A stretch of 32,684 bases of DNA from Verrucomicrobiales bacterium. GTDB taxonomy: Bacteria; Verrucomicrobiota; Verrucomicrobiia; Verrucomicrobiales; DEV007. The stretch lies in assembly GCA_024641425.1 (NCBI GenBank), contig JAHEDC010000009.1:1-32684 (forward strand). Reading direction: 5' to 3'. Shown piece by piece: positions 1 through 32,684 of the stretch (position 1 is the first letter of the stretch; each line of letters starts with the position of its first letter). The position numbers were made by a program, and so were the translations under genes. The notes under the pieces were generated by a model that saw only the letters and a program-made list of their open reading frames with translations, was not told where the DNA came from and made no database searches.

Positions 1-924
1 TACCGGAATATTCCCGCGTCGGGCGCGGCCCAGATCGAAGTGCGCTTTAAAGAGGTCTCGTCCTCCACCGATAACTCCCTTGCCGACATCCCGGGCCATT
101 TCACGACTCTTACTCGTGCCATAAGCACCGGAAGTCCGGTGAATTTCCGCATCGCCTATCCAGCAGGTAACGGAGAGACACTTGGCCCCGGCTATGTCAT
201 CAAGGCACTCTTCGACAAGTCGCTCGGCGCCGGAATCTCCGAATCTGAGTTCCTCGACGAATTCTCGATCTATCTCGCAAGCACGGAATCGGGACAACCT
301 ACAAATGCGGTGCTCCAGGATCGATCGGACTATTCCATCGTCTCCAATGAGACCGCCAGCGACGACGCCCTCTCCTTCAAACTCCCCAACCTGTATAATG
401 GCGATCCGGCATTCCTCCACCATCTCCGGATTGTCCATCTCCGCGGCGGCATCACCCTCTCCGACACCCGCCTCTTCCTCGCTCCCCCCGGTGCCCTACC
501 CGATCGCGACGGCGATCTGCTTCCCGATTTCTGGGAGTTGTTCTACGGTCTTGATGCAAACAACGGGGATGGTGTCCACGGCGCGCAAGGCGACTTCGAC
601 GGCGACGGAACGACGAACATCCAGGAATATCTCGCGGTCACGAATCCGATTGCGAGCGACATCGTCGATTTCCCGATTCGCGGCATCGCGACCCAACCCG
701 ATGGCACCCGCATCCTCACTTTTCCGGTTCATCCGAATCGAAGCTATCGCATCAAATACTCCAGCGACCTCCTTCATTGGTTCGATGCAGGCGTGCCCTT
801 CACCGTCCTCGCGGACGAGGCCGCGTATCAATGGCTCGACGACGGAATGGCGACAACTCCTGAACCCTGGAACGCGGAGCGCCGTTTCTACCAGTTGGAA
901 ATCAGCATTCCGGCGGCACCCTAG
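1..924 (+). CDS. C-terminal part of a large secreted/surface protein (5' end outside the window)
   Basis: The reading frame is open from the first base, so this is the last ~307 residues of a longer protein and not a gene starting at the GTG at 40. Near window residues 168-212 is an Asp-rich calcium-binding (thrombospondin type 3-like) stretch with DRDGDLLPDFWELFYGL and later DFDGDGTTNIQEYL. The last ~90 residues form a small beta-rich module with SYRIKYSSDLLHWF and a final FYQL strand. The same module ends the protein at 15469-17463. In Verrucomicrobiota such modules close many exported proteins; the exact role (cell-surface anchoring, export or adhesion) is unknown to me. The stop codon overlaps the end of the convergent anti-sigma gene by 4 bp. 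The substrate or partner cannot be told from this fragment. Confidence 0.8.
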   Translation, partial: YRNIPASGAAQIEVRFKEVSSSTDNSLADIPGHFTTLTRAISTGSPVNFRIAYPAGNGETLGPGYVIKALFDKSLGAGISESEFLDEFSIYLASTESGQPTNAVLQDRSDYSIVSNETASDDALSFKLPNLYNGDPAFLHHLRIVHLRGGITLSDTRLFLAPPGALPDRDGDLLPDFWELFYGLDANNGDGVHGAQGDFDGDGTTNIQEYLAVTNPIASDIVDFPIRGIATQPDGTRILTFPVHPNRSYRIKYSSDLLHWFDAGVPFTVLADEAAYQWLDDGMATTPEPWNAERRFYQLEISIPAAP

Positions 925-1751
925 AAAAACTCGCTGACCGAAAAGTCCGGGTCGTGGGCGACGAGGAGATAGACTCGATTCTCATCATTCCAAGCGACGG
1001 ATTCGAGACCGCAGCAGACTTCGGGCTTCCGGAGCGCATCGCCCTGCGGCAGGCTCACAAACGCTTCACGACCGATGACAAACAGGTGCGCCACGTGACC
1101 GTTCGCGGTGTTTCGGAAGCAGAAGAGCGACACCTTCCGCCCGTCCCAATCGATGACGGTGCAGCCAATGCCTGAAAGGGCGTTCATCTTATCAGGGAGG
1201 GATTCGAAAATCGGCCCCGAATTCGACGCCACCCACTCCGCCAGGGCCACGGTGTCCTCATCCTTCATCGACAGTTTGATTTTGCCGTTCGCGTAATCCG
1301 ACATCGATTTGCGGAATGAAACGAACTCCGCGCCCGACTTTCCTAGCAAGGGAGTCGGTTGCGCGGTCCCGGCTTCCGGAGAAAACCAGGCGTCACGAAG
1401 CGATAGACCGACAACCCCGAGGACAAGGATCCCGGCGGCTGCAGCGACCCATCCACGTAGCAGCGCGCCACGGGTGCCGGAAGGGTGCGCGGGAGCCGGC
1501 GACTGGATCGCGGCCATTCCCGCAATCAGACTTTCGCGAAGAGAATCCGGCGGTGCCGCGAGCGCATCCCTCAAGCGGGCTCCGATGGCTTCGTCAAGGG
1601 AACACTCCTCGCGATACCAGACATCCAGGGAGGCATCCTCCCGAAGCAGTTCGAAAGCGGCGCGCACGTCGCCGTCTTCCGGCTCCGTAGCGACTCCTTC
1701 GTCTCCCGGACGGGTTGCTCCAAGCAATGCCTTGGCTTCTTTTGGTGTCAT
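921..1751 (-). CDS. Membrane anti-sigma factor partner of the ECF sigma factor
   Basis: The protein has 276 residues with one transmembrane helix at about residues 99-118 (WVAAAAGILVLGVVGLSL). The N-terminal ~98 residues are cytoplasmic and charged, and a ~155-residue domain lies outside. The HxxxCxxC zinc anti-sigma motif is absent. The outer domain has GIGCTVIDWDGRKVSLFCF and ends in a beta-rich tail. It starts 34 nt after the stop of the ECF sigma gene on the same strand, the usual sigma then anti-sigma operon order, so its inferred job is to hold that sigma factor at the membrane until a signal releases it. The function call rests on topology and position; I see no diagnostic catalytic motif. 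An unrelated sensor-like membrane protein remains possible. Confidence 0.65.
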   Translation of the reverse strand: MTPKEAKALLGATRPGDEGVATEPEDGDVRAAFELLREDASLDVWYREECSLDEAIGARLRDALAAPPDSLRESLIAGMAAIQSPAPAHPSGTRGALLRGWVAAAAGILVLGVVGLSLRDAWFSPEAGTAQPTPLLGKSGAEFVSFRKSMSDYANGKIKLSMKDEDTVALAEWVASNSGPIFESLPDKMNALSGIGCTVIDWDGRKVSLFCFRNTANGHVAHLFVIGREAFVSLPQGDALRKPEVCCGLESVAWNDENRVYLLVAHDPDFSVSEFF

Positions 1752-1785
1752 GGTTTGATAGAAAGAAAAAAAGAACGGAAGGAAT

Positions 1786-2316
1786 TCAGTTTGTCCTGTC
1801 GGCCTCCGCGAGGCGGACTTCCGCCGCGTGGGCCGCGCGGGCGAGCAAATCGCGCAGTTGCTCCTTGCCCCTGGAAATCCGGGACATCACGGTGCCGATC
1901 GGAATGTCGAGGATCTCGGCGATTTCCTTGTAGGAATGCTCCTTCAGGAAGAAGAGGGTGACCGCGTCGCGGAATTTGACGTCCACCCGTTGAAGCGTTT
2001 CCAGAACGAGACTGGCGTCCATGCTCCCCACTATGTCCTCCGTCACCGGTGGAACTTCGCTCGGCACAAGATCGATGTCCACGTGCGGGAATCGGGTGAT
2101 CCGCCGGCGCGAGCCGAGGAATTCACGGTGCAGTGTGGTGAAGAGCCAGCTTTTGACTTTTTTCGGATCCCGCAATTGATGCCCCTTCTGAGCCCAGCGG
2201 TAAAACGTCTGCTGCGTCAGATCCACCGCGTCCGGCTCGTTCTTCGCCAGGCTGAAGGCGAAGCGATAGAGCGGCTGGTAGTATTCGTCGACGAGATGCT
2301 GAGGATCGATGGTCAC
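1786..2316 (-). CDS. ECF-type RNA polymerase sigma factor
   Basis: A 176-residue sigma-70 family protein. Region 2 spans about residues 8-75 (DEYYQPLYRFAFSLAKNE, then DLTQQTFYRWAQKG and SWLFTTLHREF). Region 4 spans about 105-165 with a helix-turn-helix (HSYKEIAEILDIPIGTVMSRISRG). Regions 1 and 3 are absent, as in extracytoplasmic-function sigma factors. I chose the GTG at 2316 because the upstream in-frame extension to an ATG at 2460 is rich in Pro, Arg and Gly, does not look like protein, and would give an unusually long N-terminus. It is probably co-transcribed with the membrane anti-sigma gene that follows. A candidate self-recognised promoter lies about 125 bp upstream. The target genes are unknown; the neighbouring secreted protein is one obvious guess. 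Confidence 0.88.
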   Translation of the reverse strand: MTIDPQHLVDEYYQPLYRFAFSLAKNEPDAVDLTQQTFYRWAQKGHQLRDPKKVKSWLFTTLHREFLGSRRRITRFPHVDIDLVPSEVPPVTEDIVGSMDASLVLETLQRVDVKFRDAVTLFFLKEHSYKEIAEILDIPIGTVMSRISRGKEQLRDLLARAAHAAEVRLAEADRTN

Positions 2317-2442
2317 AGGATTGGCATCCTCACGGCGGCAGCGAGCTCGCCCCACGCCCCCCGGGGGCGCCGGACTCCAGCCCGCGCGGGCCTCAATCGA
2401 CTTTCGCGGGAAGGGATCGTTCGGAACTTCTATATATGACAG

Positions 2443-2469
2443 GACGGCAGGCATGTTCAAGCAGGTTTC
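2443..2469 (-). promoter_or_regulatory. Candidate ECF-type promoter of the sigma/anti-sigma operon
   Basis: On the minus strand GAAACCT (2463-2469) is followed after 16 nt by CGTC (2443-2446), which fits the general ECF pattern of a GAAC-like -35 box and a CGTC -10 box. It would place the transcript start near 2437 and give a ~120-nt leader holding two GC-rich inverted repeats: CGCCCC/GGGGCG around 2355-2369, and the 12-bp palindrome at 2380-2391. If real, the operon is autoregulated, as is common for ECF sigma genes. The support is pattern matching only. Confidence 0.3.
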
Positions 2470-2518
2470 GCGACCGCTTCGCCACGATCACGCCTAATTG
2501 AGCATCGATCGGTATCCT

Positions 2519-3589
2519 TTATTCCCGATACGCGGCCTGACGCACCGTCTCGGCGAGGAAGGGAATCTCCGCAGGCAGAAGCGAGTCGGCTAGTCCGGTG
2601 GCGCGTGCTTCCCGGTAAAGTTTCAACCGAGACCGGCGATAGGCGGGATCGTAATGCGTTGCGAGCAGCGAGTCCACGAGCATCTCCCAGTGTCCGGCCC
2701 GCGCCAGCCTTGCCCATTCTTCGATTATCGCTTTGCCGTGCAGAGATTCGAGACACGAAAGCCTTTCGAGGAGCAAATCGGGATCGGCGGTAAAGTGCGG
2801 GTAGGTGCGCAAAAGGAAATCCCTCCGCGCCGTGAGGGGAACCGTGAGTTCGACGACTTCCGATTCCCTCAGCAACTTCCAGAGTGCCGGAGGTACCTGG
2901 AGATTTCCTATCCGATGGCTCTCCGCTTCGACAAAGACAGGGCGCGAGGGGTCAAAGCCGCGCAAATCCTCAAACAGAAAGCCCTCGAAGCGGCGTTGCG
3001 AGGGTTGGGGCGCATCCGGCTCGTTTCCGAGCAGCGAGCCGCGATGGTTCGCCCGCCCTTCCAGATCCAGCGCTTGTTCGCCGGCCTCGGCGAGGGCGTG
3101 AAGGACATGCGTTTTCGCCGATCCCGTGAGACCCGCGACGACGATGAAACGCAATCCGCGCTGCGGCAGATCCTCGGCGAACCAGCGGACAAGTTCCCCG
3201 CGATACGCCCGGTATCCCCCTTCGAGAACGCCGACGCGCCACCCCACCGCTGCCAGAATCGTGGCCAGGCTTCCCGAACGCATTCCTCCGCGCCAACAAT
3301 AGACCAGCGGGAAGTACTCGCCACCCATCTCCGAAAAATGCCCGCGGAGATGCTCGGCCGCGCGGGAAGCCACGATGGCCGCACCTTCCCGGCGGGCGCG
3401 GAATCGGCTGTCCTGCTTGTAGATGGTTCCGATCCGAGTCCGTTCCTCATCATCCATCACCGGAAGGTTGATTGCTCCCGGCAGCGCGTCCTCCGCGAAT
3501 TCGGACGGCGAGCGCACGTCGATGAACTCACTGAATCGCGAGGCGTCCAGCGCGAGGTCGGCGGTCGTTATGGCAAAGGGCTTGTTCAC
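2519..3589 (-). CDS. mnmH: tRNA 2-selenouridine synthase (rhodanese domain plus P-loop domain)
   Basis: A 356-residue protein close to the usual family length. Residues ~18-135 form a rhodanese domain (FIDVRSPSEFAEDALPGAINLP) with the catalytic Cys98 in YCWRGGMRS. Residues ~150-161 hold a Walker A loop (GLTGSAKTH), followed by the family segments DLEGRANHRGSLLG and FVEAESHRIGNLQVP. MnmH (SelU) converts 2-thiouridine at the wobble position of Lys, Glu and Gln tRNAs to 2-selenouridine by way of a geranylated intermediate, using selenophosphate. The start is GTG at 3589. No selD gene for selenophosphate is in the window, so selenium use is implied but not shown. The gene is divergent from the ketoacyl synthase and 202 bp upstream of the sigma operon. 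Confidence 0.93.
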   Translation of the reverse strand: MNKPFAITTADLALDASRFSEFIDVRSPSEFAEDALPGAINLPVMDDEERTRIGTIYKQDSRFRARREGAAIVASRAAEHLRGHFSEMGGEYFPLVYCWRGGMRSGSLATILAAVGWRVGVLEGGYRAYRGELVRWFAEDLPQRGLRFIVVAGLTGSAKTHVLHALAEAGEQALDLEGRANHRGSLLGNEPDAPQPSQRRFEGFLFEDLRGFDPSRPVFVEAESHRIGNLQVPPALWKLLRESEVVELTVPLTARRDFLLRTYPHFTADPDLLLERLSCLESLHGKAIIEEWARLARAGHWEMLVDSLLATHYDPAYRRSRLKLYREARATGLADSLLPAEIPFLAETVRQAAYRE

Positions 3590-3684
3590 GATGGGGATGG
3601 GATGGGGCGCCTAACATGGCAAGCCGTCGCCGCAGTGCAATCCCCGTTTGCGCCCTGCGGCCCATCGCCTACCTTCACGGCCCC

Positions 3685-4878
3685 ATGCGCATCGCGATTA
3701 CAGGCACCGGCGTCTTCTGCCCAGCCGGACAGGATCCGAGCTCGCTCTGGCGCAGCGCCGCCTCTGCGAGCACCTTTGCGCGCGCCCTCGATTTCGGAGG
3801 TCTGGCGGCAATCGCCTGCCCCGCGCCCGATCCGATGGAGACTCTCGATGGGATCGACCGGCGAGTGGCCGCCAAGGCGGATCCCATGGTGAGGCTCGCC
3901 CTTGCAGCCGCGCGACAGGCTTGGAATGCGGCTGATTTGAAAACGCGGACTGTCGATCCTCGCCGCATTGCCGTCGTCGCCGGCACGTCCCGGGGCCCCA
4001 GCGGGAAATGGAGCGATGCTTTCTCCCTTCTTGCGGATCACCACCCCATCGCCCCCACCCTCGCGGCCACCAGCACGCTCGCCTCGCTGAGCGGGGCCCT
4101 TTGCCAGGCCCTCGGAACGCGAGGACCGGGCCAGACCATCTCGACGACCTGCGCCTCTGCCGCTCAAGCCATCATTGTCGGAGCGATGACCCTCCGCAGC
4201 GGTCTTGCCGACGTGGTCATCGCCGGTGGAAGCGATGCGCCCCTCAATCCCTTTGTGATGGCCCAACTCCAGGCGGCCAGACTTCTGGCAAATCAAGGCG
4301 AACCGGCCCGAGCCTGCCGGCCCTTCGATCTGAACCGCAATGGCCTGGTTCCGGGAGAAGGTGCCGGTTTCGTCGTGTTGGAGAATGCCGAAACCACCCC
4401 CGTTCCGCACCTCGCCCACCTTTCGGGTTTTGCCTCGGCAACCGTCCCGGAAGCGGGCAGGACCGGTGTCCCCGAGGACGGATCGGCCATCACCGAGATC
4501 CTGCGATCAGCTCTTGCCGCGGCCGGACTCACCCCGGACACCATTGCCTACGTCAATGCTCACGGAACGGGCACCCGAGCCAACGATCTTGCCGAAGCCA
4601 CCGCTCTCGCCACGCTCTTTCGAGCCACGCCCTGCGGTTCCACGAAGGCAGTGACCGGCCATTGCCTTGGGGCGACGCCCGCGCTTGAACTTATCATTGC
4701 CATCGAGGCCCTTCGCCATCGGACGCTTCCGCCCAGTGCCAATTTCCGGACTCCCGATCCCGCCTTGCCGACTCTCACCCTTCTTCGGGAAGCCACTCCG
4801 GCCCCCGATGCCCGTCACATCCTTTCCACTTCCATCGGCTTCTGGGGCAATCTGGCGGCCCTCGTCATAAGCCGCTGA
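3685..4878 (+). CDS. Beta-ketoacyl synthase (thiolase fold, KAS I/II-like), stand-alone
   Basis: A 397-residue condensing enzyme. The Cys-His-His triad is visible: Cys156 in TTCASAAQA, His293 in NAHGTGTRANDLAE and His326 in KAVTGHCLGATPALE, with Lys321 just before. I chose ATG 3685 because MRIAITGTGVFCP is the normal family N-terminus; an upstream in-frame ATG at 3616 adds only a poor extension. The family condenses acyl-ACP with malonyl-ACP. The usual C-terminal GFGGxNA gating loop reads GFWGNLA here, which is unusual. No acyl carrier protein, ketoreductase or dehydratase lies nearby, so this is probably not the housekeeping FabF. A role in a secondary lipid, polyene or polyketide pathway is an inference. 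The next gene begins 65 bp downstream. Confidence 0.85.
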   Translation: MRIAITGTGVFCPAGQDPSSLWRSAASASTFARALDFGGLAAIACPAPDPMETLDGIDRRVAAKADPMVRLALAAARQAWNAADLKTRTVDPRRIAVVAGTSRGPSGKWSDAFSLLADHHPIAPTLAATSTLASLSGALCQALGTRGPGQTISTTCASAAQAIIVGAMTLRSGLADVVIAGGSDAPLNPFVMAQLQAARLLANQGEPARACRPFDLNRNGLVPGEGAGFVVLENAETTPVPHLAHLSGFASATVPEAGRTGVPEDGSAITEILRSALAAAGLTPDTIAYVNAHGTGTRANDLAEATALATLFRATPCGSTKAVTGHCLGATPALELIIAIEALRHRTLPPSANFRTPDPALPTLTLLREATPAPDARHILSTSIGFWGNLAALVISR

Positions 4879-4911
4879 CCTGTTCCGCTCGCCCCAGAAA
4901 TCGCACTTGGC

Positions 4912-4943
4912 GGCACGCGGGGAAGGCGTATGTTCCGCGTGCC
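4912..4943 (+). promoter_or_regulatory. Perfect 9-bp inverted repeat ending at the M16 start codon
   Basis: GGCACGCGG (4912-4920) and its exact complement CCGCGTGCC (4935-4943) flank a 14-nt loop. The right arm ends at the base before the ATG at 4944. The purine-rich GGGGAAGG, the only ribosome-binding-like sequence here, spans the left-arm end and the loop. An out-of-frame ATG sits in the loop at 4930. In RNA this would be a stable hairpin covering the translation start region; in DNA it could be an operator. Confidence 0.55.
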
Positions 4944-6319
<1,376 letters not shown>

Positions 6320-6323
<4 letters not shown>

Positions 6324-7633
6324 AATCCATCGCCATCTTTCTGCTCCTCGCCTCCGGCCCTCTCGTGGGCGCCGTCCACGCGAAAATCGCCGACAAGATC
6401 CAGCGTTCGAAGATCCACGGCGTCGATGTCCTCGTCCTCAAGACCGGGGTGAAGGACGTCGTGACCTTCCGCGGCGTGCTCGAAAGCGGTGGAAATTCCA
6501 TGTCGAAGCAGCCGATGTTGGCCGCCCTCACCGGAGCGATGCTCGACAAGGGCACGGCCCGGCAGGACAAATTTGCCATCGCCTCGACCCTCGAGGGCGT
6601 CGGGGCGACGATCCGTTTCTCCGTCGGCAACGACGGGCTGGAGGTTTTCGCCCGCTGTCTCACCAAGGACCTTCCGACGGTCGTCGCCTTGCTCGGCGAG
6701 CAGTTGCGTGCGCCCGCCTTCTCGGAGGAGGAATTCGAGAAAGTGAAGAAGCAGGAAATCGCGGAAATCCGGCAGTCGATGGACGACACGACGAGTGTCG
6801 CCGTCGAAGCCTTCACCCGCGCTGTCTATCCCGCGACCCATCCGAACCGCGTCCCCCCCGCGGAAGAGCGGATCAAGGCCATCGGGGCCACTTCCCTCGA
6901 GGAGGTAAAGGCGTTTCATGCCGAAAACTACGGGCCGGGTTTCCTGACCCTCGTCGTCGTCGGCGACGTTACCCCCGCGATTGCCCGGATGAGCCTGGAA
7001 TCGGCTTTCGATGGTTGGAGCGGCGGCAAGGCTCCCGTTGTCTTCGATCTCCCAGCCGGATCGACCGCGGGCGAACAAACCCTCCAAATGCCGGACAAGA
7101 CGAACGTCAGCGTGGCCTGGGGCATGGCCACCGGATTGAAATACAGCGACCCGGACACCCTCGCCCTGCGCGTCGGCAGCGAGGTGCTCGGCGGGGGCTT
7201 CACCGCCCGCCTCATGGGCACCGTGCGCGACAAGGAAGGCCTCACCTACGGCATCGGAGCCGGCCTCTCGGGCGACGACGTCTGGGACGGAGCCTGGCGG
7301 ATCCGCGCGAGTTTCGCCCCCGAATTGCTCGATAAGGGAATCGCGTCGACGAGGCGCGAACTGCTCAAATGGTGGAAGGACGGGATCACCGCCGAGGAAC
7401 TCGCCGCCCGCAAGTCCGACATGGCCGGCTCCTACAAGGTTGGCCTTTCCACCACCTACGGGATGGCGGGCGCCATCCTCGACGCCCTCCGCCGCGGCTA
7501 TGACCTCTCCTGGATCGATGACTATCCGGCGAAAATTCAGGCACTCACCCTCGAGCAGGTCAACGCGGCCATCCGGCACCATCTTGATCCGGAGAAAATG
7601 GTCATCATCAAGGCGGGAACGGTAAAGGATTAG
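6320..7633 (+). CDS. M16-family peptidase-like protein lacking the zinc motif (non-catalytic partner)
   Basis: A 437-residue exported protein with a signal peptide at about residues 1-21 (KSIAIFLLLASGPLVGAVHA). Where an active M16 enzyme has HxxEH, this one reads PMLAALTGAMLDKGTA, so zinc cannot be bound in the usual way. The C-terminal R/Y element of the family (RDKEGLTYGIGAGL) is present. In heterodimeric M16B enzymes the inactive partner supplies that element to the active site. The start ATG overlaps the stop of the catalytic subunit, which suggests translational coupling and a 1:1 complex. No further gene follows in this operon. Confidence 0.9.
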
Positions 7634-7808
7634 CGTGCCGCGGTCCTATCGCCCAGAATCGGGGCGATGCCTTGCTGGATCGGGATTCCGAGGAGTTCCA
7701 CATGCCGACGGCGACACGCGACGGAGGACTTGCTTTTCCCTGTCGCCCTCGCCAGAATGCGCCGCTCCCACCCCATAACCGAATGCCAAACACGAAGACT
7801 TCCCACTC

Positions 7809-9209
7809 ATGACCACCCGAATCGAAAAAGACAGCATGGGCGAAATGCCCGTTCCCGCCGACGCCCTTTACGGAGCTTCCACCCAACGCGCGGTGCTCAA
7901 TTTCCCGGTCAGCGGCGAGCCCGTCGAGCCCGGCATCATCCACGCCTTCGGCCTCATCAAGTGGGCCGCTGCGATCACGAACGGCGAACTCGGCCACGTG
8001 CCAAAGGACAAGACCGAAATCATCGAGCGGATCGCCCAAGAGGTCTACGAGGGCAAGCTCGACGCCCACTTCCCGGTCGACGTTTACCAGACCGGCTCCG
8101 GCACGAGCACGAACATGAACGCCAACGAGGTCATCGCGAACCGCGCCTCGCAGACCGCCGGCACGCCCATCGGCTCCCGCGAGCCCATCCATCCCAACGA
8201 CCACGTCAACCAGGGCCAGTCGTCGAACGACACCTTCCCGACCGCGATGCACATCGCCGCCGGACTCGCGCTCAAGAACGACCTCATCCCCGCGCTGGAG
8301 AAACTCCAGGCCTCGCTCGCGGCGAAGGCGACGGAATTCCACGGCGTCCTCAAGATCGGGCGTACCCACCTTATGGACGCCACGCCCGTCCGACTCGGCC
8401 AGGAATTCGGCGGCTACGCCCGGCAGGTGGAAAAGTCGGTCGACCGCGCGCAGAAGGCGCTCAAAGCCATCCTCGAGCTTCCCCTCGGCGGCACCGCCGT
8501 CGGCACGGGCCTGAACTGCCACCCGGCCTTCCCGCCGCGTGCCATCGAGATCATCGCCGAGAAGACCGGCATCCCCTTCCGCGAGGCCGAGGATCACTTC
8601 GAGGCCCAGGCAGCGAAGGACGGGCTCGTCGAGGCCCACGGACAGATGAAAACGATCGCCACCAGCCTCTACAAGATCGCCAACGACATCCGTCTCCTCG
8701 GTTCCGGCCCGCGCTGCGGCATCGGCGAGATCACCCTCCCCGCGACCCAGCCCGGATCGTCGATCATGCCCGGCAAGACGAACCCGGTCATGGCCGAGGC
8801 CGTCACCATGGTCGCGGCCCGCGTTTTCGGGAACGACACGACCGTCAACTGGGCGGGCGCGAACGGCCACTTCGAGCTGAACGTCTTCATGCCCGTCATG
8901 GCCAAGGCCGTCATGGAAAGCATCCGCCTCCTCGCCAACGTCTGCGGCATCTTCCGCGAGCGCTGCATCGATGGCATCGAGGCCAACGTCGAACGCTGCA
9001 ACGGGCTCATCGAGTTTTCCCTCAGCATGGTCACCAGCCTCGCCCCCGTCATCGGCTACGACGTCGCCTCGAAGATCGCCAAAGAGAGCGTCGCCACCGG
9101 CCGCACCGTCCGTGAACTCTGCGCCGAGCGGCTGGAGGAACTCGGGATCACGAAGGAACAACTCGACGCCGCCCTTGACCCGGCGAGCATGACTGAGCCT
9201 TCGGCCTGA
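7809..9209 (+). CDS. fumC: Fumarate hydratase, class II
   Basis: 466 residues, typical for the iron-independent class II enzyme. The superfamily signature GSSIMPGKTNP lies at residues 316-326, and GRTHLMDATP and the substrate-contact segment TGSGTSTNMNANEV are also present. It interconverts fumarate and (S)-malate in the TCA cycle. The N-terminal MTTRIEKDSMGEMPVPADALYG fits the family start. No clear ribosome-binding site precedes it. A weak promoter-like pair, TTGCTT (7730) and CAGAAT (7753) with a 17-nt spacer, lies upstream. The K+ channel gene starts 21 nt after the stop and may be co-transcribed. Confidence 0.97.
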   Translation: MTTRIEKDSMGEMPVPADALYGASTQRAVLNFPVSGEPVEPGIIHAFGLIKWAAAITNGELGHVPKDKTEIIERIAQEVYEGKLDAHFPVDVYQTGSGTSTNMNANEVIANRASQTAGTPIGSREPIHPNDHVNQGQSSNDTFPTAMHIAAGLALKNDLIPALEKLQASLAAKATEFHGVLKIGRTHLMDATPVRLGQEFGGYARQVEKSVDRAQKALKAILELPLGGTAVGTGLNCHPAFPPRAIEIIAEKTGIPFREAEDHFEAQAAKDGLVEAHGQMKTIATSLYKIANDIRLLGSGPRCGIGEITLPATQPGSSIMPGKTNPVMAEAVTMVAARVFGNDTTVNWAGANGHFELNVFMPVMAKAVMESIRLLANVCGIFRERCIDGIEANVERCNGLIEFSLSMVTSLAPVIGYDVASKIAKESVATGRTVRELCAERLEELGITKEQLDAALDPASMTEPSA

Positions 9210-9230
9210 CACCTCGGGCGGCAAACGTCG

Positions 9231-9995
9231 ATGTTCACGCGGGACGAGGAAGGTAAAGTGCGGCTGGGCTGGTTCGAGTGGATCGTCCAGCTCTTTATCG
9301 TTCTTTCGCTCGTCGCCTTCGCGATCGAGACATTGCCGGATCTGACCGACAGGCATCGGTCTTGGCTCCGCGCGTTCGAAATATTCTCGATCACGCTTTT
9401 CACAATCGAATACACGCTGCGCCTGACTCTCTCCCGACCCACCAAGGCCTATGCACTCAGTTTCTTCGGCCTTATCGATATCATCTCAATTCTTCCCTTC
9501 TACCTTTCCCTCGGAGCCGATCTGCGATCCCTGCGAGCCTTCCGACTCCTGCGCCTGTTCCGGGTGCTGAAGCTCGCCCGCTACAGTTCAGCGATGCGGC
9601 GAATCCATCGCGCGCTCATTATCGCGAAGGAAGAACTCGTGCTCTTCGGAGCCACCGCGCTCATCGTTCTCTACCTGGCCGCCGTTGGGATCTACTACTT
9701 CGAGAATCCGGCGCAACCGGAGAACTTCAGTTCGGTATTCGACAGCCTTTGGTGGGCCGTCACCACGCTGACCACTGTAGGCTACGGAGATATTTTTCCA
9801 GTTACGGCGGGAGGGCGGTTTTTCACATTTCTCGTCCTTATCGTCGGCCTCGGAATCGTCGCGGTTCCCACCGGCATCCTCGCTTCCGCACTTTCGAAGG
9901 CGCGGGACGAGGAAGACGAGCGTAAAATAGAACGCGCCACGAAGGTGAGGGAGGCAAAGGGGCGGCAGGAGAACGATGGAGGGAATATGGCATGA
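9231..9995 (+). CDS. Voltage-gated potassium channel (six-transmembrane, Kv-like)
   Basis: 254 residues with an S1-S6 plan. Helices lie at about 17-34, 47-65, 76-93, an Arg-rich S4 voltage sensor at 98-118 (LRSLRAFRLLRLFRVLKLAR), then S5 at 135-156 and S6 at 196-218. The pore helix and selectivity filter TTLTTVGYGD are at 178-187, the K+-selective signature. The short C-terminal tail (KARDEEDERKIERATKVR) is charged and likely a tetramerising coiled coil. No RCK or cyclic-nucleotide domain is present. The inferred role is K+ conductance across the inner membrane. It follows fumC by 21 nt, so co-transcription is possible without an obvious functional tie. Confidence 0.92.
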   Translation: MFTRDEEGKVRLGWFEWIVQLFIVLSLVAFAIETLPDLTDRHRSWLRAFEIFSITLFTIEYTLRLTLSRPTKAYALSFFGLIDIISILPFYLSLGADLRSLRAFRLLRLFRVLKLARYSSAMRRIHRALIIAKEELVLFGATALIVLYLAAVGIYYFENPAQPENFSSVFDSLWWAVTTLTTVGYGDIFPVTAGGRFFTFLVLIVGLGIVAVPTGILASALSKARDEEDERKIERATKVREAKGRQENDGGNMA

Positions 9996-10080
9996 GGGCG
10001 CTCCCTGCGAGACCTCATCGACCATTCCGGAGAATCCCGGCTCTCCCGGCAAGCGGAGCGCTTGCCCTACAAAGCTTTCG

Positions 10081-10113
10081 AAAGCGGCCGGCGCAACGGT
10101 GCCGCCGGGCTTT
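10081..10113 (-). terminator. Weak hairpin at the end of the amidase gene
   Basis: AAAGC/GCTTT (10081-10085 and 10109-10113) and CCGGC/GCCGG (10088-10092 and 10104-10108) pair around an 11-nt loop, with a two-base GG bulge. It touches the amidase stop codon, in the gap between the convergent K+ channel and amidase genes. The T-run is short in both directions, so termination is plausible but unproven. The palindrome GCTTTCGAAAGC adjoins it at 10073-10084. Confidence 0.3.
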
Positions 10114-10841
10114 CAGACCCGCCCCGTGAGCTTCAACTTCTTCGAGTAGTGGTCCACCTTGCGCAGGAAGCCCTGCCATTTCGCGCCGGGCTTGCCGTTG
10201 TCCAGGAGGAAGTGCGGGCAGCTCTTGTGGCCGAGGTTCTTGCCCGTGCGGGGACGGATCTGCACCCAATGGTAGTGCGGGACGACGTTCTGAAGGGGGA
10301 TGCCGTATTCGGCCATGAGGACGGCGCAAAGTTTGGCGGTGCGGTCGACGGTGGCGGGGATGCTGTTGCCCCGGTTCTCGCACATTTCGATCCCGATAGA
10401 CTCCTTGTTCCCCTGCCCCTCGTAGTCGGCGTGCTCGCCGCGCTCGTTGAGCGGGAGGGATTGGTAAACAGACCCCTGGTCGACGGAGAAATGCCAGGTG
10501 AGGTAGCCGAGAAGATTGTGGGTGGCGGTGAGGTTGCCGTTGCGAAGGGCGCGGGCCATGGTGGCGGCGTTGGCGCTCGCGCCGTAGGTTTCGGTGGCGT
10601 GGACGGTGATGAAACGCGGCCGCATCGGGCGTTTCAAATGCCGACCGTAGCGGCCTTCGGGGATGAGGTCGACGTGGATGCCGAGGGTGGCGGCATTCCG
10701 GGCGAGCGTGCCGCGACCGCCCAGGCCCCCGCCTTTCCCGAGACCGCCCGTGGACGAGCAGCCTCCGGTGCCGAACGCAAGTCCGATTCCACAGAGCAGA
10801 ACAAGGAGGAGGGGGAAACAGCCGGGTCTCATGCGGGGCAT
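10113..10841 (-). CDS. N-acetylmuramoyl-L-alanine amidase (Amidase_2 type), probable lipoprotein
   Basis: 242 residues. I chose ATG 10841 because GGGAGGTG sits 8 nt upstream; another in-frame ATG is at 10862. The signal peptide (PLLLVLLCGIGLAFGTGGC) ends in a possible lipid-bearing Cys28, though the preceding residues are a loose lipobox. A Gly-rich linker follows, then the amidase domain from about residue 75. Likely zinc ligands are His81 (TVHATE), a His in VPHYHW (189-191) and Cys208 in HKSCPHFLL. The family cleaves the MurNAc-L-Ala bond of peptidoglycan or anhydro-muropeptides, in the periplasm. Roles in cell-wall recycling or remodelling both fit. It lies about 80 bp downstream of argG, on the same strand. 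Confidence 0.85.
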   Translation of the reverse strand: MPRMRPGCFPLLLVLLCGIGLAFGTGGCSSTGGLGKGGGLGGRGTLARNAATLGIHVDLIPEGRYGRHLKRPMRPRFITVHATETYGASANAATMARALRNGNLTATHNLLGYLTWHFSVDQGSVYQSLPLNERGEHADYEGQGNKESIGIEMCENRGNSIPATVDRTAKLCAVLMAEYGIPLQNVVPHYHWVQIRPRTGKNLGHKSCPHFLLDNGKPGAKWQGFLRKVDHYSKKLKLTGRV

Positions 10842-10923
10842 ACTATTCGCACCTCCCGCCATGTGTCAACGGGCGGCAAAGCGGGTGGAAAGAAACCCGG
10901 GGCCGGGCTCGCCTCGTCGCCGT

Positions 10924-12222
10924 CTACCCGCGCGGCCGATGCACGGCGGCCGCCGTCTTGAGGCGCAGGCCGTTGAGCCGGATGAAGCCGGTGGCGTCGT
11001 CCTGGTTGTAGGCGTTGGTCGGATCGGCCTCCATGGTGGCCACATCGGGATTGTAGAGGCTGAGCGGCGAGCGGACGCCGGCGGCCATGACGTTGCCCTT
11101 GTAGAGCTTCACCCGCACCTCGCCGCTGACGTGCTTCTGGCTTTCCGTCACCAGTGCCTGAATGGCCTTGCGCTCGGGGGCGAACCAGAAGCCGTTGTAA
11201 ACAAGCGTGCTGTAGCGGGGAATGAGCCCGTCCCGCACCTGCATGACCTCGCGATCCATGGTCAGGCTCTCCATCCGCCGGTGGGCGTGGAAAAGGACGG
11301 TGCCGCCCGGCGTCTCGTAGACGCCGCGGCTTTTCATTCCGACGAAGCGGTTCTCGACCATATCGACGCGACCGACGCCGTTCCGCCCGCCGAGGGCATT
11401 CAGGACGCGCATGACGCCGTAGGGCGTGAGGCGGGTGTAACCGTTCTCGGTGCCCTCGGGCTTCACGTCGAGTTTGGAGAGCAGTTCGCCGAGGCCTTCG
11501 ACCTGCACGCCGACGCAATCGCCCTTTTCAAAGAGCATCTGGACATACTCAGGCGCGTCCGGCGCGTCCTCGGGCGCGACACTGAGGACATACATGTCGC
11601 GCACGTCGGGCACGGTGGCGTCGAACCACGGGTCTTCCAGCATCCCGCTCTCGAAGCTGATGTGGAGGAGGTTGCGATCCATCGAATAGGGCTTCTTCGC
11701 CGAGGCCTGGACGGGGATGTTCTCCTTCGCGGCGTAGGCGATCATCTCCGAACGGCCGGGGAATTGCTCCCGGAACTTGGCCATCCGCCACGGGGCGATG
11801 ACCTCCAACTCGGGCGCGAGGGCGGCGGCGGTGAGTTCGAAACGCACCTGGTCGTTCCCCTTCCCGGTCGCGCCGTGGGCGACGGAATCGGCTCCCTCCT
11901 GCTTCGCGACCTCGATCATCCCCTTCGCGATGACGGGCCGCGCGATGCTCGTGCCGAGGAAATACTGCCCTTCATAGAGCGCGCCGGCCTGCATCATCGG
12001 ATAGATGAAATCGCGGGCAAATTCCTCCCGCAGGTCGCCGATAAAGCACTTCGAGGCCCCCGTGCTCAGGGCCTTCGCCTCCAGACCGTCGAGTTCCTCG
12101 CCCTGGCCGACGTCGGCGCAGTAGGCGATGACCTCGGCGTCGAATTCATGTTTCAGCCACAGGAGGAGGACGGAGGTGTCGAGTCCTCCGGAATAGGCGA
12201 CGAGAATCTTGCGTTTGCTCAT
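10924..12222 (-). CDS. argG: Argininosuccinate synthase
   Basis: 432 residues starting at ATG 12222 ([19 protein letters not shown]), which places the ATP-binding SGGLDTS motif at residues 11-17. An in-frame ATG at 12291 adds a non-conserved extension into the crcB start and is rejected. Further family segments are [46 protein letters not shown] and [29 protein letters not shown]. It joins citrulline and aspartate with ATP to give argininosuccinate in arginine biosynthesis. No other arg gene is nearby. It is divergent from crcB across 67 bp. Confidence 0.97.
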
Positions 12223-12289
12223 GGGGCAAGTGTTTAGCATGGAGGGAACAACTTGCAAGCGCGGTGAGGGCGGGACTAAGCTCCGCGCC

Positions 12290-12673
12290 ATGAAATGCCT
12301 CCTTCTGGTCGGAATCGGCGGCGGACTCGGCGCCCTCGGGCGCTACGGTCTGGGCGTGTGGCTCGCCTCCGCCTTCCACACGCCGCGCTTCCCCTTCCCC
12401 ACCTTCTTCATCAATCTTGTCGGCTGTCTCCTTATTGGCATCCTCTACGGCCTCCATTTCCACCACGGCCAATTCACGAAGCCGGCGCAGCTTTTCATCT
12501 TCACGGGCCTGCTCGGCGGTTTCACCACTTTTTCGACCTTCGGCTGGGAGACCCTCACGCTGCTTCAGAACGCGAACCCGCGGGGAGCCTTCCTTTACTG
12601 CGGCGGCAGCGTCCTTTTCGGGTTGGTGGCGGTAGGGATCGGGTATGCCCTGGGCGGCGGCGCGAAAGGGTGA
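12290..12673 (+). CDS. crcB: Fluoride ion channel (CrcB/Fluc)
   Basis: 127 residues with four transmembrane helices, the normal size of one Fluc subunit, which works as an antiparallel dimer exporting F-. Family marks are GGLGALGRY (11-19), the channel Asn42 in FFINLVGC, and the GGFTTFSTF stretch (76-84) that holds the central Na+ site and pore phenylalanines. ATG 12290 gives the standard N-terminus ([18 protein letters not shown]). It protects cytoplasmic enzymes from fluoride. I found no fluoride riboswitch in the 67-bp divergent gap to argG. The stop overlaps a possible upstream start of the sulfatase gene (TGATG). Confidence 0.95.
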
Positions 12674-12708
12674 TGCCCGAGCCGCGCCAATCTAAACCAT
12701 CAGAGCCT

Positions 12709-14115
12709 ATGACCCACGAAAACTTGCCTCTCGGCATCCTACTTTTTCTTCTGCGATTCGCGCTTCTTGCGCCCATGCCCGTTGGAGCGGATCCGGAACG
12801 TCCCAATGTGGTGATCCTTCTGACCGACGATCAGGGCACGCTCGACGCGCACTGCTACGGATCGACCGACCTCATCACTCCGAACATCGACAAACTTGCC
12901 GCGACCGGGGTGAGGTTCACGCAGGCCTACGCGCATACCGTCTGCTGCCCGGCGCGAGCCGCCCTATTGACGGGGCGTCATCCCCAGCGCGGGGGTGTGC
13001 GTGACTGGACGCAGGGGGACATGAACGGGGCCAAAGGCATCAACATGGCCCTCGAGGAGGTCACCCTGGCGGAGGTGCTGAAGGAAAGCGGCTACCGCAC
13101 CGCCCTCTTCGGGAAATGGCATCTTGGAGCCCACCGCGATTTCGGGCCCGAGAAGCAGGGTTTCGACGAGTTCTTCGGTATCCGGGACGGATTCATCGAC
13201 AACTACAACCACTTCTTCCTCCACGGGAAGGGATTCCACGACCTCTACGAGGGCACGAGGGAAGTCTTCGCGCGGGGGCAATACTTTCCCGAACTCATCA
13301 TGCGCCGCTCCCTGGCCTTCATCGAGGAGAACCGCGATCGGCCGTTCTTCCTTTACCTCGCCTTCAATATCCCGCATTACCCGGAACAGGCGCTCGCGGC
13401 GCATGAGAAACTCTACGCGGACAGGGAGGACCCCGCTCGGAGATCCTACGGGGCCGTTGTCACGACGACCGACCACTACATCGGCCGTGTGGTGGACAAA
13501 CTGGAGGAACTCGGGCTGCGCGAAAAGACGATCGTCATTTTCATGAGCGACAACGGGCACTCGGAGGAAACGTCGAACACGATCCGGATCGACGGGCATT
13601 CGAGCGGCTACCCCAATGGCCATTTCTATGGGTCGAGCGGTGCCGGTAACACGGGAAAATGGATCGGTCACAAGGGAACGTTCCTCGAGGGAGGCATCCG
13701 CGTGCCGGCGATCATCAGTTACCCCGGGAAACTGCCGCTAGGGCAGGTGCGCGACCAGATCGTCACCGCCATGGACTGGTTCCCCACCGTCTCGGAGCTC
13801 TGCGGGATCGAGGAGAAGCCGGATGCCCCGGCTCTGGATGGCCACAGCCTGCTTCCGATCATCCGCTCCGCCGACACCGAATCTTCTTACGGAGGCGTCC
13901 TCCACTTCGCCTGGCGCGGCGGCTGGGCTGTCCGCGACGGGGATTGGAAACTGATCGGAGAATCCGCCGGGAACTCCATAAAGCCCGTCCTGTCGCTCCG
14001 CAGCCTCGCGGGCGAGCATCCGGAGGCCGTGGATTACGCCAAGGAGCAGCCCGAGCTGGTCGCGCGGCTGCAGGAGCTCCACGAGGCGTGGCTCAGGGAA
14101 GTCACACCCCATTGA
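12709..14115 (+). CDS. Exported sulfatase (formylglycine-dependent, type I)
   Basis: 468 residues from ATG 12709. An in-frame ATG at 12673, overlapping the crcB stop, is an alternative. A signal peptide (LGILLFLLRFALLAPMPVGA) precedes the sulfatase domain. Metal-binding DD is at 40-41 (LLTDDQG). The CxPxR motif begins at Cys79 (CCPARAALLTGR), the cysteine that must be oxidised to formylglycine. GKWHLG, FNIPHYP and FMSDNGHSEE follow. Such enzymes remove sulfate esters from polysaccharides or small molecules in the periplasm. Verrucomicrobiota often carry many for sulfated marine or mucin glycans. It faces the convergent DUF1080 gene, a frequent companion. The formylglycine-generating enzyme is not in the window. 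Substrate unknown. Confidence 0.92.
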   Translation: MTHENLPLGILLFLLRFALLAPMPVGADPERPNVVILLTDDQGTLDAHCYGSTDLITPNIDKLAATGVRFTQAYAHTVCCPARAALLTGRHPQRGGVRDWTQGDMNGAKGINMALEEVTLAEVLKESGYRTALFGKWHLGAHRDFGPEKQGFDEFFGIRDGFIDNYNHFFLHGKGFHDLYEGTREVFARGQYFPELIMRRSLAFIEENRDRPFFLYLAFNIPHYPEQALAAHEKLYADREDPARRSYGAVVTTTDHYIGRVVDKLEELGLREKTIVIFMSDNGHSEETSNTIRIDGHSSGYPNGHFYGSSGAGNTGKWIGHKGTFLEGGIRVPAIISYPGKLPLGQVRDQIVTAMDWFPTVSELCGIEEKPDAPALDGHSLLPIIRSADTESSYGGVLHFAWRGGWAVRDGDWKLIGESAGNSIKPVLSLRSLAGEHPEAVDYAKEQPELVARLQELHEAWLREVTPH

Positions 14116-14148
14116 ACGTGATGTTGAGGGTAGCGTGGCTTCGGGAGA

Positions 14149-14862
14149 TCAATCCAGCGCCAACTTCTGGACCCAGACATTGCGGAAGCGCACCGGGTTG
14201 TGATGCCCCTGCAGCTTGATCGGGCCCGGCTCGGGTCCCTCTTTCTTGCCGACGCCCGTCTTGTTCGTGAGGGCGTAGTCGTCGTGGATCAACTGTCCGT
14301 TCTGATAGACCGTGATCCGCGCGTTCTCGACCTTCTTTTCGCCGTCGAAGCGCGCGGCGCGGAAGGCGATGTCGTAAGTCTGCCACTCGCCCGCCTTCTT
14401 GCAGACGAGACGGTCGGGTTTCCTCTGCTTGTAAATGCTCCCGCAATAGCTCGCCTTGTAGTCCTCGGCAGATACCCCGAAAGAATTCAGGATCTGCACC
14501 TCGTAACGTTGCTGGATGTAGATGCCGGAGTTCCCGTTCGTCTCGGGATCCTTGGCGTCCTCGACCGCATTGACATTGAATTCCACGTGCATCCGGAAGT
14601 CCCGGTAGGGGGCCTTGGTCACAAGACTGTCCCACTGCGGGGAGGCGGTGAGGACACCATCGTTGAAAACCCAATGGGTCTCCGCTCCTTCTTCCGGAAT
14701 CAGGTCATAGCTGTCCGCTCCCACGAGCTGGATCGCATCATCCGGGCGCTTCGGGTCGTCCCTGTCGATCACATTCCGCGTCGTTCCGGCTTCATCCGCC
14801 CATGCGAAAACGCCGAACAGTTGAAGGAAGAGGGCGGCGAGAATAAAAAATCGGTGGTTCAT
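14149..14862 (-). CDS. DUF1080 protein (3-keto-disaccharide hydrolase-like), exported
   Basis: 237 residues. ATG 14862 is preceded by AGGGG four bases upstream, a clear ribosome-binding site. The signal peptide is at about residues 1-22 (FFILAALFLQLFGVFAWA). The rest is a single beta-sandwich domain with the DUF1080 core NSGIYIQQRYEVQILNSFG and the late HHNPVRFRNVWVQKL strand. The family has a concanavalin/lectin-like fold, and some members hydrolyse 3-keto-glycosides. It is much expanded in PVC bacteria. It is convergent with the sulfatase 33 bp away, in keeping with glycan breakdown, but enzymatic activity for this member is inferred only. Confidence 0.88.
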   Translation of the reverse strand: MNHRFFILAALFLQLFGVFAWADEAGTTRNVIDRDDPKRPDDAIQLVGADSYDLIPEEGAETHWVFNDGVLTASPQWDSLVTKAPYRDFRMHVEFNVNAVEDAKDPETNGNSGIYIQQRYEVQILNSFGVSAEDYKASYCGSIYKQRKPDRLVCKKAGEWQTYDIAFRAARFDGEKKVENARITVYQNGQLIHDDYALTNKTGVGKKEGPEPGPIKLQGHHNPVRFRNVWVQKLALD

Positions 14863-14960
14863 GCGACCCCTACCTTCGGAGCGAAAGCGGATCTCGACAA
14901 GAACTTCCCTTCGGCCGGAGGATTGGGTCCTCATCCTGCGCTTCAGGGCGCTTGGAGGTT

Positions 14961-15050
14961 TCAGACCTCGACTTCCTGACCCAATTCGGCGATGTCGATG
15001 TTCCCTCCGCGATCGAGCTTGCGGAAGGCGTTGCAGAGGATTTCGGTGCG
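14961..15050 (-). pseudogene. Decayed copy of the 3' end of the MBL-fold nuclease gene
   Basis: On the minus strand the frame ending in TGA at 14961 reads TEILCNAFRKLDRGGNIDIA then ELGQEVEV, matching the C-terminus of the nuclease encoded at 17805-19205 (SEALCAALRGLDHGGNIDIA then ELGQEVEV). By my hand alignment 22 of 28 residues and 66 of 86 bases agree, with no gap. The last 15 residues are identical although the DNA differs, so most changes there are silent; this copy was once a selected coding sequence. Upstream, similarity to the HGEPK segment fades with a 2-nt length difference that breaks the frame, and the rest of the gene is absent. Confidence 0.75.
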
Positions 15051-15468
15051 CCATCGGGATCGCGGAGGAGTTGATTCTCGCTTCTTGTTCGGTCATTTGA
15101 TGCCGGTCCGCTCGCCGTCTGGATCGGCTGCGCGCTCCGCGGCGGGGCGAAGGACTAGTCTCCGGCCCCGCAGCGACGACAAGCATTCAAAGCGCCCCAG
15201 GAATCCCCCGGCAGCGGCAGGAACCGCAGAGGCCAAAAACCTCGATCCTTGAAAGGACGGCGATCACCCTGTTCGTTTTCCTTGCGAAGGGAGCCCATCC
15301 CGCCCAACCGGAGTCCGGGCGGCATCCGGACTTCCTTGTGCCTGAATCATGGCCGGAAGCGATTTGGCGCAAGACCCGGGCCAAACGATGGCTCTTCCTC
15401 GGCTGCCCGATGAAAGTGGGCACGCTCGCCCCCGATGAAGTTCGTGGGAACGTTATTTTTCTTTCTCC
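15051..15468. other. Gap without a recognisable gene
   Basis: Together with the remnant before it, this makes ~600 bp without an intact gene. On the plus strand a frame stays open from 15101 to a stop at 15491-15493. It has no ATG until near its end, has mixed third-position bases unlike neighbouring genes, and runs into the convergent secreted-protein gene. I do not call it. A pyrimidine run (TTTTTCTTTCTCC) lies near 15455-15468. It may be more of the decayed locus. Confidence 0.5.
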
Positions 15469-17463
15469 TCAATCAACGGCTCTGACCCGATAGAAGAAGT
15501 TGGGTGTTCCCGGCGGCATGGATTGATCGGGATAGGTTGTCTCGTCTCCCTGGCTTTCGATGCTGTCGTTGATTTCGAACCACTGGATGAGATCAGTGGA
15601 ATAGTCGATGGCATAGGTGCTTCTGGCCCGCGAATTCCACGTGACCTCGGCAACGGTGCCATCATAGCGGATCCTCGTGATCGCGAACAAGCGCTGATCT
15701 GAAAATCCGTCGACCAGGATGTTGTCGATGTTCACGCCTTCGCCCCCTTCGAGGGCATCGGTGCCAAACTGGAAGCGGAGGGTCACGATCTGGCCCTCGA
15801 AGACCGAGAGGTCGAACACGCCCTCGACGCTCTGGACGACCGACGGATCAATCGAGGAAAACCAAGCGGTCGGGCCGAGTTCCGGCGAGGAATCCGCGTG
15901 GACGGTGATCGCGCCATACTGGAGCCCGGATTCCGCGGTGGGGAAGAGGAGACCGCTGGGCGGCATGATCGGGCCATCCGTGCTGGCGAGAATATTGAAG
16001 CCGTCGAAATCCTTCTCGACACCGCCGGTGAGGTCGAAGCGCAACTCGACCTCGCTGGCTCCGCGCAAGTCGAGCACCAACTCATAGTACGAGTAGGTCG
16101 GCAGTGGCGATGGAGCTCCGCCCAGCGGGCCATAGGCCATGGAGTGCCCCATCATGGGGGTTCCGTTGTTGAGTACGGGATGGGTGTCATTAATGCTGAA
16201 TGCTCCAAAGACGGATTCATTCGGTCCGAGTCCGTTATCGAAGTCCTGGAAGAAAATCCCCCCCGGCGAGGCGTCCGGTTGGCTTGGGTCGGTGCCTCTC
16301 TGGAATTCCACCTCGTCATTCTTGCCATCGCCGTCCGCGTCACCACCCGTCGCGAAGTCGGCGAGTTCGCCGAACATCCGCTCCCAGACGTCAGGCAATT
16401 GATCGTCGTCGGAATCGAGGACGACGGTGAAGGTGATCGGCATCGAAAAGTTGCCTTGCGCGCCGCTGCCCTGCACGCGCACGCTGTGCAGCGCGCCGTC
16501 GACGCCACTGAGCCCGCCTGCCACCTGGAGTTCGTTGCCGACGATGCGATAAAGGGCGTTGTTGGTATCGCCCGCACCGGCGGTCAGGGATAAGGGCACA
16601 TTGGGGATCTCGGAACCACCGGCGCTGCGCGCGCTGAGGATTCCGACGACGGTCCCGGCAACCGCGCTGGATAGAACGATGGGGTCGTTCTTGGTCGGAT
16701 AAGTGAGCGCCGGAGCGAGCGTGATCGCGGTGATCGCTTCCGGCACCAGCGTCAGGATTTGAAAATTCATTCCCATGTCAGAACTGGTCGGCGCCTGCTG
16801 GTGCATCGCGACCGCGACCGTGACCGGCGTGCCTCCCGGGAGCGAGAGACCCGTCGCGTCGAGCGTCACCGCAACGGTCTCGCTGCCAACCGCTGTGGCG
16901 AGCAGGTTCCAGGTGTCGGGACCGGCGGGCATGTTCGACGTGCGTGCGACTTCCACGCCATTGACATAGATGATCGCCCCGTCGTCGGTGATGCCGGTGA
17001 AGCGCAACCCCGTCGAGTTCGTCGGCGGGGTGACCGTCGTGCGGAAATAGGCTGAGTAGCGTGCTCCTGAGGGGGGCTCCGCAAGCCCTCCCCGACCGCC
17101 CCAAACGTTCGTGACGATGGCGCCTCCGTCGATCACTCCGTATCCAAGCGGCGCGGCACCGGACTGGAACGGAGGACCGTTGTAGCTCGCACCGCCTAGC
17201 TGCCACGTCGTGTGGAAGTCCGCGTCTGCAGTCGCCGGATCGACCGGAGTGAAGACACCACCGCCATTGTCGGGTGCGTAGAGCAAATACTCCCAATTGC
17301 CGCCACTGGGGAGGACTTCCACCCCAAGCACCTGCGCTCCGGCGTCGGGTGGCAGGAGAATCGCCGCAGCCAAAGCGAAGGCGGCGGAGAGCCCTCGGCG
17401 ACGAAGGCGCCTGCCGGAGATCGAGAACGCTGCGGGGTATCGGCGGGGTCTATTAGCAATCAT
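15469..17463 (-). CDS. Large exported multidomain surface protein with calcium-binding repeat and C-terminal module
   Basis: 664 residues with a long Arg-rich signal peptide ending near residue 43 (ALAAAILLPPDAGA). A jelly-roll-like carbohydrate-binding-type domain follows (about 85-235, with FTGITDDGAIIYVNGVEVAR). A cadherin-like segment is at about 245-348, and an Asp-rich thrombospondin type 3-like stretch at about 350-393 (DSDDDQLPDVWERMFGEL and DADGDGKNDEVEFQRGTDP). A second beta-sandwich lies at ~400-590, and a terminal module at ~600-664 with STYAIDYSTDLIQWF and a final FFYRVRAVD. The terminal module also ends the protein at the left edge of the window. The role is unknown; surface binding of polymers is a reasonable inference. 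Two inverted repeats lie within 100 bp upstream of its start. Confidence 0.82.
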   Translation of the reverse strand: MIANRPRRYPAAFSISGRRLRRRGLSAAFALAAAILLPPDAGAQVLGVEVLPSGGNWEYLLYAPDNGGGVFTPVDPATADADFHTTWQLGGASYNGPPFQSGAAPLGYGVIDGGAIVTNVWGGRGGLAEPPSGARYSAYFRTTVTPPTNSTGLRFTGITDDGAIIYVNGVEVARTSNMPAGPDTWNLLATAVGSETVAVTLDATGLSLPGGTPVTVAVAMHQQAPTSSDMGMNFQILTLVPEAITAITLAPALTYPTKNDPIVLSSAVAGTVVGILSARSAGGSEIPNVPLSLTAGAGDTNNALYRIVGNELQVAGGLSGVDGALHSVRVQGSGAQGNFSMPITFTVVLDSDDDQLPDVWERMFGELADFATGGDADGDGKNDEVEFQRGTDPSQPDASPGGIFFQDFDNGLGPNESVFGAFSINDTHPVLNNGTPMMGHSMAYGPLGGAPSPLPTYSYYELVLDLRGASEVELRFDLTGGVEKDFDGFNILASTDGPIMPPSGLLFPTAESGLQYGAITVHADSSPELGPTAWFSSIDPSVVQSVEGVFDLSVFEGQIVTLRFQFGTDALEGGEGVNIDNILVDGFSDQRLFAITRIRYDGTVAEVTWNSRARSTYAIDYSTDLIQWFEINDSIESQGDETTYPDQSMPPGTPNFFYRVRAVD

Positions 17464-17492
17464 AATGGGTGGGATCTAGTGGACGAATGGGG

Positions 17493-17518
17493 CAAATCCC
17501 AATCATTGGGTCGATTTG
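17493..17518. repeat. Imperfect inverted repeat upstream of the surface-protein gene
   Basis: CAAAT-CCCAAT-C-ATTGGG-TCG-ATTTG: an 11-bp stem with a 3-nt bulge and a central palindrome CCCAATCATTGGG. It lies 30 bp before the start codon at 17463, so it is either an operator or a hairpin in the leader. Confidence 0.5.
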
Positions 17519-17528
17519 ACTAGGGAAC

Positions 17529-17560
17529 GGGGAATTCTTCAAGCTTGAAGTTCATTCCCC
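17529..17560. repeat. 32-bp interrupted palindrome upstream of the surface-protein gene
   Basis: The outer arms GGGGAAT and ATTCCCC (17529-17535 and 17554-17560) enclose a perfect 14-bp palindrome CTTCAAGCTTGAAG (17537-17550). It sits 66 bp before the start codon at 17463. No T-run follows on either strand, so it is not an intrinsic terminator. Binding of a dimeric regulator is an inference. Confidence 0.5.
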
Positions 17561-17612
17561 CATGCAGAAATCGTACCATCTGAGCTAGGATTGCCTCCAA
17601 ACACCCGACCCC

Positions 17613-17655
17613 GGCCGCCCGGTGGGAGCAAGTTGCAGGCTCCGCTTGGGCGGCC
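17613..17655. repeat. 43-bp stem-loop element in the gap after the MBL nuclease gene
   Basis: GGCCGCCC (17613-17620) pairs exactly with GGGCGGCC (17648-17655). Inside, GGAGC (17625-17629) pairs with GCTCC (17639-17643). The two stems are separated by 4-nt symmetric loops, with a 9-nt apical loop. A third set follows at 17721-17766: TTGCG/CGCAA enclosing GCGCT/AGCGC. No T-run follows, so it may be a repetitive intergenic or mRNA-end element. The rest of the 341-bp gap (17464-17804) shows no gene. Confidence 0.45.
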
Positions 17656-17804
17656 TTCCGCTCACTTGCCTTTCGGCTGATTCGTCTCGCGCTCTTGGCA
17701 GATCCGGCCCCCTTCCTGGTTTGCGTCGCGAACGGTTCGGCGCTCCCGAGGGCAGCGCTCTCGCAACGGAAGGAGGGGGATGGTGCTTCTCCTTCAAGCG
17801 GGAT

Positions 17805-19205
17805 CTACACTTCGACCTCCTGCCCCAGCTCGGCAATGTCGATGTTCCCGCCGTGATCGAGCCCACGAAGGGCGGCACAGAGGGCCTCGCTGCGCTTGGG
17901 CTCGCCGTGGACGAGCCAGACCTTCGATTTCGGGCCGGTCATATGGACGAAGTAATCGACCAGTTCGCTGTGGTCGGCGTGGCCGCTGAACGAATCGAGG
18001 ATCTCGACCTTGGCCCGCACCTTGAAGGGTTCGCCGAAGATGTTCACCTCGTCCCAGCCTTCGCGGATTTTCCAGCCCAGCGTGTTTTCGGCGCAGTAGC
18101 CGACGAAAAGGACAGTCGTGCCCTCCTTCTCGATGTTGTTCCGGAGATGGTGGAGGACGCGTCCAGCCTCGCACATACCGGAGGCGGCAATGATGATGGC
18201 CGGCTCTTCGCTTTCGTTCAGTTCCTTCGATTTCGCGACCGCACGGATGAGGGTGAGGTGCTCGAAACCGAAGGGATCCCGCCTTTCAAAAAGGAACTTG
18301 TAGACTTCCTCGTTGAAGCATTCCGGATGAAGGCGGAAAACCTCCGTCGCGCTGACCGCGAGCGGGCTGTCGACAAAGATCGGAATCGGTGAAATCCGCT
18401 TCTCCTGGAAGAGTTGGTTGAAGGCGTAGAGGAGCTGTTGGGTGCGCTCGACCGCGAAGGAAGGGATAATGATTTTCCCCTTCCGCTTCATCGCCTCCCC
18501 GATGATCGCGGCCAGCGAGTCCGTGGCATCCGGGGCCTTCTCGTGCTCGCGTCCGCCATAGGTGCTCTCCATGATGAGGTAATCGACGTCCTTCGGAACC
18601 TCCGGATCGCGCAGCAATTCATTCTCGCCCCGACCGACATCTCCGGAGAACAGAAGCCGGAAATTCCTTCCCGTCGATTCTTCCTCGATATCGAGCTGCA
18701 CCTGCGCCGCGCCGAGGATGTGGCCCGCGTCGATGAACGTCAAGGTGACGCCCCTCGCTACCGGCATCGGCCGGTGGTAGCCCAGGGTCACGAAACTCCG
18801 CATGCAGGTTTCCGCATCCTCGGCGCGGTAGAGGGGCTCGAGCAAGGACTCGCCGCGTTTCTTCCGCTTCTTGTTCAGCCAGTCGATGTCCGACTCCTGA
18901 ATGTGCGCCGAATCCGCGAGCATGATCTGGCAGAGATCGCGCGTGGCAAAGGTCGCGTAAATGTTGCCTCGATAGCCCTGTTTGCAGAGATTGGGCAGAT
19001 TCCCGCTGTGATCGATGTGCGCGTGCGAGAGCACCATGGCGTCGAGCTCCGCCGGATCAAAGAGGAAATGTTTGTTCCTCTCGTAGGCGTCCTTCCGATG
19101 ACCCTGATAGAGCCCGCAATCGAGAAGGATGCGCTGTCCGTTGACTTCAAGAAGGTGCTGGGAACCGGTGGTGGTGCCGGCGGCACCGCAGAATTTGATT
19201 TTCAT
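17805..19205 (-). CDS. MBL-fold / beta-CASP RNA nuclease (CPSF73-like)
   Basis: 466 residues. The metallo-beta-lactamase zinc motif HAHIDH is at residues 61-66 (LSHAHIDHSGNLP). Further marks are DAGHILGAA, GDVGRGENELLRDP, MESTYGG, the beta-CASP segments IPSFAVERTQQLLY and IIAASGMCEAGRVLHHL, and the final SGHADHSELVDYF and LVHGEP. The family consists of RNA endo- or exonucleases related to eukaryotic CPSF73 and to archaeal and bacterial KH-less homologues, acting in RNA processing and decay. It ends LGQEVEV, as does the remnant 2.8 kb away. A ~300-bp AT-rich region separates it from the divergent BamD-like gene. No strong ribosome-binding site precedes ATG 19205. Confidence 0.92.
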   Translation of the reverse strand: MKIKFCGAAGTTTGSQHLLEVNGQRILLDCGLYQGHRKDAYERNKHFLFDPAELDAMVLSHAHIDHSGNLPNLCKQGYRGNIYATFATRDLCQIMLADSAHIQESDIDWLNKKRKKRGESLLEPLYRAEDAETCMRSFVTLGYHRPMPVARGVTLTFIDAGHILGAAQVQLDIEEESTGRNFRLLFSGDVGRGENELLRDPEVPKDVDYLIMESTYGGREHEKAPDATDSLAAIIGEAMKRKGKIIIPSFAVERTQQLLYAFNQLFQEKRISPIPIFVDSPLAVSATEVFRLHPECFNEEVYKFLFERRDPFGFEHLTLIRAVAKSKELNESEEPAIIIAASGMCEAGRVLHHLRNNIEKEGTTVLFVGYCAENTLGWKIREGWDEVNIFGEPFKVRAKVEILDSFSGHADHSELVDYFVHMTGPKSKVWLVHGEPKRSEALCAALRGLDHGGNIDIAELGQEVEV

Positions 19206-19506
19206 GGCTTACGGATTTTGGGAAGTGAAGGGTGAATTCAGCGTCCGACGACAATTACCTAACGGTGAGACGTCATTCTCTCCGTCAATGCCCCTGTGGT
19301 GGGCGATCTCTTCCACGGGAGCGATTCGTTTCCCAATTATTTTTAAGGTAAGTGAACTTTTTTGTTACGGTAATTACCAAATTTTCTATTAATAATTGTT
19401 AATAATCTCTATTATCAACCTTTGAACGAAGGGCTGCCGGGGAGATCTTGACCTCCACGAAACACGCTCGTAGTTTGCGCCGAATCCGCAAACCCATTAG
19501 CCCGTG
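19206..19506. promoter_or_regulatory. AT-rich divergent promoter region (MBL nuclease / BamD-like gene)
   Basis: No gene is visible. About 19335-19425 is strikingly AT-rich compared with the rest of the window. It holds a 10-bp-spaced direct repeat TTAATAAT (19389-19396 and 19399-19406) and the palindrome GGTAATTACC. On the minus strand TTGATA and TATTAA boxes 18 nt apart could drive the nuclease gene, giving a ~170-nt leader. That leader would contain a symmetric hairpin at 19262-19285: ACGG-T-GAGA paired with TCTC-T-CCGT. Leader structures in nuclease genes sometimes serve self-control. Here this is inference. Confidence 0.5.
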
Positions 19507-21099
19507 ATGCGCCAGAAAGTTTATTCCACCCTCCTCGCCGCCCTTTGTTCCCTCTCGTTTCCAGCGTCGGGATGGGCCTTGCTTGACTTTTTCTCGAAGG
19601 ATTTCGAAACCGCGCCTGTCGGCGAGGAAATGCAACGTCAGGAGGGGCTTGCCCGCATGATGGTCGATGAGGCGACCGCCCTCGAAAGCAGCAATCCTGA
19701 CAAAGCGAGGAACATCTATCGGGATGTGGTGAAGAAATATCCGCTCACGCCGACGGCTGGCCTTGCACAGTATAAGGTGGGCGTCCTTTACCGTCAGGAA
19801 GGAAAGCATCTCAAAGCCTTCGCGGGCTTTCAGGATTTCGTGCAGAATTACAAGCGGAGTTCCGCATTCGAGTCCGCGGTGCAGGCCCAGTATGAGATTG
19901 CCCGTGACGGGCAGGCCGGCACCGCGAAAGACAAATTCCTCGGGATCTCCCACAAGCTTCAGCCGAGCGAATTGCTGGACATGTACACGAAGATCATTGG
20001 TAATGCGCCTTTCAGCGAGTATGCGCCCCTCTCGCAGTTCGCCATCGGCGAAGTCTACCAGGCGGACGGCCAAGCCACCGAAGCCATCGCCGCCTACCAG
20101 AAGATGGTGGATGACTACCCCAAGAGCCCGAAGGCGGCGGAGGCCCAACTCCGGATCGGGGCCATCGGAGAGAACATGCTTGAGCGGGGCAACCAGGATC
20201 CGGGTAAGGTCGATGCGGCCCGGGTCGCCTACGAGGATCTCCTCATCCAGTATCCGGATCACGCCCTCGCGCAGCAGGCACGCGAAGGTATCAGCAAACT
20301 CGATATCGGCAGCGCCGCGAAGGCCTACGGAGTCGGGCGCTTCTACGAAAAGCAGGGTCGCTACTCCAGTGCCCGCATCTACTACGAACAAGTCGTGGGT
20401 GTTCCTGAATCGGAATACGCGACAAAGGCAGCGGAGCGCCTCGCGCAACTTCCGGCAAGCGTACCGGACTCCGCCTCAAACGACACCTATATCCCCGAGG
20501 CTCCAGAGGAGCGAAAGGGCTTCGGTTTCCCAGGGCTTCCGAGATTGTTCGGAAAAAAGGATACTGGCGACGAGAGCGCTGGCGATGGCGACCTCTTCCC
20601 GGGTGCCGCTTCCGGCGACGTTTCCGATTCCGAGTGGGCCGAGTTGGATCGTGACATGCGGGACGGGACGTCCGATTCAACCCCGGAGCCGAAAAAGGGC
20701 CTCGCTCGTTTCGCTTTCTGGAAGAAGGGCGACGATCAGGCGGCGGAACCGGACGACTCCTTCGCTGCCCCCATCGCGAGCACCGACGACGAGGCCGAAA
20801 AGAAGCGATTCCTCAGGATGCCCAAACTTCCGACTTTCGGCAAGGACAAGGAGGAGGATGCCCTTGCTTCCGCCGATGCGCCAGCTCCCAAACTGAAGAA
20901 CCAGCCGAATTACGTAGGCCCTCCGGCTCCGAAAAGGCAGACGAGTGCGGTTCCGATGCGCTTGAATTCGAAGAGCGTTCCCCTCATTGACGAGGACAAG
21001 TTCGGGCTGGAACCGGTACCTGACCTTGATGCTCTGGTCGAGGATGCCGAGGAACTGCTCGCACCGGCTCCGCCGGAGGAAGAAGGCGACAATTCCTAG
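19507..21099 (+). CDS. Periplasmic TPR protein, BamD-like, with a long charged C-terminal tail
   Basis: 530 residues from ATG 19507 (a GTG directly precedes it). The signal peptide is at about 1-24 (STLLAALCSLSFPASGWA), with no lipobox Cys, unlike classical BamD. Residues ~45-320 contain tetratricopeptide repeats of the BamD/YbgF kind (DKARNIYRDVVKKYPLTPTA; ATEAIAAYQKMVDDYPKSPK; ARVAYEDLLIQYPDHALAQQ). BamD helps fold outer-membrane proteins. The last ~200 residues are low-complexity and contain three similar basic/aromatic then acidic motifs near nucleotides 20514-20575, 20692-20740 and 20798-20860. It leads the gene run with lptE and rsmI, which supports an envelope role. Membership of a Bam complex is not proven; other TPR adaptors remain possible. 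Confidence 0.75.
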   Translation: MRQKVYSTLLAALCSLSFPASGWALLDFFSKDFETAPVGEEMQRQEGLARMMVDEATALESSNPDKARNIYRDVVKKYPLTPTAGLAQYKVGVLYRQEGKHLKAFAGFQDFVQNYKRSSAFESAVQAQYEIARDGQAGTAKDKFLGISHKLQPSELLDMYTKIIGNAPFSEYAPLSQFAIGEVYQADGQATEAIAAYQKMVDDYPKSPKAAEAQLRIGAIGENMLERGNQDPGKVDAARVAYEDLLIQYPDHALAQQAREGISKLDIGSAAKAYGVGRFYEKQGRYSSARIYYEQVVGVPESEYATKAAERLAQLPASVPDSASNDTYIPEAPEERKGFGFPGLPRLFGKKDTGDESAGDGDLFPGAASGDVSDSEWAELDRDMRDGTSDSTPEPKKGLARFAFWKKGDDQAAEPDDSFAAPIASTDDEAEKKRFLRMPKLPTFGKDKEEDALASADAPAPKLKNQPNYVGPPAPKRQTSAVPMRLNSKSVPLIDEDKFGLEPVPDLDALVEDAEELLAPAPPEEEGDNS

Positions 21100-21177
21100 C
21101 CTCTCGGACGTTTGCTAAGTCGCGCTTGCATTGCCGGGCCGAATCTGCTTTTCTCTCACCGGTAAACGCACCGCACG

Positions 21178-21702
21178 ATGAATTTTTCCAAGCGCTCCCA
21201 CTTTTTCGGCCTCGCAGCCGTCCTTGCCCTGACTTTCGCCGGTTGTACCGGGTATCAGCTCGGGCCCATCAAACCGACCAACCTTGCGAGTACCCGTTCG
21301 CTCGCGGTCCCGACTTTCAAGAACGAGACCCTTGAGCCTCGAATCCAGTCTCTCGCCACAAACGCCGTCATCAAGCAGTTGCAGATGGACGGCTCCTACA
21401 CGGTCGCTTCGACGAAGAAAGCCGATGCGACCTTGAACGCGACGATCAAAACGATCGAGCGCCGCCAGCTTCGCTCTGTGAGAACCGATGTTCTTCGCTC
21501 AAGCGAGCTCGAGGTCATGGTCACCATGGAATATTCCGTCGTCGACAATCAGACCAGCGCCATCCTCGCCAGCGGAAATGTCGTCGGGCGAACGAATATT
21601 TTCCTCGACCCTAACTTTCAGTTAAGTGAGCGGCAGGCCGTGCAGGACGCTTTGGAGCGTGCGGCGGTCAATCTAGTCACCGGCATCAGCGAAGGCTGGT
21701 AA
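21178..21702 (+). CDS. lptE: LPS-assembly lipoprotein LptE-like
   Basis: 174 residues with a lipoprotein signal ending in AGC (Cys23; FFGLAAVLALTFAGC), directly followed by the family-typical GYQLG. The fold pattern fits LptE: SLAVPTFKNETLEPRIQSLAT, a basic helix, a beta strand pair, then LSERQAVQDALERAAVNLVTGI. LptE plugs the LptD barrel and helps place lipopolysaccharide in the outer leaflet of the outer membrane. It lies 78 bp after the BamD-like gene and 38 bp before rsmI. Sequence conservation in this family is low, so the call rests on the start, length and layout. Confidence 0.82.
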   Translation: MNFSKRSHFFGLAAVLALTFAGCTGYQLGPIKPTNLASTRSLAVPTFKNETLEPRIQSLATNAVIKQLQMDGSYTVASTKKADATLNATIKTIERRQLRSVRTDVLRSSELEVMVTMEYSVVDNQTSAILASGNVVGRTNIFLDPNFQLSERQAVQDALERAAVNLVTGISEGW

Positions 21703-21740
21703 ATTTTCGCTTCGGCAATCCGCCGCGGCGGCCATCCCGC

Positions 21741-22493
21741 ATGACTCCGGAAGGCAAACACGGTGTCCTGTTCATCGTTGGCACCCCCATCGGCAATCTC
21801 GCGGACTTTACTTTCCGTGCCTGCGAGACCCTCAAGAGAGTCGATATCATCGCTTGCGAAGACACCCGGCAGAGCGTCAAACTCCTCCGCCACTACGAGA
21901 TCGAACACAAGCCGCTGCTCAGCCTCCACCAGCACAACGAGGCGAGCCGAGCCGCCCAACTCGTTTCCCGCATCCTCAGCGGGGAATCGGTCGCGCTGAT
22001 CACGGACGCCGGGATGCCGATGGTTTCCGACCCCGGCCAGCGGTTTCTCCATCTTTGCCTCGATGCGGGTATCCGCTGCGAGGTTATTCCCGGCCCTTCC
22101 GCCGTCACTACCGCCGCGACGGGTTCCGGGTTCCCGGCCGACAATTTCTTTTTCGGCGGCTTTCTTCCGAACAAGAAGGGCCAGCGCGAACGCCATCTTC
22201 GAAACGCCCTGGAAGCCGGCCATACCACGGTGTTCTTTGAGTCCCCCCACCGCTTGCCCTCCACCTTGGACCAGATCGCGGAAATGGAACCCGAGCGGCT
22301 TGTCTGCGTTGGTCGCGAATTGACGAAAATGTTCGAGGAATTCCGTCGGGGGCCCGCCATTGAAGTGGCCGCACACTACCGCGCAAAGCCCCCGAAAGGA
22401 GAAATCACCCTCACCATCTCCCCCTCCCGCCTGCCCGCATTCATGCGCCGGGCTGACGGCGTGGAGCCCGTGGCACCCTCCCCCTTTCCTTGA
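21741..22493 (+). CDS. rsmI: 16S rRNA (cytidine-2'-O)-methyltransferase
   Basis: 250 residues of the tetrapyrrole-methylase fold. The glycine-rich GTPIGNLADFTFRA is near residues 15-28, and IIACEDTRQSVKLLRHYEI, LITDAGMPMVSDPG, VIPGPSAVTTAATGSGFP and FFESPHRLPSTL all match RsmI in order. It methylates the ribose of C1402 in 16S rRNA with S-adenosylmethionine. The C-terminus is short compared with the ~286-residue Escherichia coli protein, so the small C-terminal extension is missing. The next gene starts 6 nt downstream, suggesting coupled translation. Confidence 0.95.
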   Translation: MTPEGKHGVLFIVGTPIGNLADFTFRACETLKRVDIIACEDTRQSVKLLRHYEIEHKPLLSLHQHNEASRAAQLVSRILSGESVALITDAGMPMVSDPGQRFLHLCLDAGIRCEVIPGPSAVTTAATGSGFPADNFFFGGFLPNKKGQRERHLRNALEAGHTTVFFESPHRLPSTLDQIAEMEPERLVCVGRELTKMFEEFRRGPAIEVAAHYRAKPPKGEITLTISPSRLPAFMRRADGVEPVAPSPFP

Positions 22494-22499
22494 AGCGCG

Positions 22500-23417
22500 A
22501 TGCTTTCCTTCTCCACCTGCTGGAACAGCCAGCGTCATAGCGACGGCGAGACGATGATCGAGGAGATCCTGGGGCTCGGATTCGACACGATCGAGGTCAG
22601 TCACGGGCTTAAGGTCTCGCTCCTGCCGGGCATCCAGAAAGCCTACGATGAGGGAAAATTCCGCGTTTCGGGGGTTCATAACTACTGTCCCTCGCCGGTC
22701 GAGGTCATGATCGACGCCCCCGATTGCTACGAGTTCACTTCCTTCCGCCCCTACGAGCGCGAGCGCGCCTTCAAACTCACCCTCGGCACCCTCGACACGG
22801 CGGCAAGGCTGAACGCCTCCTACGTCGTCCTCCACATGGGCAGCATCCCGATGAAGCGCGAGACCAAAGTCCTCACGGAGATGGTCAAGAGAGGCAAACT
22901 GAACGACCGCGATTTCGTGAAATTGAAGCTGAAGATCATCCGGAAACGGGAAAAACTTGCCCCGCTCTACTTCAGTCGCGCACGAGAGACCCTCGGCCGC
23001 CTTGCGGAAAAAGCCGAGCAAGTCCGCATCCCGCTCGCGGTCGAAAGCCGCAGCACCTACGAGGATATGCCCTGCGAGAGTGAAATGGTCCGCCTGATGG
23101 AGGAGTTCGCCGACAACCCCTGGATTGGTTACTGGCACGATTTCGGCCACGTCCAACTCAAGCACAACCTTTCCCTCCTGGATCACGAGGAATGGCTGCG
23201 GAAGATGGTTCCCTACCTTATCGGCTGCCATCTCCATGACGTGGAATGGCCCGCCCGTGACCATCGCGTTCCCTTGGACGGCGGAGATGTTCCCTTCGAT
23301 CGCCTCATCCCGATGGTTTCAAAGGACAAATATCTCGTGTGGGAACTCAGCCCAACCCGCAAGAAAGCCCACATTAAGCGTGCGCTCCCGCTCTGGCTCG
23401 AGAAATACGGCGCATGA
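22500..23417 (+). CDS. Sugar-phosphate isomerase/epimerase-like TIM-barrel protein
   Basis: 305 residues with the AP-endonuclease-2/xylose-isomerase-like pattern. It has STCWN at the first strand, GFDTIEVSHG, VSGVHNYCPSPVEV, ASYVVLHMGS, LAVESRSTYEDMP, WIGYWHDFGHVQLK, LIGCHLHDVEW and a final WELSPT. The Glu, Asp and His residues in these strands fit a divalent-metal site (Glu in AVESR, Asp/His in WHDFGH, His in HLHD). The family isomerises or epimerises sugars or cuts DNA at abasic sites; the substrate here cannot be told. It starts 6 nt after rsmI and is followed 44 nt later by gtrA. Confidence 0.82.
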   Translation: MLSFSTCWNSQRHSDGETMIEEILGLGFDTIEVSHGLKVSLLPGIQKAYDEGKFRVSGVHNYCPSPVEVMIDAPDCYEFTSFRPYERERAFKLTLGTLDTAARLNASYVVLHMGSIPMKRETKVLTEMVKRGKLNDRDFVKLKLKIIRKREKLAPLYFSRARETLGRLAEKAEQVRIPLAVESRSTYEDMPCESEMVRLMEEFADNPWIGYWHDFGHVQLKHNLSLLDHEEWLRKMVPYLIGCHLHDVEWPARDHRVPLDGGDVPFDRLIPMVSKDKYLVWELSPTRKKAHIKRALPLWLEKYGA

Positions 23418-23461
23418 AAGGGAGCATTGGTCCACGCACTTCATTTGTCACTCACTAATCC

Positions 23462-23971
23462 ATGCGTAATCTCGTCACCGCCATCACGGAATCCTTCGCC
23501 TTTGTCCGCGCCCACGGACTTTGGAAATCCCTCCACATGAAGGAGGCCCCCTGGCTCATCCAATTCGGAAAATACGGGGTCTGCGGGGTAGCCGCCGTCG
23601 TCGCCCATACCGGGACGGTCTGGCTTATCGACCGGCACTGGATCGCGTTCACGAATCAGATGGCCCCGGACATCGAGGACACGGCACGCTCAAATCGACA
23701 AATCCTCGCGAACCTCATCGCTTTCCCTATCGGCAACGCCGTCGCCTACGCTTCGAACGCGCTCTGGGTCTTCACCGGTGGCCGCCACCATCGCGTGCGG
23801 GAGTTCCTCTACTTCACTCTCATCTCCTTCGTCAGCTTTCTGGCCGGTGTCCTGGGCGGGCCTATTTTCGTAAGGCTCGGACTCGATCCGCGCCTGGCCC
23901 AACTTGGGCTCATCCTTACCTCCGCCCTGGTCAACTACGTCTGTCGAAAATTCCTCGTCTTCAAAGGCTGA
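23462..23971 (+). CDS. GtrA-family membrane protein
   Basis: 169 residues with four hydrophobic helices: about 36-56 (FGKYGVCGVAAVVAHTGTVW), 85-107, 115-135 and 143-160. The family marks are GKYGVCG, NLIAFPIGNAVAYASNALWVF and the final LVNYVCRKFLVFKG. GtrA proteins sit in the cytoplasmic membrane and are linked to moving lipid-linked sugars (for example undecaprenyl-glucose) for surface polysaccharide decoration. The convergent neighbour makes UDP-glucose, which fits a glycan role, but the genes are on opposite strands and separated by only 7 bp. Confidence 0.87.
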   Translation: MRNLVTAITESFAFVRAHGLWKSLHMKEAPWLIQFGKYGVCGVAAVVAHTGTVWLIDRHWIAFTNQMAPDIEDTARSNRQILANLIAFPIGNAVAYASNALWVFTGGRHHRVREFLYFTLISFVSFLAGVLGGPIFVRLGLDPRLAQLGLILTSALVNYVCRKFLVFKG

Positions 23972-23978
23972 CCACTCC

Positions 23979-25409
23979 TCACCATTCGACGTCGCCGGAA
24001 TAATCCCCCGCAGGAAGATCGCGGACCTTTCCGCTCGTATTGACGACATTCACCACGCCAGCGAAACGCACCCCTTCGGCGAATCTTACCGGCCCCGATA
24101 TTGCGAGACGTTCGCAGGCTAGAAGGCTTGGTGCCCCGCCGACGAGGGCGGATTCCAACTGATCGACCATCTTGTAGTGGGCGCCGTCCAGCCTTACAAC
24201 CGGGGGAGTTCCATTCCGTTCCGGATGGAGTTCGAGCCGGAAATCCGATGTGACGACGTAGGCGTCGGAACGAAGGGCGAAAAGATCGTCCGTTGTCTTC
24301 ACCGGCGCGAAACGGGTCCGCGCCACCTCCACCGCACCCGCTCCCTCGAAACACGAAATCGCGGCCCCCATCGCTGTTTCAAGCTGAAAGACCGCCGGAG
24401 AAGAGGAATCGCGAGGATCGACCGTCTTGCGGTTTCGAATAACGGCCAGAGGAAGGAAGCCGCCTTGGGCATCGAGCGCATTCTTCAGGAAATCGAGCCG
24501 TACCCAGAGGTTGTTCGTGTTGAAATAGCGGTGCCGCCCGATGTCCTGGAAGGCTTCGCTGTCGGCAGGCGGACATTGCGAGGACTCGCGGAGAAGCAGT
24601 CCGCCCGACGAGGCATCGATGGCGAGATGCCCCCCCTTGCGATCCGCCTCCGTGCGGCGGGTCACTTCCATGAGGAACGGCTTTCCGGAACGGGCGAAAT
24701 ACCGGAGAAGATCCAGGTCGAGCGTTGCTCCCAGATTGTCCGAATTCGAAACAAAGGCGTAACGGACCCCAGCGTCGAGAAGCATGTCGAGCCGACCGGA
24801 ACTCAAAAAAGAGGGGTAAAGGTCGCCGTGACCCGGCGGGCACCATTCCTGCGAGGGATCTTCGGGCCACACGACCGGGGCCATGGTCTCGGCATCGATC
24901 TTCGGAGCCTGGCTCTGCACGAATTCCAAATCCTCCGCGCTCCCGAGACCGGGATATCTCGCGAGGAAGGCAAGGGTGTCTGCGCTCGTCGAGAAACTAT
25001 TCATCAAAAGAAAACGCAGAGGCATCCCGAAGCGCTCCCGCAGGAAGAGAATCTGTTGCGCCGTGAGATCGAGAAAGGTCATCCCCTCCCGCACCACAAG
25101 CAGCGATTTCGCCTTCTGTAGGCCCATTCCTGTTCCCAGTCCTCCATTCAACTTGATCACGACCGCCTGCTTCAGAAGGTCGCTCGCATCCGCCGCCGAA
25201 TCTTCGCGGAGCGATGCCAACGTAGGCAACGAGTCCACCAAACGAATCGAGGATTCCGGTATCATCATTTCCGCCCCGGAAGCGAGCGCCCGGTAATTGA
25301 ACTCAAAGGCGCGGATCGCGACCTCGCTCACCCCGGCAGCGGTCATCTTGGCAAGGCATGCTTGCAGGCCTGGGCTTTCGGGACTTACGGGCAAGGAGGA
25401 ATTCGACAT
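23979..25409 (-). CDS. UTP-glucose-1-phosphate uridylyltransferase (UDPGP family)
   Basis: 476 residues, the size of the eukaryote-like UGP/UDPGP family rather than the ~300-residue GalU type. The nucleotide-binding loop LNGGLGTGMG is at residues 87-96, with LQKAKSLL following. Also seen are LLMNSFSTS, PPGHGDLYPSF, YAFVSNSDNLGAT, the FNTNNLWVRLDFL segment, and a C-terminal beta-helix-like stretch. It makes UDP-glucose from glucose-1-phosphate and UTP, for glycan or glycogen-type pathways. A related UDP-sugar pyrophosphorylase with wider specificity is possible. It is convergent with gtrA and divergent from exbD across 128 bp. Confidence 0.9.
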   Translation of the reverse strand: MSNSSLPVSPESPGLQACLAKMTAAGVSEVAIRAFEFNYRALASGAEMMIPESSIRLVDSLPTLASLREDSAADASDLLKQAVVIKLNGGLGTGMGLQKAKSLLVVREGMTFLDLTAQQILFLRERFGMPLRFLLMNSFSTSADTLAFLARYPGLGSAEDLEFVQSQAPKIDAETMAPVVWPEDPSQEWCPPGHGDLYPSFLSSGRLDMLLDAGVRYAFVSNSDNLGATLDLDLLRYFARSGKPFLMEVTRRTEADRKGGHLAIDASSGGLLLRESSQCPPADSEAFQDIGRHRYFNTNNLWVRLDFLKNALDAQGGFLPLAVIRNRKTVDPRDSSSPAVFQLETAMGAAISCFEGAGAVEVARTRFAPVKTTDDLFALRSDAYVVTSDFRLELHPERNGTPPVVRLDGAHYKMVDQLESALVGGAPSLLACERLAISGPVRFAEGVRFAGVVNVVNTSGKVRDLPAGDYSGDVEW

Positions 25410-25537
25410 GAGGCTATCATTCCCTCAGGGCTGTCCAAGGCAAAGGATTTTTCTACGCGTCTCCCTCAAATAGGCTTGTTTACCCGCCGGATTTTCGCTT
25501 ACGTTCAGGTAAATCCGAATTAGAAAGGTTGATTTCA

Positions 25538-25978
25538 ATGAAAGCAATTACGGTGAATGCCCGGATACGGGAGGATGACCCTGTCCTCGACATTTCCTCG
25601 CTGATCGACGTCAGCTTTCTCCTTCTCGTGTTTTTTCTCGTCACTTCGACGCTTCAGAGGATCGAGACGGACTTGAGCGTGGTCGGAAACGGAGTGCGGG
25701 ATGGAAGCACCACCGAGCCTCCGGTTCAGCTAGGCATTGCAATCAATGCCGCGGGAATCGTCTCTTTGGAGGGAGAGACCGTCGGAAGCGATGTCGCCGA
25801 CCACCGGATTCCGGCGCTGCGCCAGCGCCTTGCCGAGACGCGAGACATCGCCCGGTTGGGCGGTGCCGACGTCATGGTGCGTATCAATGCGGCTGATGAC
25901 GCCCTCCATCAACGCCTCGTGGACGTGATGAATGCCCTGGCTTCCGCGCACCTATCGCACATCACGTTCGAACAATGA
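25538..25978 (+). CDS. exbD: ExbD/TolR-type biopolymer transport protein (orphan)
   Basis: 146 residues from ATG 25538, with AAAGG nine bases upstream; a TTG at 25529 is in frame but less likely. One transmembrane helix lies at about 21-38 (SLIDVSFLLLVFFLVTS) with the proton-pathway Asp24, then a periplasmic domain of ~100 residues. ExbD pairs with ExbB to turn the proton gradient into work on TonB-type or Tol-type partners. No exbB, tonB or tolA is beside it, so its motor partner must be elsewhere. The gap upstream carries a 7-bp inverted repeat, CGGATTT/AAATCCG (25488-25494 and 25511-25517). A strong terminator follows. Confidence 0.88.
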   Translation: MKAITVNARIREDDPVLDISSLIDVSFLLLVFFLVTSTLQRIETDLSVVGNGVRDGSTTEPPVQLGIAINAAGIVSLEGETVGSDVADHRIPALRQRLAETRDIARLGGADVMVRINAADDALHQRLVDVMNALASAHLSHITFEQ

Positions 25979-26020
25979 AATAAACGCCGGCGGCCTAATT
26001 TCTCCTTCCCCGGAACCCGA

Positions 26021-26069
26021 CAAAACAAAAGCGGCCCGCCAGGATCGTTCCTGCGGGCCGCCCTTTTTT
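26021..26069. terminator. Bidirectional intrinsic terminator between exbD and cytochrome c
   Basis: GCGGCCCG (26031-26038) pairs with CGGGCCGC (26054-26061), extended inside by AGGA/TCCT around a TCGT loop. On the plus strand a run of six T follows (26064-26069). On the minus strand an A-rich tract (26021-26030) supplies the T-run. It serves both convergent genes. Confidence 0.88.
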
Positions 26070-26106
26070 CTCGAATTTCAGTGATATGCGAAGGGGAGCG
26101 AGGCCA

Positions 26107-26553
26107 TTACTCGGCGACCTTTTTCCCCTCGGCGTCGAATTTTGTCGCCGTCCAATTTCCGAAGCTGGCGCCTTCTTCGATCCATTTCTTGATCGCCGCG
26201 ATGTCTTCTTTCGGCAGCGGCCCGTCCTTCGGCGGCATGACGTCGTCGTGCTCGGCATCCAGCTCGATCAGTTCAACGAGCTTGCTCTTCTCCGGCTTAC
26301 CAGCCACCACGGTGTCACCGGATTCTCCACCTTCCATGAAAAGTTTCGCGTCGTCCATGCGCAATTCTCCTTTCGGTTTTTTCGTGCGACCTTCCGGGGT
26401 CTTGTATTCGGCACGGTGGCAGCTCATGCACTTCTCCTCGAAAATCGGGAGAATCGTCTTTTCAAAGTCGACCTTGTCCTCGGCGCGAAGCGTCGCGGCG
26501 ACGAAGGGCTGGGCAATAATGGCGAGTAGAGTGAATCGGGTGCTTGATTTCAT
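26107..26553 (-). CDS. Exported single-heme c-type cytochrome (planctomycete type)
   Basis: 148 residues with a signal peptide (about 1-24, TRFTLLAIIAQPFVAATLRA). One heme-binding CxxCH is at residues 42-46 (CMSCH) within ILPIFEEKCMSCHRAEYKTP, and the later DVMPPKDGPLP supplies the probable axial Met. The layout matches the short planctomycete-type cytochrome domain found widely in PVC bacteria. It carries electrons in the periplasm. It begins 38 bp after the stop of the PQQ-like propeller gene on the same strand, and the two are probably co-transcribed. Confidence 0.9.
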   Translation of the reverse strand: MKSSTRFTLLAIIAQPFVAATLRAEDKVDFEKTILPIFEEKCMSCHRAEYKTPEGRTKKPKGELRMDDAKLFMEGGESGDTVVAGKPEKSKLVELIELDAEHDDVMPPKDGPLPKEDIAAIKKWIEEGASFGNWTATKFDAEGKKVAE

Positions 26554-26591
26554 GCGCTCATAATGCGCTCACACCCTCGCGAACGCAAAAA

Positions 26592-28154
26592 TTAATTCGA
26601 GGGCTCGACGGCGAGGAGAAAACAGGCCGCTTCCCGGTCATTCCTCACCAAAAGGTACGGCGCAGCCAGGGTCGGGATATTCCAGGTCTTTCCATCGAGC
26701 GCCTTCATCCGCGCCAGTTCCCTGAATTCCGAAGGATCCGCCGCCACGAGCACGACATCGCCGTCCTCCGCCTGCACGAGCAAGGTATCGCCGACGAGGA
26801 GGTTCTGCCCGAAGCCGAATCCCCGCTCGCGCCACTGGCGCTCTCCATCCTCCAGGCTGATGCAGGCGAGCTGGCCCTCGTCGAGGCCATAGGCGAAACC
26901 ATCGCGCACGCACACGCTGCTGAACTTCGTCTTCATCTTCAGACTGCTCCACACCTCTTCCACGCTCCACTTCCCGCCGTCGCTCCGGACGTCGAGCAGA
27001 TGTGCTCCCATACCATAGCTGGCGCTTACGAAAAGCTGGTTCGTTCCGATCACCACCGGTTGCGAGGACTTGGGCAATCGCGATTTCCAAGGGAAAGTCC
27101 ACGCGACCGCGCCGTCGGCAAGCCCGTGGGCGCTCACGTCCTCTCCGTTCACGCTGAGAAGCATGCGTTCTCCCCCAAAGTCCGCGACCATCGGCGAAGC
27201 ATAGGCCGCCCCCCCTTTGCCTCCCTGCCAGACTTCCCTCCCGTCCTCCGCGGAGTAGGCGACCAAAGACGGGCCGCTCCCCGCGCCTCCGCTGACAATC
27301 ACCAAGTCGCCTTCCACCAGCGGCGATCCCGCCATCCCGTAGGTTGGCAGGCCATTCCCGGTATCGGCCAAAACATCGCGCGACCAGATGACTTCGCCGT
27401 TCGCAAGGTCGAGACAATCGAGCACGCCCGTCGCTCCCATCGCAAAGACCCTCTCTGCGACAATGGTCGGGGTCGAACGGGGCCCGTCCCCCCCCGTGGT
27501 TTCGGCGAAACGTGCCGGCTTTTTACGCGCCCACCGCGGCGTCCCCGTCGCCAGGTCATAGCAGACAACCACTTCCTCGTCGTTCCTCTGCTCCAGAGTA
27601 ATCCCCCGGTTGCCCGCGACCGCGAAGCCGGCCCATCCGAGCCCGACCTCCCGCCGCCACAATTCCGTCGGCGGAGATTTCTCCCAATCCGTCACCAGTC
27701 GCACGCCGGGAATTACCCCCGTGCGAAACGGCCCGAGGAATTGCGGGGAATCCTCATGCGGCAAGGCGGGCTCCGTTCCTTCCACGGCATCGAGGTCGAG
27801 GGGGCGAAGCGGGCGTGACTCCTCCTTCGTCCAGCGCCCGACAAAGCGCGGCATCGCGGTGCCATCGCTAGAGCCGTCGTAACGGAAAAGCCCGAAAAAC
27901 ACGCCGCCCGCCACCACGGCGAGCACGAACACTTTCAGGAAAGCGATCCCCTTCCCCCGCCACGTCCGCCCGATGAGAAACACGTACCAGAATGCGAGCA
28001 ACCCGACCGCGAGGAGTCCGGCGCCCAGGCTGTAGGCCGAGCGCATGGCCACGCCGGTGTCATCCATCCACCAGATCCCGGCCACCGTCGCGCCGAGGAC
28101 GAGGAAGGGGAACCACCAGCGGGTCTTCGCGGAAATCGAGCGTTTTTCTTTCAC
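26592..28154 (-). CDS. Membrane-anchored PQQ-like beta-propeller protein
   Basis: About 520 residues. I chose GTG 28154 (KEKRSISAKTRWWFPFLVL). The frame is open to a TTG at 28211 that overlaps the transporter gene, so a longer form is possible. The first ~90 residues hold three transmembrane helices: WWFPFLVLGATVAGIWW, AGLLAVGLLAFWYVFLIG and FLKVFVLAVVAGGVFFGLF. The rest is a propeller of PQQ/BamB-like blades, seen in repeats of the type G-x-x-x-C/A-x-D-L/A-x-x-G-x-x-x-W (CYDLATGTPRWARK, CLDLANGEVIWSRD, AYSAEDGREVWQGG, CISLEDGERQWRER). It lies on the outer face of the inner membrane. The cytochrome gene downstream suggests an electron-transfer or sugar/alcohol oxidation context, but I see no specific PQQ-dehydrogenase catalytic motif. 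A scaffold role is as likely. Confidence 0.82.
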   Translation of the reverse strand: MKEKRSISAKTRWWFPFLVLGATVAGIWWMDDTGVAMRSAYSLGAGLLAVGLLAFWYVFLIGRTWRGKGIAFLKVFVLAVVAGGVFFGLFRYDGSSDGTAMPRFVGRWTKEESRPLRPLDLDAVEGTEPALPHEDSPQFLGPFRTGVIPGVRLVTDWEKSPPTELWRREVGLGWAGFAVAGNRGITLEQRNDEEVVVCYDLATGTPRWARKKPARFAETTGGDGPRSTPTIVAERVFAMGATGVLDCLDLANGEVIWSRDVLADTGNGLPTYGMAGSPLVEGDLVIVSGGAGSGPSLVAYSAEDGREVWQGGKGGAAYASPMVADFGGERMLLSVNGEDVSAHGLADGAVAWTFPWKSRLPKSSQPVVIGTNQLFVSASYGMGAHLLDVRSDGGKWSVEEVWSSLKMKTKFSSVCVRDGFAYGLDEGQLACISLEDGERQWRERGFGFGQNLLVGDTLLVQAEDGDVVLVAADPSEFRELARMKALDGKTWNIPTLAAPYLLVRNDREAACFLLAVEPSN

Positions 28155-28197
28155 GCGCCATCGTTCCACCGCATCGCCGCGCTGTCCACCCGGCGCT

Positions 28198-29100
28198 TCA
28201 CGGCTTTTCAAGCGTCACGAGCAAGCCACCGCCCAACGCCAGCGCCAAGCCGGCGAGTTGCGCCGCGTTCATCCCCTCGCCCAGCACGGCCCAGGCGAGA
28301 AAGACGGTCGCCATCGGCCCGACCGTCCCGATGACCGCAAATCGCGTCGCGCCCGCCCGACGGAGCCCGATGCCAAGCAGAAAGGACGGAATAAGCGTGC
28401 CGAAGACCGCCAGAATGAGCGCGTAACCATGAACCGCCGACGGCAGGCAGGCGAGCCCGGAAAGCGGATGCGTGGCGAGGAAATGCAGGATCACGAAGAC
28501 GCAGGAAATGCCGACAGCACACGCGGTGAAGCGCATCGCGCCGACCTCCCGGATCATCTTTCCGCTCGCGACCACGAAATAGGAGTACGTGACCGCGCTC
28601 CCGAAGACGAGCGCAACGCCCGCCAGTGTGTTCCCGTCGGAAGCCCGTGCTTCGCCTTCGCCCGCGTATCCGACGAGGATCCCCGCATAGGAAACCGCGA
28701 TCGCAAGCACCACGACGGGCTTCACTTTCACCTTCAGGAAAAGCGCGCTCCCGATCACGACCAGCGTCGGATACGTGTAAAGCACCATCCGCTCCATCCC
28801 GACACTGATGTGCCGCAGTCCGGCGAAATTCATCATCGCGGACAAATAGTAGCCAACGAAGCCGAGCAACGTCAACTGCGCCCACTGCCGGACGGTCAGC
28901 GCCGATTTCCCCCTTCCCGCAAGCCAGCCCGCGACGGCGAACCCCGGCAGCGCGTAGGCCATACGCAGCCCGAGCACCGTCACGGGGTCCGCGCCGAGTG
29001 CGAAGGCACACTTGATGAAGACGCCCTTCGACGAAAAGAGGATCGCACACGCAGCGACGATGGCGAAGGTCTGGAGGGAATACAGGCGGGATTTGCTCAT
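28198..29100 (-). CDS. DMT-superfamily transporter (EamA family)
   Basis: 300 residues with about ten hydrophobic helices in two five-helix EamA halves. The halves have the typical end-of-domain patterns: first VLGLRMAYALPGFAVAG and GMERMVLYTYPTLVVIGSALFL; second FGTLIPSFLLGIGLRRAGATRFAVIGTVGPMATVFLAWAVLGEGMNAAQLAGLALALGGGLLV. It probably exports a metabolite such as an amino acid or nucleotide-type compound across the inner membrane; the substrate is unknown. The start ATG 29100 has no ribosome-binding-like sequence. It lies only 37 nt after an intrinsic terminator on the same strand, so expression may depend on read-through. The PQQ-like gene follows with a 43-bp gap. Confidence 0.9.
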   Translation of the reverse strand: MSKSRLYSLQTFAIVAACAILFSSKGVFIKCAFALGADPVTVLGLRMAYALPGFAVAGWLAGRGKSALTVRQWAQLTLLGFVGYYLSAMMNFAGLRHISVGMERMVLYTYPTLVVIGSALFLKVKVKPVVVLAIAVSYAGILVGYAGEGEARASDGNTLAGVALVFGSAVTYSYFVVASGKMIREVGAMRFTACAVGISCVFVILHFLATHPLSGLACLPSAVHGYALILAVFGTLIPSFLLGIGLRRAGATRFAVIGTVGPMATVFLAWAVLGEGMNAAQLAGLALALGGGLLVTLEKP

Positions 29101-29137
29101 AAAATGACGTGGAGACTGAGCGGGATCTCCGGAGACG

Positions 29138-29166
29138 AAAAAACCCGCTCGGTGAGGAAGCGGGTT
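29138..29166 (-). terminator. Intrinsic terminator 37 nt upstream of the DMT transporter start
   Basis: On the minus strand AACCCGCT pairs perfectly with AGCGGGTT (plus-strand arms at 29142-29149 and 29159-29166) around a 9-nt loop, and the stem runs into a T-run (plus-strand A at 29138-29143). It can end the transcript of the upstream gene, or act as an attenuator for the transporter. Confidence 0.87.
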
Positions 29167-29199
29167 CGGCAGGGTCGGGATGATGGAAAAACCTCGAAG

Positions 29200-29316
29200 C
29201 TAATTGAGGATGGATGACGCCGGCTGAACTCCACTCCGGGCCGCGACCAAGCGGCCCTTGGAAATAATCCAAAGGAGCCCGTTGCGGAGGACGAGGGTGT
29301 TTCCGGCTTGCGTCAT
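29200..29316 (-). CDS. Possible 38-residue small ORF inside the leader
   Basis: ATG 29316 to TAG 29202 encodes a 38-residue peptide starting MTQAGNTLVLRNGLLWIISK and ending VQPASSILN. It has a hydrophobic patch (LVLRNGLLWIIS) and several basic residues. The start codon sits in the loop of the first stem, and no Shine-Dalgarno sequence precedes it. It has no cluster of one amino acid, as a classic attenuation leader peptide would. It could be a small membrane peptide, a leader peptide, or a chance frame within a structured RNA. Confidence 0.3.
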   Translation of the reverse strand: MTQAGNTLVLRNGLLWIISKGRLVAARSGVQPASSILN

Positions 29317-29365
29317 ACGCGGCTAAGAAACACCCGTAGGACGGGATTGCAAGCGGGGAACCGTT

Positions 29366-29860
29366 TCAGGGCGGAGTCCCGGATTCCCCTTGTTCGGGCA
29401 GATCGAGCTTCGAGATGCCCACTTCGAGATAGAAATCGTCACCAACCTTCACAAAATAAATCCCCTCTCCCGCCGTTTTTTCGGCAGCGTCCGTTCCTTT
29501 GAAAAGGTGTTTCGCTTCCCTGTAGAAATAGATCTGATCCGCATCATCGCGCGCTATTTTCAGCATCTCATCGTCGGCCCGGTTCGAAGCCTTGCGCCGC
29601 CGCCGATAGATGTCCTTCCCGTTAAGCTTGAATACTGGCTCCAACGGATTGTATTCGGCTCGGTCCAGATCGTAGAGTTCGTCATCGCCCAGACCGGTCG
29701 GCAGTCCGAACTCCTCGAGGGAATCGCGCTGGAGCCGATCATCGATGGTAATCACCGCCACAAGGGAAACGAGGAGCGCGAAGCCAAGCAGGATCTTGCC
29801 GGCGGTGCCACGGGTGGTATTGCTGCGGTCGGACATGGGAACTTCGCCACCATGCCCCAT
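29366..29860 (-). CDS. Single-pass membrane protein of unknown function
   Basis: About 164 residues from ATG 29860, which has AAGGGGG five bases upstream; a second in-frame ATG at 29836 is also possible. One transmembrane helix lies at about 22-40 (GKILLGFALLVSLVAVITI). A ~120-residue soluble part follows with DDELYDLDRAEYNPLEPVF, a basic RRRRKASNR patch and a beta-hairpin-like end (EGIYFVKVGDDFYLEVGISKLDLP). I do not recognise the family. It is divergent from dprA across 113 bp. The structured leader begins 28 nt after its stop on the same strand. Confidence 0.7.
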   Translation of the reverse strand: MGHGGEVPMSDRSNTTRGTAGKILLGFALLVSLVAVITIDDRLQRDSLEEFGLPTGLGDDELYDLDRAEYNPLEPVFKLNGKDIYRRRRKASNRADDEMLKIARDDADQIYFYREAKHLFKGTDAAEKTAGEGIYFVKVGDDFYLEVGISKLDLPEQGESGTPP

Positions 29861-29973
29861 TCCGACCCCCTTGCAAATTCCGGGCTCCCTTGTCGGGTCC
29901 TCTCGGGAAGATTTCGGGCTGGAAGGTGGGATTTCCTTTGGCACCCGGCATCCTTGGTTTATCCCTTCCCACT

Positions 29974-31083
29974 ATGACCGACCGCGAAGCCTGCCTCGCC
30001 CTCAACCTCCTCCCGAAGATCGGGCCGGTGCGCGTGCGGAAACTCATCGACACCCTGGGCACGACCCCACTCGGCATCCTCTCCGCCACCCGCTCGGAGC
30101 TGCGTTCCGTCTCCGGCATTGGCCCCGATACCGCTGAAGCCGTCGCCAACTGGCGCTCCACCATCGACCTCGAGCGGGAGCTGCGTCGCATCGACGAACT
30201 CGGCCTCCATGTCCTCACCTGGAGCGATCCCACCTACCCGGCCGACCTCCGCGAGACCTACGATCCGCCCCTCGTGCTCTATATAATGGGCGAAGTGCTC
30301 GAGCGGGACAGGCACGCCGTTGCCATCGTCGGCTCCCGCCGCACCACCACCTACGGGCTCTCGACCGCGAAGAAGTTCGGCTTCCAACTCTCCCACGCCG
30401 GCATGACCGTCATCAGCGGCCTCGCGCGCGGGATCGACACCGCCGCCCACGAAGGCGCGCTTGCCGGGGGCGGACGCACCATCGCCGTCATCGGTTCCGG
30501 TCTCGGACAGCTCTATCCGCCCGAAAACCGTCCGCTCGCGGAAAAAATCGCCTCGGAGGGCCGGGGGGCCATCGTGTCGGAATTCCCCGTCGACTACCCG
30601 CCCGACAAGCAGTCGTTCCCCCTCCGCAATCGCATTGTGGCCGGCTGGTGCCAGGGACTCTGCGTCATCGAGGCCCCCGCCCGCTCGGGCGCGCTCATTA
30701 CCGCCGGCCAGGCCACCGAACTCGGACGCACCATTTTCGCCGTCCCCGGACAGATCGACCGCCCGGGCTCCGCGGGCTCGAATCGCCTGATCCAGGAGGG
30801 CGCGCGACTCGTCATGGACGGCGGCGAGATCCTCGACGAACTCGGCGGACTCTTCCCTTCCAGCACCGTTTCCGGCGCGGAGAAACCGACCCGCGTCCCC
30901 CTCGATCTCACCGTCGAGGAACGGGCCATTTTCGACGCCCTCGGCGAAGAGGAAGCCCTCGTCGATCAGCTTGTTTCGCGCTCCGGGTTGTCGCCCTCCG
31001 CCGTCTCCACGACCCTCCTCCGCCTCCAGATGAAGCGCCTCGTCCAGGCCCTTCCGGGGAACTATTTCGTCAAACGAATTTGA
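29974..31083 (+). CDS. dprA: DNA-processing protein DprA
   Basis: 369 residues from ATG 29974 ([20 protein letters not shown]). A helix-hairpin-helix-like N-terminus (about 1-70) precedes the Rossmann-type DprA domain, with [23 protein letters not shown] (near 120), [54 protein letters not shown] and [18 protein letters not shown]-terminal winged-helix domain follows (from about 310, [18 protein letters not shown]). DprA loads RecA onto single-stranded DNA taken up in natural transformation. No other competence gene is in the window. The topoisomerase gene follows after 61 bp. Confidence 0.96.
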
Positions 31084-31144
31084 GATTTCCCCGTCTTGCG
31101 CCTACTCCTTACCGCCTTTCATAGTAAAAACGAACACCAATCCC

Positions 31145-32684
31145 ATGCCGAAGACACTGATAATCGCGGAAAAACCCAGCGTGGCCACCGATCTCGCAAG
31201 AGTTCTGGCCAAGGTGCCGGGCGTGGGAAAATTCGAGAAACACAAGGATCATTTCGAGAGTGACACGACGATGATCACCTCGGCCGTCGGCCACCTCGTC
31301 GAGCTGAAAATGCCCAGCGGGCCGAACGGCAAGAAGCTCCCCTGGGGCTTCAAACACCTTCCTTGCATCCCGGACCAGTTCGAACTCCAGCCCATCGAGA
31401 AGAGCGAGCCCCGGCTCAAGGCCGTCGTCCGCCTCATGAAGAACAAAGACGTGGGCGAGATCATCAACGCCTGTGATGCCGGCCGCGAGGGAGAACTGAT
31501 CTTCCAGTACCTCCTCATGGTCTCCGGTGTGAAGAAGCCGGTCAAACGCCTCTGGATGCAGTCGATGACCAACCAGTCGATCCTCGACGCCTACAAGCGC
31601 CTCCGCACCGACCGCGAGATGCAGCCGCTCGCCGACGCCGCCCTTTGCCGCTCCGAGAGCGACTGGCTGGTCGGCCTGAACGGCACCCGCGCCCTCACCG
31701 CCTACAATTCCCGCAACGGCGGCTTCAACGTCACCACCGCCGGTCGTGTCCAGACGCCGACGCTCGTCATCCTCGCCGAGCGCGAACTGGAGATCCGGGC
31801 CTTCGTCTCCGAGGATTACTACGAGGTGCACGGCGATTTCGACGTCGCCGCCGGTTCGTATGCCGGTCGCTGGTTCGACGAAAGTTTCAAGAAGGACGCC
31901 GACAACGTCCAGCTCCGTCCCGAGCGGATCTGGAAAGGCGAGGACGCCGAGGCCATCCGCGCCCGCTGCGAGGGGAAGAAGGGCATCGTCGAGGAAACGA
32001 AGAAGCCCTCGAAGCAGGCCACGCCCCAGCTCTACGATCTGACCACCCTCCAGCGCGAGGCCGGCAACCGTTTCGGCTACAGCGCCCGCCGAACCCTCCA
32101 GCTCGCCCAGTCCCTCTACGAACGCTACAAGGTTCTCACCTATCCGCGGACGGACTCCCGCTACCTGCCCGAGGACTACCTCGCCACGGTCAAGGATACC
32201 CTCGGCCAGCTCAAGAACGGCAAGCCCTCCGGCGGATACGCCGCCGATTTGCCCGGTTTCGCGGGCCACGTCCTCTCGAACAACATGGTCGTCCCGAGCA
32301 AGCGCATCTTCGACAACAAGAAGGTCAGCGACCACTTCGCCATCATCCCGACCGGTGAGATCCCGACCGGCAGCCTCGACGGCGACGCCGCCAAGCTCTT
32401 CGACCTCGTCTGCCGCCGCTTCCTCGCCGTTTTCTACCCCGCCGCCGAGTTCGAACTCACCAGCCGCATCACTCGCATCGGAGCCGACGCCTTCAAGACC
32501 GACGGCCGCGTCCTCATCGTTCCCGGCTGGCTCGAAGTCTACGGTCGCAAGCCCGGCGTCGCCGCCTCCAAGGACGAGCTCGTCGCCGTCAAGAACGGCG
32601 AGGAAGCCCAGAATACCCGCATCGAAGTCCGCCAGGACGCCACGAAACCCCCGGCGCGCTACACCGAGGCCACCCTGCTCTCCG
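31145..32684 (+). CDS. topB: Type IA DNA topoisomerase, TopB-like (3' end outside the window)
   Basis: At least 513 residues are visible with no stop before the window ends. The Toprim domain begins [20 protein letters not shown], and the acidic metal site reads [12 protein letters not shown] (residues 109-120), the DAGREGE form usual in topoisomerase III. The catalytic Tyr333 is in [12 protein letters not shown]. The segments [21 protein letters not shown] and [10 protein letters not shown] also match topoisomerase III. It relaxes or decatenates DNA through a 5'-phosphotyrosine link. It lies directly after dprA, the place where topA is found in many bacteria. A weak promoter pair TTGCGC/CATAGT (31096, 31120) lies between them. 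topA versus topB naming is a judgement on motifs. Confidence 0.9.

Follow-up and report, generated by a model that had tools for sequence, protein, structure and literature searches.

Does the DNA immediately ahead of an EamA-type transporter gene, in the 32,684-nt stretch of Verrucomicrobiales DNA analysed here (the window), control whether that gene is transcribed, and if so, in response to what? All three stems that the first-pass annotation had placed on the minus strand, namely a 9-bp stem, a 7-bp hairpin, and a terminator, are present (Table 1). The terminator was recovered by a terminator scan of the window, and its run of six Ts (29143-29138) leaves 37 nt to the transporter ATG at 29100, exactly as described. 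The same annotation had suggested that this leaves little room for a promoter belonging to the transporter itself, and a scan indeed found no promoter-like site between the terminator and the ATG. The minus strand from 29367 to 29100 folds more stably than its shuffles (-89.7 vs -72.6 kcal/mol, z -3.8). Two parts had gone unnoticed: a 38-codon leader ORF, and an 8-bp hairpin that encloses its Trp codon and shares bases with the 7-bp hairpin. Similar Trp-codon hairpins occur at related loci (L059, L090, L092, L095, and L049) and are absent from some others; it is possible that they act as pause hairpins.

Table 1. Features of the transporter leader region and the flanking genes, in window coordinates
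Feature	Positions	Strand	Sequence	Basis or remark
Upstream protein, 156 aa	29366-29836	minus		No Pfam or NCBIfam match
Predicted leader promoter	29324-29352	minus	TTGCAA 29352-29347; 17-nt spacer; weak -10 TTCTTA 29329-29324	
9-bp stem	29335-29327 and 29303-29295	minus	GGGTGTTTC and GAAACACCC	
Leader peptide ORF, 38 codons plus stop	29200-29316	minus	MTQAGNTLVLRNGLLWIISKGRLVAARSGVQPASSILN	Equivalent ORF in 24/24 leader loci
8-bp hairpin enclosing the Trp codon	29255-29275	minus	CCTTTGGA/TCCAAGGG	Fold and shuffles, z -2.0
Invariant Trp codon, likely sensor codon	29269-29271	minus	TGG	W in 24/24 leaders
7-bp hairpin	29257-29251 and 29244-29238	minus	GGGCCGC and GCGGCCC	Fold of the window
Antiterminator strand	29226-29237	minus	GGAGTGGAGTTC	Within the leader ORF, 3' of the Trp codon
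Intrinsic terminator with T-run	29138-29167	minus	GAACCCGCTT 29167-29158; GAGCGGGTTT 29150-29141	
EamA (DMT) transporter, 300 aa, predicted regulated gene	28198-29100	minus		PF00892, E 1.6e-25

A stable fold followed by a terminator would also suit a metabolite-binding riboswitch of an undescribed class, a reading that we regard as very improbable. No Rfam family reached its gathering score anywhere in the window, where matches were at chance level only (E up to 10), and no aptamer class was matched; the earlier statement that the layout belongs to no known class thus holds. The best weak matches, Trp_leader (RF00513, 16.2 bits against a gathering threshold of 41) and anti-hemB, both derive from the terminator arm. 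The genome of the window likewise has no match to RF00013 (6S RNA), and 6S RNA in this lineage may be divergent or missing. A DNA search of 56 relatives from the same family and order returned no similar RNA and no match to the window outside its own genome; homologs were therefore sought through the transporter. In the leaders found this way the 9-bp stem is not seen, and what is conserved is an open reading frame containing a W codon, which also argues against a riboswitch. Of the two mechanisms that the first-pass annotation had offered, riboswitch or leader peptide, attenuation by a leader peptide is the one that stands.

The search drew on GTDB contigs and on order, class, and phylum samples and yielded 24 loci (23 from Verrucomicrobiota and one from Cellvibrionales). 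The orthologs found first share 42-55% identity with the transporter, and each is preceded by a short Trp-containing ORF, a stretch rich in G, and an intrinsic terminator; a terminator of about -14 to -22 kcal/mol occupies the equivalent place in all 24 loci. The terminator is the one of the three stems that is conserved among relatives, the 7-bp hairpin (29238-29257) falling outside the conserved layout, and it sits between the leader ORF and the transporter gene, the arrangement of an attenuator. Since the gene upstream in the window lies on the same strand and has its end near 29366, the terminator could in principle be its plain 3' terminator, as the competing explanation had it, with the ORF and the pairing described below arising by chance. 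We consider this highly unlikely, because the leader and terminator accompany the transporter in the 24 loci, across several Verrucomicrobiota families, while the upstream genes change and are unrelated; the native pairing test (p 5e-6) also speaks against it. Orthologs of the upstream gene are not found beside the transporter, and in relatives they often precede a purH-like gene, so its adjacency to the transporter is particular to this genome. Comparison of the gene neighbourhoods by eye found nothing conserved.

The leader ORFs encode 20-38 aa, and the Trp codon lies 89-153 nt before the terminator, usually within the motif [L/I]-W-[L/I], which reads L-L-W-I-I in the window (further leader peptides are MANIRKTALTSNILWLGLWIIRRGAVSVM, MLRSRSLRPAAWLWIIQSAGFCGRTTRY, MRAIAAIIISAIRLWLIKPDGRSGDAVMH, MIRIASATLLNLLLWLRPVGRNVRAID, MAKRIKALLWIGGLPGPARRVFVV, and MLKLGKATIWILRPRAGTWSIAV). 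Among 18 representatives, L or I follows W in 17 and precedes it in 14; these flanks are kept at the amino acid level and their codons vary. Short ORFs suitably spaced from a terminator contained a W-[L/I] pair in 23 of the 24 loci, vs 1.25 expected from dinucleotide shuffles, and the full [L/I]-W-[L/I] motif in 19 of 24, vs 0.17 expected. The W-[L/I] motif was defined post hoc from the first loci, and the four loci fetched last (L114-L117) all fit it; at L036 and L091 the W to be aligned was picked by hand. Beyond W+2 the residues are variable, and the distance from W to the stop codon ranges from 27 to 69 nt. Near pairs of leaders showed no clear excess of synonymous over non-synonymous change and hence no clear coding constraint, as would be expected if only the W and the RNA matter. 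The L/I flanks could mean that aliphatic codons share in the sensing, or could stem from codon context or from the nascent chain.

Where transcription begins was predicted from a TTG[AC] element, present 32-46 nt upstream of the leader ORF in 17 of 24 loci, against an expected 2.9. In the window this element is TTGCAA at 29352-29347, which would put the -10 at about 29329-29324 and the transcription start at or beside the leader ATG. This -10 is a guess that the generic promoter scan does not call; a scan of 28900-29700 gave no sigma-70-like promoter. The predicted position would place the 5' arm of the 9-bp stem in promoter DNA, overlapping the -10, and since the stem is also unseen in relatives, it is probably promoter DNA and no RNA element of an attenuator. 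It would also leave CGGGT (29336-29332) untranscribed. The first-pass annotation had proposed this CGGGT as the pairing partner of the terminator; it is probably promoter DNA, and the antiterminator is instead GGAGTGGAGTTC at 29237-29226.

The antiterminator strand pairs with GAACCCGCTTC (29167-29157) through 11 bp with one bulge, and this is the best fold when a ribosome occupies the Trp codon. Under that condition the predicted termination in the window is 0.19; it is 0.92 when the ribosome has reached the stop codon, and likewise when none is present. A value as low as 0.19 arose in 23 of 1000 shuffles. The energy of the antiterminator-terminator duplex in the window, taken alone, was no better than that of shuffles (p 0.39). 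At each locus, the segment 3' of the Trp codon was measured for its pairing with the terminator 5' arm, and terminators were swapped among the 18 representatives for comparison. Native pairs were stronger than swapped ones (-19.7 vs -16.1 +/- 0.6 kcal/mol, p 5e-6), a result unchanged when the window was left out; an earlier swap test with 16 representatives gave p 1e-5. When a stalled ribosome was included in the folding of the 18 representatives, mean termination was 0.73, vs 0.91 in shuffles. Averaged over the representatives, stalls from about W-6 to W+1 favour antitermination, which is lost at W+2 to W+4, and the W thus marks the 3' edge of the control region. The window is less clean than this average, in that stalls at W+6 and W+7 favour antitermination too. 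Thermodynamic switching appears in the model at only about half of the loci; in the others, the antiterminator may act kinetically. The swap test, the stall profile, and the window values of 0.19 and 0.92 indicate a competing antiterminator that a stalled ribosome exposes, as an attenuator requires.

We therefore favour, with good though not full confidence, a ribosome-mediated transcription attenuator upstream of the EamA transporter that most likely senses the supply of Trp-tRNA. RNA polymerase would initiate just upstream of the short leader ORF. A fast ribosome would cover the antiterminator strand on its way to the stop codon, the terminator would form, and no transporter would be made; a ribosome slowed at or just before the Trp codon would leave the downstream strand free to pair with the terminator 5' arm, and transcription would proceed into the transporter gene. 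Given the invariant Trp codon at the control position, the signal is most likely a shortage of charged tRNA-Trp, so that antitermination would set in when Trp runs low. This mechanism draws its support from sequence: a leader ORF with its Trp codon, a terminator and a pairing that competes with it, and the conservation of these parts across the clade. What we infer is where transcription starts, that the leader ORF is translated, what the signal is, and which substrate the transporter moves in which direction. Several observations weigh against a Trp attenuator. Classic systems have at least two regulatory codons and become less sensitive when there are fewer (PMC1183508); the window and most leaders have one W, and some have two or three, so that the two or more control-region Trp codons of a trpL-type leader are found in neither the window nor most of its relatives. 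To this may be added the loci without thermodynamic switching, the unexceptional duplex energy of the window, the lack of clear coding constraint in near pairs, and the constraint on L/I beside W, which would be superfluous in a sensor of Trp codons alone. Moreover, trpE is present in nearly all relatives searched, and in 30 relatives it was not preceded by any clear combination of a W leader and a terminator.

Alternatively, an antibiotic that blocks translation, or an inhibitor of TrpRS, could be what slows the ribosome in the same attenuator, and the transporter would then act as an efflux pump. The BmrB leader peptide attenuates the transporter genes bmrCD of Bacillus subtilis, a documented case of such control over a multidrug transporter (PMC4191407), and the DMT family includes exporters. 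As proposed here, a leader ORF and a terminator attenuate a transporter gene in that system; BmrCD differs in being an ABC transporter and in responding to antibiotics. Sensing of a general inhibitor would not require that the codon bordering the control region be an invariant Trp, and we consider this reading rather unlikely.

The flanks of the W bring a further sensor into view. In TnaC, a leader peptide with a transport gene among its targets, Trp is essential, and the peptide arrests the ribosome at its own stop codon and blocks Rho. By analogy, [L/I]-W-[L/I] in the exit tunnel would sense some molecule, be it free tryptophan or another, and the ribosome, once arrested, would free the antiterminator and induce an exporter. 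The L or I kept beside W despite varying codons would fit, as would a weak similarity of the transporter to YddG, an aromatic amino acid exporter of the same EamA/DMT type: the transporter matches TIGR00950 (amino acid/amine transporter family) and YddG (NF050091) below threshold, reaching for the latter 33.7 bits against a cut-off of 300, so that it stays unassigned. The weak NF050091 match recurs in five of seven clade members, and a search of solved structures with the transporter alignment gave no match. The leaders share with TnaC a peptide with Trp and a transport gene as target and differ in their intrinsic terminator and variable C-terminus: there are no conserved residues at fixed spacing between W and the stop codon, both the identity and the number of these residues vary (27-69 nt), and control calls for a ribosome that has gone no further than W+1, short of the stop codon. 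An arrest peptide of this type therefore seems quite improbable. We hold it unlikely, too, that the conserved [L/I]-W-[L/I] is a nascent-chain sensor of a new class, with the peptide itself and not the codon alone sensing tryptophan or a related aromatic and inducing a DMT exporter in Verrucomicrobiota.

How far the proposed attenuator extends was seen in a tree of 53 transporters, in which all 23 leader-bearing Verrucomicrobiota proteins fall into one clade (98/96). Every sampled member of this clade has the leader, and homologs outside it do not, except for the long-branched L049 of the Cellvibrionales. Given a single supported clade with leaders in all sampled members, the feature is, as far as these sequences tell, clade-wide and old, not a local accident. 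Of 34 EamA paralogs that are distant but belong to the same phylum, a single one had anything similar, a weak case. L049 (DDBK01000032.1; Gammaproteobacteria) carries its own leader, MSIIQIIKTSRVRLWLRPLSRFLVSG, and a terminator about 260-130 nt before its EamA gene; this would represent an independent gain or a transfer of an attenuator of the same kind. L051 (Myxococcota) passed the automatic motif scan and was left out of the count, its ORF resembling the tail of an upstream gene. In the last 130 nt before EamA, L051 and L052, also of the Myxococcota, have a promoter-like TTGACT followed by a GC-rich hairpin and six Ts; this unit has no Trp leader and is perhaps another attenuator.

Among known systems, the leader most resembles trpL of the E. 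coli trp operon in its short ORF with a Trp codon, its intrinsic terminator before the structural gene, an antiterminator that overlaps the leader ORF, and, at several loci, a hairpin at the Trp codon. It differs in its Verrucomicrobiota host, in its target (an EamA transporter, not biosynthesis), in its usually single Trp codon (trpL-type leaders have two or more), in its conserved L/I neighbours, in a stop codon that lies beyond the antiterminator strand, and in a predicted 5' UTR that is nearly absent. A 2010 survey described leader peptide systems as shown only in Proteobacteria and Actinobacteria, and itself added Firmicutes (PMC2965389). Our literature search, which most subscription journals lie outside, found no leader-peptide attenuator described for Verrucomicrobiota or for EamA transporters. 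The mechanism is thus of a known kind, and its clade-wide occurrence in Verrucomicrobiota before an EamA transporter appears to be new. Such attenuators conserve no more than a reading frame, one codon, and a covarying pairing, so that RNA family searches miss them while a comparison of orthologs can bring them to light. For a group of transporters labelled only as generic EamA, the leader points to tryptophan or aromatic amino acids, a physiological lead that can be tested; if Trp shortage is the signal, the transporter would join the response to tryptophan or aromatic amino acid starvation.
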